A DNA stretch of 64,000 nt, taken from positions 62,001 to 126,000 of the forward strand of contig QHNH01000012.1 in assembly GCA_003218375.1 (NCBI GenBank), in the 5' to 3' direction. Position numbers and translations under genes: made by a program. Shown here piece after piece: positions 1 through 64,000 of this stretch (the stretch's first letter is position 1; the number at the start of each line of letters is the position of its first letter). The stretch comes from Verrucomicrobiota bacterium. Lineage in GTDB: Bacteria; Verrucomicrobiota; Verrucomicrobiia; Chthoniobacterales; UBA10450. The notes beneath the pieces were generated by a model. It was given only the letters and a program-made list of their open reading frames with translations. It had not been told where the DNA came from and did not search any database.

Positions 1-2
1 TC

Positions 3-1040
3 TACGGACTGATCGGCAACGTCGATTCCAGCGGCAAGACCGTCGTCCTCAACAACGGCCGCAACATGCTCCAGGTCACCCTCGACAGCCGCGAAACGAT
101 CGTGAATGGCGTCCGGAACTGGTTCTGTTTCCCTGTCATCGCGCACGAAAACAAGTTCCTCGTCTCGCGCATCGACCTCGCGAAAACCATCGAGCCGCAG
201 CTCCGCCCCCAAATGATCCAGCGCAGCGGCAAAGTCACGACCATCGTCCTCGATCCCGGCCACGGCGGATTCGACAAGGGCGCCGCCAGTGCGTTCGGTA
301 ACGAGAAAACCTACGCGCTCGATATCGCCCGTCAGCTTCGCCCGCTTCTCCAGGCGAAAGGATTCAAGGTCATCATGACCCGCGAGAACGATGTCTTCAT
401 TCCGCTCGAAGTCCGCGCCCGCATCGCCAACGCGACGAAGGACTCGATCTTCGTCAGCATTCATTTTAACGCCACCGGCTCGAACCCGAACGCCACCGGG
501 TTTGAGATTTTCTCGCTCACCCCGCGCGGCGCGCCCTCCACCAACGACGACTCGCTCGCGCTCCATTTCGTCAACATGCAGGCCGGCAGTCCAATGGAAG
601 CGCAGAGCTTCGAGCTTTCCGCCGCCGTTTATCACTCCATGTGCGGCCATTTCCTCCAGGAGTTCGATCGCGGGATCAAGCGCGCCCGGTTCGCCGTCCT
701 TCGCCGCACCAATATCCCTTCGATCCTCGTCGAAGGCGGCTTCCTCAGTGAAGCCGGCGACAGCAAACGCATCGCCGATCCCGCCTGGCGCAAACAACTC
801 GCCGAATCCCTCTCCATCGGCATCGAGAATTACCGCGCGCTCGTCGAGAAAAAACAGCGCCCCATGCTCGTCGCCGAATACCGCGCCCAGGCCGCCGGCG
901 AAATCACCGTTGTCGATCTCGCCGTTCCGCCCGCTCGCCTTGAGCCTTCGTCGAATCCCGCCCTCATCCCCGTCACGAACCCAGCGCCGACGCCAACGCC
1001 GTCAACGATCACGACCCCCGAGCAAGAGCGCGAACCGTAG
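3..1040 (+). CDS. N-acetylmuramoyl-L-alanine amidase (Amidase_3), 5'-truncated by the window edge
   Basis: The reading frame is already open at base 3, so the N-terminus lies outside the window. The first ~65 visible residues look like a small beta-rich domain (copper-amine-oxidase-N-like stalk), followed by a zinc amidase domain: DPGHGG near the start of the catalytic part, then SIHFNA, and EGGFLS towards the end, the usual metal and catalytic motifs of family 3 amidases. These enzymes cut the bond between muramic acid and the stem peptide outside the cytoplasm. The C-terminal ~45 residues are a Pro/Thr-rich tail. The stop at 1038-1040 is followed within a few bases by a heptad repeat. Family assignment is firm; the exact cellular role (cell separation or recycling) is not visible. 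Confidence 0.9.
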   Translation, partial: YGLIGNVDSSGKTVVLNNGRNMLQVTLDSRETIVNGVRNWFCFPVIAHENKFLVSRIDLAKTIEPQLRPQMIQRSGKVTTIVLDPGHGGFDKGAASAFGNEKTYALDIARQLRPLLQAKGFKVIMTRENDVFIPLEVRARIANATKDSIFVSIHFNATGSNPNATGFEIFSLTPRGAPSTNDDSLALHFVNMQAGSPMEAQSFELSAAVYHSMCGHFLQEFDRGIKRARFAVLRRTNIPSILVEGGFLSEAGDSKRIADPAWRKQLAESLSIGIENYRALVEKKQRPMLVAEYRAQAAGEITVVDLAVPPARLEPSSNPALIPVTNPAPTPTPSTITTPEQEREP

Positions 1041-1051
1041 TTCGCGTCAGC

Positions 1052-1128
1052 GAGAATAGAGAATAGAGGATGGAGGATAGCGTCGCTGCGGTTCTCTTCG
1101 CCATTCTCCATCCTCAATCCTCCATCCA
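1052..1128. repeat. Heptad repeat pair, inverted (GAGAATA/GAGGATG units)
   Basis: Four 7-bp units of the type GAGAATA, GAGGATG run rightward from 1052, followed by a spacer containing CGTCGCTGC and then the complementary units (ATTCTCC, ATCCTCA, ATCCTCC). The two arms can pair. The same arrangement with the same spacer core recurs at 1691-1760. Confidence 0.7.
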
Positions 1129-1223
1129 CGCTTCCTCCCCGTATCCTCGCTTCTGTTTCTCGTTGACCCCCGCTGAGGTGACCCTCACTCTCGGAAGTTC
1201 ACGTAACTGAACCGAATGGACTT

Positions 1224-1664
1224 ATGAAAAAATATCTCACCGCAGTATTGGGCATTCTTCTCGCGACCGTCTGTGTCTCGATCGCCGGACCGGACAAGGA
1301 AGCCATCATGGCAAAAGAAAAGGCCGCCTGGCAGGCATTCAAGGACAAGAATGCCGACGACTTCAAGAAAGTCGTGGATAAGGACTTCCGCGGCGTCTAC
1401 GCCGAAGGCATCTCGGACCTGAACCAGGAGTTGGCCGACATGAAAAAGTGGAACATGAAGTCGTTTACCATCAGCGATTACACCGCCTTCTCTGACGAAA
1501 AGGATGTCATCGTGACGACTTACGTTGTGAAGATTGAAGGCACGTATGATGGCAAGGATCATTCCGGCACGTTCAACGCCGGCTCGGTCTGGAAGGAAGA
1601 AAACGGCGCCTGGATGGCCATCTTCCACACCAACGCAAAACAAGAGACACCCGCCAAGAAGTAG
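1224..1664 (+). CDS. Secreted DUF4440/NTF2-like protein
   Basis: 146 residues. An N-terminal signal peptide (two lysines, then ~16 hydrophobic residues ending near SIAG) is followed by one NTF2-like alpha+beta domain that begins with a long helix (KEKAAWQAFKDKNADDF) and ends in strands with W-rich positions (SVWKEENGAWMAIFH). This is the pattern of the DUF4440/SnoaL-like superfamily, whose members bind small ligands or are enzymes of varied function. No catalytic residues can be assigned. It stands alone between two heptad repeat elements, so the neighbourhood gives no clue to its role. Confidence 0.75.
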   Translation: MKKYLTAVLGILLATVCVSIAGPDKEAIMAKEKAAWQAFKDKNADDFKKVVDKDFRGVYAEGISDLNQELADMKKWNMKSFTISDYTAFSDEKDVIVTTYVVKIEGTYDGKDHSGTFNAGSVWKEENGAWMAIFHTNAKQETPAKK

Positions 1665-1690
1665 TCCGGGCGCGAGCGGAGGTCGCGTGA

Positions 1691-1797
<107 letters not shown>

Positions 1798-1807
1798 GCC
1801 TTTGGCA

Positions 1808-1890
1808 CACAGCGGGGGAGCCGACACGGCTGAGACGTCCTGGACGAACCCCTTGAACCTGATGCGGGTAATTCCGCCGAAGGGAGCGAG
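1808..1890 (+). promoter_or_regulatory. TPP riboswitch (THI element)
   Basis: The conserved thi-box blocks are present in order: GGGGGAGCC, GGCTGAGA, ACCCCTTGAACCTGATGCGG, GTAATTCCGCCGAAGGGA. The position, upstream of thiC on the same strand, fits feedback control by thiamine pyrophosphate. A strong hairpin with a T-run follows at 1910, so control is probably by transcription termination. Confidence 0.95.
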
Positions 1891-1909
1891 GTCCGAAGTA
1901 GGATTTTTC

Positions 1910-1939
1910 AGCCATGCGTTTTTGCCGCGCATGGCTTTT
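1910..1939 (+). terminator. Rho-independent terminator of the TPP riboswitch
   Basis: A perfect 9-bp stem (AGCCATGCG at 1910-1918, CGCATGGCT at 1928-1936) has a 9-nt loop and runs straight into T residues. It lies between the riboswitch aptamer and thiC, as expected for the expression platform. Confidence 0.88.
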
Positions 1940-1951
1940 CTGTTTTTGTGA

Positions 1952-4059
<2,108 letters not shown>

Positions 4060-4206
4060 GTTGATCGAAATGAGCGACGAACCCTCGGGAGAGAGAGATG
4101 TCGCCGGAGGCTCCGCAATCCGCAATTCTTTTAGGTCGCTTTTGGGAATGTGCCCGTGATATGCCTCTCGGCTGTTCGGTTCTGACTCTTAATTCACGGA
4201 GGTAAC

Positions 4207-4470
4207 ATGCTTCATCTCATTTGGTACATCATCGTTGGTTTAATCGCCGGAGTCGTAGCGAAATCGGCCATGCACATGCATATGTCGTTTCTCTGGACGA
4301 TCGTGCTCGGCATCGTCGGTTCCATTGTCGGCGGATTGATCACGCACCTGATTTTCCGTCCCAGGGAAGGCGCGTCCTTTCACCCCGCCGGCATCATCGT
4401 TTCCATCCTTGGCGCGATCCTGGTGTTGTGGGTGTGGCACCATTTCAAGCTCCACATCCCCACCGGCTAG
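4207..4470 (+). CDS. GlsB/YeaQ/YmgE-family stress-response membrane protein
   Basis: 87 residues with three hydrophobic segments: residues ~3-20, ~27-47 with glycine-rich GIVGSIVGGLI, and ~60-80. This is the size and pattern of the small transglycosylase-associated (GlsB/YeaQ) inner-membrane family, which is linked to general stress but has no proven biochemical activity. A good Shine-Dalgarno sequence (GGAGG) precedes the ATG. It is a single gene with no obvious partner. Confidence 0.85.
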   Translation: MLHLIWYIIVGLIAGVVAKSAMHMHMSFLWTIVLGIVGSIVGGLITHLIFRPREGASFHPAGIIVSILGAILVLWVWHHFKLHIPTG

Positions 4471-4496
4471 TCTGTAGTTGGCCCGTCCCAAACTCC

Positions 4497-4522
4497 TGTA
4501 GCGGCAGCCGTGTCGGCTGCAA
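4497..4522. repeat. TGTAGCGGCAGCC hairpin repeat
   Basis: TGTAGCGGCAGCC, loop GTGTC, GGCTGC. It is the same short intergenic hairpin family as at 4035 and 30432, and shares its left end with the palindrome in thiC. Confidence 0.55.
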
Positions 4523-4563
4523 TCTTTGCCTGTGCTCTTTCTCGCCCGCCGCGCGAGCATCTG

Positions 4564-5093
4564 ATGCGATCAGAACAAATGAGACGCCTCGTATTTTCGA
4601 TTCTAGCCTCATCGCTCGTATCTCTTAACCCGCAGCCGGCGCATTCTTCCACGCCGCACGCCACTCTCGCCGACCTTGAGAAATTAGACATCCTCTGCTA
4701 CGTCCCCGCCTGGCTACCCAAAGGCTTCAAACTAAAGAGCGTCACGATCACCTACGACGAGCCCGGCCCCGACGAAAACACAGCCGGGCGTTTCCCGCTC
4801 TACTACCTCGAATACTCCAACGGTCCGAGCCGGACTGGTGGTAGCGCTTCGTTCACGATCGATTTCCCTTCGGCCCGATGTATCTGATCTACTCCCCGAA
4901 AGGGCAGGGGAAAGCTGGCCGGAAAAAAGAGATCAAAGCCAACTGGGCGAGCGACGTCAACATGAAGTCCGAAGAAGCCAAAAACCCGAAAGGCCATCCG
5001 GTGCTCGGCCGATACCACGGCTTCTCCGCCACCGGCATCACCGTCGCCGAATTCGAGAAGATCATTAACTCGCTGAAACCAATTCGGCCCTAG
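4564..5093 (+). pseudogene. Secreted protein of unknown function, frameshifted
   Basis: The first part (4564 to about 4870) codes for a signal peptide and a soluble domain (LADLEKLDILCYVPAWLPKGFKLKSV, seen in two pieces of under 20 residues: LADLEKLDIL and VPAWLPKGFKL). The second part (about 4870 to 5093) continues the same kind of protein in another frame (MYLIYSPKGQG, then HPVLGRYHGFSATG, ending SLKPIRP). The switch lies near the TTTCCCTTC run at about 4865-4873 and corresponds to one missing base. Either the gene is inactive or the assembly lost a base. The leading domain resembles predicted lipoprotein/DUF4367-like folds, but I do not recognise a family with confidence. Confidence 0.6.
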
Positions 5094-5286
5094 CCGTGCG
5101 GGAGCTCCGCTGCGGCGAAAGCGAAAAAGCTTGTCAGAAAAGGCGCCGGTCTTTATACCGGGGCCTGACCCGTTTTTAACGCTAACGCAATCGCACGAGT
5201 AGCGGCTGGCAAAGAGTAAGGGCGGGGCGGCTTCGGCTGACCTCGAGGGCACGATGACTGACCGCTGCCTAACCAAGGACACCAAA

Positions 5287-6648
5287 ATGAAAACACCCAG
5301 CCCCGGCCAGCCACGAAACACTTTAGTTACCCGCAGCGTCCTAGCCAGCGCCCTCGCGCTTACTCTCACCTTGAGTGTGGGTGTTGCTCGAGCCGATGAA
5401 ACTTGCTCTTCGCCTTATCTCGCTCGCATCGAGGGGCAGGAAGAGTTCGTCTATGTCTGGACACTGGGCGTCGAAGGTCTGGGCGATGGCGCGGACAAAC
5501 TGGTCACCGTGGATGCAAAGCCCGGCTCGCCTACCTACGGCAAAGTCATTAACAGCGTTTCCGTCGAAGGCCGCAACGAGGCGCATCACGGCGGATTCAC
5601 CGACGACCGCCGTCAGCTCTGGCTCGCCGGTCTCGAAAACAGCAAGGTATTTATCTTCGACGTCCATACTGATCCGGCGAAACCGAAGTTGATGAAGACT
5701 ATCGACAATTTCGAGAAAACCACCGGTGGCGCTCTCGGGCCCCATGGCGCTTATGCCTTGCCTGGACGCGTGCTTATTCCGTGTCTCTCGAACGCGAAAG
5801 ATAAAGGCGGCAAGACTGCCTTGGTCGAATACGCGAACGACGGCAACTACATCGCGACCCACTGGCTGCCGACCAAGGATGATGCGCACGGCGCGGCGGA
5901 CGCGCAGTTCGCCGACGGCTACGGCTATGACGCGCGGGTTTTGCCGCGCAAAAACGCGCTCCTCACCTCATCGTTTACCGGCTGGACGAACTACACGATG
6001 GACTTCGGCAAATTGACCGCCGACGCCGAGGCGATGAAACATTTTGGTTCCACCATGGTGATGTGGGATTTCCATACCCGTCAGCCGAAGAAAGTCTTCC
6101 AGGTGCCCGGCGCGCCGCTCGAAATTCGCTGGGCTTGGGGTGACAAGCATAACTACGCTTTCACCGCGACCGCGCTGACCTCGAAGCTCTGGCTGGTTTA
6201 CGCGGACGATAAAGGTGAGTGGCAGGCCAAGGAGGTCGCGCCAATTAGCGACGTGAAAGGCGGTGTCCTTCCCGTCGACATCAGCCTGAGCGCGGACGAC
6301 AAAACCCTCTTTGTCGATTGTTTCGGTGACGGCAAATGCCGTGTCTTCGACGTTTCGGATCCGCAAAAACCGAAACAGATCTACGAGAAACCGATTGGGA
6401 AGCAGGTCAACATGGTATCGCAAAGCTGGGACGGGAAGCGGCTCTATTTCACCAGCTCGCTTCTCGCCCGCTGGGACAAAGGCGGCGCCGATAACGAACA
6501 GTTTTTGCGCGGTTACTCCTGGGACGGCAAAGAACTAAAGCCCACCTTCGATCTCGATTTCACCGCGCTGAAACTGGGCCGCCCGCATCACATGCTCTTC
6601 GGCTCCACCAAAATCGGCCCCGCTCGCACCGTGGCGACTAATCAATGA
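5287..6648 (+). CDS. mtoX: Methanethiol oxidase (selenium-binding protein SBP56 family), secreted
   Basis: 453 residues from the ATG at 5287. A signal peptide (residues ~1-36, ending ARADE) precedes a seven-bladed SBP56 beta-propeller. Family landmarks: EGRNEAHHGG, LGPHGAY, PCLSNAKD, YGYDARVLPR, TSSFTGW, and the C-terminal LGRPHHMLFG. In bacteria this family was shown to be a copper-dependent periplasmic methanethiol oxidase (methanethiol plus O2 to formaldehyde, H2S and H2O2), encoded by mtoX. The next gene is a Sco-type copper chaperone, the partner seen in known mtoX loci; the mauG gene often found there is not visible here. The export signal fits the periplasmic location. The substrate is inferred from family and context. 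Confidence 0.88.
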   Translation: MKTPSPGQPRNTLVTRSVLASALALTLTLSVGVARADETCSSPYLARIEGQEEFVYVWTLGVEGLGDGADKLVTVDAKPGSPTYGKVINSVSVEGRNEAHHGGFTDDRRQLWLAGLENSKVFIFDVHTDPAKPKLMKTIDNFEKTTGGALGPHGAYALPGRVLIPCLSNAKDKGGKTALVEYANDGNYIATHWLPTKDDAHGAADAQFADGYGYDARVLPRKNALLTSSFTGWTNYTMDFGKLTADAEAMKHFGSTMVMWDFHTRQPKKVFQVPGAPLEIRWAWGDKHNYAFTATALTSKLWLVYADDKGEWQAKEVAPISDVKGGVLPVDISLSADDKTLFVDCFGDGKCRVFDVSDPQKPKQIYEKPIGKQVNMVSQSWDGKRLYFTSSLLARWDKGGADNEQFLRGYSWDGKELKPTFDLDFTALKLGRPHHMLFGSTKIGPARTVATNQ

Positions 6649-6651
6649 TCC

Positions 6652-6773
6652 GGGGAGCGCACGCGCCTCGCGTGCTGGCGATGGCGCCCTCGCCATCGCG
6701 GACTTTTCCCCAATCAGAAAACGCGTTGCGGCGAAGGCGGCGCAACGGACACGCGAGGGCGCGTGTGCTCCCC
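6652..6773. repeat. 122-bp composite palindromic element
   Basis: Outer arms GGGGAGCGCACGCGCC (from 6652) and GGCGCGTGTGCTCCCC (to 6773) are nearly perfect inverted repeats of ~23 bp. Inside are two further hairpins, one around GCGATGGCGCC and one around GCGTTGCGGCG. It fills the space between mtoX and the sco start. A half-copy occurs at 7472-7517. Confidence 0.75.
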
Positions 6774-6776
6774 AGA

Positions 6777-7430
6777 ATGCTTCTCGTCATCCTCCTCGCG
6801 GCTGCTGCCTTCGCCACCGATCTTCCTCGCGACCCCGATTACGATTACGACCCACCCGCGCCGGGCAGCTACACCCTGCCGGTTGTGAAGACCGCAGGCG
6901 ACGGCGCGCTCCTCGATTCCTCCGGCAAATCAGTAAACCTCCGCGACCTGACCCACGGCCGCGTCACGGTCCTGAGCTTCATCTACACTCGCTGCGCCGC
7001 AGGCAAAGCGTGTCCTTATGCAACCGGCGTGTTGAACCAATTGCATCAGCTCAGCATAGACGACCAGACCCTGGCGAAAAACATGCGCCTGATCAGTATG
7101 AGCTTCGATCCCGACTACGACACGCCGCAGCGCCTCGCCGATTATTCCGACGCGATCCGCGAAGAAAAAGCCGGCTGCGAATGGCGCTTCACGACCGCGA
7201 AATCGCGCACCGACCTGGAATCCATCCTCGCCGCCTACGACCAGACCGTGGATAAACGCCCGAATCCATCCGATCCGCAGGGCCCACTCTTCCACACTGT
7301 TCGAGTGTTCCTAATCGATCGCGACGCCCGCATCCGAAACATCTACAGCTCCGGTACCCTCGATCCCCGTCTGGTGATAGCCGATGTGGAAACGCTGCTG
7401 CTCGAAGAAGCGAAACTTTCGAAAAAATAA
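6777..7430 (+). CDS. SCO1/SenC-family copper chaperone
   Basis: 217 residues from the ATG at 6777; the frame is open back to 6645 but that part is the palindromic repeat, and the signal peptide MLLVILLAAAAFA sits exactly at 6777. The rest is a thioredoxin-like Sco domain: LSFIYTRCAAGKACPY, MSFDPDYDTP, and FHTVRVFLID carrying the distal histidine. Sco proteins bind copper through two cysteines and this histidine and load cytochrome oxidase or other copper enzymes. The cysteines here are spaced CX5C, not the usual CX3C. The gene follows mtoX, so it probably matures the copper-dependent methanethiol oxidase. Confidence 0.85.
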   Translation: MLLVILLAAAAFATDLPRDPDYDYDPPAPGSYTLPVVKTAGDGALLDSSGKSVNLRDLTHGRVTVLSFIYTRCAAGKACPYATGVLNQLHQLSIDDQTLAKNMRLISMSFDPDYDTPQRLADYSDAIREEKAGCEWRFTTAKSRTDLESILAAYDQTVDKRPNPSDPQGPLFHTVRVFLIDRDARIRNIYSSGTLDPRLVIADVETLLLEEAKLSKK

Positions 7431-7471
7431 TCCGCAGCCACGTCATAAGAGAGCGGAGGTTTACGTGAATG

Positions 7472-7517
7472 GGTAGCGCGCGCGTCTCGCGTGCTGGTTT
7501 CGGCGCCTCGCCGAAAC
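7472..7517. repeat. Half-copy of the GCGCGCG/TCGCGTGCTGG element
   Basis: It begins GGTAGCGCGCGCGTCTCGCG and continues GTGCTGG, then a hairpin around TTTCGGCGCC. It matches the left half of the 6652-6773 element and lies just before the next secreted protein gene. Confidence 0.55.
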
Positions 7518-7564
7518 GATCTTTTTCTTCTCCTCGTCGGCCGCATGAGCTAACACTTCTCATC

Positions 7565-8197
7565 ATGCGCTTCGTTCCCCTTTTGGTTGCGACTCTCCTG
7601 AACATCAGCACCGCGTTTGCCGGCGAGATTCGCGAGTTCGACGTGAAGACCTTAGAGCGTCTCGGGAACGAGTTGGTGCGGACGAGCCAACGCCCTAACC
7701 GGGGAGCGACGGATCTGGTCCGACAACGAGCCGTCCAGACTGCTCGCGCTGCTCTGCGAGGTCGGCTCTTCAAGCTTGGCTACGATTACGTCGTGCTCAG
7801 TGATCCTGACGGGAATCGGTTTCTCGTTTACGCACTCGGCAAGACTCCGAGGTCCGCTGAAGTAGTTTTGGGCGGCCATTTCCGCGTCACCGTCTCGGCA
7901 GACGGCTCAACGATCGAGCGGATCGATCCTCTCTCGAAAACCATGATGGTTGACAGCGAACGAAATTCCGGTTTGCCCCCTGGATCCAGACTCACCGCGC
8001 TGTATGTCAACCAGATCGTAAGCAACCGGCCGGTCGAGACCTTCATTTACCTCGCGAGCCTTGCTCGGAAGAACATCTACGTCGGAACACCGGGTGGAAA
8101 AATGTGGGTCGTTGGCAAAGGCCGAATGCGAGTCGACACGTCCAAGCCGGGCAACAATTCCGAAGCCGCCGCTGCCCGTAAAGCAATGGGCCGTTGA
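7565..8197 (+). CDS. Secreted hypothetical protein
   Basis: 210 residues from the ATG at 7565, chosen because a clear signal peptide (MRFVPLLVATLLNISTAFAG) begins there and the upstream open frame is repeat DNA. The mature part is mixed alpha/beta and polar, with LGYDYVVLSDPDGNRFLVYA and VVLGGHFRVTVSADGS, suggestive of a small beta-rich domain that may bind a ligand or act as an inhibitor. I recognise no family. A small membrane-protein gene follows after 19 bp and may be co-transcribed. Confidence 0.6.
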   Translation: MRFVPLLVATLLNISTAFAGEIREFDVKTLERLGNELVRTSQRPNRGATDLVRQRAVQTARAALRGRLFKLGYDYVVLSDPDGNRFLVYALGKTPRSAEVVLGGHFRVTVSADGSTIERIDPLSKTMMVDSERNSGLPPGSRLTALYVNQIVSNRPVETFIYLASLARKNIYVGTPGGKMWVVGKGRMRVDTSKPGNNSEAAAARKAMGR

Positions 8198-8216
8198 GCT
8201 GACAGGGAACGCAATC

Positions 8217-8585
8217 ATGATCGCCGCCGCCACCGAACAGGGCTTTTACCAGGCTGAACTGGCAGGACTAGTCTTCCGGGTGTCCCCGATCGTTTTGATC
8301 CTGATCGGGATCACTTTTCTGCGACGAAAACAGCCCAGTCGGATTATGTTCGGCATGCAGCTGTCCGCTGGAATCTGGTTGGCGCTCGCGCTTGCCAACC
8401 CCCTTCTGCTCGCGTCTGGCCGTGGCTTGTTCAGTTCGAACAAGGTCGACAACCTGGACCGACTGCGGACTTACCTTTCAATCGCAGACATCACCTGGAA
8501 TCTCGAAACGCTCTCGTTCCTTTTCTTCGCTATTCTGTTTCTCGTCTATTGCCGCCAGAGCGTTTCCAAAGACAGTTTGGTCTGA
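8217..8585 (+). CDS. Small membrane protein, unknown function
   Basis: 122 residues from the ATG at 8217. Three hydrophobic segments can be seen: ~16-32 (VFRVSPIVLILIGITF), ~42-62 (QLSAGIWLALALANPLLLA) and ~95-113 (LSFLFFAILFLVYC). The loops are short and basic on one side. No family recognised. It sits 19 bp after the preceding secreted-protein gene in the same direction, so the two may form a small operon. Confidence 0.55.
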   Translation: MIAAATEQGFYQAELAGLVFRVSPIVLILIGITFLRRKQPSRIMFGMQLSAGIWLALALANPLLLASGRGLFSSNKVDNLDRLRTYLSIADITWNLETLSFLFFAILFLVYCRQSVSKDSLV

Positions 8586-8638
8586 CGACGAGACCTGCCA
8601 CGCCGTAGTCCCGGCGACTGCGGGACGATGGCGGGTTT

Positions 8639-8695
8639 CCCTTGCTAATACTCGCCCGATCTCGGAAAAAGAATCGCGCGCCTCAGATGAACCCT
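8639..8695. repeat. Degenerate direct repeat, copy A
   Basis: About 57 bp beginning CCCTTGCTAATACTCGCCCG and ending CAGATGAACCC. It matches copy B (9405-9461) at roughly 80% of positions. The two copies bracket the broken SDR region. Confidence 0.6.
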
Positions 8696-8728
8696 GAGCG
8701 ACTCCGACTGACCCCTTTTCTGTTTCCA

Positions 8729-8770
8729 GGCGCCAACTACCCGGTCGACGGCGGCGCGACCGCTTTGTAG
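8729..8770 (+). pseudogene. C-terminal remnant of a short-chain dehydrogenase
   Basis: Thirteen codons plus stop read GANYPVDGGATAL, the characteristic C-terminal end of classical short-chain dehydrogenases. No N-terminal part precedes it; the truncated SDR gene that begins 75 bp downstream lacks exactly this kind of ending. It is a gene fragment left by a rearrangement. Confidence 0.6.
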
Positions 8771-8844
8771 AGTCACTGGATAAGCCTGATCAATGACGAC
8801 AAGCAGCCAGAGCTTTCCTTCAACTACAGAAAACAAAAACTCCT

Positions 8845-9381
8845 ATGTCTACTGATTCACAGAAACTCCGTGGCAAAGTCGCCATCGTCACTGGCGCCTC
8901 CAAAGGTATCGGCGCAGCCATTGCGACCCACCTTGGTCACGCCGGTGCTTCCGTCGTCGTCAATTATTCCTCGAGCAAAGAAGGCGCGGATCGCGTTGTC
9001 GCTGACATCACCAGCCAGGGCGGCAAAGCCATCGCCGTGCAGGCGAACGTCTCGCAGAAACCCGATATCGATCGCCTTTTCGCCGAAACCATGACCGCCT
9101 TCGGCCGCGTCGATGTTCTCGTCAATAACGCCGGAATTTTTGACTTTAAGCCGCTGGCCGAAGTGACCGAGGAACACTTCCATCGGCAGTTCAATCTCAA
9201 CGTGCTCGGCCTTCTCCTCGTCTCGCAGAAAGCAGCCGAAGCCTTTGGCGCGGACGGCGGAAGCATCATCAACATCAGTTCCGTCGCTGCCGTGAGCCCG
9301 CAGCCCGGCGATCGGCCCGCCGCTCCGCATAACGACGCCTCCATGCCCTTTCCTTCGGCTTTTCTACTTCCAACTTCCTAA
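8845..9381 (+). pseudogene. Short-chain dehydrogenase/reductase, 3'-truncated
   Basis: 178 residues. The N-terminal half is a good classical SDR: TGASKGIG cofactor motif at ~16-23, NNAG near residue 93, then INISSVAAVSPQPG. After that the frame turns into unrelated residues and stops inside a heptad array, so the catalytic YxxxK and substrate part are missing. Up to the break it closely resembles the intact SDR at 53115-53870. The gene is flanked by direct repeats A and B, and an SDR C-terminus lies upstream, pointing to a rearranged duplicate that is no longer functional. Confidence 0.75.
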
Positions 9382-9396
9382 TTCCTACTTTCAACC
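9362..9396. repeat. TTCTACT/TCCTACT heptad array
   Basis: TTCTACT, TCCAACT, TCCTAAT, TCCTACT, TTCAACC follow with a 7-bp period. The array supplies the stop codon of the truncated SDR frame. Confidence 0.6.
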
Positions 9397-9404
9397 TGCG
9401 CTTT

Positions 9405-9461
9405 CCCTTGCCAACGTTCGCCGGATATCGCTAAAAGATTCGCGCGCCCCAGATGAAACTC
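9405..9461. repeat. Degenerate direct repeat, copy B
   Basis: Begins CCCTTGCCAACGTTCGCCGG and ends CAGATGAAACTC; see copy A at 8639-8695. Confidence 0.6.
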
Positions 9462-9508
9462 TCGGTCGTCCCGAGGTTAACAGACTAACCATTTTGCTTT
9501 TGTAATAT

Positions 9509-10036
9509 ATGTTCGCTGAATGGAAAATCGTCATTACGCGCGACGGCATTACGCTTGCGATCGCAATCCTCGGGGCGGGCCTTGGAATCATAAATCTCCT
9601 CATCGATCTCCGAAGGAATCGTGTCAGCCTACGAGTGATTCCGAAACTCTATGCATCGGGAGTTAAACGAGGCAGCTACAGTTGGAATATTAGTGATAGC
9701 GATATGGTAAACGCGGACGAACTAACAGGAGAACGACGTCTCTGCGTTGAAGTTCAAAACGATGGAAATAAAGTGGTGACGGTAGATACAGTGGGATTCA
9801 TGCGAAAAGGCTCTTCTCACAGATTCGTTATTCTGCGTCCTATTTTGGCTGACAATAAGAGCCTTCCAATGCGATTAGAACCAGGCGATAGTTTTATCGC
9901 ATATTCGAGTTTCACGCCGCAAGAATTGTGGAAAGCTCAGGGGCATGTTGACTATGCAATCGCGGAGACCGCGACGGATCGAATCTTTAAGGGCACGAGC
10001 CCGATTCTTGAGGAACTAAAGAAACAGCTCAGCTGA
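9509..10036 (+). CDS. Hypothetical protein with one N-terminal membrane segment
   Basis: 175 residues. A hydrophobic helix (residues ~14-31, TLAIAILGAGLGIINLLI) is followed by a soluble beta-rich domain (LCVEVQNDGNKVVTVDTVGF) and a charged C-terminus. No family recognised. The base composition is visibly richer in A and T than flanking genes (many AAA, GAT, ATT codons), which suggests recent acquisition. A six-helix membrane protein gene with similar composition follows at 10159. Confidence 0.6.
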   Translation: MFAEWKIVITRDGITLAIAILGAGLGIINLLIDLRRNRVSLRVIPKLYASGVKRGSYSWNISDSDMVNADELTGERRLCVEVQNDGNKVVTVDTVGFMRKGSSHRFVILRPILADNKSLPMRLEPGDSFIAYSSFTPQELWKAQGHVDYAIAETATDRIFKGTSPILEELKKQLS

Positions 10037-10158
10037 GGCGCGAGCCGACAGACAGGCGGGGGAAGATCATCGAGTAGAGTAATTTTTGCGACAGACGCAC
10101 CGAAACTCAACAAAGCAGGGCGACGCAACAGTGGAATATTGCGCCAGTCACCTAACGC

Positions 10159-10938
10159 ATGGACCTCCGAGACATCACTCCGCTCTTGACCGCCTTCGGT
10201 CCGATCGCGGCCTTGATAATCGTATTCGACTACATTCTGACAGAGCATCAGAAGTCGAAGCTCTTCAATCTTTTTGTCAAAGTCGCACAAATTGGTTCAA
10301 AGCCGCTGTCGTTTGCTTTCTACGGACTGGTTGTGATCTGCAGCACGTTGCTCACTCTGGGTATCATTTCTATCAATGGATTCATCGAGATTCTGACGAA
10401 ACAATCTGAGCGACCTACGGGAATCCGAGAAGCATCGGCCGCTATCGTAATTGCGATAGCTTTCAAGATTCTCGTTTGGGACTACCTATTGGCTCTGAAG
10501 AGCTTCGTTCTTCTGCGGCTATTGCGGGTGCATATCGAAACGAAGCGCGGGCCTCGGCGAGTCCTGGGAACCATACCGGGCATGATTGCTGTGTTTCTCG
10601 ATTTCTTTGTCACGGTGATGCTTACCGAGCGCGTCCTGCACTGGTGGCAATTATTTCAAATGCGACATGAGAACTCAATTCCGCCTGGTGTAGCGGAAGC
10701 ATTGGGTTTTTTCGATGCGATCAACTTCATAGCCAAAGATACTGTGCAAAACTCCTTTTATGCGCTCAACGGAACGTTAATAATGTATGTTGCACTCGGA
10801 TTCTCAGCAGCAGCGCGCGGCACAGTCGCCCGCTTAAACGTCAAGGGGATTACTGACAACATCTTTAAGATTATCGCGGCGGTGGGAGCCTTCTGTGTCT
10901 TAGTCGTCGCAGTATCCCGACACATTGCGGCTCGGTAG
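10159..10938 (+). CDS. Hypothetical polytopic membrane protein
   Basis: 259 residues with about six hydrophobic segments (around residues 9-26, 48-75, 93-120, 140-160, 195-220 and 235-256), separated by short charged loops such as HIETKRGPRRVLG. No family recognised. Together with the preceding single-pass protein and the two TIR genes downstream it lies in a stretch of lower GC and gene debris, so it may belong to an acquired module, but nothing in the sequence proves a common function. Confidence 0.6.
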   Translation: MDLRDITPLLTAFGPIAALIIVFDYILTEHQKSKLFNLFVKVAQIGSKPLSFAFYGLVVICSTLLTLGIISINGFIEILTKQSERPTGIREASAAIVIAIAFKILVWDYLLALKSFVLLRLLRVHIETKRGPRRVLGTIPGMIAVFLDFFVTVMLTERVLHWWQLFQMRHENSIPPGVAEALGFFDAINFIAKDTVQNSFYALNGTLIMYVALGFSAAARGTVARLNVKGITDNIFKIIAAVGAFCVLVVAVSRHIAAR

Positions 10939-10992
10939 ACGGTACCGTTGAATAGACCGGGAATCTCGACAGTTGCTCTGAAATGATAGTCG

Positions 10993-11313
10993 TCAGTACC
11001 GAATCCCCGCCACCATTTGATATCCGCTACTTTGCCGGCCGAATTGACTGGCGACGGCGGCTTTGACCTGTTGGAAGACGTACTTTAGGCCGGTGTCGGG
11101 ACGATCGTAGAGACCGGAGCGGGCATCGATCGCTTCCTGGGCTTCGGTCCGGGCGGCGGCGACGGCGTAGTTCTTGTCGGCCAAGGCTTTCATGGCGAGG
11201 ACCAGGTTGGCGGATTGGATGTCGTTCGCGGTGGGATTGTAGCCGGGCACCTGGGCCACGGCGGCGGCGAGGTCGCGCCCGGCCTGCACGAGCGAGTCGT
11301 AGCTGCGTTCGGA
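10993..11313 (-). pseudogene. C-terminal fragment of a helical protein, 5'-truncated
   Basis: The frame is open for 106 codons on the minus strand from a stop codon at 11314-11316 and has no convincing start. The peptide is alanine-rich and helical (SLVQAGRDLAAAVAQVPGYN, then DKNYAVAAARTEAQEAIDAR). The first codons look like the middle of a protein, and the stretch is far more GC-rich than the TIR gene beside it. It is probably the remains of a larger gene whose 5' part was lost when the TIR gene region arrived. Family unknown. Confidence 0.5.
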
Positions 11314-11334
11314 TCAATAAACTATCCCGCAGAC

Positions 11335-12957
11335 TCACTTTTTTCTGTGAAGAGTCGCACGGGTAACGCTGTCGTTCGTTACAATTCGGACTCCATATTT
11401 TGTGGTGTTTCCCTTAACCGGCGGCCAGCTAGCTCCGGTTTCTGTAAGCGTAACTGTCTGAGCATCGTCACTCAAAACGAGAATCGCGGGTGCAGCATAA
11501 GCGCTCATCATTTGCCATGTCTCATTTGACACGATGCCATGATCTTCCTGCATAGCTTTATAAGCCATGTTGGCGAGCGTTCGGGAATTAACATGATACC
11601 AGCCTTTGGATTCGAGACGCTGCGACCTGTCTTGAAAGATTATCTCATTTTCTGCTTCATTGATAATCAATGTGTAGTCTTCGTGGTAATCTTTATTTAA
11701 CTTTCCCTTCCAATAGAGGCGCTTTACGCCCTGCCAAGTTCCCGCAAAAGGCTTCTTATTTTTCGGCGTCGTAGTCGGGCTGATTGGTAGCGCCGGAGGC
11801 GTGGCAACCGATGCAGTGCTGGTTGACGCTTCAGCTCGTCGGAAAGTGCCCTCTCCGAGCTCTTCTCCGCCGTGAAATACCAAAGTGCTATCAGCACCTG
11901 TCCCACTTAATCCAATACTCATTTTACCGTCGCGCGCATTCTCGTACGGCGCTGTTAGAAGATTCGGCCCATCGCGGCGCCAGTTGCGCAGCGTGTTTGA
12001 AGCGCGGCCATGGCTGTAATTCTCTCCTTCTGGATTGTAGCTTAAAATGACGATGCTTTCGTTGTCATCGATCGAAAGTTGAGCCGCGAGATTCTGGTAT
12101 TTCCAAGTTGTGACCTGGCCTTTCCAAATGCCGGAGAAACGTTCCGCCGTCTTTTCAATGGTCACCGGAGGAGCGGCAACGAAGCGATTCTCCGGACTCT
12201 CGGTCACGACGGCTTTTGGGGCATCCGCGGTCGGTGTTATAGGCGCCGCCGGTGAGGGCTGCGGGGTTGCTGTCGGCGGCGGCTGGAGCGCCGGCGACTG
12301 CTCGGATCGCGATTGGCTCGATACGTAGGTGCCGTGCTGCCACGTGAACATCCAAATCGACGCGACAATGAAAGCGGATACCGCGACACCGATGAGAATC
12401 ATCCTTCTCCGAGCGTTGTTTGATCGAGCGGTAACCGACGTGACGACTGTCGCTCTATCTGCAGCCGAACGACGCATTGATGGCTTCGATCTTACGCATT
12501 CCGCATCTGTTTGATTTGAGAGAGCTGCTATGAGCCGGTCAGCGTGCTGGTGAAAATCCAACCCGCTATCGAGCGGTAGCGCGTTACGAAATGCGAGAGC
12601 CTGAATGTCTAGAGGCAACTTCTCGGGTTTCGGCATCGCCGTTGTATCGATTAGAAGCGGGATGACACAAATGCGTGCCTTGAGTGCGTATGCAATTTCA
12701 AGGCGGACAAAATCTATCGGCTCATCGATTCGCCGCGATCCGTCGTTCTGCTCGCCGAGCCAGCGAGGACCTATTAATGCAATAACGAAGTCTGACTTCT
12801 CAATTGTCTCCTTGATTCGTTCTCGGAAATCGACACCAGGCGGAATCGAGTCGAAATCCATAAATACATTGCGTGAGCCAAACGTCGCCTGTAATCGATC
12901 GTAAAGCCTGCCCGCAATCGGTAGCGAATCTTCGCGGCGATATGAAATGGCGATCAT
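11335..12957 (-). CDS. Membrane-anchored TIR-domain protein with duplicated C-terminal domain
   Basis: 540 residues. Residues 1-145 form a TIR domain: AISYRRED box 1, VFMDFDSIPPGVDF loop, then VRLEIAYAL with Glu87 at the position of the catalytic glutamate of SARM1-type TIR NAD hydrolases. A single membrane helix follows (186-206), then a Pro/Ala linker, and two related beta-rich domains, one beginning FSGIWKGQ (~residue 275) and one FAGTWQGV (~residue 405). The topology is TIR inside, sensor-like domains outside, as in a receptor. TIR enzymes in bacterial immunity consume NAD or make signal nucleotides; whether this one does is inference. No known TIR-system partner (ThsA, CBASS cyclase) is adjacent. 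Confidence 0.85.
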   Translation of the reverse strand: MIAISYRREDSLPIAGRLYDRLQATFGSRNVFMDFDSIPPGVDFRERIKETIEKSDFVIALIGPRWLGEQNDGSRRIDEPIDFVRLEIAYALKARICVIPLLIDTTAMPKPEKLPLDIQALAFRNALPLDSGLDFHQHADRLIAALSNQTDAECVRSKPSMRRSAADRATVVTSVTARSNNARRRMILIGVAVSAFIVASIWMFTWQHGTYVSSQSRSEQSPALQPPPTATPQPSPAAPITPTADAPKAVVTESPENRFVAAPPVTIEKTAERFSGIWKGQVTTWKYQNLAAQLSIDDNESIVILSYNPEGENYSHGRASNTLRNWRRDGPNLLTAPYENARDGKMSIGLSGTGADSTLVFHGGEELGEGTFRRAEASTSTASVATPPALPISPTTTPKNKKPFAGTWQGVKRLYWKGKLNKDYHEDYTLIINEAENEIIFQDRSQRLESKGWYHVNSRTLANMAYKAMQEDHGIVSNETWQMMSAYAAPAILVLSDDAQTVTLTETGASWPPVKGNTTKYGVRIVTNDSVTRATLHRKK

Positions 12958-13184
12958 TGCTTGCGCGTCGGGGGCATATTAAGAGCTGCAGGACAATCGT
13001 GTAAAGAGGACTGGTACCGTCCAGCACCCGATCAAATTCCGCAACAGACAGGGCAGAATCGCCTCAGTCTGTGACTCTCGTCAGATCAAAGTTGTTTCAC
13101 GCCCGCGTTCAGCCGCAGCAGGCAATACCGAAGTCGAGCAGGCGCTCGGCTTTGTCGGCGAGGAATTGAGGGGTGAACATTGCG

Positions 13185-13219
13185 GAGGTCAGAAGTCGGA
13201 TATCAGAGGTCGGAATGGA
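13185..13219. repeat. GAGGTCA/GAAGTCG heptad array
   Basis: GAGGTCA, GAAGTCG, GATATCA, GAGGTCG, GAATGGA with strict 7-bp spacing. The same unit family recurs at 18458, 23249 and 60988. Confidence 0.65.
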
Positions 13220-13334
13220 GTGCAAGTGGCGAAAGCCTTCTCACAGTTCTCCGGTGCGGTGGTCGAGGGATAGTCGACGCGCCCGATACCTGGGGGCTTC
13301 AGGTAGCCGTGATCTCACCGAACTCCGGCCCTTA

Positions 13335-13355
13335 CTATACGTGATTCACGTATAG
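13335..13355. promoter_or_regulatory. Perfect 10+1+10 palindrome, possible operator
   Basis: CTATACGTGA, one central T, then TCACGTATAG. A perfect 21-bp dyad without internal loop is typical of a dimeric repressor site. It lies about 380 bp upstream of the first TIR gene and 225 bp beyond the end of the second, with no promoter obviously attached, so its user is unknown. Confidence 0.4.
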
Positions 13356-13467
13356 CATGCATTGTCATTGGGACAGGGGGCAGCGTGGGGTATTTTGCAC
13401 CGTGCACTGGTCGAGTCTCTTGAAGCGAAGTAGGCGCCTGAAAAGTAGGAGCCAGGAGGCGCACCTC

Positions 13468-13494
13468 GAAGTAGGAAGTAGGAGGTAGAAAACG
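13468..13494. repeat. GAAGTAG heptad array
   Basis: GAAGTAG, GAAGTAG, GAGGTAG, AAAACGA with 7-bp period; degenerate units continue to the left. Related arrays are at 28681 and 35172. Confidence 0.6.
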
Positions 13495-13579
13495 AAGACG
13501 AGCAGTCAAAATCAGGGGCCGACGTCCATTCACAGAAGGCGGTGGCGACAATGCGGGCGCGCCGTGTCTTCAATCGGTT

Positions 13580-14881
13580 CTAGGGATTAATCCTGACTTT
13601 GCTCTTGTGGACGAAGCCGCTCTTCTTCTCGTCCGTCGTCGCGTGGAGCCAGTCGCCTTCGATCCGATCGATCTCGAGCCGGTCGCCGTTCCTTAGCGGC
13701 GTGACCACTGCAGCCTTGGCAAACGGTCGCTCGTGGAGAGTCGCGCCGCCGTCGGGTCCGCGCACAATGCCGTGCATCTTTTGCGGCGCCGGGATGGGCG
13801 ATGGAATTGATGTCGGCGACGGAGTTGGTTGCGGCGTCGGCGTGGGCGTGGGGGTTGCCTGACTGACGTTCGGAATCGGTTCGTCGTCGGTGGTCGAATC
13901 ACGAATAGGCCGGCCACTTGCTGGGTAGAGTCCTTTCATGCTATCGATTCGCCACGCCCCGGATTCCAGGACGAAGTCGATGTTTCCTTTCCAACGAGCC
14001 TGGTTCGCGGCCGGATCAGTGTCCTCGAACACGACCGCGACACTGGCGGCCCGATCGGTCTTGGAAACAGGAGTGACTTCCGCCAATTTTACCGCCGGTT
14101 TGAAACCGACGGAGCGGGAGAATCTCGCGATGGCAAGATGCCGGCGAAATTCTTCCGAGAGGAGATTGTAGGCCGCGGTCGCATTGCGTTTGGCTAAGAA
14201 AGAAAAGTAGCGATGCGTCACCGCCACGGGGAGCTCAGTTTGATCCGGCTGCGAAGTAGGAGTCGGCGAAGGGGCTGCTGTGATCGCCGCCACTTCGTTG
14301 GTCTTTTTGGCGGGCGCTGAGTTTTTGGCAAGAAGCCAATAAATCAGCGACGCCGCGATTACGAGCAGGGCTGCTATCCAAACCAAAGATCGCGTCGAGC
14401 GACGTGCGACCGGCGCCGCCGCTTGGGATTGGAAAGATGGAACTCGAGCCGGTTCCGCACCTGGCGGCGTGCTTCCCGCCTTTGCAAGACAGGCGGCGAT
14501 TTGGTCCGCTGCTTTGGCGATCGATTGCCCCTGATTCCCGGGACCGATCGACAGCCAGTGCACCGTAGCCAGCAGGTAATCGAGACTTTTCGATGGCGCC
14601 GAATTATCGAACCGGATCGGCACAATATTGAGGTCGAACTTTAAGGCTCGCTCCACTTCGCGGAGGACGTGCGAAGAGACATTGGAATGCTGACTGTAAA
14701 TCAGGACGAAACAGCTGGCGCCCTCGATGGCATTCAGGATCGCCTCCGCGTAGGAACCGCCCGGCGGCACATCCCGCGGCGCCATCCAGCAGGTCACCCC
14801 GCGTTTTTCGAGCGCCTCCACGATCAGCTCCGCGGCGGGCGCATCCTGGTGCGAATGACTTACGAAAACGTGGTTGCTCAT
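13580..14881 (-). CDS. Membrane-anchored TIR-domain protein with NTF2-like and SH3 domains
   Basis: 433 residues. Residues 1-135 are a TIR domain (VFVSHSHQDAPAAELI box 1, CWMAPRDVPPGGSY, LREVERAL with Glu75 at the candidate NADase position). A membrane helix lies at ~166-184. The outside part has an NTF2-like domain (~212-320, beginning LPVAVTHRYFSFLAKRN), a Thr/Pro linker, and a bacterial SH3 domain (~372-433, HGIVRGPDGGATLHERP to GFVHKSKVRI). SH3 domains of this kind often bind cell-wall material, suggesting an envelope sensor coupled to a cytoplasmic TIR. It is unrelated to the first TIR gene outside the TIR part. Function is inference. Confidence 0.85.
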   Translation of the reverse strand: MSNHVFVSHSHQDAPAAELIVEALEKRGVTCWMAPRDVPPGGSYAEAILNAIEGASCFVLIYSQHSNVSSHVLREVERALKFDLNIVPIRFDNSAPSKSLDYLLATVHWLSIGPGNQGQSIAKAADQIAACLAKAGSTPPGAEPARVPSFQSQAAAPVARRSTRSLVWIAALLVIAASLIYWLLAKNSAPAKKTNEVAAITAAPSPTPTSQPDQTELPVAVTHRYFSFLAKRNATAAYNLLSEEFRRHLAIARFSRSVGFKPAVKLAEVTPVSKTDRAASVAVVFEDTDPAANQARWKGNIDFVLESGAWRIDSMKGLYPASGRPIRDSTTDDEPIPNVSQATPTPTPTPQPTPSPTSIPSPIPAPQKMHGIVRGPDGGATLHERPFAKAAVVTPLRNGDRLEIDRIEGDWLHATTDEKKSGFVHKSKVRINP

Positions 14882-14999
14882 GCCGGCCGTCGCCCTTGAG
14901 GTCTAGCAAAGATGAAACGCGGAGCCAGCTTTTTCCGCGCGCCATGGAGGGATGTGCTCCATCACAACGCTCGATTGGAGCGGGCGAAAAAGAGCTGGA

Positions 15000-15024
15000 A
15001 AATTCCGGCTAGTCGCCGGAATTT
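15000..15024. promoter_or_regulatory. Strong hairpin in a divergent intergenic region
   Basis: AAATTCCGGC, loop TAGTC, GCCGGAATTT: a perfect 10-bp stem. It lies between the divergently transcribed second TIR gene and the DUF899 gene, so it could be a binding site or leader structure; there is no T-run of terminator type. Confidence 0.35.
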
Positions 15025-15096
15025 GACCGACGCCGGCGCTCGCCAATCCTCTCCCGTTCGCTTGGAGCACTGGCCTGTTTAATTCTGGAGAACAAA

Positions 15097-15852
15097 ATGC
15101 CCAAAATCAAAACCGTCCGCGGAATCGAAAACCGCAAGGTGGTGTCGCGAAAGGAATGGCTTGTCGCTCGCAAGAAACTTCTGGTGAAAGAAAAGAAGCT
15201 CTCGAAGCTGCGCGACGAATTAAACCTTCAGCGTCGCAAGCTGCCCTGGGTTAAAGTCGAAAAAGAGTACGTCTTCGACGGGCCGACCGGCAAGGTCACG
15301 CTCGGCGATTTATTCGGCGGCAAGAGCCAGCTCCTCATTTATCATTTCATGTTCGGGCCGGGCTGGAAGGAAGGTTGCTCGCATTGCTCATTTTGGGCCG
15401 ATCATTTCGACAGCGTGAACCCTCACATTGGACAGCGCGACACGGCTTTCGCTGTGGTTTCCCGCGCGCCCTTGAAAGAAATCGAGCCGTTCAAGAAGCG
15501 GATGGGCTGGCGCTTCAAATGGGTTTCCTCGTTCGACACGGACTTCAATCATGATTTCAACGTGTCGTTCACGCCGGAGCAGGTCAGGAGCGGGGTGCTG
15601 CCCTACAACTACGGCAAGTACAAAGCGGAAATGATTGACGAAAAGCAAGGTGTCAGCGCGTTTTATCGCGACAAAAGCGGCGACATTTACCACACCTACT
15701 CGTCGTACGAGCGCGGGATTGACCTGATGAATACTACCTACAATTTTCTAGACCTGACCGCCAAAGGCCGCGACGAAAAACCCGGCGCCGCCCAGGATTG
15801 GGTCCGTTATCACGACCAATACAAAGGCGCGACCCAGGGTGGTCGCTCCTAA
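15097..15852 (+). CDS. DUF899-family thioredoxin-like protein
   Basis: 251 residues. The order of blocks is typical of DUF899: VVSRKEWLVARKKLLVKEK, then DLFGGKSQLLIYHFMFGP, GCSHCSFWAD with a CxxC-type pair, FAVVSRAPL, and the C-terminal HTYSSYERGID. The fold is thioredoxin/peroxiredoxin-like and the CSHC pair is the likely active or metal site. Proteins of this family are common beside VOC and other small detoxification genes, as here (two VOC genes follow directly). The reaction is not known. Confidence 0.85.
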   Translation: MPKIKTVRGIENRKVVSRKEWLVARKKLLVKEKKLSKLRDELNLQRRKLPWVKVEKEYVFDGPTGKVTLGDLFGGKSQLLIYHFMFGPGWKEGCSHCSFWADHFDSVNPHIGQRDTAFAVVSRAPLKEIEPFKKRMGWRFKWVSSFDTDFNHDFNVSFTPEQVRSGVLPYNYGKYKAEMIDEKQGVSAFYRDKSGDIYHTYSSYERGIDLMNTTYNFLDLTAKGRDEKPGAAQDWVRYHDQYKGATQGGRS

Positions 15853-15869
15853 AATCGAAGGAGGGAATT

Positions 15870-16244
15870 ATGAATCGCGTCGTTCACTTTGAAATTTACA
15901 CGGATGAGCCGGAAGCGGTGCAGCCGTTTTATCAGGATGTTTTCGGCTGGAAGTTCAAGAAGTTCGAGGGTGGTCCGGTTGAGTACTGGCTGGTCACGAC
16001 GGGCGACGAGAAGGATGCAGGAATCAATGGCGGGCTCTTGCGTCCGCGCGAAGGCCAGAGACCGGGAACGATCAACACGATCGCCGTTCCGTCACTCGAT
16101 GAGACAACGAAAAAGATTGAGCAGCGCGGCGGAAAGATCTGCGTGCCGAAGATGGCAATTCCCAAAATGGGCTGGCTGGCCTACGCGGAAGATCCAGCCG
16201 GCAATGTCTTTGGCCTCATGGAACCAGATACGAGCGCGAGGTAA
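15870..16244 (+). CDS. VOC-family protein (glyoxalase/dioxygenase fold)
   Basis: 124 residues from the ATG at 15870, which has the Shine-Dalgarno AAGGAGG. VOC signature: [21 protein letters not shown] at the start (shown as two half motifs FEIYTDEP and FYQDVFGW) and [14 protein letters not shown] at the end. VOC proteins are small metal-binding enzymes or resistance proteins. The stop overlaps the start of the next VOC gene by one base, so both are translated from one message, probably with the DUF899 gene upstream. Confidence 0.88.
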
Positions 16245-16630
16245 TGGAGATGCTGAAAGACAGCAAAGCGTTCAGTGGGTTTGCGGCTCCCGACATCGCG
16301 AAGATGAAAGAGTTTTACGGCCAGACCCTGGGTTTGAACGTCACAGAAGAGCACGGACTACTGACGCTGCATCTCGCCGGCGGAGCCAATGTTCTCATTT
16401 ATCCGAAGGCGGATCATGTTCCGGCGACATTCACCGTCCTCAATTTCCCGGTGGGCGATGTCGATCAGGCGGTCGACGAATTGGGCAAGCGCGGCGTGCG
16501 TTTCGAGAAGTATGACGGACCGGAAATCAAGACGGATGAGAAGGGGATCATGCGCGGAAACGGTCCGACTATCGCATGGTTCAAAGATCCAGCCGGCAAT
16601 ATTCTTTCGGTGCTCGAAGCAACGAGGTGA
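16244..16630 (+). CDS. VOC-family protein
   Basis: 128 residues, start coupled to the preceding stop (TAATG). It carries one VOC module: [36 protein letters not shown], and [13 protein letters not shown]. Clearly a paralogue type of the gene before it but diverged. The tandem pair may act as a heterodimer. The substrate cannot be told from sequence. Confidence 0.88.
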
Positions 16631-16721
16631 AGATAGTCAGACGAGATTCGTCTGGATGAAATCGTGGTTCACCGGGGGCCTGCCTTCGACGCCGATGGAT
16701 CGGCGTTGTATCCTCGGCAAT

Positions 16722-17144
16722 ATGAAAATGTCCTATGTTTTATCTTTTCTTTGCGGCGCTGGGTTAGTGCTCGGCTTCAGCACGCTCCGTGGATCCAATG
16801 CAGAAGCCGCGCACCATGTTTACGAGCTGCGCCTCTATCACGTGAAGGAGGGCAAAATGGACGCTCTCAAAGCTCGCTTTGGCAATCACACCGACTCGAT
16901 CTTCAAGCGGCACAACATGAAGAGTGTGGGTTATTGGTCGCCTGAAGATGCCCCCAGTTCTCAGAACCTGTTTATCTACATTCTGGAGCATCCCAGCCGT
17001 CAGGAGGCGGAGAAGAATTGGGCCGCGTTCCAGGCCGACCCGGAATGGCAGAAGGTGAAGGCCGAATCAGAGGCGAAGGGGCCACTGGTGGAGCAAATCG
17101 ACCGTTACTTCATGGACCCAACCAACTTTTCGGCGCTTAACTAA
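16722..17144 (+). CDS. NIPSNAP-family protein, exported
   Basis: 140 residues from the ATG at 16722, where a signal peptide begins (MKMSYVLSFLCGAGLVLGF). The rest is one NIPSNAP domain of ferredoxin-like fold: HHVYELRLYHVKEGKMDAL, SVGYWSPEDAP, LEHPSRQEAEKNW, and the terminal YFMDPTNFSAL. The family is poorly understood. Its stop codon overlaps the end of a DUF1697 remnant on the other strand. Confidence 0.85.
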   Translation: MKMSYVLSFLCGAGLVLGFSTLRGSNAEAAHHVYELRLYHVKEGKMDALKARFGNHTDSIFKRHNMKSVGYWSPEDAPSSQNLFIYILEHPSRQEAEKNWAAFQADPEWQKVKAESEAKGPLVEQIDRYFMDPTNFSALN

Positions 17145-17207
17145 TCGAGAGTCTTCGCGATCTTTTCGATCGTGTTCCAATTACGGGTGGTGACCAGCCT
17201 TCGCCAT
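17141..17207 (-). pseudogene. C-terminal remnant of a DUF1697 gene
   Basis: The minus-strand frame reads RRLVTTRNWNTIEKIAKTLD before a stop at 17141-17143. It matches the end of the intact DUF1697 protein 140 bp away (TTRNWNTIQKVVKVLNEG). It is the leftover of a second, partly deleted copy. Confidence 0.65.
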
Positions 17208-17284
17208 CCGCCTTCGTCGCAACTACGGCGCGACAAGAGGCTACGGCTTGGCAAGCCGGCAAGCGCTGAAGCACCAACCCACCG

Positions 17285-17863
17285 CTAGCCCTCGTTAAGA
17301 ACCTTCACGACCTTTTGGATTGTATTCCAATTGCGCGTCGTAGCAGCGACGCCGAGCAGCTTCTCGATCTTGCCGAGGTAGCTGATCGCCTTCATCTCCC
17401 GACGATACACACCCAGGACGAATCGGCCCTGGATCGCAATCACCTTCAGCAGCCAGTCATCCTCCGAGGGCAGACTAAGCGGAAGAGGAGGCAATTGGGA
17501 TGTTTGAGGTTTGAGGTTTGATGTTCGACTTACTTCGGAACGAGGACGTGCGCGAAATGGTTTGGCTGCCACGCTCACGAATCGGGTGATGGTCGGTCCG
17601 GACGGTTCTCCGGAGAACGGATCCTTCGATGTAAGTTCGATGATGTCGCGTGCCGGACAGATCATGATCTCGCATTTGAATGGTAACTTTCGTGCAAAGG
17701 CTGCGCGCAAGACGGACTCGCTCACGTCTTCTCGCACCACAAACGTGCCAACGGCGCCGATGTTGACGACACCGAACCTGGCCAACTGCTTCGCGATTAG
17801 CGCCGGCTGGCAGCGGTTAGTTCCACCGACGTTCACCGCGCGAAGGAAAACGACCGAAGACAT
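17285..17863 (-). CDS. DUF1697-family protein with an in-frame heptad insertion
   Basis: 192 residues. N-terminal block FLRAVNVGGTNR and C-terminal VYRREMKAISYLGKIEKLLG...TTRNWNTIQKV identify DUF1697, a family of small cytoplasmic proteins of unknown role. Residues ~111-123 (around RTSNLKPQTSQLP) are encoded by a TTTGAGG-type heptad repeat (17498-17530) and sit in a loop between the two halves, so the repeat has been absorbed without breaking the frame. A partial second copy of the gene end lies just downstream. Confidence 0.85.
   Translation of the reverse strand: MSSVVFLRAVNVGGTNRCQPALIAKQLARFGVVNIGAVGTFVVREDVSESVLRAAFARKLPFKCEIMICPARDIIELTSKDPFSGEPSGPTITRFVSVAAKPFRARPRSEVSRTSNLKPQTSQLPPLPLSLPSEDDWLLKVIAIQGRFVLGVYRREMKAISYLGKIEKLLGVAATTRNWNTIQKVVKVLNEG
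17498..17530. repeat. TTGAGGT heptad array inside the DUF1697 gene
   Basis: GGGATGT, TTGAGGT, TTGAGGT, TTGATGT, TCGACTT, 7-bp period. It is translated on the minus strand. Confidence 0.7.
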
Positions 17864-17918
17864 GGCGAGCCAAGTCTCGCAGTTATTGGTTAATTGTTAA
17901 GTTATTCGTCGGGGATCA

Positions 17919-18248
17919 TCAGAGATTCGTCTGGATGAAGCGCGGACTCGCGTGAACGTCGATTTGATGCAAGAGCGTGTCGCCAGAGTTAACGAATCGA
18001 TGCAGCGTATTCGCTGGGATTACGACGATGCTGCCGGCTTTTACCTCGCGCTGCTCGTCTCCGACGGTGATGGTGGCGCAGCCCTCGAGGGTGAATGCGA
18101 CTTCGACGTACGGATGCTTATGCAAAGGCGGTCCTTGCCCGGGCCTGGCGTTGACGATGTAGGCGGAGAAGGGTGCGCCGTGATTTGCGCCAACGAAGTC
18201 ATACGACATTCCCACGAACGGCAACTGCTTGAGATCGATGAAGCTCAT
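17919..18248 (-). CDS. Small cupin-domain protein
   Basis: 109 residues from the ATG at 18248; the open frame reaches further upstream but that part is heptad repeat and gene debris. A single cupin barrel: motif 1 PPLHKHPYVEVAFTLEG (GX5HXHX..E pattern) and motif 2 IVVIPANTLHRFVN. The conserved His and Glu residues would bind one metal ion. Such one-domain cupins can be enzymes or sensors. No partner gene is evident. Confidence 0.85.
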   Translation of the reverse strand: MSFIDLKQLPFVGMSYDFVGANHGAPFSAYIVNARPGQGPPLHKHPYVEVAFTLEGCATITVGDEQREVKAGSIVVIPANTLHRFVNSGDTLLHQIDVHASPRFIQTNL

Positions 18249-18255
18249 GGCGGAA

Positions 18256-18283
18256 GTGACGAGTGACATGTGACCAGTGACAA
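18256..18283. repeat. GTGACCA heptad array
   Basis: GTGACGA, GTGACAT, GTGACCA, GTGACAA: four units, 7-bp period, just upstream of the cupin start. A similar array is at 23275-23308. Confidence 0.7.
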
Positions 18284-18332
18284 GAAAAATCCGCGCCAGA
18301 GCTTGTGACGCGCTGGCCGCAGCCTTGCGCTC

Positions 18333-18449
18333 TCGAGTGCGTTTTGGGACGCGTATCTTCGTGGCGACAAGGATGCGCTGGCATGGTTGAATGGCGCCGG
18401 GCCGCGCACGGTGTTGGAAGCGGCTGACGACTGGAAGGCCGCGCCGTAG
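18333..18449 (+). pseudogene. C-terminal remnant, probably of an alpha/beta-hydrolase
   Basis: 39 codons ending TAG at 18447-18449 read SSAFWDAYLRGDKDALAWLN and end ...ADDWKAAP. This is the style of the C-terminal helix of dienelactone-hydrolase/chlorophyllase-like enzymes. The frame is closed upstream by a TGA at 18306 and no catalytic part is present, so only a gene end survives. The family call is tentative. Confidence 0.4.
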
Positions 18450-18457
18450 GAGGCGTG

Positions 18458-18528
18458 TCGGAAGTCGGAGATCCGAGGAAGACGGAGAAAACGCCGAACG
18501 CCCAACGCCGAACATCCAATGCCGAATA
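18458..18528. repeat. Two heptad arrays (GTCGGAA type, then ACGCCGA type)
   Basis: 18458-18478 has GTCGGAAGTCGGAGATCCGA-like units. From 18491 come ACGCCGA, ACGCCCA, ACGCCGA, ACATCCA, ATGCCGA. Both have a 7-bp period. They separate the hydrolase remnant from the anti-sigma gene. Confidence 0.6.
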
Positions 18529-18547
18529 GGAGAGTCGGACGACCTCG

Positions 18548-19297
18548 CTAGCGCGCTAGAAGATCGGCGAAATGGCGCAACTCAGTTTGGTTTAGATCGG
18601 ACACGGCCCAATAATCCATTTCACTATGGGTCCAGTGAAATAGGGAGTACCCGCGGCGGTTAATGGACTCGGGTGCGGTGTCGCCTTTCGCAGGCACCGG
18701 GGCGATGAACAAATTGATCGGGTGTTTGTTTCGGTGATAGACGAGTGCGACGACCGTCTTGCCATCGAGATAATCGAGCCGTCCTCCGGCCAGCGGAAAA
18801 CCGTCATTGGAGAGATCGCGCACCTCGGGTGCGAAATCGATCTTGCCGTCAAACCACGGTTTGACGGTGTGCTGGTCCGATGAGGCCACATCGACAAGGT
18901 GCGTGGCGAGCAGTGAGCGCACATGGTTGCCGATGACCTGGTCAGCCAACGCGCGCTGGGTCGCGCGCGTGTTTTGGAACAGCGCGGCCGCCAAAAGCAA
19001 GATGGCGCAAACCGTCACGGTGGCGAAGGTCAGCCAGGGCCAGGAAATTCCGCGTCCGGGTTCTTTCGCTTCGCGGCGGAGAGCAGCGCGCAGGTTCCTG
19101 CGCAAATGCGCGGGCGCCCGGTAACTGGGAGCATCACTGGTCACGACTTCGTGCAAGGCGCGAATCTGTTGCTCGATGCGGCGACAATCTTCGCAGGTGC
19201 GCAAGTGTCGCTCGATTTCCTGGCCGTTAACCAGATCGAGTTCGCCATCTACATAGGCGTGAAGAAGCTCGGGGACCTGGCTATGATCGATACTCAT
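18548..19297 (-). CDS. Zinc-finger anti-sigma factor, membrane-bound
   Basis: 249 residues. N-terminal zf-HC2 domain with H..CxxC (HLRTCEDCRR, ~31-40), a membrane helix at ~87-107 (WLTFATVTVCAILLLAAALF) and an extracytoplasmic domain. It overlaps the end of the ECF sigma gene by 4 bp (ATGA), the usual sigma/anti-sigma arrangement. It should hold the sigma factor inactive until a signal releases it; the signal is not visible, though the divergent genes code for an exported phosphoesterase and a cytochrome. Confidence 0.88.
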   Translation of the reverse strand: MSIDHSQVPELLHAYVDGELDLVNGQEIERHLRTCEDCRRIEQQIRALHEVVTSDAPSYRAPAHLRRNLRAALRREAKEPGRGISWPWLTFATVTVCAILLLAAALFQNTRATQRALADQVIGNHVRSLLATHLVDVASSDQHTVKPWFDGKIDFAPEVRDLSNDGFPLAGGRLDYLDGKTVVALVYHRNKHPINLFIAPVPAKGDTAPESINRRGYSLFHWTHSEMDYWAVSDLNQTELRHFADLLAR

Positions 19298-19824
19298 TTC
19301 GTGTAGGTCTTGGATAGGATCATCTGAAGCTGGCGGCGGGCTCGCGCGAGACGCGACATGACGGTGCCGATGGGAACCCCGGCGATGCCGGCGATCTCCT
19401 TGTAGGAAAAGTTTTCCAATTCGCGCAGGGTGATCGCCTCCCGGAATTCGGCGGGCAATTGCTCGATAGCCCTTCGAACAGTTTCCCGGTCCTGTGCCCG
19501 ATCGATTGCGACGCCGGCGTCCATCTCGTGACTTTGGCCGCCATGTAATTCTTCCTCGAAGACGACGTTGGCTTCATCCGAGCGATAGCGTTTCAGAGCA
19601 GTAAAGGAAGTGTTGCGGACGATACTCAAAAACCAGGCGCGACTGTTTTCGCCGCGAAAGCTTTCGAAGAATCGAAATGCGCGTAAGGACGCTTCCTGCA
19701 CGACGTCTTCCGCGTTTTGGTCGTTGCCCATGAGGAACCGGGCCAAATTGTAAGCGGCATCGAGGTGCGGCAGAATCTGCTTCTCGAATTCGGACAAGCG
19801 CGTGGGCTCGGTCAATCGGAACAC
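19294..19824 (-). CDS. ECF (RpoE-like) RNA polymerase sigma factor
   Basis: 176 residues. Region 2 (NAEDVVQEASLRAFRFFESF) and region 4 (SYKEIAGIAGVPIGTVMSRL) are both clear, and no region 3 lies between. Cotranscribed and overlapping with the zinc-finger anti-sigma gene. The intergenic region towards the divergent phosphoesterase gene carries mirrored CGGGAATAAA boxes, which look like ECF -35 elements for both directions, so the factor probably drives its own synthesis and the export genes opposite. Confidence 0.9.
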   Translation of the reverse strand: MFRLTEPTRLSEFEKQILPHLDAAYNLARFLMGNDQNAEDVVQEASLRAFRFFESFRGENSRAWFLSIVRNTSFTALKRYRSDEANVVFEEELHGGQSHEMDAGVAIDRAQDRETVRRAIEQLPAEFREAITLRELENFSYKEIAGIAGVPIGTVMSRLARARRQLQMILSKTYTK

Positions 19825-19850
19825 GTGACGTTACTTTCAATCATTCATAA

Positions 19851-19930
19851 CCAGACTGCGAACGGCTGAATTTTATTCCCGGCCCGGCAATTCTTCCGCA
19901 ATCGGGAATAAACGCATCGGGCGCGCAGTC
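19851..19930. promoter_or_regulatory. Candidate bidirectional ECF promoter region
   Basis: TTTATTCCCG (19873-19882) and CGGGAATAAA (19904-19913) form a perfect 10-bp inverted repeat; read outward, each is GGGAATAAA followed by CGCAGTC after 12 bp (leftward, towards the sigma gene) or 10 bp (rightward, towards the phosphoesterase). GGAATA-like -35 and GTC -10 boxes are the classical ECF layout. The two spacings differ by 2 bp, which weakens the call. Confidence 0.5.
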
Positions 19931-19957
19931 ACCGTGATCAGAAGACAAAGGATAATT

Positions 19958-20908
19958 ATGAATGATCACAACCACATTTTAGCGAATGACAATCCGGACG
20001 GCGTCGATCGGCGCGGCTTCCTCAAATGCATGGCCTGGGCCGGCACGGGTGTGCTGTGGACGATAAGCGGGGGAGTGCTCACGTCCAAGGTGCTTGGCGC
20101 CGTCGCGGCGGAGGCGGCGGGAGATTTCAGTTTCGTGCAAATTAGCGACAGCCATATCGGATTCAACAAAGAGGCAAACAAGGATGTCATCGGGACCCTG
20201 CAAAAGGCGATCAGCAAGATCAATGGCCTGCCGGCGCCGCCGGACTTCATTCTGCACACGGGCGACCTGAGTCACCTTTCCGAAGCAGGAGAGTTCGACG
20301 CGCTCGAGCAAAATCTGAAAACGATCAAGACGGGCGAAATATTTTATGTGCCTGGCGAACACGATGTGATCAGCGACAACGGCGCCGCCTATCGGGAACG
20401 ATTTGCGAAACGAGCGCTCGGCGGCGGTTGGTACAGCTTCGACAAAAAGGGCGTCCATTTTGTCGGCCTGGTCAATGTCCTGAACATCCGCGAGGGCGGA
20501 CTCGGGATTCTCGGCGTGGAACAACTGGAGTGGTTGAAGAAAGATCTGGCGCCCCTTTCCGCCAGCACACCGATCGTCGTCTTCGCGCACATCCCGCTCT
20601 GGGCGGTCTATCCGCAATGGGGTTGGGGGACGGACGACGCCGAACAGGCCCTTGGTTTTCTGAGAAGGTTCGGATCGGTCACGGTCCTGAACGGCCACAT
20701 TCATCAGACGGTGAAGAAAGTGGAAGGCAACATCACCTTTCACACCGCCATGTCGACGGCGTTCCCGCAACCCGCGCCCGGCAGCGCGCCCAAGCCAGGG
20801 CCGATGAAAGTGGAAGCGGAAAGACTTAGCTCCGTTCTCGGCATCACCGACATCAATTACGTGGAGGGAAATCATACCCTCGCGGTCGTGGATAGCACGC
20901 TCGCCTAG
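19958..20908 (+). CDS. Tat-exported metallophosphoesterase
   Basis: 316 residues from the ATG at 19958. A twin-arginine signal (DRRGFLK) and hydrophobic stretch precede a calcineurin-like phosphoesterase domain with all metal motifs: ISDSHIG, HTGDLSH, GEHD (GNHD variant), FAHIPLW and NGHIHQ. It should hydrolyse phosphate esters outside the cytoplasm after folding with its two metals inside. It is divergent from the ECF sigma/anti-sigma pair and followed by a membrane cytochrome gene after 27 bp, probably one regulon. The substrate is unknown. Confidence 0.9.
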   Translation: MNDHNHILANDNPDGVDRRGFLKCMAWAGTGVLWTISGGVLTSKVLGAVAAEAAGDFSFVQISDSHIGFNKEANKDVIGTLQKAISKINGLPAPPDFILHTGDLSHLSEAGEFDALEQNLKTIKTGEIFYVPGEHDVISDNGAAYRERFAKRALGGGWYSFDKKGVHFVGLVNVLNIREGGLGILGVEQLEWLKKDLAPLSASTPIVVFAHIPLWAVYPQWGWGTDDAEQALGFLRRFGSVTVLNGHIHQTVKKVEGNITFHTAMSTAFPQPAPGSAPKPGPMKVEAERLSSVLGITDINYVEGNHTLAVVDSTLA

Positions 20909-20935
20909 GATCGGTGCTTAAAGTTCGCATGAGCC

Positions 20936-21622
20936 ATGAACTCGCTCTTTTGGGAACGGGCCCATGGCGGCCTGACTCATTTTCCGATCGCGTTGATCTT
21001 CGTCGCGACGCTCTTCGACATTCTCTCGCTCTTTCGGGGGCGAGTGCCAGGAGGCCGCGACTTCAACGCGATCGGTTACTGGCTCATAATTCTCGCTGGC
21101 ATCGGCGCGGTGGGTGCCGTCGCTTCCGGATTGGCCCTGAGCAAATGGCAGGTCCTCGGCACCGGCCTGATCCGTCTTCACCATCTTCTTGTCTGGCCCG
21201 CGTTCGTTTTGATCCTGGGGTTAGTGCTGTGGCGCGTTGTGGTGCGGAACGAATTCTCGCCGCGCGCTTTCGCCTCTTATCTGATCGCGGCCTGTTGCGC
21301 GTGCGCCCTGATTGGTGCGGCGGGTTTCGTTGGCGGCGAAATGTTGCTTGGCGAAACAAAAGCGGCCCCGGAGGCTTCGGCAGCTCTGATCGCGGACGCG
21401 GCGCAAGGCCGCCATCTTTTCCTAATGAATTGCGCGCATTGCCACGGAGATGATGCGCGCGGCGATGAAGGACCGGATTTGCATGATCTGCACAAGAGCG
21501 ATGCCCGCATTCACCAGGTGATTACTGGTGGAATCAAAGGCGAGATGCCGTCATTCGCCAAGAAACTGGGCGAACCTGAAATCCGGCAACTGACAGCTTA
21601 CTTGCGAACTCTGCGCAGCTGA
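20936..21622 (+). CDS. DUF2231 membrane protein fused to a cytochrome c domain
   Basis: 228 residues. Four membrane helices (~12-30, 45-65, 80-100, 112-132) make up a DUF2231 domain, with conserved HGGLTHFPIA at the start and HHLLVWPA. The C-terminal third is a class I cytochrome c: CAHCH haem site, GPDLHDLHKS, and the methionine ligand in GEMPSF. It lies behind the Tat phosphoesterase gene in the ECF-linked unit. It probably passes electrons at the outer face of the membrane. An electron partner is not visible. Confidence 0.88.
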   Translation: MNSLFWERAHGGLTHFPIALIFVATLFDILSLFRGRVPGGRDFNAIGYWLIILAGIGAVGAVASGLALSKWQVLGTGLIRLHHLLVWPAFVLILGLVLWRVVVRNEFSPRAFASYLIAACCACALIGAAGFVGGEMLLGETKAAPEASAALIADAAQGRHLFLMNCAHCHGDDARGDEGPDLHDLHKSDARIHQVITGGIKGEMPSFAKKLGEPEIRQLTAYLRTLRS

Positions 21623-21681
21623 GATTCGAATCCGCGCGGAGGGCGGCAGGCGAGGAGAGCGAAGATGTTGTAGAGTAACGA

Positions 21682-22110
21682 ATGTCCGATCCACGAAATG
21701 TCGCGCACAATAAGAAGGTAAAGCAGGAAAAGGCACACCACGAGAATGCGCCCGGCGCGGGCGCGAAGTCGAAAAAGAAGAAGCGCGCTCCAGAGACTGG
21801 GGTGTTAGCTGCCGACGATGCAAACACGCAGGCGACCGAGCCCGAGAAGAATCCGGTCGAGCAGGCGCCGGGCGACTACGAGAAATCCCAGGTCGTTCTC
21901 TCGAAGCTCAAGGAGATGGAGTTCCATTCCCGGGCGAATATCGAGGCGCTGGCGGGATTGCTCCTGACGATTGAAGAGGAACTCAAACAGAAAGAGTTTT
22001 CCGATCCGATCGGCGCGCTCTATGCGGCGCAAGATGGTTTCCACAGCCAGATCGCGGCCTTGATCGAGAGCTATGAAGCGAAATGCGCGAGTATGAAGCC
22101 ATCACCTTGA
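21682..22110 (+). CDS. Hypothetical charged coiled-coil-like protein
   Basis: 142 residues. The first ~60 are a Lys/Glu/Ala-rich disordered segment (KKKKRAPETG), and the second half is helical (KLKEMEFHSRANIEALAGLL, then LIESYEAKCASM). No membrane part, no signal and no known family. Convergent with the next gene. Confidence 0.5.
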   Translation: MSDPRNVAHNKKVKQEKAHHENAPGAGAKSKKKKRAPETGVLAADDANTQATEPEKNPVEQAPGDYEKSQVVLSKLKEMEFHSRANIEALAGLLLTIEEELKQKEFSDPIGALYAAQDGFHSQIAALIESYEAKCASMKPSP

Positions 22111-22120
22111 GGGCCGAAGC

Positions 22121-22582
22121 TTAATCACCTGCGCGTTCGCCGATGACGTGGATGAAAACCGCGGCAAGAATGAGCAGACAGAGCGCGCAGACGCAAAGAT
22201 TCGCCGGCTTCAGCTTCAGCGTGATCTGAAGTTCACGTCTTGCGGAAACCAACCGGACGTGGAGGAGCGCAAGGAGGTTGATGGTGAGGGCGACGAGCGG
22301 CGCGCCGACGAGCAGCAGCGGGGGAATGAACCAAAGCCAGGTGTGATCGATCCGCAGCATCCATTCCTCGACGGCAGTTATCCAGCCGGTGCGCACTCGG
22401 AGCTGGTACTTGAGGAAAATTCCGAAGATAAATATGCATGGAACGACAACCAGAAACGCACCGAGGAGAGATGACTTCGACGCGTTCAGCAGCGTGAGCT
22501 TCAACTGCCGTTGATGCGCGGGAGCGGAGATTTCCGGTGGACTGATGTTTTCGAGCTTCTTGCTCAGGCTTTCTTCGTCCAT
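22121..22582 (-). CDS. Membrane protein, possible anti-sigma partner
   Basis: 153 residues with a soluble N-terminus of ~35 residues (MDEESLSKKLENISPPEIS) and three hydrophobic helices (~37-57, 80-105, 130-147). It follows an ECF sigma gene by 38 bp on the same strand. A short cytosolic N-terminus plus membrane helices behind a sigma gene is the layout of a membrane anti-sigma factor, but no zinc-finger or other anti-sigma motif is seen, so the role is inference. Confidence 0.55.
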   Translation of the reverse strand: MDEESLSKKLENISPPEISAPAHQRQLKLTLLNASKSSLLGAFLVVVPCIFIFGIFLKYQLRVRTGWITAVEEWMLRIDHTWLWFIPPLLLVGAPLVALTINLLALLHVRLVSARRELQITLKLKPANLCVCALCLLILAAVFIHVIGERAGD

Positions 22583-22620
22583 CTGCGATTACAATGCAGC
22601 GCCAGGGGAAAGGTTGCAGT

Positions 22621-23199
22621 TTACATGAGTTTTCTGAGCCGCTCGAGCCCGCGCGACAGGAGCGACTTTACCGTTCCTTCCTTTTTCCCAAGGATCTCCG
22701 CGATCTCTTTCACGCTCTTGCGCTCGAAGAAGCGGAGGGCAATCACGTGCTGATACTTCATGGGGAGAGTCGCAATGTTCGATCTCGCGATTAGAAAATC
22801 GCGATACCGCTCGAGTTGTCGTTCAGCCTCTAGCTTCTCCGCGATGAGATCGTGCGTGCTCGCCGGCTCGAACCCGCTCTCCTCAACCAGTTGAGTGAGC
22901 GAGAGCGGCGCACGTCCGGCCCGGCGAAAATAAGTTGCGATCTCGTTCGTCGCGATTCGGTAAAGCCAGGCAGAGAAAGCAATGCCCTGCCAACGGAAGC
23001 GCCACAATCCTTTCAGCGCCTTCAGGAAGACTTCCGAGGCGATGTCTTGAGCATCGTTCCATTTGCCGACGCGGCGCAGAATGTAAGCGAAGATCGGCGG
23101 GTAGTAGCGGTCGAAAAGATCTCCGAATGCTCGTGGGTCCTCCTTGGCGCGTTCGATCAGCGTCTGCTCGGCTATCGCTTCGCTCGACTGCAAATGCAC
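22621..23199 (-). CDS. ECF-type RNA polymerase sigma factor
   Basis: 192 residues. Region 2 (DAQDIASEVFLKALKGLWRF) and region 4 (SVKEIAEILGKKEGTVKSLL) are well conserved. It belongs to a different ECF group from the one at 19294: the spacer between the regions is longer and the partner gene downstream is a three-helix membrane protein without zinc finger. Targets are unknown. Confidence 0.88.
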   Translation of the reverse strand: MHLQSSEAIAEQTLIERAKEDPRAFGDLFDRYYPPIFAYILRRVGKWNDAQDIASEVFLKALKGLWRFRWQGIAFSAWLYRIATNEIATYFRRAGRAPLSLTQLVEESGFEPASTHDLIAEKLEAERQLERYRDFLIARSNIATLPMKYQHVIALRFFERKSVKEIAEILGKKEGTVKSLLSRGLERLRKLM

Positions 23200-23248
23200 T
23201 CAGGCACAATGCACGATGGGCGCAAACGTTGCGACAGATAGAGAAACG

Positions 23249-23308
23249 GAAGTCAGAGGTCGGAGGTCACGGGGCCAGTGATGAGTGACCAGTGACAAGT
23301 GACCAGTT
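23249..23308. repeat. GAAGTCA and GTGACCA heptad arrays
   Basis: GAAGTCA, GAGGTCG, GAGGTCA (23249-23269) are followed by a GTGACCA-type array (GATGAGTGACCAGTGACAAG, then TGACCAGT, 23275-23308). Two unit families lie side by side. Confidence 0.65.
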
Positions 23309-23329
23309 GGGCGAGACAAATACGGAAAA

Positions 23330-23794
23330 TCAGATCTCTCTGCGCAGGGTGACGGCGTTTTCGCTTTGCTGGACGATTTTGAAACCGAAACGGTCGTAGA
23401 GGCGCACGACTGGATTGTTCGGACCGGCGCTGATCGAAACCGCGCTGTATTGCGGGTTCGCTTTTACGAGTTGGGTGAGGAGGGCGGCGCCGATACCGCG
23501 TTTGCGATGGCCGGATTTCACAGCGAAGGCTAGCTCAGGCGTGGGATTCGCGTCGCTTTCGCCGGGCGGCAAACGGAGCCAGGCGGCACCCAGGAGTTCG
23601 TCCTTCTTCTCGGCATCGTAGGCTACAAAGCCAGTGTCGCCCGGGCGGCCCCAGCCTTCGACATGACGGGCGTATTCGGGTTGCTGCACAATATCGCGCG
23701 GTGGCGCATCCGCCGACGTGCGCAAGGCTTGGTACAACATCTCCCACAGGATCGGTTCATCCGCGGCGGTTAATGGGTGAATCACATAATCCAT
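23330..23794 (-). CDS. GNAT-family N-acetyltransferase
   Basis: 154 residues from the ATG at 23794; the upstream part of the open frame is not protein-like (a run of cysteines) and contains repeat DNA. Typical GNAT layout: N-terminal VIHPLTAADEPILWEML, the acetyl-CoA loop SGHRKRGIGAALL (R/Q-x-x-G-x-G/A), and C-terminal LYDRFGFKIVQ. It transfers an acetyl group from acetyl-CoA to an amine; the acceptor cannot be told. Confidence 0.88.
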   Translation of the reverse strand: MDYVIHPLTAADEPILWEMLYQALRTSADAPPRDIVQQPEYARHVEGWGRPGDTGFVAYDAEKKDELLGAAWLRLPPGESDANPTPELAFAVKSGHRKRGIGAALLTQLVKANPQYSAVSISAGPNNPVVRLYDRFGFKIVQQSENAVTLRREI

Positions 23795-23883
23795 TTTCAA
23801 AAGTCTGTTGCCGAGTTGATCGCCGGCGAAATATGCCAAGAGACAGCAGCAACAACAAGTCGCGTGTGCGGCATAATGGAAGC

Positions 23884-23911
23884 GAGGATGGAGGATTGAG
23901 AATGGAGAATG
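23884..23911. repeat. GAGGATG/GAGAATG heptad array
   Basis: GAGGATG, GAGGATT, GAGAATG, GAGAATG, four exact 7-bp units; same family as the arrays at 1052 and 30537. Confidence 0.7.
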
Positions 23912-23959
23912 CGGTTTTGGGATCGCCTTCTTGGGCTGACCGCGCAAGATGGACGCGGG

Positions 23960-25138
23960 ATGATGACGCGATCTTCGTTAACTCAGACTCTGATAATCGC
24001 GGCGGCGTTTATTGGCGGGGCAATCGTCGGGCGCGGGTTTCTAGCGAAACAGAATGGGCCCACGCCGAAAGTCTCGGAGACGATGGTGGATACTCGTTCT
24101 TCAACGTCTGTGTCACCGACGATCGATACGGCGCAGGAAAGAAGCACGAGCTCTCAACAGCTCTGGTCGTCGAAATCGAGCACGGCTTTGAAGAAATCCC
24201 TCGACGCGATTCTGGGCGATCGCGACGCGCAGCATCGCATGAGCAATCTCGAGGCGTTCATTAACGCTCTGAAATCCACGGAGTATGCAGACGCGTTAAA
24301 GCGAATCCGGAAAATTCCCGGCAACAACGATCGCGAGCTTGCGTCGCGCCTGTTGATTTCGCGCTGGGTGCAGAGCGATCCGGATGGAGCGTTGCAGTTC
24401 GCCGCCTCGAATCGCGGGTACGAATATTTGGCTGATGATGTTTTCCAACGCGCTGCGACCACGGATTTACAGTCGGCCCTGGAACGGGCGAAGGCGCTGC
24501 CGGACCCAAATCTTCGTTACATGGCGTTGCGAGGCGTGCTCAGCTTCATGGCCGGCACTGATCCCGTCGGCGCGCTTCAACTTGCTCCGAGCCTGGGCGA
24601 GTTTCGCGGGAACGAGCCGTTAAGCTCGGTGATTTACCGGCAATGGGCGGCGAACGATCCGCAAGCGGCGGCGTTGCAGGCTTCGCAGGATAACACCGAA
24701 GAGGGCTGGCGTTCGCCGGTCAACCAGGTGGTGCGAACATGGGCGAGCCAGGATCCGACGGCGGCGGCGAATTGGTCGCTTTCGCTGCCGGATGGAGGTG
24801 CGCGTTCACATTCCATTTCCCAGGTGGTTCGGCAATGGGCGCGTGACGATGCGACCGCGGCGGCGAGCTGGGTGAGCGCGATCTCTCCGGGCAGCACTCA
24901 TGACACGGCAGTTGCCGCGCTGGCTTCTTCCATGGTGGCAACGGATCCGACGAGTGCGGTGAACTGGGCCCAAAGCATTTCCGATGTCACCACGCGCAAC
25001 AACGCCTTGCAGCGGATCAGTCGCGAAGTGATGTGGCGGGATCCGGCGAATGGCAACGCGATCCTTCAAGCCGCGGGTGTTCCACCCAATCTTATTCCAA
25101 CAGCGCCTCCTCGACGCGGACCGCCGCCGGGTTCGTAA
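23960..25138 (+). CDS. Membrane-anchored tandem-repeat (helical) protein
   Basis: 392 residues from the ATG at 23960 (another ATG at 23963). An N-terminal membrane anchor (SLTQTLIIAAAFIGGAIVG) and a low-complexity Ser/Thr stretch lead into a run of degenerate ~30-40 residue helical repeats with the core W-x-x-x-D-P-x-A-A: WAANDPQAAALQ, WASQDPTAAANWS, WARDDATAAASWV, and a later DPTSAVNWAQ. The C-terminus is Pro/Arg-rich. Such repeats occur in large secreted proteins of Verrucomicrobiota and probably form an alpha-solenoid for protein binding. No enzyme motif. Confidence 0.65.
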   Translation: MMTRSSLTQTLIIAAAFIGGAIVGRGFLAKQNGPTPKVSETMVDTRSSTSVSPTIDTAQERSTSSQQLWSSKSSTALKKSLDAILGDRDAQHRMSNLEAFINALKSTEYADALKRIRKIPGNNDRELASRLLISRWVQSDPDGALQFAASNRGYEYLADDVFQRAATTDLQSALERAKALPDPNLRYMALRGVLSFMAGTDPVGALQLAPSLGEFRGNEPLSSVIYRQWAANDPQAAALQASQDNTEEGWRSPVNQVVRTWASQDPTAAANWSLSLPDGGARSHSISQVVRQWARDDATAAASWVSAISPGSTHDTAVAALASSMVATDPTSAVNWAQSISDVTTRNNALQRISREVMWRDPANGNAILQAAGVPPNLIPTAPPRRGPPPGS

Positions 25139-25279
25139 CCGAGCGGACGCGGCAGCCCCGCGGCCCTGACGCGTGTGTGGATCGGCCTGGCGAAGGCCCG
25201 CGAAAAGTTGCGTAGAGAACAGCGACATTGTTAAAAAAGACAAATTGCGCCGCCACGCTATAATGCTGATTCCCGCGTC

Positions 25280-26470
25280 ATGAACCCGGCCGCTCCAAAC
25301 CAACTTCGCCTCGCCCGGCGGATGGCGCGTCTCGGCACGGAGACCGCGTTTGAAGTTTTGGTGAAAGCGCGGGCGCTGGAAGCGAAGGGGCGCGACATTG
25401 TTCATCTCGAGATCGGGGAGCCGGATTTCGATACGCCCGCCAACATCATCGGCGCGGCGACGGATGCTTTGCATAAGGGATTCACTCATTACGGGCCATC
25501 GGCCGGTTTGCCGCAATTGCGCGAGACGATTGCGCAATACGTGAGCGAGACGCGCGGGGTGAACGCAACTCCGGAGGAAGTGGTCGTGGTTCCGGGCGGG
25601 AAGCCGGTCATCTTTTTCAGCATCCTGGCGCTGGCAGAGGAAGGGGATGAGATCGTCTATCCCAATCCCGGGTTTCCCATCTACGAGTCGATGATCAATT
25701 ACGTCGGCGCGAAAGCGGTTCCGATCCGGCTGCGCGAGGAAATGGATTTTCGGCTCGATGTCGATGAGCTCGCGGGGCTGATCAACGATCGGACGAAGCT
25801 GATCATTTTGAATTCGCCGCAGAACCCGACCGGCGGCGTCCTGACAAAAAAGGATATCGACGGGATCGCGCGGGCGATTGGCGATCGCAATATCATGGTG
25901 CTGACCGACGAGATCTACAGCCGGCTCATTTTCGAGGGAGAACATCACTCCATCATGTCGGTAGATGGGATGAAGGAGCGCTGCATTTTACTCGATGGTT
26001 TTTCGAAGACCTACGCGATGACGGGCTGGCGGATGGGTTACGGCGTGATGCGCGCGGATTTGGCCACGCACATCGCGCGGCTGATGACGAATTCGAATTC
26101 CTGCACGGCCAGCTTCACGCAGGTCGCCGGCGTCGAGGCGCTGCGCGGGTCGCAGGCGTCGGTCGAATCGATGTGCGCCGAGTTCAAGAAACGGCGCGAC
26201 GTGATGGTCGCCGGCCTGAACAAGATCAAAGGTTTTTCCTGTCGTCTGCCCAAGGGCGCGTTCTACGTTTTCCCCAACATCAAAGAGACCGGATGGCCGT
26301 CGAAGAAATTGGCCGATGCGCTCCTTGACGATGCCGGAGTCGCCGCGTTGTCCGGGACCGCGTTCGGCGATTTTGGCGAAGGCTATCTGCGTTTCAGCGT
26401 GGCCAACTCGATCGACAACATCGAGAAAGCGCTGGATCGCGTCGGGAGTTGGGCAGCGAAGAATTTGTAG
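25280..26470 (+). CDS. PLP-dependent aminotransferase, class I/II
   Basis: 396 residues. Fold type I aminotransferase related to aspartate aminotransferase: HLEIGEPDFDTP near the start, HYGPSAGLPQLRE, NPQNPTGG variant (NSPQNPTGG), DEIYSRL, and SKTYAMTGWRMGY with the PLP lysine at residue 243. C-terminal FSVANSIDNIEKALDR with the substrate-carboxylate region RFS. It probably uses an amino acid and 2-oxoglutarate; the specific amino acid is not determined by what can be seen. Stand-alone gene. Confidence 0.92.
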   Translation: MNPAAPNQLRLARRMARLGTETAFEVLVKARALEAKGRDIVHLEIGEPDFDTPANIIGAATDALHKGFTHYGPSAGLPQLRETIAQYVSETRGVNATPEEVVVVPGGKPVIFFSILALAEEGDEIVYPNPGFPIYESMINYVGAKAVPIRLREEMDFRLDVDELAGLINDRTKLIILNSPQNPTGGVLTKKDIDGIARAIGDRNIMVLTDEIYSRLIFEGEHHSIMSVDGMKERCILLDGFSKTYAMTGWRMGYGVMRADLATHIARLMTNSNSCTASFTQVAGVEALRGSQASVESMCAEFKKRRDVMVAGLNKIKGFSCRLPKGAFYVFPNIKETGWPSKKLADALLDDAGVAALSGTAFGDFGEGYLRFSVANSIDNIEKALDRVGSWAAKNL

Positions 26471-26492
26471 GGCAACCGCTCCGATTGAGTCT

Positions 26493-26703
26493 CCTGGGGC
26501 GTTGCCCAGGCTTGAAATGAACAGCGCCTTTGGCGCTAAACGCCATGCGCGGCGAGGATGAACCACGGTCTGCTCTGGGCGACACCATGTTTGTTTGCGG
26601 CGGCTCGGCCTCTTAGCGCCAACGGCGCGGCGTCATATCAGCCTGGGGCAACGCCCCAAGTCCTCTGGAAAAAGATCGTGAGCGCTGAAAGCGCGATTCA
26701 CCT
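26493..26703. repeat. REP-like palindromes, left of the RAYT gene
   Basis: Each full element consists of two palindromes, CCTGGGGCGTTGCCC-AGG type and AGCGCC-NN-GGCGCT type, about 12 bp apart. A forward copy is at 26493-26540, an inverted copy at 26612-26660, and a separate small palindrome GCGCTGAAAGCGC at 26679-26700. Confidence 0.75.
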
Positions 26704-26731
26704 CTAGCGGTTTTTGGGCGATGATTCTGCG

Positions 26732-27185
26732 ATGCCTCAGTCCCTCAGCAAGGTCATCATTCATATCATCTTTAGCACGAAAGATCGCGAACCATGGCTG
26801 GACCGCGAAGTTCGACCGCGCATGCAAGCCTACGTTGCGACGATCTGCCGTGACTTGAACGCAGAAGCGGTCCGTGTTGGAGGTGTTGCCGATCATCTGC
26901 ATCTTGTGACCATGCTGCCCAGGACCTTGTCACAAGCGGACCTTGTCGAGGCGGTGAAGAAGACATCTTCAAAATGGATCAAGTCGCTGGATCGGAAGTA
27001 CCGGGGGCTTCTTCTGGCAGCGCGGTTACGGCGCATTCTCAGTAAGTCCCAGTCAGCTCGATGCCGTTCTGAAATATTTGGCGAACCAGGAAGAGCATCA
27101 TCGGACCCACAGTTTTCAGGAGGAGTATCGAGATTTCTTGCACAAGTACGGCGTCGAATTCGACGAACGCTACGTCTGGGATTGA
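26732..27185 (+). pseudogene. REP-associated tyrosine transposase (RAYT, Y1_Tnp), frameshifted
   Basis: The first frame (26732 to about 27007) has the IS200-like start VIIHIIFSTKDREPWL and the HUH metal site VADHLHLVTM. A single extra base in the GGGGG run at 27003-27007 shifts the frame. The rest, in the new frame, reads FFWQRGYGAFSVS, then YLANQEEHH with the catalytic tyrosine, and ends ERYVWD at 27185. With the base corrected it would be a complete 150-residue single-strand nuclease of the RAYT type. REP-like palindromes lie on both sides. Either a dying gene or an assembly error in a G run. Confidence 0.85.
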
Positions 27186-27201
27186 AGCGAGCAGCCACGC
27201 T

Positions 27202-27520
27202 TTGATTCGCGCTTTCAGCGCTCGGCTCTTGCGGAGAGCATCTTCTCCTGGGGCGTTGCCCCAGGCTGAAAATGAGTCAGCGCCGCTGGCGCTAGGAACA
27301 AAAACATTTTTCCATGGGGGCGTTGCCCCAGGTGGAAAATGAGTCAGCGCCGTTGGCGCTGAGAATGCCTAAGCAATATTACCGCGCCGTTGGCGCTAAC
27401 ACATGTCTGTGTCTCGTCGCATGGGTTTTAGCGCCAAAGGCGCGACGATCATCTCCAGCCTGGGGCAACGCCCCAGGGGTCCCGAATCAGAACAAATTCA
27501 TCAGCGCTGAAAGCGCGAAT
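27202..27520. repeat. REP-like palindrome cluster, right of the RAYT gene
   Basis: In order: small palindrome CGCGCTTTCAGCGCT (27208-27222, inverse of the one left of the gene); two full elements in the forward direction (27247-27294 and 27314-27360); a lone GCGCCGTTGGCGCTA palindrome near 27384; an inverted full element (27428-27478); and a small AGCGCTGAAAGCGCG palindrome (27503-27518). This fills the 385 bp between the RAYT gene and the next gene. Confidence 0.78.
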
Positions 27521-27570
27521 CGCGGCTGGCATTGTCGCGGCGGTGATCACGTGCTTCCATGCTGGCAGCT

Positions 27571-28686
27571 ATGAGCGACAAGAAACGAATCTTTGCGACC
27601 TCTCGGATCGGTGAGCCGGCGGAGAACCGGTTGCGCGAGCAGGGTTATGAGCTCGAAGTTTTCCAGGGGCCCGAGGCGCCGCCGAAAAATCTGATCATCG
27701 AGAAAGTGAAAAGCGGGATCGACGCGTTGATCACGACGCTCCGCGATCCGATTGATGCCGAAGTTTTCGAAGCGGGACAGGATTCACTCAAGGTCGTGGC
27801 GCAAATCGCGGTGGGCTTCGACAACATTAACCGGGCGGACGCGAACAAATACAAGATCCCGTTCACGAACACGGCGGACGTGCTGACGGAAGCGACGGCC
27901 GAGTTCGCGTTTTTCATGATGGGAATGCTGGCGCGCAAGATGTACGCGAGCGAGCGGCTGGTGCGGGAGCAGAAGTGGCCGTCATGGCATCCGTTCCTCC
28001 CGTTCCTCGGCGACGAGATCACGGGCAAGACGATCGCCATCATCGGGACCGGGCGGATCGGGCTGGCGATGATCAAGAAGTGTTCGGGGTTTGAGATGAA
28101 CATGCTCTGCTACGACCCGGCGTATCATAACGATGCCTACATCGCTTCGATCCAGGAGCTGATGGACCTGCGACACGCGAAGGGAATCCAGAAGGAGAAA
28201 ACCTGGATCAAATATGTTGAGTTCGAGGAGGCGCTCAAAGGCGCCGATTACGTGAGCATCCACGTGCCACTGTTACGCGAAGGCGAAACGGATAAGCCGA
28301 CCTATCACCTCATCAACGAGAGAACGCTGAAGCTGATGAAACCGACGGCGTATTTGGTCAATAGCTCGCGCGGTCCGGTGGTGGACGAGAAGGCGCTCGC
28401 GCAAGCGTTGAAAGACAAAATCATCGCCGGCGCGGCGCTCGACGTTTTCGAAAAAGAGCCGCTCCCGCCGGATTCGCCGCTGCTCGATCCGGAAATAGCC
28501 GACCGCGCCCGGTTGTTCCATCACTTCGCCAGCGGTGGGCAGATCACGCGGCTCTCCGTCGATCCCGATAAAGGCATGGCGGGGCGCACGGCCCAGGCGG
28601 TGATCGATGTGCTGGAAGGAAACTATGGTGGCGATCCCACGAAAATGCCGTACGTGGTGAACAAGGAAGCGTTTGAAGAAAAGTAG
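27571..28686 (+). CDS. D-2-hydroxyacid dehydrogenase, NAD-dependent
   Basis: 371 residues from the ATG at 27571. D-isomer-specific 2-hydroxyacid dehydrogenase fold: nucleotide-binding GTGRIG (IIGTGRIGLAMI), the block SSRGPVVDEKAL, IIAGAALDVFEKEP with the catalytic glutamate, and a late FHHFASGG region with the catalytic histidine. The protein is longer than typical (~320) in its middle, with an extra loop around MDLRHAKGIQKEKTW. It probably reduces a 2-oxoacid such as glyoxylate or hydroxypyruvate. The stop codon lies inside a heptad array. Confidence 0.88.
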   Translation: MSDKKRIFATSRIGEPAENRLREQGYELEVFQGPEAPPKNLIIEKVKSGIDALITTLRDPIDAEVFEAGQDSLKVVAQIAVGFDNINRADANKYKIPFTNTADVLTEATAEFAFFMMGMLARKMYASERLVREQKWPSWHPFLPFLGDEITGKTIAIIGTGRIGLAMIKKCSGFEMNMLCYDPAYHNDAYIASIQELMDLRHAKGIQKEKTWIKYVEFEEALKGADYVSIHVPLLREGETDKPTYHLINERTLKLMKPTAYLVNSSRGPVVDEKALAQALKDKIIAGAALDVFEKEPLPPDSPLLDPEIADRARLFHHFASGGQITRLSVDPDKGMAGRTAQAVIDVLEGNYGGDPTKMPYVVNKEAFEEK

Positions 28687-28708
28687 GAAGTAGAAAGTAC
28701 GAAGTAGG
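28681..28708. repeat. AAGTAGA heptad array at a gene end
   Basis: AAGTAGG, AAGTAGA, AAGTACG, AAGTAGG with 7-bp period. The TAG at 28684-28686 is the stop codon of the dehydrogenase. Confidence 0.7.
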
Positions 28709-28716
28709 AAAAGGCG

Positions 28717-30426
28717 ATGACAGCTGCAGAGAACGACGAGCAGTTTTATCGCGATACGGAGAGTATCGCGTTTCCGAAGCTGACCGACGAACAGCTCGCG
28801 CTTCTCGAGCCGCTGGGAAAACGGCGGAAGTTGGGACGCGGTGATTTTGTTCTCAAGGCGGGTCAGCGAGAATTTCCTCTCACGATTACGCTGGAAGGAG
28901 AACTGGAAGCGTTTGAGGCGCGGGACGGCGTCGAACAGATTCTGGCCACGTCGCATCCGCGGGATTTTCTCGGTGATGTCTCAATGCTGATGGGGACGTC
29001 GGCGCTGGCGAACGCGCGGGTGAAATCGGAAACAGCGGAAGTGCTGCAAATTCCCGCGGCGCAACTTCGGCGCGCGCTGGCGGAGATACCGTCGATCGGG
29101 GAGACGATCGTGAATGCCCTGATCATGCGCCGCCGGCGATTGAACCGCGATCGCGATTTTGCGGGGCTCCGGATCCTGGCTTTCCCGGATTCGCGCGACG
29201 GCCGGCAGCTCGATGATTTTCTCGATAAGAATCACATCCCGCATCGCCTTATCGATGTGCGGAGCGAGCAAGGTGTCGCGCTCGCTCGCAGTTTTCATTT
29301 GGCGGACCGAGAACTGCCGGCGCTCATCACACCAATCGGCACGCCTTTGCGCCGGCCTTCGCTCCGCGAAGTGGCGCAAGTCGCGGGGTTGCTGCGACCG
29401 CTCGCTGCCGGAGATGAGGACGAGATCAAGTGCGATCTCGCGATCGTGGGCGCGGGGCCAGCAGGGTTGGCGGCGGCGGTTTACGCGACTTCGGAAGGTC
29501 TGCATACGGTGGTGCTCGAAAGTTACGCGCCCGGGGGCCAGGCAGGGTCGTCATCGTTGATCGAAAACTTTTTCGGTTTTCCTACCGGCATCAGTGGAGG
29601 CGATCTTACCTGGCGCGCGCAGCTCCAGGCGTATCGGTTTGGGGCGAAATTTTCCACACCGTCGCAAGCGCTGACGTTGACCTACAAGCCGGAGGACGAA
29701 TATCGAGTCAGTCTCCAGATCGAAGGTTGCATGGCGACGCTTTGCGCCAAAGCCCTGGTGATCGCGACCGGCGCTAACTATAACCGGCTCGAGGCCGAAG
29801 GCCGCGAACGCTTCGAGGGCGTCGGAGTTTATTACGCGGCGACTGCTTTCGAGAGTAAGCTTTGCCGCGGCACGACGGTGATAGTGGTGGGCGGCGGAAA
29901 CTCAGCGGGCCAGGCGGCGATGTATCTGTCGCAGGATGTGACCAGGGTGCTGCTCGTCATTCGCGGAAACGATCTTTCCCACAGCATGTCGGATTACCTG
30001 GCGCGGCGGGTCCTGGCGCAGAAAAACATAAAGCTGCTTTCCAACACCACGATTCGGCGCATGACGGGTAACTCTGTGCTCGAGGCGGTTGAATTGGAAA
30101 ATACGAAGACGGGCGAACGCCGCACGGTCGAAACGCCCGCGGTTTTCTCCATGATCGGCGCGACGCCGTGCACGGAATGGTTGCCGCCGGAGATCGCACG
30201 CGACAACAAAGGCTTCGTTAAGACAGGAACGCTCGTCGTTGCCGACCCGATGTGGGCGAACGCGGCGCGGTCACCCGAACCTTTGGAGACGAGTCTGCCG
30301 GGAATCTTCGCGGCGGGCGACGTTCGTTCCGGGTCGGTCAAACGTTGTGCCGCCGCCGTGGGCGAAGGCAGCACTGTCGTCGCCGGAGTCCACGCAGCAA
30401 TCCGCGACGGCGGAACGTCTCGTTAG
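28717..30426 (+). CDS. Cyclic-nucleotide-binding domain fused to a thioredoxin-reductase-like flavoprotein
   Basis: 569 residues. Residues ~20-140 are a CRP/cNMP-binding domain (FPLTITLEGELEAF, LGDVSMLMGTSALANARV), then a short glutaredoxin-like segment (~145-235), then a complete two-nucleotide flavoreductase: VGAGPAGLAAAVYA for FAD, GGQAGSSSLIENFFGFP, VVGGGNSAGQAA for NAD(P)H, and FAAGDVR at the end. The CxxC redox pair of true thioredoxin reductases is absent; the equivalent stretch reads YYAATAFESKL. It is thus a ligand-gated oxidoreductase whose acceptor is not a thioredoxin dithiol. The fusion is known in several phyla; the ligand is not known. Confidence 0.88.
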   Translation: MTAAENDEQFYRDTESIAFPKLTDEQLALLEPLGKRRKLGRGDFVLKAGQREFPLTITLEGELEAFEARDGVEQILATSHPRDFLGDVSMLMGTSALANARVKSETAEVLQIPAAQLRRALAEIPSIGETIVNALIMRRRRLNRDRDFAGLRILAFPDSRDGRQLDDFLDKNHIPHRLIDVRSEQGVALARSFHLADRELPALITPIGTPLRRPSLREVAQVAGLLRPLAAGDEDEIKCDLAIVGAGPAGLAAAVYATSEGLHTVVLESYAPGGQAGSSSLIENFFGFPTGISGGDLTWRAQLQAYRFGAKFSTPSQALTLTYKPEDEYRVSLQIEGCMATLCAKALVIATGANYNRLEAEGRERFEGVGVYYAATAFESKLCRGTTVIVVGGGNSAGQAAMYLSQDVTRVLLVIRGNDLSHSMSDYLARRVLAQKNIKLLSNTTIRRMTGNSVLEAVELENTKTGERRTVETPAVFSMIGATPCTEWLPPEIARDNKGFVKTGTLVVADPMWANAARSPEPLETSLPGIFAAGDVRSGSVKRCAAAVGEGSTVVAGVHAAIRDGGTSR

Positions 30427-30431
30427 GCTTC

Positions 30432-30456
30432 TGCTATCGTGGCGGCTGTCACAGCC
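30432..30456. repeat. GGCGGCTGT hairpin repeat
   Basis: GTGGCGGCTGTCACAGCCGC: the same family as the short hairpins at 4035 and 4497. Confidence 0.5.
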
Positions 30457-30536
30457 GCGAGGCGTCGGGCGTCACTGAAAGAAAGATTACGCGTTCGGAT
30501 CAGAATAGAAACTGGCGAAGAATCGAACTAGTAAGG

Positions 30537-30564
30537 CATTCTCAATCCTCTATTCTCTATCCTC
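30537..30564. repeat. CATTCTC/TATCCTC heptad array
   Basis: CATTCTC, AATCCTC, TATTCTC, TATCCTC, exact 7-bp period; reverse complement of the GAGAATA/GAGGATG family. Confidence 0.7.
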
Positions 30565-30646
30565 TTTCGCCCGGCAGGGTTCGTGGCCCGTCGAAAAAAC
30601 TTTCGGTTGCGGCGAATAATTTTCGGGCGAAGGGGTCAAATACAAT

Positions 30647-30937
30647 ATGAAAAAGAAGATTCTCATCTTGCTGGCAGCAGTCGTGGCAGTGACGACGCCT
30701 TTGGCGCCGGAAGCCAAAGCGATCGATTTTTCGGTCAGCGTTGGCGACCGGCCGTATTACCACGGCGGCGGCTACTGGCACGAAGGCTATTACTGGGTCT
30801 GGGTGCCGGGTCACTACAGCCGTCGTCGCGCAGGGTGGGTCCCTGGACATTATATCCGCCGCGGCGACTACCGCGCCGAGTATGCCCGGACCCATTTTCG
30901 CCATCATCGCGTCTGGATCGAGAGCGACTGGCGGTAA
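30647..30937 (+). CDS. Secreted small protein with YxxWVPGHY repeats
   Basis: 96 residues. A signal peptide (MKKKILILLAAVVAVTTPLA) is followed by an aromatic, His-rich mature part with two copies of the WVPGHY motif (YYWVWVPGHYSRRRAG and WVPGHYIRRGDYR). This is the YXWV/WXXGXW-type short repeat seen in outer-membrane or wall-associated small proteins. Function is unknown; metal or surface binding is possible from the many histidines and aromatic residues. Confidence 0.7.
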   Translation: MKKKILILLAAVVAVTTPLAPEAKAIDFSVSVGDRPYYHGGGYWHEGYYWVWVPGHYSRRRAGWVPGHYIRRGDYRAEYARTHFRHHRVWIESDWR

Positions 30938-30974
30938 TTCCGAGCAGCTTCGCAGAGCGAAGCTGCTCCAGAAA

Positions 30975-31544
30975 TCAGATTCGACGGCGTGCGCGCGAGG
31001 TGGCGATGAGCCGCTGAAGGCGCGCACGCCGAGTCTCGGGGCGCTTGGCGCTAACGATCCACCAGGCAGCGAGGCGGCGGTAACCCGGAGGCTGCGTCTG
31101 GAAGAATTTCCAGGCGATCGGATCGCGCCGGAACTCACGCTCATCGGCGGCGGATAGTTTCGCGGTCTGGCGGTTCTCGAAGGAATATTTGCGGGAGTTA
31201 TTCTCCTGTCGCCGCGCGAAGGCGGCAATCCCGGCGGCCTGCATTCGGCCTTCGTGCGTAAGGGCGCCGATCCGCGCGATGTTCACCGCGCTCCAGGTGC
31301 TCTTCGTCCGCCGCGGAGTGAAGCGGATCTTGTAGCTTATATCGTCCACCTTCTTGCGAATGCCGTCGATCCAACCGAAGCAAAGTGCTTCGTCGACGGA
31401 TTCCGGCCAGGTGATGCTTGGCCGGCCGGAATCTTTCCGATAATAGCCGACCCAAAGTTCCGAAATGAGATCGTGATTCTTCGCCAGCCAGGCGCGGAAA
31501 TGCCCGGGCGTCGCGAAGAATTTCGGCGCAACTTTTTCGTTCAC
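30975..31544 (-). CDS. YdeI/OmpD-associated family protein
   Basis: 189 residues. Family landmarks: FRAWLAKNHDLISELWVGYY, ITWPESVDEALCFGWIDGI, KIRFTPRRTKSTWSAVNIAR, and late WWIVSAKRPETRRARLQRL. This family has a DUF1801-like or YdhG-like fold plus a helical C-terminus and no established activity. The ATG overlaps the stop of the asparaginase-like gene by 4 bp, so the two are translationally coupled on the minus strand. Confidence 0.88.
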   Translation of the reverse strand: MNEKVAPKFFATPGHFRAWLAKNHDLISELWVGYYRKDSGRPSITWPESVDEALCFGWIDGIRKKVDDISYKIRFTPRRTKSTWSAVNIARIGALTHEGRMQAAGIAAFARRQENNSRKYSFENRQTAKLSAADEREFRRDPIAWKFFQTQPPGYRRLAAWWIVSAKRPETRRARLQRLIATSRARRRI

Positions 31545-32035
31545 TCCGCCGGAATTTCCTCGAACTCGCCGCGCTCACGATTTTTGCGGACACGGTTCCA
31601 GGGAAAACATTTGCCGTTCATGGCGATGTAAACGCCCGGCGCCAGAATCTGCACAAACGACAAGGCGCTGCCGAGATTGAAGAGGCCGTCGGAGCTGCCG
31701 AAAGCATAGGGGACCATCGCGCCAGTGAGCACGATCGTTTTCCCGGAGACAGCGCGCGCCACAGCGGCGGCCGTCTCGGTCATGGTGTCTGTGCCATGGG
31801 TGATGACGATGTGGTCCTCCTCGGACTGAAGACAGTTCTGCACGATCAGGGCCCGATCGGCGTCGGTCATTTCCAGGCTGTCGATCATCATCACAGTGCG
31901 AATGGCGACTTCAACGCGCGAACGTCCGAGCCGGAGCATCTCGGCGATGTGAGTCTCTTTGAAAAAGAGCTGGCCGGTGTGCTCGTTGTATTCCTTATCG
32001 AAGGTGCCGCCGGTGACGAGGATTCGGATGGACAT
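31541..32035 (-). CDS. Asparaginase-type single-domain protein
   Basis: 164 residues. It contains the N-terminal domain of type I/II asparaginases with both threonine motifs, TGGTFDKEY and HGTDTMTETA, and the segment VLTGAMVPYAFG, but the C-terminal domain (another ~160 residues) is missing. Short homologues of this length occur in many bacteria as separate proteins, so it is not necessarily broken. Amide hydrolysis is suggested, not proven. Coupled by a 4-bp overlap to the YdeI-like gene. Confidence 0.85.
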   Translation of the reverse strand: MSIRILVTGGTFDKEYNEHTGQLFFKETHIAEMLRLGRSRVEVAIRTVMMIDSLEMTDADRALIVQNCLQSEEDHIVITHGTDTMTETAAAVARAVSGKTIVLTGAMVPYAFGSSDGLFNLGSALSFVQILAPGVYIAMNGKCFPWNRVRKNRERGEFEEIPAE

Positions 32036-32178
32036 GGAGTGCCGTGCTGTGAAGCGAAGCTAACGTTCCGGCGCGCTGGCCGCAATCCTCGCAGAAAACG
32101 CAGAAGAACCGCGTGGCACTTGCCTCGGCGCTGGCGTGATCGCGCGAGGAGCGCAAGCACCGTGATCCCCTTTATGCC

Positions 32179-32448
32179 ATGAACGAGGCGGCGTTGCACG
32201 CGGTCGTTCGGCGCAGAATCGAGGAATGGAATCACCGCATATCGTGTTGTTTCGCAGCCGAAATTACGATCGGTTTGATCTGTGGCGCGGTGACCGCCTG
32301 GAGCTACGTCTTTATTGGAGCCACCATGCTCGGGTCGTTCGTTGTTGTGGTTTCGGGCAAACAAAAATCAATCACCAATCGGTTCGAGCCGCGCCGGCGC
32401 GAGCTCGAGGCGCTACGCGCGAAGCTGGCGGTTGAAAGAAGCGATTAG
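32179..32448 (+). CDS. Small membrane protein, unknown function
   Basis: 89 residues with two hydrophobic segments (~24-40 and ~43-60) between a helical N-terminus (EAALHAVVRRRIEEW) and a charged helical C-terminus (RFEPRRRELEALRAKLAVER). No family recognised. It is divergent from the asparaginase-like gene and convergent with the next one. Confidence 0.5.
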   Translation: MNEAALHAVVRRRIEEWNHRISCCFAAEITIGLICGAVTAWSYVFIGATMLGSFVVVVSGKQKSITNRFEPRRRELEALRAKLAVERSD

Positions 32449-32460
32449 GAAGCAAATACC

Positions 32461-33081
32461 CTATCTCAATTGCCGCGTCCCGGGAACAACGTTTCCCTCG
32501 AAACTGAGCTTGGAAAGCCTGCCATTTGTGAACTCCATGATGACTCGCAGTCTGCCTTCACCGCTTCCTTCGGTCACATTCACGGCGCCTTCAAATTGTA
32601 AACCCCCAGGTTTTACTAAAGGACCTCCAAACTTGATAAATCCATCCTGATGCAACTCCTGCGCGAGCTGCAACCAGCCTCGCACTCCGGCGGCGCGAAT
32701 TTCGTCCTTCGCCGACACGGGAAAGCGTTGGAGAAAAAAATCTTTTAGGTCGGTGTCATCCGAAATACGAATGACCTTTCCATCACATACGGCGAAGAGA
32801 TTATTTGCGCGCAAGGGCTCCACGGGGACGATTTCGATCGGGTAACGTGGATAACGCAGGACGAGGAATTCACAGCGGTCGAATATCTTTCGCAAATCGT
32901 CGCTTTGAAGCGTCTGGAGTTGCAGCCGTTTCCCGAGCCGAACTCCATCGAGGGAACTCAAGTAATCCTGGATCGCCTGGCGGGGCTGCGGTCGTTGCTC
33001 CACTTTTTCCTGCGCCTGCGTCGCCGTGCCCAGCAGGAGGATGGTGACCCCGCTCCAAAATGCTGGCAAACCCAGATTCAT
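32461..33081 (-). CDS. Secreted hypothetical protein
   Basis: 206 residues. A signal peptide (FWSGVTILLLGTATQAQ) and a mature domain with KVEQRPQPRQAIQDYLSSLD and later FEGAVNVTEGSGEGRLRVIM. No family recognised. It starts 12 bp after the large secreted beta-propeller-like gene on the same strand, so both are probably one operon and may act together outside the cytoplasm. Confidence 0.6.
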   Translation of the reverse strand: MNLGLPAFWSGVTILLLGTATQAQEKVEQRPQPRQAIQDYLSSLDGVRLGKRLQLQTLQSDDLRKIFDRCEFLVLRYPRYPIEIVPVEPLRANNLFAVCDGKVIRISDDTDLKDFFLQRFPVSAKDEIRAAGVRGWLQLAQELHQDGFIKFGGPLVKPGGLQFEGAVNVTEGSGEGRLRVIMEFTNGRLSKLSFEGNVVPGTRQLR

Positions 33082-33093
33082 CCCGCTGCTAGC

Positions 33094-34761
33094 TTATTCC
33101 TCGAATCCGAAGGTAGCAATGCGGGTCGACCATTTGTCCGCGGCGTTAAACTCTCCAGTGAACCAAAACAGGTGATCATCCGCGGGATCGATGCTCAGCG
33201 TGGAGTAGTCGCCGTATCGATTGCTCGCGTTCGCCGCGGTTCCATTGATCAGCGTTACCTCACCTCGCGGCATGGTGCCCATCGGGTCCGACGCCAATCT
33301 GCCGGCAAATCTCAGACTCGGAAACATGGTGTTGTTGGTGACCGAATATCCGATGGCGATATTTCCTTTGCCATCCATGGCAACACTGGACATCCAGCGA
33401 CTGTTGCTGTCTGGAGCATACGTCCCTTCCTGATGCAGGGCCCAGTTGCCCCCGGCAACTTTTCGCAATTCAAACCATCGGATTCCGCCATGATCCTTGC
33501 CATCTACATCAGTCACGAATGAGCCAACCAGGGTCTCGTAAGTTCCAAAATTCCGGTAGGGCAGCCGATGCATAATGACTTCGCGCAACGGGTCGAGCCG
33601 AACGTTTGAGCCTTTCTGCGGAAAGCAACTCATGGTGGTGAGCCCGCCGAGGTCAGAGTCGAATTCCGCGATCGGGAGATTGGTGGGACCCGTCATACTG
33701 GAGTTCCCCGGGTTGACCCAGTCTATCCGCAATTCAAACAATTCGAGGAAATCTTCATCGGGATTATGAGAATCAGGGTTGTGAACTTCATCATCTCGAT
33801 GACGCATGACATAGAAGGGAGAGCCCTTGGGGGGTTCGGTGGCGCCATCCAAATTAGCGGGAGTCAGCGCTTGAAAGCCGAAGCCCCTCAATTGCTCGGC
33901 CAGAAAGCGCTGAAGGGTGGCGGGCTGACCTTTAAGCATTTTGGCGCGATCAAAGGCATAGACCGCCGGTCCATCGTTTTCGTTGGACGTCATGTAGTAG
34001 GCATCCGGCCAAATGCCATACTTCGGATAGTCCGGGAAATTTGGAGTGTCGAAACGATAGTGAAACCAGCCGCCTGCGACGGGATCGGCCGTCTTAGAGA
34101 TGTAAACGTGCACGGCATTGACCGGGGTTTCTGTGAACTCACTGAGCAACCAGCGATTGGCCAGCTGATCATACAAGACGATCGGATCTCCATGCCCGGT
34201 AACACCCTGTCCTCCCAAATCACTCAACAAGAATGGGCCTGCCTCGACACTCCCGTCTGTCTTTTTGTAAATGATATAAGTGGTGCCGTCGAAGGTATTG
34301 ATGGCCTGGATATAGTGCGCCGGACCGACCGCACCGCTCACATCGGGTGGAGTGACCCCGGAGAACGGCAGTCCGTTGATATTGACCTTACCTGGCTTGA
34401 GCTCCTTGGCAGTAGCAAGTGCGAGCCGGTTTTCTAACGTCCTTGTTTGAAAGCCCAAGAGGGAGTCCAGCGCTGGAATTCGGGGACCAAGACTCTTTAG
34501 CATCTCGAGGACGCGGCTTTCCCGGTCGTAATGCTTTCGCGGATTTACTTCCTTCACCGGATCGCCCTGCTTCCAAACAGCCGCTTTTCTCAAGGTTTTC
34601 AGGTTCACGTCCAGCGACTCGACGGCTTTGGCTTCGATCGATAGGGCGCCTCGCATTGTCTTCGGAGGTTGCTGGCTTTGTGCAGATGCGCCTGGAGATG
34701 TGGCTAAGAAAATCGGTAGTGCGCAGCAAATGGCGAATCGCCTAAGGGCCTTGTTTTTCAT
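33094..34761 (-). CDS. Large secreted protein, probable beta-propeller
   Basis: 555 residues from the ATG at 34761 (another start 30 bp upstream is possible). Signal peptide ends near PGASAQ. The mature part has repeating beta segments with short turns (GPAHYIQAINTFDGTTYIIY, then WLLSEFTETPVNAVHVYIS), and a C-terminal third with SVAMDGKGNIAIGYSVTN and DDHLFWFTGEFN, the style of secreted six- or seven-blade propellers of the sialidase/hypothetical type. No catalytic residues assigned. It leads the small secreted gene downstream. Confidence 0.65.
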   Translation of the reverse strand: MKNKALRRFAICCALPIFLATSPGASAQSQQPPKTMRGALSIEAKAVESLDVNLKTLRKAAVWKQGDPVKEVNPRKHYDRESRVLEMLKSLGPRIPALDSLLGFQTRTLENRLALATAKELKPGKVNINGLPFSGVTPPDVSGAVGPAHYIQAINTFDGTTYIIYKKTDGSVEAGPFLLSDLGGQGVTGHGDPIVLYDQLANRWLLSEFTETPVNAVHVYISKTADPVAGGWFHYRFDTPNFPDYPKYGIWPDAYYMTSNENDGPAVYAFDRAKMLKGQPATLQRFLAEQLRGFGFQALTPANLDGATEPPKGSPFYVMRHRDDEVHNPDSHNPDEDFLELFELRIDWVNPGNSSMTGPTNLPIAEFDSDLGGLTTMSCFPQKGSNVRLDPLREVIMHRLPYRNFGTYETLVGSFVTDVDGKDHGGIRWFELRKVAGGNWALHQEGTYAPDSNSRWMSSVAMDGKGNIAIGYSVTNNTMFPSLRFAGRLASDPMGTMPRGEVTLINGTAANASNRYGDYSTLSIDPADDHLFWFTGEFNAADKWSTRIATFGFEE

Positions 34762-35073
34762 GATGGGTTCTCTCAATAATGGTTTTTCCAACGCGAATCG
34801 GCAGGTCGGGAAATTTTCAACGGACGCACGCCATTCACAACTAGACTACGGAAAGTGTTCCTCCGAAGTTCTCCGAAATGTGTCTGGATTCGGTGTCAAA
34901 AGAGAATCTCGATGTTCTTCTGCGCTTCCACGCGCCGCGAAAAATAGGTCGGTATTTTGGAGAGATCGGCGCTGCAGACGACCAGCAATACTTCCATAGT
35001 CGCCGAGGCCATGGCAGGCAGGCCTTGACGAAATCACTTGGTATCGGCCGGGAAAGAGGGAGGGTGACGTCTT

Positions 35074-35184
35074 ATGGGAAACAGCCAAGGCAGAGACAAT
35101 GTTAGAAAACGCGCGGCGCGCCGCAAAAAGACGGAGCGGCTCGCGGCCGCCAAGAAGGGAACTGGGAAAAAAAGTGGGAAGTAG
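35074..35184 (+). CDS. Small basic protein (36 residues)
   Basis: A short open frame beginning MGNSQGRDNVRKRAARRKKT and ending AAKKGTGKKSGK. About half of the residues are Lys or Arg. The Shine-Dalgarno stretch GGGAGGGT precedes the ATG by about 10 bases. The stop codon TAG falls inside an AAGTAGA heptad array. Small Lys/Arg-rich proteins of this kind recur in Verrucomicrobiota and may bind nucleic acid, but the function is unknown. Confidence 0.6.
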   Translation: MGNSQGRDNVRKRAARRKKTERLAAAKKGTGKKSGK

Positions 35185-35199
35185 AAAGTAGAAAGTAGA
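35172..35199. repeat. AAGTAGA heptad array
   Basis: AAGTGGG, then AAGTAGA three times, exact 7-bp period. It supplies the stop codon of the small basic protein. Confidence 0.75.
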
Positions 35200-35238
35200 A
35201 AACGAGGGAGCGTGTCAGCATCGAGGAGCGACAAGGAA

Positions 35239-35706
35239 TCAGCGCGTGACGAAAAACCAGGCGAGACCTATGGCAATCAAGTCTTCAGGGATCGCGATGA
35301 AAATGTCTTTGACGTTCAAGCCGGCGACCAGGCGTCTTCGAAGTTCGTAACCGGCAAAGGCTCCCAGTAGAGCGCCGAGCCCGCCGAGCGCCGCGCCAAT
35401 GAACAAGGATTGATTCGCGGATGCGCACACGCACGCGCCACACAAGCCTCCCGAAAGCATGCGTGCAGCCAATGGTCCGGGCGCAGTTCGCTTCGGGGTC
35501 CCGGGTAACAAGTCTCCGATCAACTCGAAGATTGCCAGGACCAAAAACAGGATGGCAGCCCATGTGGACGCCATAAACGAAAGAGGCGAACCGTGCAGAT
35601 GGAGCCATCCCCATTGCGCCGCCCAGGCCACAGCGGCGGGCGCGGTGAGCGCACGCAAGCCGGCCACCAGTCCGACTCCAAAGGCAAGAGCCAGGATGTA
35701 ATTCAT
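35239..35706 (-). CDS. DUF4126-family membrane protein
   Basis: 155 residues from the ATG at 35706; the earlier frame is not protein-like. Five hydrophobic stretches, starting NYILALAFGVGLVAGLRALT and including GGLCGACVCASANQSLFIGA and GALLGAFAGYELRRRLV. This matches the DUF4126 small membrane family of unknown function. Divergent from the creatininase-type gene. Confidence 0.8.
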   Translation of the reverse strand: MNYILALAFGVGLVAGLRALTAPAAVAWAAQWGWLHLHGSPLSFMASTWAAILFLVLAIFELIGDLLPGTPKRTAPGPLAARMLSGGLCGACVCASANQSLFIGAALGGLGALLGAFAGYELRRRLVAGLNVKDIFIAIPEDLIAIGLAWFFVTR

Positions 35707-35777
35707 ATCAAGAAATGTAGCAGTTAGGTTGTGACGAAGGAATAGCCAAAAAGAAACTACGAGATAGAATCGGATCG

Positions 35778-36482
35778 ATGCGCATCGCGGACATGAATTG
35801 GATGATGGTGGAGGAATACGTCGCACGCGACGATCGCTGCGTCTTACCGCTCGGAAGCACGGAGCAGCATGCGTATCTGAGTTTGAGCGTTGATAGCATT
35901 TTGGCGGAGCGACTCGCCATTGAAGCAGCGGAGCCCCTGGGCGTGCCGGTCTTTCCGGTGCTGGCCTACGGCATCACGCCGTACTTCCGCGCGTTTTCGG
36001 GAACGATCACGCTGCGAGTGCAAACCTACCTGGCGGTCTTGCGCGACATTCTCGACGCGATGGTGGAGCACGGGTTCAAACGCGTCCTGATAGTTAACGG
36101 CCACGGCGGTAACGCGCCCGCGCAAGGATTGATCGGCGAATGGACGGCCGAGCATCCGGAGGTGCGGATCAAGTTTCATAACTGGTGGAATGCGCCAAAA
36201 GTGTGGGCAGAGGTGCAGGCCATCGATCCGGTCGCGTCGCATGCCTCTTGGATGGAGAATTTCCCCTGGACCCGGCTCGTGAAGATTGACCTGCCGCCGG
36301 TACAAAAGCCGATGAGCGATCTCGGCGTTATACGTCAGCTCGATCCGAAGTCGCTGCGGGCCTATTTGAAAGACGGAAACTATGGCGGCCGCTATCAGCG
36401 CGCGGACGAGGAGATGATGAAGATCTGGCGCGCCGGCGTGGAAGAGACGCGGCAATTGCTTAGTGCCGGTTGGGCGGAGTAG
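35778..36482 (+). CDS. Creatininase-family amidohydrolase
   Basis: 234 residues. Creatininase fold with metal and catalytic motifs: LPLGSTEQHAYLSLSVDS, PVFPVLAYGIT, and VNGHGGNAPA; later FHNWW and HASWMENF. The family includes creatinine amidohydrolase and the mycofactocin protein MftE, and many uncharacterised metal-dependent amidohydrolases. No mycofactocin genes lie nearby, so the substrate is open. Confidence 0.88.
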   Translation: MRIADMNWMMVEEYVARDDRCVLPLGSTEQHAYLSLSVDSILAERLAIEAAEPLGVPVFPVLAYGITPYFRAFSGTITLRVQTYLAVLRDILDAMVEHGFKRVLIVNGHGGNAPAQGLIGEWTAEHPEVRIKFHNWWNAPKVWAEVQAIDPVASHASWMENFPWTRLVKIDLPPVQKPMSDLGVIRQLDPKSLRAYLKDGNYGGRYQRADEEMMKIWRAGVEETRQLLSAGWAE

Positions 36483-36555
36483 GCGCTGATCGGAAGTATC
36501 GAGAAGCGACTCACTCTGGCGTCGGTGGGGGACGATCACGCGCGGGACGCATGGC

Positions 36556-36876
36556 TTGCAGCCGGACGGCCTCGCCGACTACTTGAAGAGCAAAGTAGCG
36601 GAATACACCAAAGGAATGTCTTGGCTGCCGAAGGTCAACTGGTTGAAGAAAGAGATCGTCACCATCGATGATCGCAATTGGGCCGACCTGCGTTACGTCG
36701 CACCGCGCGCACTGCCGAAGAATCTGCGGGACGGCCTCCTTCACACGCAGATCCCTGCGACCTCCAACGAAAGCCAGCTCCTCGAGATCCTGTTCACCAG
36801 CAATACCGACGATAACCCGGTGTTGAAGGACAAGATCGATAAGGTGATGGAGTCGGCAAGGCTGGAAACAAAGTAG
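36556..36876 (+). pseudogene. Fragment of a hypothetical protein, probably 5'-truncated
   Basis: 106 codons from a weak TTG start; the frame is closed by a TGA at 36487 and there is no signal peptide or Shine-Dalgarno site. The peptide (KVAEYTKGMSWLPKVNWLKK, then LLEILFTSNTDDNP) reads like the C-terminal part of a secreted alpha/beta protein. The 5' part is missing directly behind the creatininase gene. It may be a short real gene, but loss of the N-terminus is more likely. Confidence 0.5.
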
Positions 36877-37051
36877 AAAGCAGGACGGTTCCAGGCCTGG
36901 GATCTCGCCCGTAAGGACTAGCGTGAAATTCCTGCTCCCGCCTGGGAGGCTTCAGTCGGCGGCCGAACTTTATGCTTGCTTTCGCCTGCAGCTCTTGCCT
37001 AGCCTGCAGCCTGAAAGTTCCCTTTTTTTTTAACCCCTCTTCGCAAAGTCT

Positions 37052-38548
37052 ATGTCGGACGCGGTAGAAACCGAAGCCCCCGGTCCAGATAAGAAGTGGT
37101 GGAGACTGCGTAATACCAAACCCGCGTTGCTCCTGCTGTTGTCGGTTGTTTCGACGACCGCGTTGCTCCTGTCGAATCTGGAGGGAATCATGAGGTTCGT
37201 GCGTGCGCACACGCCCGGTGGAGTGCTCAGCCAATTCCCGTTTACCATGCAGATATCGTCGAGCATGGGCGCAGGATTGCAGCCGATACCCTTTTATCGA
37301 GAGGAGCACATTCAGGAAGGCACGTTAGTCCGACCGCTCTGGAAAGCTGATTTTGGTCTCCCGGTTCTTGATTTTCGAGTTGTGAACAATTCGGCCGAAG
37401 CAACTTTTGTTCGCGAACTGATTTTGAAGGTCGCGACCTCGAAGCCAGACAACCGGCCTGTGTTGACCTGGTCGAAAACATTGAACCTCGCGGATGGCGA
37501 GAAGGAACTTACGCTCGAAAATGATGGCTGGGGCGTTGCGCTGGATTCAAAGATAGAAAATGTGGTCGCTACTTTCCTTCCGAAAGGCAAAGAGAAGAAA
37601 ACGACCGCTCCTTTCCAGTTGCCTTTAGGCAACATTCAAACAAAATCCCGCGAAGTTTCGATGCCATCTTTGATCAAGGAACAGTTCAACGTGGAAAGGA
37701 TTTCCGATTCAGATCGGGCCAGGCTTTCCGGTTCGTTAACCTACAGCTACGTCGACTCGAGCGGGTCAAAAAAACCGGTAGTTACGCCTTTTGCCGTAAA
37801 CCTGATCAATGCCGCAAGTGGGCCGCCGCCCCCAGCGGAGGGTCCGGACAATGCGGACTACGAGTCTATTCAAGTCCTTGATCATGATCGGCAAGATTAC
37901 TCCGTCCCTTGTCCGGTATCGGTAAACCTGGAGCCGCACAAAGCTTATCGATTTGTGGTCACGCTTTGCAGCAGGCAGTCGACTGTCCATGACTTTGATG
38001 TGATCCTCGCCCTGACGAACGGAGCCAAGATTAAGTTAGGTCATTACCGGTTGGAGTTTTATTTGCCGCGTTCCCTGGCGTCCGCGATAAAACAATTGAA
38101 CGCGAGTCCAACTTCTCCTCGATTTACGAGCCTGGATGGGGCGACGGAGGACATCCCTGGAATTAGAGAGGATGAACCGCTCTCGGACGACACCGAGAAT
38201 GCTTTCGTCAGCGCCAAAGATGACAATCCCCCCATCCCCGCCGCTGGACCCGGAACGGAGGAGAGCCCCGAGGTTACAGAGAAGAGCATGGAGAGCGAAA
38301 CAGAGGAAAGCCCCAAGGCAGAGCTTAGCAAGACCACCAAGGACACGAAACCGCCGCCAAGTAGTCCGAATGCGCGGGACGAATTGAATGCGCTCAAGGC
38401 TACGTATCCTTATGGAATCAAAGTGCCAGGGCACGCGGATATGGTCGAAAGCCCGTTCTCGTCAGGCAAATTTGTCGACGTTGGCGGGTTTCCCCATGAC
38501 TCCGTCGTGGTAGATCCTTACACGAAGAAGCTGTTTCTCGTCCCTTAG
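37052..38548 (+). CDS. Single-pass membrane protein with a large extracytoplasmic region
   Basis: 498 residues. One membrane helix at ~24-42 (PALLLLLSVVSTTALLLSNL) after a short charged N-terminus, then two beta-rich domains (~70-220 and ~230-345), then a Glu/Pro/Ser-rich low-complexity stretch (~370-450), and a final conserved-looking patch (KATYPYGIKVPGHADMVESP, then YTKKLFLVP). The terminal segment resembles a short caspase/peptidase-like tail but I cannot assign it. No family recognised. Confidence 0.6.
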   Translation: MSDAVETEAPGPDKKWWRLRNTKPALLLLLSVVSTTALLLSNLEGIMRFVRAHTPGGVLSQFPFTMQISSSMGAGLQPIPFYREEHIQEGTLVRPLWKADFGLPVLDFRVVNNSAEATFVRELILKVATSKPDNRPVLTWSKTLNLADGEKELTLENDGWGVALDSKIENVVATFLPKGKEKKTTAPFQLPLGNIQTKSREVSMPSLIKEQFNVERISDSDRARLSGSLTYSYVDSSGSKKPVVTPFAVNLINAASGPPPPAEGPDNADYESIQVLDHDRQDYSVPCPVSVNLEPHKAYRFVVTLCSRQSTVHDFDVILALTNGAKIKLGHYRLEFYLPRSLASAIKQLNASPTSPRFTSLDGATEDIPGIREDEPLSDDTENAFVSAKDDNPPIPAAGPGTEESPEVTEKSMESETEESPKAELSKTTKDTKPPPSSPNARDELNALKATYPYGIKVPGHADMVESPFSSGKFVDVGGFPHDSVVVDPYTKKLFLVP

Positions 38549-38562
38549 GGAGAGACCTCCAG

Positions 38563-39003
38563 CTAGGAGCCCTGTTGACCGCGGTCGTACGGAATAATGT
38601 TATCCCACTCGTCGGCCGAAGAGCGGGCGACGAAGGCGACGACCGGTTCGGTGTCGCTCATATTGAAGACTTCATGGGGCACGCCGGGCTTGATGTAGAT
38701 GAAATCGCCCGCTTGATTTTCCAGCACTTGCTTGAGACCTGGTCCGAATTCGTGGCGGACCTTGCCCTCGAGAATGTAAAGGATCAGCTCGAAGCCGACA
38801 TGGATGTGGGCGTAAGCCACTCCGCCGGGCGGAATGGTCGCGATGTTGGCGGATAGCTTGGTCGTGCCCACGTTCTTCGCCGACATACCTTGCTTATAAT
38901 GGATGCCGTTCCAATCGCGCCGCGCGCCGCCGCCACGAATGGTCAGGATGCCATCGTGATCTTCCACCGCACTTGGATCTATCTTGTCTTTGTCGTCCTT
39001 CAT
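38563..39003 (-). CDS. Cupin-domain protein
   Basis: 146 residues from the ATG at 39003. One cupin barrel with VAYAHIHVGFELILYILEG (motif 1) and DFIYIKPGVPHEVFN (motif 2), with His and Glu residues for a metal ion. It differs from the smaller cupin at 17919. It is divergent from the exported hydrolase gene. Confidence 0.85.
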   Translation of the reverse strand: MKDDKDKIDPSAVEDHDGILTIRGGGARRDWNGIHYKQGMSAKNVGTTKLSANIATIPPGGVAYAHIHVGFELILYILEGKVRHEFGPGLKQVLENQAGDFIYIKPGVPHEVFNMSDTEPVVAFVARSSADEWDNIIPYDRGQQGS

Positions 39004-39067
39004 GACAGATGATCTGGAATCTAACTTTCGGAGGTTACACGAATCTCTGACACATTTTGATCCTTTT

Positions 39068-39991
39068 ATGAAACGGATTTCTAATTCCTGCGCAACCCGG
39101 GCCCTGCTCGGTTTTCTGCTGGCCTTCGCCCTCCACGCCTCTGCGGTTTGCGGCGCCGAACCAGACGGAATCGCTTTGCGCAAGGCAACGATCGACAACG
39201 TGGAAATCCATTATCTGACGACGGGGCAGGGACCAGCGGTAATCCTGTTGCACGGGTATGCGGAGACGTCGCGGATGTGGCGGCCGATTATTCCGCTGCT
39301 GGCAAAGAAGTTTACCGTGATCGCGCCGGACCTGCCGGGCATCGGCGACTCTGCCATTCCGTCGGATGGGATCGACATGATAACGTCGGCAAAGCGCATT
39401 CACGCGCTCGTGCGTTCGTTAGGCGTGGAGAAGGCCCGGGTAGTCGGACACGATATCGGATTGATGGTGGCGTACGCTTATGCGGCCCAGTTTCCGGCCG
39501 AAACCGAGAAGCTTGTCCTGATGGACGCGTTTCTTCCCGGCGTCCCCGGCTGGGAGCCGATCTACAACAACCCAAACATCTGGCATTTTCGTTTCAACGG
39601 CGAATATCCGGAAGCGCTCGTGCAAGGACGGGAGCGCACTTACTTCGAATATTTCTGGAACGTTTTCGCCGCCGACAAGAATCATTCGATTCCGGAAGCG
39701 GAGCGCAAAGCCTATACGGAAGCGTACTCGAAACCTGGCCGCATGCGCGCAGCCTGGGCCTATTTCGCGTCGTGGCCGCAGCTCGCCACGCAGTTCGCCC
39801 AGTTGTCCAAGACGAAACTGACGATGCCGGTGTTGTCGATCGGTGGGGAGAAGTCGTTAGGCAAAGAATTGGGCGAACAAGCAAAGCTGGTCGCGGACAC
39901 TCCGGGCTTAATTGTCTTGAAGGACACGGGTCATTGGATTCTCGAGGAACGGCCGAAAGAGACGACCGAGGCTCTCGTTAACTTTCTTTGA
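39068..39991 (+). CDS. Exported alpha/beta-hydrolase (haloalkane dehalogenase/epoxide hydrolase type)
   Basis: 307 residues from the ATG at 39068, with a signal peptide ending near HASAVCGAE. Alpha/beta-hydrolase core: HGYAETSRMW oxyanion region, GHDIGLMVAYA with the nucleophile Asp129, and GHWILEERP with His289. An aspartate nucleophile in GHDIG places it with epoxide hydrolases and haloalkane dehalogenases, not with serine esterases. Export signal is unusual for this group but occurs in environmental bacteria. The substrate is unknown. Confidence 0.85.
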   Translation: MKRISNSCATRALLGFLLAFALHASAVCGAEPDGIALRKATIDNVEIHYLTTGQGPAVILLHGYAETSRMWRPIIPLLAKKFTVIAPDLPGIGDSAIPSDGIDMITSAKRIHALVRSLGVEKARVVGHDIGLMVAYAYAAQFPAETEKLVLMDAFLPGVPGWEPIYNNPNIWHFRFNGEYPEALVQGRERTYFEYFWNVFAADKNHSIPEAERKAYTEAYSKPGRMRAAWAYFASWPQLATQFAQLSKTKLTMPVLSIGGEKSLGKELGEQAKLVADTPGLIVLKDTGHWILEERPKETTEALVNFL

Positions 39992-40021
39992 TCTCGTAGG
40001 CGGCAAGAACGTCCGAAACAT

Positions 40022-41089
40022 TCAACCCGCTACACCTCGCGTTTCACCGCAGCGCGCGATCCAGAGCCGATCCGCCTCCAACCCGGCCGCACGCCAGCGC
40101 GCAGCGGTACGGCGCGGCGGTTCGTCCATCGGCTCCTGCGTCAGTCGAAACGTTCCCCAATGCATACCAAGCAGGATTGGGAGGGGCGCGCCGGGATGCG
40201 GTGCAATTAAATCCTGGTAGATCTGCACTGCTTCTTCCGGGCCTGCGTGCACCACATGCATGAACCAGCGAGGATCGTAGGCGCCGATCGGGAGCATCAC
40301 GAAGTCGAACGGCCCACATCGCGCACCAATCTCGCCGAACTGGGGATGATACGCCGTGTCCCCGGCAAAGAATGAGCGCCTTTCGTTAATCTCAAACGCG
40401 AACCCGCACCAAAGTGATCTGTTGCGATCGCGCAGCCATCGGCCGCTAAAATGTCGCGCAGGAGTCGCCGTGACGCGAAGGCCGTTTCGGACCGTCTGCT
40501 GCCACCAATCCAACTCGACAATGTCGCGGGCACCCCAGTTCCGAATGTAGGCGCCGAGACCCAGCGGCACGATCCAGGTGGTGTGCGGATGTGCTTTCGC
40601 GATGCGCTTCACGGCGGGATTGTCGAGGTGATCGTAGTGATTGTGGGAAAGCAGGACGATGTCGAGCGGCGGGAGGGCGTCGAGCGGCGGCACCGGATCC
40701 ATGACTCGCCGCGGCCCCAGCCACTGCACTGGAGACGCTCGCTGACTGAACACCGGGTCGGTCAGCACATTGAGGCCGCCGCACTGGAGAAGCACGGTGG
40801 AATGCCCGACCCAGGTAGCCGTGAAATCGCTGTCGCCCGCTCGTGGATAGGAAATCTCGGGTGTTGCAATCGGGAACGTGCCGCGCCGCGGAGTCTTGGC
40901 GCGTGCTTTGGTGTGACGCTCAAGCAGCATTCGGAGCACATCGAGGTACCCGTGCACTTCACTGTCCGGCCAGGGGTTGCAAAACGAGCCATCAGGCGCA
41001 CGGTGCGCCGCCGATACGGCCGTGGCGGCCGCGACTGGTCCCGCGGTGTTGTGATTTGTCATGTCCTCATCCACCCACGGCGAGAGCAT
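40022..41089 (-). CDS. MBL-fold metallohydrolase (UlaG/NAPE-PLD-like)
   Basis: 355 residues; start at 41089 is preferred for its AAGGCGG ribosome site, 41062 is also possible. Metallo-beta-lactamase signature LLSHNHYDHLD, a later GDTAYHPQFG and MHWGTFRLTQEP, and the N-terminal WVGHSTVLLQ. This is the L-ascorbate-6-phosphate lactonase / N-acyl-phosphatidylethanolamine phospholipase D branch. It is the last gene of a five-gene minus-strand run with SDR, NTF2-like and alcohol dehydrogenase genes; 17 bp separate it from the SDR. Confidence 0.85.
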   Translation of the reverse strand: MLSPWVDEDMTNHNTAGPVAAATAVSAAHRAPDGSFCNPWPDSEVHGYLDVLRMLLERHTKARAKTPRRGTFPIATPEISYPRAGDSDFTATWVGHSTVLLQCGGLNVLTDPVFSQRASPVQWLGPRRVMDPVPPLDALPPLDIVLLSHNHYDHLDNPAVKRIAKAHPHTTWIVPLGLGAYIRNWGARDIVELDWWQQTVRNGLRVTATPARHFSGRWLRDRNRSLWCGFAFEINERRSFFAGDTAYHPQFGEIGARCGPFDFVMLPIGAYDPRWFMHVVHAGPEEAVQIYQDLIAPHPGAPLPILLGMHWGTFRLTQEPMDEPPRRTAARWRAAGLEADRLWIARCGETRGVAG

Positions 41090-41106
41090 CGACCGCCTTG
41101 GGTATG

Positions 41107-41889
41107 CTAGACGGTAGGCACCGTCCCGCCGTCAATGACGTACTCCGTCCCGGTGATGGAGGCGGCGCGCGGCGACGCGAGGAATGCGACGAGGTCCGCC
41201 ACTTCTTTCGGCTTCGCTGGCCGTCCGATCGGAATGCCGCCGAGTGACTTCATCAAGCCCTGGCGCGCACCTTCGTAATCGGTGCCCGTGTTTTTCGCCA
41301 GTTCCGTGACGAGGCGCACCGCCGCTTCTGTTTCCACCCAGCCCGGCGAAACTCTTACCACGCGGATTCCTTTTGGACTCACTTCCTTGGACAGGCCTTT
41401 GCTGTAATTCGAGAGCGCGGCTTTCGCCGCGGCATACGCGATGGTGGCGTCGGGAAGCGGCAACTGTGACTGGATGGAAGTGATATGGACGATCACGCCC
41501 GAGCCCTGGGCCAGCATCGCCGGCAATAGCGCGCGATCCAATCGCACGGCCGACAACAAATTCAAATCTAACGCGCGAGACCATTCGCGATCATCGAGCA
41601 CCGCAAAGCCTCCCGCCGGCGCCGACGATCCGCCGACGACATGGACGATAATATCGGCGCCGCCGAGACGATCACGGACCGCGTCCGCCACAATCGCGCA
41701 GCCTTTTACGGTGGAAACATCCGCGGCCACGAACGAGTTCGCGTCGGGAAATTCCTTCGGCGCTTTTCGAGCAGTCGTGAAAACCTTCACTCCAGCCTCC
41801 CGCAGCCGCGCGACCACTGCTTCTCCAATCCCCTGCGTGCCGCCCGTGACGAGCGCGCGGCGGCCATTCAATTCCAGATCCTCGCTCAT
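41107..41889 (-). CDS. SDR-family oxidoreductase
   Basis: 260 residues. Classical [11 protein letters not shown] cofactor loop, [10 protein letters not shown] in place of [18 protein letters not shown] (YxxxK), and a C-terminal [10 protein letters not shown]. Translationally coupled by a 4-bp overlap to the NTF2-like gene before it. Role in small-molecule redox chemistry; substrate unknown. Confidence 0.9.
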
Positions 41890-42218
41890 GAGCGGATCTC
41901 CAGCGACGCGATCTTGTCACCGTCGAGTGTGAAGACGAACTCGAGTTCGATGGGACTGCCAGGAAAATTCCCGGTGGGCCGGTTGATGACGATGGTCCTG
42001 TCGTCCTTCTGAACGGACGCAAGTGGTTCGATCGTGTGCTGGTATTTCTTCGTGGTCTCAGCCTTCCATTGCTGGATGGCGGCCAAGCCTTCGATCGTCT
42101 TGTCTTCGTCTCGCACGACGGCCCGTTCGGCAAAGCACTGGGCCAAGGCCTCGGTATCCCCGCTGTTCTCCGCGGCGATATAGCTAGCGATGGGTGTTGG
42201 GAGATCGGAATGATCCAT
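41886..42218 (-). CDS. NTF2-like (SnoaL-type) protein
   Basis: 110 residues. N-terminal helix block [20 protein letters not shown] and the strand block [20 protein letters not shown] are typical of small NTF2-fold proteins. It overlaps the SDR gene by 4 bp and follows the alcohol dehydrogenase gene, so all are one operon. It may be an auxiliary subunit or isomerase; function is not determined. Confidence 0.8.
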
Positions 42219-42232
42219 ATATTCGATTATTT

Positions 42233-43261
42233 TCAGTCGCCGGCCGCGTCAGACATCGTGAGGACAACGCGGAATCGCACCTTGCCGCTGTGCATCTGTT
42301 CGTAGGCTTCCGCCACCCGGCTGAGCGGATATTTCTCGATCATTGGATGCACGCCGGTCAACGCGCTGAATTCCAAGGTGTCCTGCGAATCTTTCGCCGT
42401 GCCGGAGTACCAGCCCGACACCGAGCGCCTTCCATTAATTAATGGCAGCATGCTCACAGTCAGTGGTTCGGCCGGTGCGGCGGGTACAAGGAGGTTGCCG
42501 TCCGCCGACAATCCATCCACCAGCGCGGATATCGCCTGGGCGTTCGGCGCCGTCGCCAAAATCACCCGCGCGCCGCCGAGCTTTTGCAATTCCGCGGCCG
42601 CATCGGCACTGCCCGAATCGATGTAATGATGCGCGCCCAATTTTTTCGCCAACGCTTCCTTGTCCGTTCCCCGGCCCAGCGCAACGGTCCTGAATCCCAT
42701 CTGCCGGGCGTATTGCACGCCGAGATGTCCCAGTCCACCGATTCCGTGCACCGCCACCACCTCGCCGGCGCGCGCTCCCGAATGGCGGAGCGCGTTGAAG
42801 ACCGTGACGCCCGCGCACATGAACGGCCCGGCTTCTTCCGCTGGCAATTCATCGGGAATCACCGCCAGCGTCGCCGCCGGTGCGATCAGGTACTCGGCAT
42901 ATCCGCCGTCGAAATCGATCCCAGTGATTTTGCGATTAACGCACATGGCGAAATCCCCGCGGCGGCACTGTTCGCAGACGAAACAATGTCCTCCATGCCA
43001 GCCCACGCCGACGCGCTGACCTTCGCTCCATCCCGTAACGTCGCCGCCGACCGCATCGATGCGGCCCGCGACCTCATGACCCGGCACCCGGGGAAACTGA
43101 AGCCGCGGCCAGATACCCTCCTTCACGAGCATATCGCTGTGGCAAATGCCGCACGCCTCCACTTTCACGCGAACCTGCCCGGCGCCTGGCTCCGGGATTT
43201 CGCGTTCCACTAATTCCCAATCCCCGCCCGGTTTGCTGATCTGCGCCGCCTTCATTTTCAT
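42233..43261 (-). CDS. Zinc-dependent alcohol dehydrogenase (MDR)
   Basis: 342 residues. Catalytic zinc region ACGICHSDMLVKEG, then VPGHEVAGRID, structural zinc cysteines in CFVCEQCRRGDFAMC, and the NAD(P) loop GIGGLGHLGVQYA. This is the medium-chain alcohol dehydrogenase family (AdhP/AdhT-like). First gene of the minus-strand run 43261 to 40022 (ADH, NTF2-like, SDR, MBL). It oxidises an alcohol or reduces an aldehyde; substrate unknown. Confidence 0.92.
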   Translation of the reverse strand: MKMKAAQISKPGGDWELVEREIPEPGAGQVRVKVEACGICHSDMLVKEGIWPRLQFPRVPGHEVAGRIDAVGGDVTGWSEGQRVGVGWHGGHCFVCEQCRRGDFAMCVNRKITGIDFDGGYAEYLIAPAATLAVIPDELPAEEAGPFMCAGVTVFNALRHSGARAGEVVAVHGIGGLGHLGVQYARQMGFRTVALGRGTDKEALAKKLGAHHYIDSGSADAAAELQKLGGARVILATAPNAQAISALVDGLSADGNLLVPAAPAEPLTVSMLPLINGRRSVSGWYSGTAKDSQDTLEFSALTGVHPMIEKYPLSRVAEAYEQMHSGKVRFRVVLTMSDAAGD

Positions 43262-43350
43262 AATGTTTTTCCTCCGCCCCTTACTTTCGTGGACTGCTGA
43301 GAGTTCGGCTACTGGAAATAGGACTGATGACTCTTTGAAATTCCGAGGCT

Positions 43351-43755
43351 CTAAGATTGGCGGTGTTGCCAGCTCTTGTAGACCGCCTCGAGGCTATAAC
43401 CGTCGGGATCGAAAACGTTCGCAGCGTAATAGCGGGGATCGTAATACAGGCGCGCGCCGGGTTTGCCGTTGTCGGTCGCGCCCGCCGCCGTTGCTGCCTC
43501 GTAGAACGCGTTCACCTCGGCCTCACTCTTGGCGACAAAGCCGATATGTGTAGCCTTGGCGTCGGCATCGCCCTGCCTGAGCCAGAAGAATACGCGGCCG
43601 TCCCGGCCGAAACCCTTGAGGTCGGGATGTCCTTCGGGGCCATCCTTGCCGTCGTAATCGATGGCATGCGCGATGCCGAGCGGCTTGAGGGCCGTCTCGT
43701 AAAAGGCAATCGATCGATCGAGATCCTTGACGGTTATGAAGACGTGGTCGAGCAA
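43351..43755 (-). CDS. VOC-family protein
   Basis: 134 residues with a complete VOC module: HVFITVKDLDRSIAFYETAL at the start, HIGFVAKSEAEVNAFYEAAT in the middle and DPDGYSLEAVYK at the end. It resembles the glyoxalase/bleomycin-resistance branch. On the same strand as the alcohol dehydrogenase run, 89 bp upstream of it. Confidence 0.88.
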   Translation of the reverse strand: MLDHVFITVKDLDRSIAFYETALKPLGIAHAIDYDGKDGPEGHPDLKGFGRDGRVFFWLRQGDADAKATHIGFVAKSEAEVNAFYEAATAAGATDNGKPGARLYYDPRYYAANVFDPDGYSLEAVYKSWQHRQS

Positions 43756-43821
43756 GAGTTCACCTCGTTCATGCGAAAAATTCGTTCACCCAGCCAGCCT
43801 TTTCAAACGTGTCGATAGCAC

Positions 43822-44203
43822 CTACTTCGCAGGCTGAAGCCTTCGACTGATGGCTTCGGCAAACTTCACGGCCACCGGGATGGGACGCATGTAGATAATG
43901 AGGTGATCGATCTTGCCATTTTGGTCGAGGTGCACCTGATCGATTGCCTGAAGCTTCTGGCCCTCCAACTCGCCTTCAAAGCCCAGAAGGTGCCAATTAT
44001 TCCCTGCATCAGCCGCCAAGGTACAATTTTATTCCGGGAGCAGTCCTGGCCACCTGACTCAACTGATAGGCTGCTGCGTTCGCCGGCTGATCGAAGATTG
44101 TTCCAGCCGGTATCTCGACACAGACTTGAGGAGCAAAAACGTGTTTAAATAAATACTCGTCTGAATTCTCAATCGCCCTTCCATAATCTTCGATGACCTT
44201 CAT
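43822..44203 (-). pseudogene. NTF2-like protein, frameshifted
   Basis: The first part (44203 to about 44020) reads MKVIEDYGRAIENSDEYLFK and VCVEIPAGTIFDQPANAAAY. The second part (about 44019 to 43822) continues in another frame with NNWHLLGFEGELEGQKLQAI and ends SRRLQPAK. The two join into one ordinary ~125-residue SnoaL-like protein if one base is corrected near 44015. Either decayed or an assembly error; the next gene upstream is broken in the same way. Confidence 0.7.
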
Positions 44204-44258
44204 TTTCTCGCCTCCGAGCCAAGACCAAGAATGAATCGAGAAATTACAATCGCGGTTT

Positions 44259-45169
44259 TCATACGGCCTCTTTAATCGGGACATTAACTCGCGCCCACGT
44301 CGAAAACCTGGTCGGTTGCCTGCCTGCTATTTTGTTCGCGAGCGCGATTCGGTCGGACGAGTCCGAGCCCAGGTAGGTATGAGCTTCCCAGTAACCAAAC
44401 ATCTCTGCCAACTCGGCGGCCCCAGGAAAGAAAGCAGCGAAAACCTCCTTGGATACCTGTTTGAATGAGAATGTGTGACCCTGTCCATTCAACGTTTCGA
44501 TAATTTCGTTGAAGCTCAGGAAATCACCGATGAGTGGCAGATACTCGCCATGGCCGGCCTGATCTGGGTGTGCGAATGCTCCAGCAACGATGTCGCCAAG
44601 TTCGCGAATGTCGCCCATGTGAAGGCAACGCACACCGGGATCAAGCGGAAGAGCCCAGCCCATGGATCCGTCTGCCTGCTTTTGCGGAGCGAGAAAGCCC
44701 ACAAAATTCTGGTAGTAGCCAGGCGCGATGACGAACGTATGATGCGGGAACCCGGCTTCCTTCACGATCCGATCAATCTTGGCCTTGCCGGTAAAGTGGG
44801 GAACGTCGAACTTGCCGCCACTGATCGCTTCTACATTAGGCAGCGTGGACCAGACAAGGTGTTGGATACCGACATCCTTGGCAGCGCGTACCGCCGCTGT
44901 TGCCTGCTTGAACTCGTCGGAACCTTTTTCTCGAAAATTGGTGACCAGAAAAACGCCGTGCGCCCCTTCAAATGCAGCCTTCAGGGTTTCTGGCTGATCT
45001 AAGTCAGCTTCGATGACTTCCTCGGCGAGTTCGCGATGCTTGTCTGGATCGCGAGTCAGTGCGCGCACCTTGAATTGGCCGTTCGCCTGCAGGGCACACC
45101 TACCACTGCACCGCCTTGATGTCCTGTTGCGCCGACCACGGCGATTAGTTTCTCGCTCTTTGTTTTCAC
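44259..45169 (-). pseudogene. NmrA-family NAD(P)-binding protein, frameshifted near its start
   Basis: A GTG at 45169 opens a frame reading KLIAVVGATGHQGGAVV, the dinucleotide-binding start of NmrA-like proteins. After about 30 codons (near 45085) the frame shifts, and the remaining 269 codons (from 45068) continue with RALTRDPDKHRELAEEV, GAHGVFLVTNF, HLVWSTLPNVEA, and end NVPIKEAV. Intact, it would be a ~300-residue NmrA/isoflavone-reductase-like regulator or reductase. It is probably inactive unless the shift is an assembly error. Confidence 0.75.
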
Positions 45170-45214
45170 AATTTTGATTTTGTTAAGTGATGCGTTTCTT
45201 CTCAGGCTTTGTGC

Positions 45215-45775
45215 TCATTTGTCCCGAAGCGTCTTCAGGGCGCCTCCCCACGCGATCAGCTCATCCAGCATCTCGTTGACCGACTGTTCCTTTGTCGGCC
45301 CGGGCTTGAAGACGTTGAAGTTTTCGAAGTCGGTAAACATCGAGAGCAAAACCTGGTTGCGCACGGTGGCCATTCGCACCTCCGCCAGGACCAGACGCAA
45401 GTGCTCAACGGCACGCACCCCGCTGGCGCCGCCATAACTGACGAAGCCAGCCGCTTTGTTGTTCCACTCGGCAAACAGAAAATCGATCGCATTCTTGAGC
45501 GCGCCGGAGACTCCATGGTTGTACTCGGGCGTGACGAAAACGTAGCCGTCGAAAGAGCCGATCTTGGCGGCCCATGCTTTGGTGTGAGGCTTACTGTATT
45601 GCCCCATGATGGGCGGCATCGGCTCATCGAGGAGCGGCAGGTTGAATTCCTTGATGTCCACGAGTTCGAACGCGGCATCAGTTCGCTTTTGCGCAACTTC
45701 ATGAACCCATTTCGCCACGGCCTCGCCGTTTCGACCCGGGCGGGTGCTTCCGATAATGATCGCGATCTTAATCAT
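45215..45775 (-). CDS. NADPH-dependent FMN reductase (flavodoxin-like)
   Basis: 186 residues from the ATG at 45775. Flavodoxin-like reductase: IIIGSTRPGRNGEAVAKW at the start, PEYNHGVSGALKNAIDFL (the SGALKN region) and AAGFVSYGGASGVRAVEHL. Members reduce FMN, quinones or azo compounds with NAD(P)H. It sits near an LLM flavin oxidoreductase gene, which may depend on reduced FMN from such an enzyme. Confidence 0.92.
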   Translation of the reverse strand: MIKIAIIIGSTRPGRNGEAVAKWVHEVAQKRTDAAFELVDIKEFNLPLLDEPMPPIMGQYSKPHTKAWAAKIGSFDGYVFVTPEYNHGVSGALKNAIDFLFAEWNNKAAGFVSYGGASGVRAVEHLRLVLAEVRMATVRNQVLLSMFTDFENFNVFKPGPTKEQSVNEMLDELIAWGGALKTLRDK

Positions 45776-45815
45776 ATGATATACCTGGTTGATGGCGTGT
45801 TTTGATTTCGAACAT

Positions 45816-46181
45816 TCAGGGCAGGCTGTCGAAAAAGAGATAAACGGCGGCGATCCGGCCGTCCCGGGCAATGATGAAATCAGTCCCGGCGTAAGCTGGC
45901 GCCTCGCCAGGCCGGCCCGCTACCCATTTGACCCGGCCGCCATTGCCCAGTTCCTCGGGTTTCGCAATTGGCTGATATTGAAAGTCAGGGTGAGTAGCCT
46001 TGATGGCGCCCGCGATGCGATCGATCTCGTCGCGGCCACGGTAGACGCCCGTTTTGGGGTCGTAGAACACGCCGTCTTCGTTCCAGATCTCATCGATGAC
46101 GGCGCGCCGGAGCGCGGGATTGTTTTCACCGAAAACCTCCTGAAGATTGCGGGTCAGTAATGTCGATATGCTGTAGGGCAT
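45816..46181 (-). CDS. NTF2-like (SnoaL-type) protein
   Basis: 121 residues. VFGENNPALRRAVIDEIWNE, VFYDPKTGVYRGRDEIDRIA, and a late GTDFIIARDGRIAAVYLFFD are typical of SnoaL-like NTF2-fold proteins. It lies between the FMN reductase and the LLM oxidoreductase genes on the same strand, with gaps of 40 and 25 bp, so probably one transcript. Substrate unknown. Confidence 0.85.
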   Translation of the reverse strand: MPYSISTLLTRNLQEVFGENNPALRRAVIDEIWNEDGVFYDPKTGVYRGRDEIDRIAGAIKATHPDFQYQPIAKPEELGNGGRVKWVAGRPGEAPAYAGTDFIIARDGRIAAVYLFFDSLP

Positions 46182-46206
46182 GGGTTGTCTCCTCTTCGAT
46201 TACCGT

Positions 46207-47286
46207 TCAGCCGGTTGCATGTGAGTTCGCCAGCAGAGGCATCGCTGCTGTCTCGGACGTAAGTGCCTCTCGCACCAGAGGAGCAACCCGCGTCCCAAGC
46301 AGCTCGATCGCACGCATGAGTTTGGCGTGGGGCAATGCCGCGACGCTCATCTGAAACGTGAGGCGAGAGATGCCGCCTAACGACTCGTTCAAGCGCAGGA
46401 TCTTTTCTGCGACGGTTTCCGGATCGCCGACGATGAGCGCTCCGGTCGGTCCGAGCAGGGCATCGAATTGTGCGCGTGTCACTGGCGGCCAGCCGCGCTC
46501 CTTTCCGATTTCAGAAAAGCTCCTCGCATAACCGGGAAAGAAATCGTTGGTTGCTTTTGCCTCGGTCTCCGCGACGTAGCCTAACGAGTGAATGCCAACC
46601 TTAAGCTGCTCGGGAGAGTGTCCGGCGCGCAAACCTGCTTCCCGGTAGCGGTCGATCAAAGGCCGAAAGCGGTGCGGCTCCCCGCCGATGATCGCGACGA
46701 TTAGCGGGAGCCCGAGCATGCCGGCGCGAACGAAGGAGCTCGGAGTGCCTCCGACACCGAGCCAGACCGGTAGCGGGTTCTGCAGTGGGCGCGGGTAAAC
46801 TCCCTGTCCCGTGAGAGCGGTGCGATGTTTGCCCGACCAATGTACGTGTGTGTTCTCGCGAATGTTCAGAAGCAAATCGAGCTTCTCGGCGAAGAGCGAA
46901 TCGTAGTCCTCGAGCTCCAGGCCGAAGAGGGGAAACGCTTCGATGAATGAGCCGCGCCCGGCTACGATCTCCGCCCTTCCGTTCGAAAGTAGATCAAGGG
47001 TCGCGAACTCCTGAAACACGCGCACCGGGTCGGCCGCGCTCAACACAGTGACCGCGCTCGTTAGGCGTATCTTGCGGGTTCGAGTGGCGGCAGCGGCGAG
47101 AATCATCGTGGGCGCGGAATCAAGAAACTCGCGGCGGTGGTGCTCGCCGATGCCAAAGACATCGAGGCCTACCTCGTCCGCGAGCGTGATCGCTTCGAGT
47201 AACTCGCTCAGATGTCGTGCCGGATCGATTGCCCGACCGGCCGCGTCCACGGTTGCCACTACGAAACTGTCTACGCCGATCTCCAT
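46207..47286 (-). CDS. LLM-class flavin-dependent oxidoreductase
   Basis: 359 residues from the ATG at 47286. TIM-barrel luciferase-like monooxygenase: DVFGIGEHHRREFLDSAPT, KIRLTSAVTVLSAADPVRVF, GRAEIVAGRGSFIEAFPLFG, and VWLGVGGTPSSFVRAG. These enzymes need FMN reduced by a partner; an FMN reductase gene is two genes downstream on the same strand. The gene follows a DoxX-like membrane gene after 17 bp, under the MarR-controlled divergent promoter. Confidence 0.9.
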   Translation of the reverse strand: MEIGVDSFVVATVDAAGRAIDPARHLSELLEAITLADEVGLDVFGIGEHHRREFLDSAPTMILAAAATRTRKIRLTSAVTVLSAADPVRVFQEFATLDLLSNGRAEIVAGRGSFIEAFPLFGLELEDYDSLFAEKLDLLLNIRENTHVHWSGKHRTALTGQGVYPRPLQNPLPVWLGVGGTPSSFVRAGMLGLPLIVAIIGGEPHRFRPLIDRYREAGLRAGHSPEQLKVGIHSLGYVAETEAKATNDFFPGYARSFSEIGKERGWPPVTRAQFDALLGPTGALIVGDPETVAEKILRLNESLGGISRLTFQMSVAALPHAKLMRAIELLGTRVAPLVREALTSETAAMPLLANSHATG

Positions 47287-47303
47287 TGGTGGGTGATTCT
47301 TGT

Positions 47304-47687
47304 TCAAGCGGCAACGCGCTGTTGAAAGAGGCCGGCGAAGGCGGAGCGGACGCTCAGGAACACAACGATCCACAGCACCGTCACGACCAGAGCCAGAGGC
47401 AGACCGCTCGGAAGCATCAAGATGTGAATGAGCAGAATGTTGACGATGATCGGAGCGAGCAGCGTCAGCGCGAGCGGGACGTAGCGATTGAGGAGGAGCA
47501 GAACCGCCGAAATGATCTGGAGCAGAAATATCGGGACCAGATAATGGGAGACGAAGAGCGCTCCCACAAACTGACCGGCCGTTCCGGACGGCGGAGGTGC
47601 AGGAATAAAGTGAAGGAATCCGTTCAGTCCGAAGACCAGAAAGATGAGGCCGAGAAGAAAACGGGCGATGATAATAGTGATTTTCAT
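47304..47687 (-). CDS. DoxX-like small membrane protein
   Basis: 127 residues, four hydrophobic helices (~5-24, 45-65, 68-88, 95-115), starting ITIIIARFLLGLIFLVFGLN with the DoxX-type FGLNGFLHF motif. First gene of the leftward unit DoxX, LLM oxidoreductase, NTF2-like, FMN reductase, whose promoter region is shared with the divergent MarR regulator. Such small DoxX proteins are often controlled by MarR or oxidative stress; function unclear. Confidence 0.8.
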   Translation of the reverse strand: MKITIIIARFLLGLIFLVFGLNGFLHFIPAPPPSGTAGQFVGALFVSHYLVPIFLLQIISAVLLLLNRYVPLALTLLAPIIVNILLIHILMLPSGLPLALVVTVLWIVVFLSVRSAFAGLFQQRVAA

Positions 47688-47713
47688 GTTAGTTTCTTTT
47701 GTTTGATACGAAG

Positions 47714-47731
47714 TATATTGATATCAATATA
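47714..47731. promoter_or_regulatory. Perfect 18-bp palindrome, probable MarR operator
   Basis: TATATTGATATCAATATA lies between the divergent DoxX and MarR genes, 22 bp before the MarR start and 27 bp from the DoxX start. A 16-20 bp TTGATATCAA-type dyad is the usual MarR-family operator, so the regulator most likely represses both its own gene and the DoxX/LLM operon. Confidence 0.75.
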
Positions 47732-47752
47732 TCTGTCAAGGAACAATTCCCC

Positions 47753-48208
47753 ATGAAAAAAAAGCGAACCCGGCAAACCGAAGACTCCTCAGGCGTGCAT
47801 CTCTGGCTCGTCCTCATGAAAGCCTTTCAGGCGCTGCTCCCGCACGCGGCGAGCAGCATCAAGCGGACGGAATTGGGCGACTCGGATTTCCGTGTCCTCG
47901 AAGCGCTCCTTCATAAAGGACCACTCCCGGTGAATACAGTGGGTCCGAAGGTCTGGCTCACGCCTGGATCGATCAGCGTGGCCGTTGATCGGCTGGTCAA
48001 GAAAGGGCTGGTTTCGCGCAAGGGCCACGCCGAGGACCGCCGGGTGCGCCAGGTGGAACTGACCCCGAAGGGACGGGCGCTGATTACGCGCGGGTTTGGC
48101 GAGCACGCAGCCGCGATGGAATCTATTGCGAGCGTTCTTTCAGAAAACGAGCGGCTTACTTTGCTGCGGCTGCTCAAGAAACTGGGTAAACACGCCGCGG
48201 GAGAGTAG
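47753..48208 (+). CDS. MarR-family transcriptional regulator
   Basis: 151 residues from the ATG at 47753. Winged helix-turn-helix with DFRVLEALLHKGPLPVNTVG, LTPGSISVAVDRLVKKGLV (recognition helix), and the wing KGHAEDRRVRQVELTPKG. Divergent from the DoxX/LLM operon across an 18-bp palindromic site. Likely a repressor released by a small aromatic or oxidising compound. Confidence 0.92.
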   Translation: MKKKRTRQTEDSSGVHLWLVLMKAFQALLPHAASSIKRTELGDSDFRVLEALLHKGPLPVNTVGPKVWLTPGSISVAVDRLVKKGLVSRKGHAEDRRVRQVELTPKGRALITRGFGEHAAAMESIASVLSENERLTLLRLLKKLGKHAAGE

Positions 48209-48246
48209 CCCGTTGATAAGATTCGTATCCGTGATGCGATGCGAAC

Positions 48247-51200
48247 TTAGAGGGCTGGTTCCGCTCCTAACGGTGGCGCGGATTGGGTGGGTGCGGATGG
48301 AGAAGGGTTGCGGCGTTCCTTGAACCGCATGATCACGACGTAGAACACAGGGGTGAGAAAGAGGCCGAAGCCCGTGACGCCAAGCATTCCGAAAAAGACG
48401 GCGGTCCCAAGGGCCTGACGCATTTCCGCACCGGCGCCTTTGCTGAGAAGAAGCGGAAGGACACCGAAAATGAAGGCAAAGGAAGTCATCAGAATCGGAC
48501 GCAACCGCAAACGAGCAGCTTCGACGGCAGCGGCGAAGCGATCTTTTTTATCGCGGTCCTGAATCTGTTTCGCGAACTCGACGATCAGGATGGCATTCTT
48601 ACAAGCGAGCCCCACCAGCACGACAAAGCCGATTTGGGTAAAAATGTTGTTCTCCATCGAACGCAGCCAGACGCCGCCGATCGAACTGAACAGGCACATA
48701 GGCACAATGAGAATGATCGCGAGCGGCAACGACCAGCTTTCGTACAGAGCCGAAAGGAGAAGGAAGACGAACAAGACGCAGAGCGGAAAAATGTAGATCG
48801 CGCTGTTGCCCGCGAGTTTTTGTTGGAGCGCGATCTCCGTCCAGTCCGTCGTGAAGCTGGTAGGCAAAGTTTCTTTCGCGAGACGGTCGACGGCGGCGAG
48901 GGCGTCGCCCGTACTCGCGCCTGGCGCGGGCTGGCCACTGAGGTCGGCCGCCGGGAACATGTTGTAACGCGTGATCTTGTCGGCGCCGCTCACTTCCTTG
49001 ACCGTCGCGACGGAACCGAGCGGAACAATTCCACCGGCGGCGTTGCGCGTTTTGAGCAGGCGGATGTCTTCAGGCTTGAGACGAAACTCTGAGTCAGCCT
49101 GCGCGGTCACGCGATAGGTTCGTCCGAAGAGCGTGAGATCGTTCACGTAGGTCGAACCGAGATAAGTCTGGAGCGTGCCGAAGATGTTACTCAGCGGCAC
49201 GTTCATGCTTTTCGCTTTGACGCGATCCACATCCAGCCAGAGCTGCGGCACGTTCGCGCGGAACGTCGTTAGGTTGTTGGTCAGGCCGGGCGTTTGATTC
49301 GCTTTCATCATCATCGCGAAAGCTTGCGTCTGCAGTTCCTCGAGGCCGGCGTTGCTGCGATCCTGAATGAAGAGCTTGTAGCCGCCGGCATTGCCAATGC
49401 CGGCCACAGGCGGCGGCGGAAAGACAAAGGCAAGGGCCTCGGGAATCTCGGCGCGCACGCGCGCGTTCATCTTCGCTACAATCGCCGGCATCCCCTGCTC
49501 TGGCGTAGTGCGCTCCGAGAATTCCTTGAAGGGCAGAAAGACGGCGGCGGTATTCGGCTGATTGCCGCCGAAGAGATTGAACCCGGCGAACTCGACAGTG
49601 TTGAGAATGCCGGGCGTTTCGCGCCCGATCTTCGTAATCTTGTCGACGACGGCCTGCGTGCGATCGAGCGACGCCGCGTCGGGCAACTGTGCGTAGACGA
49701 TGGCGTAGCCGCGATCCTGCGTCGGCAGAAATCCGCCCGGCACCACTTTGAAACCGAGCGCGGTTAGGCCCAGCAAACCTGCATAGACGAGCAGAACGAT
49801 GACCGCCAGTCGGGTAAGCCGCGCGACAGTGTTGCCATAGGCGTTCGAGCTCCACGCGAAGACTTTGTTGAATCCTTTGAAGAACCAACCAAGCAGGCCA
49901 TCGATCACACGCTGAAACGAATCCTTCTTCGCGCCGCGCGGCCGGAGGAGGAGCGAGGCGAGCGCGGGCGAAAGCGTAAGCGAGTTGAGGGCGGAGATCG
50001 CGGTCGAGACCGCAATGGTGAGCGCGAACTGCCGAAAAAATGCGCCAGTGATTCCGCTGATGAACGCGGTGGGGATAAAGACCGAGCAAAGCACGAGCGC
50101 AATCGCGACCAGGGCGCCACCCACCTCGGTCATGGCTTTGCGGGCCGCGTCCCGCGGGCTAAGGCCGTCTTCGATGTGGTGCTCGATAGCCTCGACGACC
50201 ACGATGGCGTCGTCGACCACGATGCCGATCGCAAGAACAAGCCCGAAGAGCGAGATGTTATTAATCGAAAATCCGAAGGCCTGCATCGCAGCGAAGGTGC
50301 CAATCAACGAAACCGGAATGGCGATCAGCGGAATGAGCGCCGCGCGCCAGGTTTGAAGGAAGACAAGCACCACGAGAACAACCAGTGCGATTGCTTCGAA
50401 TAGGGTCTTTTGAACTTCGTGGATCGACTCGCGCACCGACACAGTCGGGTCGTACACAATTGTGTAGTCGAGGCCGACGGGGAAGCGCTGCTTCAGCTGG
50501 GCCATCTTCGCGCGCACGGCGTCGGAGGTAGCGAGTGCGTTAGAACCCGGAAGCTGGAAAATGGCCAGCGCGGTTGCCGGTTTTCCGCCGAGCTGGCTGT
50601 TGACCGTGTAGTCGCGAGCCGCAAGCTCAACTCGCGCGACATCGCGCACTCGGGTGACTTGTCCGTCGATTCCGGTCTTGATTACGATTGCGCCAAACTC
50701 CTTTTCATCCGCGAGCCGGCCCTGGGTGCTGACCGTGTATTGAAATGCCGCCGCCCCTTTCGGGACCGGCGGCGCGCCGATGATTCCTGCTGCAACCTGC
50801 ACATTCTGCTCCTGGATTGCCTGGATAACATCCTGCGCCGTCAGCCCACGCGAAGAAATCTTGTTAGGATCGAGCCAGATCCGCATCGAATATTCACGGG
50901 CCCCGAAGACATTGATGTCGCCCACGCCGTCGACGCGCGCGAGTTCGTCGCGAATCTGGAGCAGGGCATAATTGCTGGTGAAAAGCTGATCGAGCGACCC
51001 GTCCGGCGAGACGAGATGCACGACCATGGTAATGTCGGGCGACTGTTTTTTCGTTGTCACCCCGATTCGCTGCACGTCGGCCGGGAGGATGGGAATCGCG
51101 ATGGCGACGCGGTTTTGGACCAATACCTGGGCTGTATCGAGATTGGTGCCGAGTTTGAAGGTGATGCTGAGCGTCATGTTGCCGTCGCTCGTGCTCTGCG

Positions 51201-51444
51201 AAGACATGTAGAGCATGTTCTCCACGCCATTGACCTGCTGCTCGATCGGCGTCGCCACGGTTTCCGAAACGACTTTCGCGTTTGCGCCCGGATAGTTCGT
51301 CGTGACCTGGATGGTGGGCGGGGCGATCTGGGGATATTGCGCGATCGGCAACGTCGAAAGCGCGATCACACCCACGAGCGTGATGACGATACTGATCACG
51401 CCGGCGAAGATCGGCCGGTCGATGAAGAAATGAGGGAAGTTCAT
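48247..51444 (-). CDS. RND multidrug efflux permease (HAE1 type)
   Basis: 1065 residues, full length for the AcrB family (~1040). Twelve membrane helices in the usual 1+5, 1+5 order and two large periplasmic loops. Start NFPHFFIDRPIFAGVISIV, the porter motif ATPIEQQVNGVENMLYMSS, the proton-relay aspartates in VVDDAIVVVEAIEHH, and the conserved GLACKNAILIVEFAKQ. Transported drugs cannot be predicted. The adaptor gene is upstream on the same strand, but a four-helix-bundle gene lies between and overlaps by 4 bp; no TolC-type outer-membrane gene is in the window. Confidence 0.95.
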   Translation of the reverse strand: MNFPHFFIDRPIFAGVISIVITLVGVIALSTLPIAQYPQIAPPTIQVTTNYPGANAKVVSETVATPIEQQVNGVENMLYMSSQSTSDGNMTLSITFKLGTNLDTAQVLVQNRVAIAIPILPADVQRIGVTTKKQSPDITMVVHLVSPDGSLDQLFTSNYALLQIRDELARVDGVGDINVFGAREYSMRIWLDPNKISSRGLTAQDVIQAIQEQNVQVAAGIIGAPPVPKGAAAFQYTVSTQGRLADEKEFGAIVIKTGIDGQVTRVRDVARVELAARDYTVNSQLGGKPATALAIFQLPGSNALATSDAVRAKMAQLKQRFPVGLDYTIVYDPTVSVRESIHEVQKTLFEAIALVVLVVLVFLQTWRAALIPLIAIPVSLIGTFAAMQAFGFSINNISLFGLVLAIGIVVDDAIVVVEAIEHHIEDGLSPRDAARKAMTEVGGALVAIALVLCSVFIPTAFISGITGAFFRQFALTIAVSTAISALNSLTLSPALASLLLRPRGAKKDSFQRVIDGLLGWFFKGFNKVFAWSSNAYGNTVARLTRLAVIVLLVYAGLLGLTALGFKVVPGGFLPTQDRGYAIVYAQLPDAASLDRTQAVVDKITKIGRETPGILNTVEFAGFNLFGGNQPNTAAVFLPFKEFSERTTPEQGMPAIVAKMNARVRAEIPEALAFVFPPPPVAGIGNAGGYKLFIQDRSNAGLEELQTQAFAMMMKANQTPGLTNNLTTFRANVPQLWLDVDRVKAKSMNVPLSNIFGTLQTYLGSTYVNDLTLFGRTYRVTAQADSEFRLKPEDIRLLKTRNAAGGIVPLGSVATVKEVSGADKITRYNMFPAADLSGQPAPGASTGDALAAVDRLAKETLPTSFTTDWTEIALQQKLAGNSAIYIFPLCVLFVFLLLSALYESWSLPLAIILIVPMCLFSSIGGVWLRSMENNIFTQIGFVVLVGLACKNAILIVEFAKQIQDRDKKDRFAAAVEAARLRLRPILMTSFAFIFGVLPLLLSKGAGAEMRQALGTAVFFGMLGVTGFGLFLTPVFYVVIMRFKERRNPSPSAPTQSAPPLGAEPAL

Positions 51445-51815
51445 CGGAATTCGGAATTCGGAGCGCGGTTGCGTCGCGCGGTTTTGATTGAAGCGACGCT
51501 GATTGCGATCAGTTCGTTAGCTTCTTGCTTGATCGCAGCCAGCTTCGCGGCGGCTACAAGTCCGGAATCCTCGAGTAATTCGAGCCAGAACAAGGTTTCG
51601 TCGACTTCCTCTTCGACGATGCCCATTTTGGCAGTGAAGTCCGCCGTCGATTTCGCGCGACATGCCGCGCGATAGTTTGCTGCCACCGACGTCCCCGACC
51701 GCACGATCTGCGACGCCAGCGCACGACCCGCCGTGGTTTTCGGCAACGCGTCGACAAGCTTCAAAACCCGAAGCGCAAACGCCTTCGTTCGCTTCTTCAA
51801 ATCACGGTCGCTCAT
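51441..51815 (-). CDS. Four-helix-bundle protein (23S rRNA-IVS type) inside the RND operon
   Basis: 124 residues. The family pattern is complete: KKRTKAFALRVLKLVDALP, ALASQIVRSGTSVAANYRAA, RAKSTADFTAKMGIVEEEVD, ETLFWLELLEDSG. Homologues are encoded in intervening sequences of 23S rRNA genes and as free-standing genes of unknown function. Here the gene lies between the RND adaptor and permease genes, its stop overlapping the permease start (ATGA), and is flanked on both sides by inverted heptad arrays (51445-51465, 51827-51861). The gene looks inserted into an operon as a cassette and yet keeps translational coupling. Confidence 0.92.
   Translation of the reverse strand: MSDRDLKKRTKAFALRVLKLVDALPKTTAGRALASQIVRSGTSVAANYRAACRAKSTADFTAKMGIVEEEVDETLFWLELLEDSGLVAAAKLAAIKQEANELIAISVASIKTARRNRAPNSEFR
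51445..51465. repeat. CGGAATT heptad array, left flank of the four-helix-bundle gene
   Basis: CGGAATT, CGGAATT, CGGAGCG. It lies over the last codons of the four-helix-bundle gene and immediately upstream of the permease start codon. Confidence 0.65.
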
Positions 51816-51826
51816 TTAGGTTCCTA

Positions 51827-51861
51827 GATTCCGCATTCCGAATTCCGCACTCCGCATTCAC
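51827..51861. repeat. ATTCCG-type heptad array, right flank of the four-helix-bundle gene
   Basis: GATTCCG, CATTCCG, AATTCCG, CACTCCG, CATTCAC with exact 7-bp period. It is the reverse-complement type of the array at 51445-51465 and also contains the adaptor stop codon. Confidence 0.7.
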
Positions 51862-52988
51862 TTCTCCGCCTCTGGAATTGGTTTCACCGTCATTCCCGGC
51901 TGCAATAGCTGGAGTCGCGTGGAGACAACTTTCTCGCCGTCCTTGAGTCCGCTCTTCACGATCCGTTTGCCCTCGAATATCGTTCCGGTCTCGATGTTGC
52001 GGCGCTCGATCGTGTTGTCCGCTTTCACGGCAAAGACGTACTTCACGCCTTGCTGTGAGCTGATTACCTTGTCGTCAATGAGAGCGGCGTGATACGGCGC
52101 CGCGCCGGCAATGCGGACGCGAACAAAGAATCCCGGCGTAATAAAGTTGGGATTCCAGTTCTTCAGGACCACGCGGGCGCGGACCGTGCCCGTCCCGGGA
52201 TCGAGTCGATTATCGACAAAATCGACAACGCCTTCGTGGGGGAAGTCAGTTTCGTTGCCGAGCTCGACGAAGGCTGGAATTCTCTCGGTGCGAGCACTGA
52301 CGCGTTTCCCTTCCTCACTCAGTTTGATGTACTTGAGGATTGCGTTTTCATCGCCGTCGAGTTTCGCATAGATGGGATCGACCGAGACCACCGTGGTCAG
52401 TACGCTCTCCGCGCCCGCCCCGGGTTGGACGAGATTGCCGAGCGTAATGCGCGCGTCGCTCACCCGACCTTCGATGGGCGATTTGATCTGGGTAAATTCC
52501 AGATTCAGCGCGGCGGAATTTTTTGCTGCCTCGGCCGCGGCCGATGCGGCGGCGGAACCCTGATAAGCAGCGGCCTTCTGGTCGAACTCACTGGCCGAGA
52601 TCGTATTCTTGGTGCGCAGGTCTTTCGCGCGATCCAATTCAATCTGTGCCAGCTTGAGTTGAGCCTGCATGCGCTCGAATTCGGCCGCGGCCCGGTCGAA
52701 GTCTGCCTGGTAAGGGCGCGGATCGATCACGTAAAGGAGATCGCCTTTTCTGATAATGGCGCCTGCCTGGAAATGGATCTCGGTAATGTAACCGGAGACG
52801 CGCGGCCGGATCTCCACCGACTCGACTGCTTCCAGACGCCCAGTGAATTCATCCCACTCGTTTACCTCTTTCTCGACGACGGTGAGAACGTTGACGGGTA
52901 AGGGGCCCGGCGCCGGCGGAGCTGTCCTCTTGCAGCCGCCTTCGGCGATTAACAAAAGCACGAGGCCGAGACTGACAACAAATTTCAT
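51858..52988 (-). CDS. RND efflux periplasmic adaptor lipoprotein
   Basis: 376 residues from the ATG at 52988. A lipoprotein signal (LLLIAEGGCKR) leads into a membrane-fusion-protein fold: VEIRPRVSGYITEIHFQAGA (lipoyl half), a coiled-coil hairpin (FDRAAAEFERMQAQLKLAQI), the second lipoyl half LEFTQIKSPIEGRV, then beta-barrel and membrane-proximal parts. It pairs with the RND permease downstream. A heptad array and the four-helix-bundle gene separate the two. Expression is probably under the TetR regulator at 54302. Confidence 0.93.
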   Translation of the reverse strand: MKFVVSLGLVLLLIAEGGCKRTAPPAPGPLPVNVLTVVEKEVNEWDEFTGRLEAVESVEIRPRVSGYITEIHFQAGAIIRKGDLLYVIDPRPYQADFDRAAAEFERMQAQLKLAQIELDRAKDLRTKNTISASEFDQKAAAYQGSAAASAAAEAAKNSAALNLEFTQIKSPIEGRVSDARITLGNLVQPGAGAESVLTTVVSVDPIYAKLDGDENAILKYIKLSEEGKRVSARTERIPAFVELGNETDFPHEGVVDFVDNRLDPGTGTVRARVVLKNWNPNFITPGFFVRVRIAGAAPYHAALIDDKVISSQQGVKYVFAVKADNTIERRNIETGTIFEGKRIVKSGLKDGEKVVSTRLQLLQPGMTVKPIPEAEK

Positions 52989-53114
52989 CGCATCTCCTCT
53001 TTTTGAAGGTGTCCGCCGCCGAAGCGTGGCCCCCATACCAAGCCTAGCGGCGGCATTTGTCACGTGTCATTCTTGTGAACTTTCAGGGCCCGGGCTCGTG
53101 CGTCTTGAGTGGAT

Positions 53115-53870
53115 TCAGCTCAATCCACCGGCCACATAAATAACTTCGCCGGTGACCCACGCCGCATCCGAGGAAGCGAGAAAGGAAACGACCGGAGCGA
53201 TGTCGCCCGGCTGTCCAAGACGACCCAACGGCGTTTGCGCGACCATTTGTTTCTCGAAATCGCTTCCGGCATATCCGCCGGAATGAAAGCCTTCGGTCTC
53301 AACCCCGCCTGGATTGACGGAATTCACCCGGATCTTTCTTGGGCCCAGCTCCTTCGCCAACACTCGGGTGATGGCATCTACGGCCCCTTTGGTGGCGGTA
53401 TAGATCACTGACGTCGGTGGCGTGATGGCTGTAGCCGCCGAACTAATATTGATCACGCTGCCCCCCTCGGCGCCGAAATGCTTCACCGCCTCCTGCGTTG
53501 CCAGGATCAGTCCGAGAACGTTCGTGTTGAACTCGCGATGAAACTCGCTCTCCGTCGCCTCTTCGAGAGGTGCGAATTGGTAGACGCCGGCGTTGTTCAC
53601 CAGAATATCGAGCCGGCCGAATGCTTTTCTGGTCTCCGCGAAAAGGCGTTCGATGTCTTTCTTCTTCGCAACATCAGCCTGGATGGCGACCGCTTTTCCG
53701 CCGCGCTTGGCAATTTCGTCAACGATTTGGTCCGCGCCCTCCTTTGAGGAGGCGTAGTTGACCACGACAGCCGCGCCCTCCGCGGCGAGATGCTTCGCGA
53801 TACCCGCTCCGATTCCTTTCGAGGCTCCGGTTACGACTGCAACCTGGTTTATCAGTTTTCCATTTTTCAT
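53115..53870 (-). CDS. SDR-family oxidoreductase
   Basis: 251 residues. Complete classical SDR: TGASKGIGAGIAKHLAAEG, NNAGVYQFAPL, INISSAATAI, YTATKGAVDA (YxxxK), and the ending GEVIYVAGGLS. Closest in style to FabG/glucose-dehydrogenase-like enzymes. The truncated SDR at 8845 is clearly a relative. It lies between the hypothetical gene at 53910 and the RND adaptor on the same strand and is probably co-expressed with them. Confidence 0.9.
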   Translation of the reverse strand: MKNGKLINQVAVVTGASKGIGAGIAKHLAAEGAAVVVNYASSKEGADQIVDEIAKRGGKAVAIQADVAKKKDIERLFAETRKAFGRLDILVNNAGVYQFAPLEEATESEFHREFNTNVLGLILATQEAVKHFGAEGGSVINISSAATAITPPTSVIYTATKGAVDAITRVLAKELGPRKIRVNSVNPGGVETEGFHSGGYAGSDFEKQMVAQTPLGRLGQPGDIAPVVSFLASSDAAWVTGEVIYVAGGLS

Positions 53871-53909
53871 TTTGTTTCTTCTTATTTTCTTATCGTTGGT
53901 GGTTTTGAT

Positions 53910-54236
53910 TCATCCACAGAAGGCAAACGCCGGTTGATAGCTGGGAAAGCCCGAGAAACCCTGCAGTGCCCGAAGGTCTTCATGGCTCGGGTCTGCTGGT
54001 TGGAGATTTAGCTTCGCGATGTGGGCCTCGACCAAATCAGGCAGAAACAAATGCGGGAATGTCGACAGCTCCCGGGCCCTGACTTCTTCTTCATCCAGCA
54101 CGAGGTGGATGATTTCCGCGAGGTCGGGATACGCTTGCTGGTAATCGTTTTGAAGCCGGACTTTGAGGTTCGTGAGGGCGCGAGCAACGGTCTGGAGGAA
54201 ATCTGGTGGGACATCGGATGGTAGGTTGATTTTCAT
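53910..54236 (-). CDS. Small hypothetical protein in the TetR/RND unit
   Basis: 108 residues, no signal and no membrane part. Helical start PPDFLQTVARALTNLKVRLQ, then acidic VLDEEEVRARELSTFPHLF, and PSHEDLRALQGF. I recognise no family. First gene behind the tetR gene; a TTGAC/GTCTA site (54262-54276) lies 26-40 bp upstream, so it probably opens the unit SDR/adaptor/permease and may be under TetR control. Confidence 0.5.
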   Translation of the reverse strand: MKINLPSDVPPDFLQTVARALTNLKVRLQNDYQQAYPDLAEIIHLVLDEEEVRARELSTFPHLFLPDLVEAHIAKLNLQPADPSHEDLRALQGFSGFPSYQPAFAFCG

Positions 54237-54261
54237 CGGGTTAATTTCTTCCGTTGTGTAT

Positions 54262-54276
54262 TTGACTAGTCGTCTA
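54262..54276 (-). promoter_or_regulatory. Candidate TetR-type operator
   Basis: TTGACTAGTCGTCTA, on the minus strand TAGACGACTAGTCAA. The half-sites TAGAC and GTCAA also occur in the site upstream of tetR (54932-54947), with a spacer one base shorter here. Confidence 0.45.
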
Positions 54277-54301
54277 TAAAATCGGAAAAAAAAGAGAGCT
54301 T

Positions 54302-54913
54302 TTACGAAGTTGCCGGGGCGTGTCTTGCCCCTAGCACATCCAGCGCGATCTCCTTGAAATTGCGAATCAGTTCCACGTCGTTTTGAATTCGCGCCTGCGT
54401 CAATGTCCCTTGGTAGCAGGCGAACAGCGCCCTCGCCTTCGCCTTCGGATCCGGCGCACTGATTAGTCCCTGCGCATGCGCGTCCCGTATGGCCGAAACG
54501 AAATAGCTGATCTTTTGGTCGAGGATGCGGTCCACGGTATTGCGGAGCACCTGATCTTGCGTGCTGATTTCACTCCCGACCGTTAATAGGGGACAACCCA
54601 GGACCGAGCCGCATTTGCTCTGACGCTCGGCCAAACTGTCGTGGACATAATCGAAATAACGGTCGAGTCGCTCCAGGGGCGGAACGGTCGGCGAAAAGAT
54701 CCTGTCCATGTCCGAGCGTCGCTTTCTCCATTCTGCTTCCAAGGCGGCGGCAGCGAGTTCCGACTTCGACTTGAAGAAATAATAGAAGCTTCCCTTTTTC
54801 GCGCCCGCTCGATCGCAGATCGCATCAACGGAAGTGGCGCCATAGCTGTTCTCCCAAATCAAGTCCATCGCCGCATCCGTCAGGCGCTCCTTCATGTCAC
54901 TTACTCTCGGCAT
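54302..54913 (-). CDS. TetR/AcrR-family transcriptional regulator
   Basis: 203 residues. N-terminal helix-turn-helix (AAMDLIWENSYGATSVDAIC, then AGAKKGSFYYFFKSKSEL) and a helical ligand-binding part with GCPLLTVGSEISTQDQV, of the TetR_C_11-like group. It heads a run of same-strand genes: hypothetical, SDR, RND adaptor, four-helix bundle, RND permease. A regulator of the RND pump is the simplest reading. Confidence 0.9.
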   Translation of the reverse strand: MPRVSDMKERLTDAAMDLIWENSYGATSVDAICDRAGAKKGSFYYFFKSKSELAAAALEAEWRKRRSDMDRIFSPTVPPLERLDRYFDYVHDSLAERQSKCGSVLGCPLLTVGSEISTQDQVLRNTVDRILDQKISYFVSAIRDAHAQGLISAPDPKAKARALFACYQGTLTQARIQNDVELIRNFKEIALDVLGARHAPATS

Positions 54914-54931
54914 GCGCCCAAAATAATCGTC

Positions 54932-54947
54932 TAGACTGATCGGTCAA
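54932..54947 (-). promoter_or_regulatory. Candidate TetR autoregulatory operator
   Basis: TAGACTGATCGGTCAA, an imperfect dyad (TAGAC-N6-GTCAA, inner GAC/GTC symmetric) 19-34 bp upstream of the tetR start. It resembles TAGACNNNNNGTCTA sites bound by many TetR-family proteins. A related site lies before the next gene in the run. Confidence 0.5.
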
Positions 54948-55021
54948 CTATTTTTTGGACAATTTTCTGCCGGGCTGGGCTCCAGTCCCGGAAGAAGCTC
55001 ACCATGGTGCGGGCCGGAACC

Positions 55022-55291
55022 CTAATATTCGGCAAAGGCGTCGTCGGGGTAGCAATAGAGCCAGCGCTCGCCAGGCTGAGCCGACGCGATGACGGGATGG
55101 CCGATCGCGCGCGCGTGTTTGCTGGCGTGGCGATTCGGCGAGCTGTCGCAGCAAAGGGTGACGCCGCATTTCTGGCATGTCCGGAGATGAACCCAGGCCG
55201 CGCCGATTTTCTCGCACTCTTCGCACGCGAGGCGACCCGGCCGTTTGATCGATTCCACGGCTTCAATATGAGAGCATTCGCCGGCAGTCAT
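55022..55291 (-). CDS. UBP-type zinc-finger protein
   Basis: 89 residues from the ATG at 55291. A single ZnF-UBP domain: CSHIEAVESIKRP, CEECEKIGAAWVHLRTCQKC, GVTLCCDSSPNRHASKHA. Zinc ligands are the Cys/His pairs visible in these blocks. In eukaryotes this domain binds ubiquitin tails; small free bacterial versions are common and of unknown role. Not linked by strand to the Cre genes that start 116 bp away. Confidence 0.85.
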   Translation of the reverse strand: MTAGECSHIEAVESIKRPGRLACEECEKIGAAWVHLRTCQKCGVTLCCDSSPNRHASKHARAIGHPVIASAQPGERWLYCYPDDAFAEY

Positions 55292-55406
55292 TGGATCTTG
55301 TTCCGGCCATAAATGTTTCACGGATGCGGTCGAAAATCGAGCGAGACACAGAATCCGCCGTCGAAGAGGATGGCAGGCGAGGCTGGGCGCGCTAAGGTTT
55401 GGCGGG

Positions 55407-56081
55407 ATGCGAAAAATTTTGCTGGTCGAAGACGAACCCTCGATCGCCGACAATATTATTTACGCGCTGAAGACCGAGGGGTTCGCGCCGACCTGGTGCC
55501 AGACGGCGGCGGATGGCTTGCGCGCGTTTGCCGAGCACGCGTTCGCGCTCGTGATTCTCGATGTCGGCCTGCCGGACATGAACGGATTCGAGCTGTGCAA
55601 AAAGATGCGGGCCGGCTCCTTTGTGCCGATCATTTTCGTCACGGCGCGGAAGGATGAAATCGATCGCGTCGTCGGCTTGGAGATCGGCGCTGACGATTAT
55701 GTGGTGAAGCCGTTCGCGCCGCGCGAGCTGACTGCGCGGGTGAAAGCCATCCTGCGCCGCACCGAGGCGGGCGGTGCCATGCAACCGCAAACGTCCAAAC
55801 TGTTTTCGATCGATGAAGAGCGTTGCGAGATCCGTTATTGCGGCAGTCCGCTGCAACTTTCGCGCTACGAGTTTCGGCTTCTCAAGGTGCTTGTTCAAAA
55901 ACCGGGGCGCGTTTATTCGCGGGACCAACTCATGGAACTGGCTTGGGAAGAACCCGACACCGCCTTGGATCGCACTGTGGACGCGCACATCAAGACGCTT
56001 CGGGCCAAGCTCCGCGCCGTTCGCGATGACGAAGATCCCATTCGGACCCATCGCGGGCTGGGATATTCCTTGAAGGATTAA
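55407..56081 (+). CDS. creB: CreB-type response regulator
   Basis: 224 residues. Receiver domain with LLVEDEPSIADNIIYALK, Asp52 in LVILDVGLPDMNGFELC, and the switch-region KPF lysine; then an OmpR-type winged helix (LSRYEFRLLKVLVQKPGRVY, DRTVDAHIKTLRAKLR, THRGLGYSLKD). The pattern RTVD-HIKTLRAKLR and GLEIGADDYV is shared with Escherichia coli CreB. The CreC kinase starts 2 bp after the stop. In enterobacteria CreB binds TTCAC-N6-TTCAC boxes; such boxes stand before the VIT/VWA gene here. Confidence 0.92.
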   Translation: MRKILLVEDEPSIADNIIYALKTEGFAPTWCQTAADGLRAFAEHAFALVILDVGLPDMNGFELCKKMRAGSFVPIIFVTARKDEIDRVVGLEIGADDYVVKPFAPRELTARVKAILRRTEAGGAMQPQTSKLFSIDEERCEIRYCGSPLQLSRYEFRLLKVLVQKPGRVYSRDQLMELAWEEPDTALDRTVDAHIKTLRAKLRAVRDDEDPIRTHRGLGYSLKD

Positions 56082-56082
56082 C

Positions 56083-57537
56083 GTGAGCATCCGCGCGCGC
56101 ATTATCCTCACGCACCTCCTGATTGTCGGGATCGGTTTCTTTTACCTCGTGAAGAAAATCACCGACGTGAGCGAGATCAAGCCGCGCTACATGCAATCGA
56201 TCGAGGAGCCGATGGTCGATACCGCGCGGCTGCTGGCCGCCTTGCTCGAGAGCCAGAGTCCGGGTGGCAAGATCGACATCGCGCAGTTCCGCGAATCGTT
56301 TCAGCGGGCGCGGTCCCGTCCTTTCCTGGCGAAGATTTACAGCAAGGAAAAAACGGACATCGACCTCCATGTTTACGTCACCGACGCCAAAGGAATCGTG
56401 ATTTTCGATTCCAAGGGTGGACAGGCCGAGGGTCTCGATTACTCGCGGCAAAACGATGTCTGGCTCACCTTGCGCGGGAAATACGGCGCGCGCTCGACCC
56501 GCGCCGATCCCAATGATCCCACGTCCGCGGTGCTTTTCGTCGCTGCGCCGGTCATGAGCGGCGACCAGGTCGTGGGCGTGCTCACGGTTTCCAAACCGCA
56601 AAAAAGCATGGCCACGTTCATGCAGGAAACGCGGCGAAAGATTTTCGTGATGGGCGCGATCGCCGCGGCCGCAGTCGTAATTGCCGGCGCGCTTCTCTCG
56701 ATCTGGATCACGCGGCCGATCGAAAGGTTAACGCAGTACGCCCGCGCCGTCCGCGACGTGCGGCGCGCGCCGCTCCCGAAACTCGGCACGTCGGAAATCG
56801 CGACGCTCGGCCGGGCGTTCGAAGAAATGCGGGACGCCCTCGATGGCCGGAAATATATCGAGAGCTACGTCCAGACGCTGACGCACGAAATCAAAAGCCC
56901 GGTCGCTGCGATTCGCGGCGCCGCCGAACTGCTTCACGAAGAGATGCCGGCCGGACAACGGGAAAAATTTCTCGAGAACATCCAGGCTGAAACCGTACGC
57001 ATCCAGGAAATCGTCGATCGCCTGCTCCTGCTCTCGGCAGTAGAAGCGAAGAAATCGCTTGAAGATCGCAAACCGGTGGACGTAGTGGAGATCGTGCGGC
57101 GCGCAGTTGCGAGCGTCGCGGCTCAGGCGTCGGCGAAAGAGATTCAGCTGTTGGCGGAACTCCCGGCGGCGCCGGTGGTGATTTCGGCGGACGAATTCCT
57201 GATCGAGAAAGGCATCCTCAACCTGCTCCAGAACGCGATCGCATTTGCGCCGGCGGGCGGGACGGTCTCGGCTTCGCTCGCGAGTGCCGGCGATTCATGC
57301 GTGGTTCGAATCACCGACAACGGCCCCGGGATTCCTGAGTTTGCGCAGACAAAAATCTTCGAGCGCTTCTTCTCGTTGCCGCGGCCGGACACGGGAAAAA
57401 AGAGCTCTGGCCTTGGACTCGCGTTCATACGTGAGGTCGCGCTCCTTCATCGCGGCTCGGTCGAAGTGAAGAATGCGGTAGCGGGCGGCGTCGTGGCCGA
57501 ACTGATCCTGCCGCGAGGGGCCGAGGTGGTAACATAG
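56083..57537 (+). CDS. creC: CreC-type sensor histidine kinase
   Basis: 484 residues from a GTG. Membrane helices at ~5-25 and ~187-210 enclose a periplasmic CreC sensor with the family signature DYSRQNDVWLTLRGKYGARS and VLFVAAPVMSGDQVVGVL. HAMP segment, then H-box LTHEIKSP with His268, N-box NLLQNAIAFAP, and SSGLGLAFIREVALLHRG. The similarity to enterobacterial CreC runs over the whole length. CreC there responds to growth and carbon conditions; the local signal is unknown. Instead of creD, the following genes are the exosortase target, exosortase and EpsI-like protein. Confidence 0.93.
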   Translation: MSIRARIILTHLLIVGIGFFYLVKKITDVSEIKPRYMQSIEEPMVDTARLLAALLESQSPGGKIDIAQFRESFQRARSRPFLAKIYSKEKTDIDLHVYVTDAKGIVIFDSKGGQAEGLDYSRQNDVWLTLRGKYGARSTRADPNDPTSAVLFVAAPVMSGDQVVGVLTVSKPQKSMATFMQETRRKIFVMGAIAAAAVVIAGALLSIWITRPIERLTQYARAVRDVRRAPLPKLGTSEIATLGRAFEEMRDALDGRKYIESYVQTLTHEIKSPVAAIRGAAELLHEEMPAGQREKFLENIQAETVRIQEIVDRLLLLSAVEAKKSLEDRKPVDVVEIVRRAVASVAAQASAKEIQLLAELPAAPVVISADEFLIEKGILNLLQNAIAFAPAGGTVSASLASAGDSCVVRITDNGPGIPEFAQTKIFERFFSLPRPDTGKKSSGLGLAFIREVALLHRGSVEVKNAVAGGVVAELILPRGAEVVT

Positions 57538-57546
57538 GCTTGTAGC

Positions 57547-57621
57547 CTGTGCGCCCAGCGGAGTTTTACTCCGCTGCAAAGCGAATCCGAACAGCGGATA
57601 GCATATCCGCTGGGCGCACAG
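57547..57621. repeat. Inverted repeat with two internal hairpins, between creC and the VIT/VWA gene
   Basis: Outer arms CTGTGCGCCCAGCGGA (57547-57562) and TCCGCTGGGCGCACAG (57606-57621) are perfect 16-bp inverted repeats; inside are AGCGGAGTTTTACTCCGCT and AGCGGATAGCATATCCGCT, each a hairpin by itself. A REP-like mobile palindrome; it may also act as a terminator or mRNA stabiliser after creC. Confidence 0.7.
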
Positions 57622-57650
57622 ACTGGAAGTCTATGTTCCGCCGATCGTCA

Positions 57651-57694
57651 GTTTTCACGTCGATTTCACATCGGCTTCAAAATGTTTTCACACG
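57651..57694 (+). promoter_or_regulatory. Four tandem 11-bp CreB-like boxes
   Basis: Units GTTTTCACGTC, GATTTCACATC, GGCTTCAAAAT and GTTTTCACACG follow with an exact 11-bp period, so TTCAC (or TTCAA in unit 3) recurs at 57654, 57665, 57676 and 57687. The first two make TTCAC-N6-TTCAC, the known CreB recognition sequence. They end 19 bp before the start codon of the VIT/VWA gene, directly behind creBC. Confidence 0.85.
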
Positions 57695-57713
57695 CGGTCG
57701 CGACACTCGCGGC

Positions 57714-59720
57714 ATGAAAACAAAAACAACCCTGGTCGCGCTGGTGCTCGCGCTCTCGCCGATCAGTCGAATCTCAGCGAGCGAATCCGGCGCTACCGCC
57801 GACAAAACCTTGTCGCCCTACTTCCACGTCAAAGGCGGCGAAAGCAGTGCCGACGTGATGCCGCTCAAATCCACCAACGTCCGGGCCACAATCGCCGGTG
57901 TTATCGCCGATGTCTGCGTGACCCAGACTTACTCGAACGCGGGCGGCGTTCCTTTGGAAGCGACCTACGTGTTTCCGGGATCGACCCGGTCGGCCGTCTA
58001 TGGAATGCAGATGAAGATCGGCGACCATCTGCTGAAGGCGAAAGTCGAGCCGCGCCAGGAAGCGCGGCACACCTACGAAAAGGCGAAAACGGAAGGCAAG
58101 AGCGCGTCCCTCCTCGAACAGCATCGGCCGAACGTTTTCCAGATGAACGTCGCCAACATCATGCCGGGCGATACCGTGGAAGTGGAATTGCGTTACACCG
58201 AGCTGCTGGTTCCTGAAGGCGGCGAATATCAGTTCGTTTACCCGACGGTCGTAGGACCGCGCTATTCGAACCAGCCCGAGTCGACCACCCCGGAAACCGA
58301 CAGATGGGTCAAGAATCCGTATCTCGTGAAAGGCGAAAAGTCGCCGTCCACCTTTGGACTCGCGGTCGAGATCGCGGCCGGGATGCCGCTTCTGGATTTG
58401 CGATGTGAAACCCATTCCGTGAAGCCGGAGTTCCGCGACCCGGCCCGGGCGACGATCACCCTCGAGCCCGCCGATGCCACCGCGAACAATCGCGATTTCA
58501 TCCTCAAGTATCGTCTTGCGGATTCGAAGATTGAGTCCGGCCTGTTGTTGAGCAAAGGCGAGAAGGAAAACTTTTTCCTGCTCACCGTTCAACCGCCGAA
58601 GCGAACCGCGCCGGTCGCGCTCCCGCCGCGCGACTACATCTTTGTCGTGGACGTTTCCGGGTCGATGCGCGGTTTCCCGCTTCAGACCGCCAAGAGCCTG
58701 ATCCGGCAATTGCTCGCGACCCTCAAGCCTAACGACACGTTCAACGTCGTCCTGTTCTCCGGCGGTTCGAGAGTGCTGTCCCCGAACGAGGTTTCGGCGA
58801 CGAAGGACAACCTTTCCCACGCCCTCGCGATCATCGATCAGGAGCAGGGCGGCGGTGGGACCGAGCTTTTGCCCGCGCTCAAGGAAGCGCTCGCGTTGCC
58901 GGCTTCGAATGAGGCAGCCCGCAGCGTCGTCGTCATCACGGATGGTTATGTGGAATGCGAGGCGCAGGCTTTCGATCTCATCCGCAACAATCTCAACCGC
59001 GCGAACCTGTTCGCGTTTGGAATCGGGTCGTCGGTGAACCGCCACCTGATCGAGGGCATGGCGCGAGCCGGACAAGGCGAACCTTTCGTCATCACAAAGC
59101 CCGATGACGCGGAAAACGAGGTGCGCAAATTCCGCGATTACGTCGGCTCGCCGTTGCTGACCCACATCGCCGTCGATTTCGGGGGACTCGATGTCTACGA
59201 CGTCGAACCGCGCGCGGTGCCCGATCTCCTGGCGGACAGGCCGGCCGTGATCTTCGGTAAATGGAAAGGCGCGGCCACCGGCGCCATCTCGCTCCGCGGC
59301 AAAACCGGCGCCGGGGATTTCACCGCGCAATTCCCGCTCGCGGAGGCACGATCGATTGAGCGGAGCAACGCGTTAACCTACCTTTGGGCGCGAGCCCGGA
59401 TCGCGTCCCTCGCCGATTACAGCGCGCTGGGCGCGGCGGACGAGCGAGTGAAGGAGGTAACGAACCTTGGCCTGACCTACAATCTACTGACCGCTTACAC
59501 TTCGTTCGTCGCGGTTGACGACGTCGTGCGTAATCCGGGCGGCAACGCGCAGACGGTGAAACAGCCTTTGCCAATGCCGGCAGGCGTGGAGAACAGCGCG
59601 GTCGGAACGCCGATCCAAACTACGCCTGAGCCCGGGACTTGGGCGCTGCTCACGGTGGTCGCCGTTGTGCTGGGCGCTCGCCTTTATCGCTCGAGGAAAA
59701 TCAAATGCGCCTCCGCCTGA
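57714..59720 (+). CDS. VIT + VWA domain secreted protein with a PEP-CTERM sorting signal
   Basis: 668 residues from the ATG at 57714, the only start giving the signal peptide (TTLVALVLALSPISRISA). A VIT domain (~45-165, with VTQTYSNAGGVPLEATYVFP) and a VWA domain (~305-480) with an intact MIDAS, DVSGSMRG (Asp313). The tail (638-668) is a PEP-CTERM signal: PEPGTWALL, a hydrophobic stretch, and RSRK at the end. The protein should be exported, cut and anchored by the exosortase encoded next, whose start overlaps this gene by 16 bp. Four CreB-like boxes stand directly upstream. VIT+VWA proteins resemble inter-alpha-trypsin inhibitor heavy chains and bind other proteins; the ligand is unknown. No Shine-Dalgarno site is obvious. 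Confidence 0.93.
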   Translation: MKTKTTLVALVLALSPISRISASESGATADKTLSPYFHVKGGESSADVMPLKSTNVRATIAGVIADVCVTQTYSNAGGVPLEATYVFPGSTRSAVYGMQMKIGDHLLKAKVEPRQEARHTYEKAKTEGKSASLLEQHRPNVFQMNVANIMPGDTVEVELRYTELLVPEGGEYQFVYPTVVGPRYSNQPESTTPETDRWVKNPYLVKGEKSPSTFGLAVEIAAGMPLLDLRCETHSVKPEFRDPARATITLEPADATANNRDFILKYRLADSKIESGLLLSKGEKENFFLLTVQPPKRTAPVALPPRDYIFVVDVSGSMRGFPLQTAKSLIRQLLATLKPNDTFNVVLFSGGSRVLSPNEVSATKDNLSHALAIIDQEQGGGGTELLPALKEALALPASNEAARSVVVITDGYVECEAQAFDLIRNNLNRANLFAFGIGSSVNRHLIEGMARAGQGEPFVITKPDDAENEVRKFRDYVGSPLLTHIAVDFGGLDVYDVEPRAVPDLLADRPAVIFGKWKGAATGAISLRGKTGAGDFTAQFPLAEARSIERSNALTYLWARARIASLADYSALGAADERVKEVTNLGLTYNLLTAYTSFVAVDDVVRNPGGNAQTVKQPLPMPAGVENSAVGTPIQTTPEPGTWALLTVVAVVLGARLYRSRKIKCASA

Positions 59721-60493
59721 TCGCTTCGCCGCGAGTGCCACTCGTCGCATTGGCGATCGCGCTCTGGCCGGTGTGGCGCTGGTATGCGCTGCGCACCTGC
59801 GATGGCAGCGATGAGCCCTACGGCCTCATCGCGCTGGCGACGTTGGCCGTTGTCCTGGTGCGAAATGGAATGGAATTGCCGCGCAGCGAAAAACGAATCG
59901 TGTGCGCGGCGATCCTCCTCGGCGTTTATGCGCTGCTCTTCCCGATTATGTCGCCGCTGCCACGCGCTCTCCTGGCGGTGGCGGCGGTGGCGACACTCGT
60001 GTTTCGCCGGCAGAATCTTGTCGCGAACGCGGCCCTGCTCGGTCTTTCGTTGCCGGTGGTGGCGACCGTGCAGTTCTATCTTGGTTATCCGCTGCGCGTC
60101 GTCGCGGCGGAAGCTTCGGTCGTCACGTTGCGCGCGCTGGATTTTGCGGTCACGCGCGAGGGGACCCTGCTGCATTGGCGCGGCGAAACCATCATGGTGG
60201 ATGCACCCTGCGGCGGGGTGCGGATGCTGTGGTTCGGTATTTACCTTGCCGCCGCGCTCGCCGTCTTCAGCCAGCTCGGCAATCGCCGGAGTCTGTTCGC
60301 GCTCATCGCCGCGGTGTTCCTGGTAGTCGGCGCCAACATGGTTCGCGCGACGGCGCTTTTTTTTAAGGAAGCGCGCATCGTTGCTTTGCCGGATTGGACG
60401 CACACCGGAGTGGGCGTCGTGCTCTTCGCGGGCGCCATTTTCATCCTTGTCCGCCTAACGACTGGTAGAACGCCATGGCAATCCGCGACCTGA
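59705..60493 (+). CDS. Exosortase (PEP-CTERM transpeptidase-like integral membrane protease)
   Basis: 262 residues with about eight membrane helices. The three active-site residues are present in the right order and context: Cys169 in DAPCGGVRMLW, Arg214 in ANMVRATALFF, His233 in DWTHTGVG. Exosortases cleave PEP-CTERM tails and attach the protein at the surface. The gene overlaps the VIT/VWA gene by 16 bp and the EpsI-like gene by 19 bp, so the three are made together. No polysaccharide genes surround it, and the VIT/VWA protein is the only PEP-CTERM protein I see, so it appears to serve one substrate. Confidence 0.9.
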   Translation: MRLRLIASPRVPLVALAIALWPVWRWYALRTCDGSDEPYGLIALATLAVVLVRNGMELPRSEKRIVCAAILLGVYALLFPIMSPLPRALLAVAAVATLVFRRQNLVANAALLGLSLPVVATVQFYLGYPLRVVAAEASVVTLRALDFAVTREGTLLHWRGETIMVDAPCGGVRMLWFGIYLAAALAVFSQLGNRRSLFALIAAVFLVVGANMVRATALFFKEARIVALPDWTHTGVGVVLFAGAIFILVRLTTGRTPWQSAT

Positions 60494-61014
60494 TCATTCG
60501 CGCCACTTTCCTGGCGATCTGCGTGGTTACGGCCCTGGTGCCGTCGCGAGCGCTAAATCGCCAGACGTTCTCCGGCCCCCTGCCGGATTGGCCACAAGAT
60601 TGGGAAGGCGCGCAGCTCCAGCAGATTCCCTTGAGCGATCGCGACCAGAAGTTCAACGAAAACTTTCCCGGCCGGATCGCGAAGTTTACCGATGGCCAGC
60701 GCGAAATAATCTTTCGTTGGGTCACGACGGCGAGCCGGCAGCTGCATTCCAGCGCCGATTGTTTCCGCGGCGCCGGCTTTGCGGTGACACCGCATCCGGC
60801 GATTCGCGATGAGAGCGGACAACGCTGGAGCTGCTTTCTCGCGGCTCGTGGCGAGCACCGGCTTCTCGTTCGCGAACGAATCGCCGACCAGCACGGCCAG
60901 GAATGGACCGACGTGTCGGCCTGGTTTTGGAGCGCGGCGCTTCAACGGACACAAGGCCCGTGGTTGAGCGTTACAATTGTGGAAACGGAGGTCGGAAGTC
61001 AGATGACGAATTAA
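60475..61014 (+). CDS. EpsI-like exosortase-associated protein
   Basis: 179 residues. One N-terminal membrane anchor (LIIRATFLAICVVTALVPSRA) and a periplasmic domain with the key motif LHSSADCFRGAGF (His91, Cys96), the counterpart of H-S-P-x-x-C-L-P-G-x-G-W in EpsI proteins (DUF3485). EpsI often accompanies exosortases, as a separate gene or fused C-terminal domain. Start lies inside the exosortase gene. The last ~8 codons (ETEVGSQMTN) come from a GAGGTCG heptad array, so the C-terminus was altered by the repeat. Confidence 0.8.
   Translation: MAIRDLIIRATFLAICVVTALVPSRALNRQTFSGPLPDWPQDWEGAQLQQIPLSDRDQKFNENFPGRIAKFTDGQREIIFRWVTTASRQLHSSADCFRGAGFAVTPHPAIRDESGQRWSCFLAARGEHRLLVRERIADQHGQEWTDVSAWFWSAALQRTQGPWLSVTIVETEVGSQMTN
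60988..61008. repeat. GAGGTCG heptad array at the end of the EpsI-like gene
   Basis: GAGGTCG, GAAGTCA, GATGACG with 7-bp period, coding in frame for the last residues of the EpsI-like protein. Confidence 0.6.
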
Positions 61015-61062
61015 CGATGCGCCAACGCTTTTCCGTCCTCGCCATCTGGGTAAATTCCACGG

Positions 61063-62163
61063 GTGTCACGATCGCGAATAGCGCGGAAGGAGAAGGATGA
61101 GGCATTCGATCGCCGAATTGTGCGGATCGAGCAGGAGCGCTTGCGCGAGTGCGCGGCGGCCGAATGCACGAGCGCGAAGGCGCGTCTGGAAGGGGCGCGC
61201 CGGCAATGGCATCACTTCGAGCGGAAGGACAAGCCGGCCTTTGTTCGTTGGCGGGCCCGGGAGTTTGGCACGCTGCTGAGCAAAGCGCGCGAAGTCGAGA
61301 CGCAGATTCGTGACGCCCAGACCCTGGTCCACGAAGTGGAAATGGAAATGCGCCGCGGTTTCCAGGATGCGCATAGCGCTTACCAACGGGTAATGTTTCG
61401 ACGGGAAAATCCTACGGCCGGGCCGGACGATGAAGATGCCGCAGGTCCGCGCGAAGGAAATAGCGAGGCGGGGAAGCTGAGTGATTTCGAAAAGGAAACG
61501 CTTTTCCAGGAATGGGTGAAACGATCGCTCGGCACGAATCCGGACAAGATGGACGATGAGGCTTACTTGACCACCTTCGAGGCTTTCAAGTCCCACATGT
61601 TTCGCGGGGCGCCGGAAGAACCTCGAGCCCGAAATGTTCAAAGACGAACCGCACAGAAGCGGATCGAGATAGAAGAAGAGGAAGAGGAAGCGGAAGAGGC
61701 GAGGGATGCACGGGTGAAAGCGCTTTACCGCATCCTGGTCAGGCGACTTCATCCGGACCTGCGCGACGATGCGAGCGTCGGAGTCTCCGCTCTTTGGCAC
61801 GAAGTCCAGGAAGCGTACGCCGCCGGCGATGTGGCCCATTTGGAAATTCTGCTCGCGCTCATCGACATCGAATCGAATGGGACCGGCGCGCAGACCAGTG
61901 TGAGCCAGATGCGCGCAACCCTCGCGGAATTGGAACGAGCAACGCGCGCGCTGGAGAAGAGCCTGCTGGAAGCGGAAGGGGAAGATGCCTGGGATTTCGC
62001 ACAAAGCGGCCCGAACGGCGATCTGCGGCTGCGCGTAGAGCGCCAACTGAAGTCCGACCTCGCGCAACGCAGTTTGCGCCTCGATGTTCTTACGAAAACG
62101 ATCGCGGGCTGGAAGCAGGGTCCGATTGCGAACCGCAAGGTAATGACGTCGCGCTTCCGTTAG
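61063..62163 (+). CDS. Coiled-coil protein with a divergent J-domain
   Basis: 366 residues from a GTG at 61063 (49 bp after the EpsI-like gene; a later start is possible). The first ~110 residues are a charged long coiled coil (RIEQERLRECAAAECTSAKA). A Glu-rich stretch (~205-215) leads into a J-like segment: VKALYRILVRRLHPDL with the HPD tripeptide at 230-232, then EVQEAYAAGDVAHLEILLAL. J-domains stimulate Hsp70 ATPase, so this may be a DnaK co-chaperone. The C-terminus is another coiled coil. Relation to the exosortase genes is not evident. Confidence 0.65.
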   Translation: MSRSRIARKEKDEAFDRRIVRIEQERLRECAAAECTSAKARLEGARRQWHHFERKDKPAFVRWRAREFGTLLSKAREVETQIRDAQTLVHEVEMEMRRGFQDAHSAYQRVMFRRENPTAGPDDEDAAGPREGNSEAGKLSDFEKETLFQEWVKRSLGTNPDKMDDEAYLTTFEAFKSHMFRGAPEEPRARNVQRRTAQKRIEIEEEEEEAEEARDARVKALYRILVRRLHPDLRDDASVGVSALWHEVQEAYAAGDVAHLEILLALIDIESNGTGAQTSVSQMRATLAELERATRALEKSLLEAEGEDAWDFAQSGPNGDLRLRVERQLKSDLAQRSLRLDVLTKTIAGWKQGPIANRKVMTSRFR

Positions 62164-62217
62164 GCGCGAATAAGAACAGGTGCGATCCGCGCATAAACGA
62201 CGATAGTCCCGGCTCTC

Positions 62218-63531
62218 ATGCCCTTTCGCGCACTTGAACTTTCGCCGCAGATTTTGCAGGCGGTCCGCGATGCTGGTTACACTGAGCCTACTCCGATCCA
62301 GGTCGCGGCGATCCCGCCTATTCTGGCCGGCGACGATCTCATCGGCATCGCCCAGACCGGGACGGGAAAAACGGCGGCGTTCGTTTTACCGATCCTGACG
62401 ATGCTCGCCGCTTCCATTCACAGCGGCGATCGGCGCGGCACCCGCGTGCTCGTGATCGCGCCGACCCGAGAGCTCGTGGTCCAGATCGAGGAGAATGTGC
62501 GCGCCTACGCGAAACATCTTCCGCTGCGGATGGCCACGGTGTTTGGGGGAGTGAGCGAACGTCCGCAGCTGGCGGCGTTGCGTTCGGGCGTGGATCTTGT
62601 CGTGGCCACGCCGGGCCGAATGATCGATTTGATGGGTCAACGCGCCGCGAACTTTTCCGGAATCGAATTTCTCGTGCTCGATGAAGCCGATCGCATGCTC
62701 GACATGGGGTTCCTCCCGCAGATTCGCCAGATCGTGAAAGCGTTGCCGCAAAAACGCCAGACCCTCATGTTCTCCGCGTCGCTCTCGCACGAAATCGAAA
62801 AGCTGACCCACGAGTTCCAGCGTTCGCCGAAGATTGTCGAGATCGGCCGGCGCGCGAACCCCGCGGAAACGGTGACGCAATTTGTTTACGAAGTGCCCTC
62901 GCATCTGAAGTCCGCGCTGTTGCTTCATCTCCTGGGCGATCCGCAATTCGACACCGTCCTTGTTTTTACTCGCACCAAACATGGGGCGGATAGGATTGCG
63001 CGCCGTCTCGAAAGCAGTGGCATCAAAACGGGCACGATCCATTCGAACCGTTCCCAGAATCAGCGGCTCCGCGCCCTGAAGGATTTCAAGTCGGGCGCGG
63101 TCCGCGTCCTCGTGGCCACGGACGTCGCCGCGCGCGGGATCGACGTGGACGGAATTTCGCACGTGGTGAACTACGATTTTCCGATGCATTCGGAGGACTA
63201 CGTCCATCGCATCGGCCGGACCGGCCGCGCCCTGGCCATCGGCGACGCGATCAGTTTCATCACGCCGGAAGATCACGGGCCGTTGCGTTCGCTTGAGCGA
63301 TTCATCGGTCGCGGCATCGTCCGGAAACGCGCGGAAGGATTTGATTACAAAGCCGCCGCTCCACCGCGCGACGAGCGGGGCCGAGGACAACGCCGGCAAT
63401 CTGCGCCGAGAATGGAGCCGAAGTCACCGGGAAATTCCGCGCGCGGCAGCGGTCATCCCGCGCAACGCAACAGCGGCCGGCGTCCGCGTGGTTTTTCCTC
63501 GACCCGAAGATCCTGGGGAAGATCGCGCTGA
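62218..63531 (+). CDS. DEAD-box RNA helicase (RhlE type)
   Basis: 437 residues. All helicase motifs are visible: Q motif TEPTPIQVAAIPP, AQTGTGKTAAF, PTRELVVQI, TPGRMIDL, VLDEADRML, SAS (in place of SAT), TDVAARGID, and HRIGRTGRA. The last ~60 residues are Arg/Gly/Ser-rich and basic, as in RhlE, for RNA binding. Roles in ribosome assembly or RNA decay are usual. Single gene. Confidence 0.95.
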   Translation: MPFRALELSPQILQAVRDAGYTEPTPIQVAAIPPILAGDDLIGIAQTGTGKTAAFVLPILTMLAASIHSGDRRGTRVLVIAPTRELVVQIEENVRAYAKHLPLRMATVFGGVSERPQLAALRSGVDLVVATPGRMIDLMGQRAANFSGIEFLVLDEADRMLDMGFLPQIRQIVKALPQKRQTLMFSASLSHEIEKLTHEFQRSPKIVEIGRRANPAETVTQFVYEVPSHLKSALLLHLLGDPQFDTVLVFTRTKHGADRIARRLESSGIKTGTIHSNRSQNQRLRALKDFKSGAVRVLVATDVAARGIDVDGISHVVNYDFPMHSEDYVHRIGRTGRALAIGDAISFITPEDHGPLRSLERFIGRGIVRKRAEGFDYKAAAPPRDERGRGQRRQSAPRMEPKSPGNSARGSGHPAQRNSGRRPRGFSSTRRSWGRSR

Positions 63532-63544
63532 AGCCGGAAGTTGC

Positions 63545-64000
63545 TTAGTCCAGCAACTCGACGGAATCGCCTTTGCGAATCATTCCTTCGACTAGGACGG
63601 CGCCGTAAACGCCGGCCATGCCTTCATGCGCCTGCGCGACGGCTTTCAATATCGCCGGCGTTTTTTCCGCGGTGTCGGGATCGAGCGTGATCATCATGCA
63701 ACGCGCATCGCGCTGGAGAACAGCAACGGTCACTCTTGAGCCGATGCGCAACGAGCGGCCGACGAATTTATCTTCGGCGAAACCGTTGGACGAAGGCAGA
63801 TCGACATAAATATTTGCGCGGAAGCGACGCTTATCGACGGCGACGCCGGTTTCCTCGCCCAGTCTTTTCGCCGTTTGCACGGCGAAGATCGACAGCGGAC
63901 GACAATCAGTGATTGCCTTGTCCGAGCGAAGCAATGTGAGCTTGTGATTTCCCTCGATGTTTGATCGCAGATCGTCGATCAAAGCCGGGTCATCGATCGC
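63545..64000 (-). CDS. MOSC-domain protein, N-terminus beyond the window
   Basis: The frame is open to the window end; about 151 codons are seen. LTLLRSDKAITDCRPLSIFA and RFRANIYVDLPSSNGFAEDK, then DARCMMITLDPDTAEKTP (with the cysteine in RDARCMM) and a C-terminal VYGAVLVEGMIRKGDSVEL, are features of the MOSC sulfur-carrier/molybdenum-cofactor domain. Likely a YcbX/YiiM-type enzyme that transfers sulfur or reduces N-hydroxylated compounds. Convergent with the helicase gene. Confidence 0.85.
   Translation of the reverse strand, partial: AIDDPALIDDLRSNIEGNHKLTLLRSDKAITDCRPLSIFAVQTAKRLGEETGVAVDKRRFRANIYVDLPSSNGFAEDKFVGRSLRIGSRVTVAVLQRDARCMMITLDPDTAEKTPAILKAVAQAHEGMAGVYGAVLVEGMIRKGDSVELLD

Follow-up and report, generated by a model that had tools for sequence, protein, structure and literature searches.

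What does a row of four near-identical boxes do between a two-component system and an exosortase operon? The window, which is the whole stretch of 64,000 nucleotides analysed here from a Verrucomicrobiota bacterium, contains creB and creC, a palindromic repeat element, the four boxes and then genes for a VIT-VWA surface protein, an exosortase and a partner protein (Table 1). The cre/blr tag of the CreBC and BlrAB systems, TTCACN6TTCAC, is present at creD of E. coli, Aeromonas and S. maltophilia, the last of which carries a TTCAA variant, and creD is a documented CreB target that is activated by CreBC (PMC4689548). The window has an exact match to this tag at 57654-57669 and three overlapping pairs in all. 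As far as can be read from the DNA, CreB from the adjoining gene very probably docks at the array, and we are quite confident that the array is an operator at which CreB activates the PhoB-type promoter of the VIT/PEP-CTERM-exosortase operon. All evidence for CreB control is comparative, and from it we infer CreB binding, activation over repression, the transcription start and the sorting step at the VIT operon.

Table 1. Features of the locus, in positions of the window
Feature	Position	Strand	Remarks
creB, response regulator (OmpR/PhoB family)	55407..56081	+	NF008296 (CreB equivalog), 336.7 bits, cut-off 273
creC, sensor histidine kinase	56083..57537	+	NF008312 (CreC equivalog), 596.1 bits, cut-off 356
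Palindromic repeat element	57531..57637	.	Includes the stop codon of creC; lies between this gene and the array
Putative CreB half-site 1, TTCAC	57654-57658	+	From the sequence
Putative CreB half-site 2, TTCAC	57665-57669	+	From the sequence
Putative CreB half-site 3, TTCAA	57676-57680	+	From the sequence; variant also in G006, G009 and G033
Putative CreB half-site 4, TTCAC	57687-57691	+	From the sequence
Proposed -10 hexamer, GACACT	57702..57707	+	xAnnnT at offset 15, counted from the first base of box 4
VIT-VWA surface protein	57714..59720	+	PF08487 and VWA domains; predicted transcription start at or beside the ATG
PEP-CTERM sorting tail of the VIT protein	59625..59717	+	TPEPGTWALLTVVAVVLGARLYRSRK
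Exosortase, XrtQ-like	59705..60493	+	PF09721
Partner gene with similarity to the C-terminal part of XrtT exosortases	60475..61014	+	NF033770 positions 291-389, E 1.3e-8

The boxes follow each other in exact 11-bp steps and the array ends at 57694, 19 nt before the ATG at 57714-57716, both as the preliminary description had it. The longer unit that it proposed, GNTTTCAC, fits boxes 1, 2 and 4; box 3 reads GGCTTCAA and departs from it at two positions. The regulator and the adjoining kinase both score above the NCBIfam equivalog cut-offs for CreB and CreC. The creB product has a receiver and a Trans_reg_C domain, and in its DNA-binding domain it shares 61% identity with E. coli CreB and 39% with PhoB. 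There is no array upstream of creB itself (55300-55407). On the target side, the end of the VIT gene overlaps with the exosortase gene, which in turn overlaps with the partner gene, and this suggests that the three genes form one operon. The VIT protein ends in a P-E-P motif, a hydrophobic stretch and a basic tail, and together with the PF09721 gene this identifies a PEP-CTERM/exosortase pair. The VIT protein itself scores 433.8 bits against TIGR03788 (marine sortase target), below the cut-off of 551.65. Exosortase Q (NF012182) is the best named relative of the exosortase, which is not filed as a member as it reaches 194.6 bits with a cut-off of 270. A partner gene behind the exosortase gene is also found in relatives. 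In several relatives the exosortase frame is about 500 amino acids long and may include the partner as a fusion; in the window it is a separate, overlapping frame.

If the boxes have a function at this operon, they should be found at orthologous operons, and this turned out to be the case. We compared 94 VIT loci, of which named genomes contributed 80 and genomes of the own phylum, including the congener G006, another 13, the last one being that of the window. An exosortase gene is linked to 28 of them and not to the other 66. Only the literature consensus TTCACN6TTCAC was used, with at least 9 of 10 matches within 400 bp upstream. By this criterion the tag precedes 27 of the 28 exosortase-linked VIT genes, where shuffled sequences would give 0.85, and none of the 66 unlinked ones. 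The P-E-P tail is divided in the same manner, with 28/28 exosortase-linked VIT proteins having it and 0/66 of the others. Exact pairs were separated by N6 in 17 loci, by N17 in 15 and by N28 in 5, with single hits at N7 and N21, and these peaks indicate an 11-bp register. The array carriers belong to the own phylum, Pseudomonadota, Acidobacteriota and Myxococcota. The exosortase-linked VIT group may have a single origin, as the tree permits, so the contrast of 27/28 with 0/66 may reflect one evolutionary event and its Fisher p of 1e-22 is not independent evidence. The main weight of the conservation argument is therefore the survival of the array among diverged members of the exosortase-linked group, whose VIT proteins are about 43-56% identical to that of the window (82% in G006). 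There are two exceptions. One genome (L040) has an exosortase and an unlinked CreC, and its VIT gene has no array. Another (L047) has the array and no CreC over the cut-off, but this genome may be incomplete.

The position of the boxes relative to the gene suggests how they might work. We anchored 51 arrays (27 from VIT loci and 24 others) on their last box and found xAnnnT at offset 15 in 27 of them, with 8 arrays for the next best offset. The binomial P is about 2e-21 (n=51), uncorrected for relatedness, and the offset was first noticed in part of this set and then counted on all of it. Several of the arrays outside these 27, including most of those from Comamonadaceae, have a weaker second pair about 10 bp further on, and xAnnnT at offset 15 can be read from that pair. 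The same arrangement is present in the creC-creD gap of E. coli K-12 (L256), where TTCAC-N6-TTCAC is followed 10 bp on by the weaker TTCAA-N6-CCCAC and then by TATCCT, at the offset that the proposed -10 has in the window. The fourfold array had originally been regarded as stronger than the usual two-box tag. This view could not be maintained, as arrays of three to five boxes are frequent and a degenerate second pair also follows the tag at E. coli creD. In 11 of the 51 arrays, that of the window among them, the ATG lies exactly 27 nt past the first base of the last box, and the proposed -10 of the window ends 6 nt before the ATG, which makes a leaderless mRNA probable. The start of the VIT transcript thus probably coincides with the ATG or lies no more than one or two bases away. 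An almost absent leader had been a guess in the preliminary description, and the conserved -10 position and the clustering of ATGs at 27 nt now speak for it.

Based on this anatomy, phosphorylated CreB would bind head to tail, probably as two dimers, to the four half-sites, which lie on the same side of the helix. The gene-proximal dimer would take the place of a -35 element, and RNA polymerase would then engage the -10 hexamer, which lies at a fixed distance of 10 bp past the last box. Transcription from about the VIT ATG would give a nearly leaderless mRNA encoding the VIT protein, the exosortase and the partner. The VIT protein would go to the envelope, and its PEP-CTERM tail would be processed by the exosortase. 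CreC would be the sensor; in a Salmonella study, pyruvate and lactate were reported as cues for CreBC (PMC7873081). Alternatively, CreB could bind and repress the promoter, or keep it off until it is dephosphorylated. Boxes this close to a -10 could indeed obstruct RNA polymerase. However, the fixed 10 bp to the -10 and the lack of an evident -35 other than the box itself are the geometry of creD, which CreBC activates (PMC4689548), and we consider repression improbable. By analogy with creD, activation is the likely sign of control at the VIT promoter.

It is also possible to ask whether CreB is merely a neighbour and the boxes belong to another regulator of the OmpR/PhoB family, such as PhoB or PhoP. 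Direct repeats of 11 bp are general in this family and are also used by PhoB/PhoP, and TTCA-type half-sites are known for actinobacterial PhoP. In the Pho box of PhoB/PhoP, 11-bp head-to-tail half-sites replace the -35 element about 10 bp before the -10. The array shares this layout, but its half-site, its regulator and its target genes are of the Cre type. The distribution of the arrays also argues against another regulator. A CreC over the cut-off is found in 27 of the 28 genomes with an exosortase-linked VIT gene and in 3 of 36 other genomes tested. Allowing one mismatch at most, we found the four-box pattern in 8 of 58 relatives, all 8 with a CreC homologue, and in 0 of 48 others; the reversed control gave 0. 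One of these homologues, that of G004, was found beside the array and is only about 30% identical. In nine array-bearing genomes, creBC is located not in the stretch around the array but elsewhere in the genome, so the link between arrays and Cre is more than adjacency. Moreover, arrays of three to four boxes are found upstream of creD in several genomes, which belong to different phyla, and upstream of creB in two (G268 and G054), and the genes behind arrays that were inspected, a set that is not exhaustive, included no pho or pst gene. Another regulator is therefore hardly to be expected. The creD gene of the source genome, which is full-length and lies away from creBC (L203, G000:C3:44237-45550, minus strand), has no array upstream, so the VIT operon holds the only recognisable array of this genome. 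The creD gene of G006 (L202) has none either.

How special the array is within its own genome could be determined directly. With 19 of 20 matches, 57654 is the only position of the window with a four-box score of at least 16, and shuffling the window 100 times with its dinucleotides preserved and scoring both strands gave best scores of 13 to 16. Three TTCA boxes in 11-bp register occur in the 3.96-Mb genome only at the array (two overlapping hits; reversed-pattern control, 0), and a search with the four-box pattern, allowing up to three mismatches, gave no second convincing array in the genome. The concern that the genome might contain many arrays unrelated to CreBC thus did not materialise. 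The exact tag TTCAC-N6-TTCAC occurs 8 times in the genome, compared to 2 times for the reversed control. A lone pair therefore says little in this genome, and it is the array that is special. Exact pairs were dropped as markers of a regulon here, as only one of the eight is part of an array and one (L001) falls within a long open reading frame. Some pattern hits in other genomes (e.g., L169 and L182) were perfect short tandem repeats and were not convincing as arrays. The end of the repeat element is 17 bp ahead of the first box; the element has 46-nt arms that are 78% complementary and 77 genome matches on both strands, in roughly 40 places. That the array is a chance repeat or a by-product of this element can nevertheless be dismissed almost entirely, because the genome has only this one array, none of the 100 shuffles reaches its score, and the array is conserved in distant orthologues and retained in G006, which lacks the element. 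Taken as a whole, the equivalog scores, the conservation in orthologues, the uniqueness in the genome and the arrays at creD and creB support the original proposal that the regulator next door is tied to the exosortase operon over a large phylogenetic distance.

The array has the half-site, the 11-bp direct repeat, the TTCAA variant known from S. maltophilia and the CreB-equivalog regulator in common with the cre/blr tag, and its distance to the -10 is that of the proximal pair at E. coli creD. It differs in having four boxes in unbroken register, in its predicted near-leaderless start and in its target, which is an exosortase/PEP-CTERM operon in another phylum instead of creD, the creD of its own genome being without an array. 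A VIT-VWA target gene linked to a two-component system is also known from the Proteobacterial dedicated sortase system (TIGR03785/03787/03788), and the target in the window is related to TIGR03788. In the window, however, an exosortase and a PEP-CTERM tail take the place of the sortase, and the two-component system is CreBC, with the models for the dedicated kinase and regulator scoring far below their cut-offs. PrsK/PrsR with sigma-54 is likewise a two-component system tied to PEP-CTERM genes through a conserved upstream motif (PMC1569441). PrsR is NtrC-like and works with sigma-54 at -24/-12, whereas the window has an OmpR/PhoB-type regulator and a -10-type promoter. The paper describing PEP-CTERM expected that further regulators and DNA motifs were still to be found (PMC1569441), and the array offers a candidate for the regulation of exosortase systems outside PrsKR/sigma-54, with a precise site and a named regulator.

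The regulator and the half-site were known; the target class, the phyla and the four-box rule with a fixed -10 are new. We found no report of CreBC control of exosortase and no paper combining any two of exosortase, CreC and the VIT domain, which is weak evidence of novelty, as the search covered few subscription papers and not the original work on the E. coli cre tag. CreBC is known from E. coli and its relatives; judged from these comparisons, it appears to be a switch of long standing and wide distribution for the VIT/exosortase machinery that sorts surface proteins. More tentatively, and with the odds somewhat against it, CreBC could be an ancient multi-phylum switch for envelope and surface proteins that acts through arrays of some four boxes at a fixed distance from the -10, often on leaderless messages, and the two-box tag of enteric bacteria would then be a worn remainder. 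If so, the switch covers VIT/PEP-CTERM-exosortase operons, CreD, DUF4153 and other membrane or secreted proteins. The recasting of the CreB site from a two-box tag to a four-box rule with a fixed -10 can be tested at E. coli creD. In a genome with a single array, the signal of CreC and the role of the exosortase become directly testable.

Arrays were also seen in front of other genes. In two genomes of the same family (G033 and G009; L247 and L248), creC is followed by a four-box array with TTCAA as third box and then by a gene for a DUF4153 membrane protein. In genomes of the same class, arrays also stand before genes for a VanZ-like protein and several unknown proteins (L180, L187, L189, L191 and L198), which suggests wider Cre regulons there. 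In the congeners G003, G004 and G006 (L243, L244 and L246), a four-box array stands behind a second CreC-like gene, which is diverged. The gene after this array encodes a large protein that begins with a signal-like segment and matches no Pfam family, and a related-looking protein is encoded behind an array in G056 (L242).
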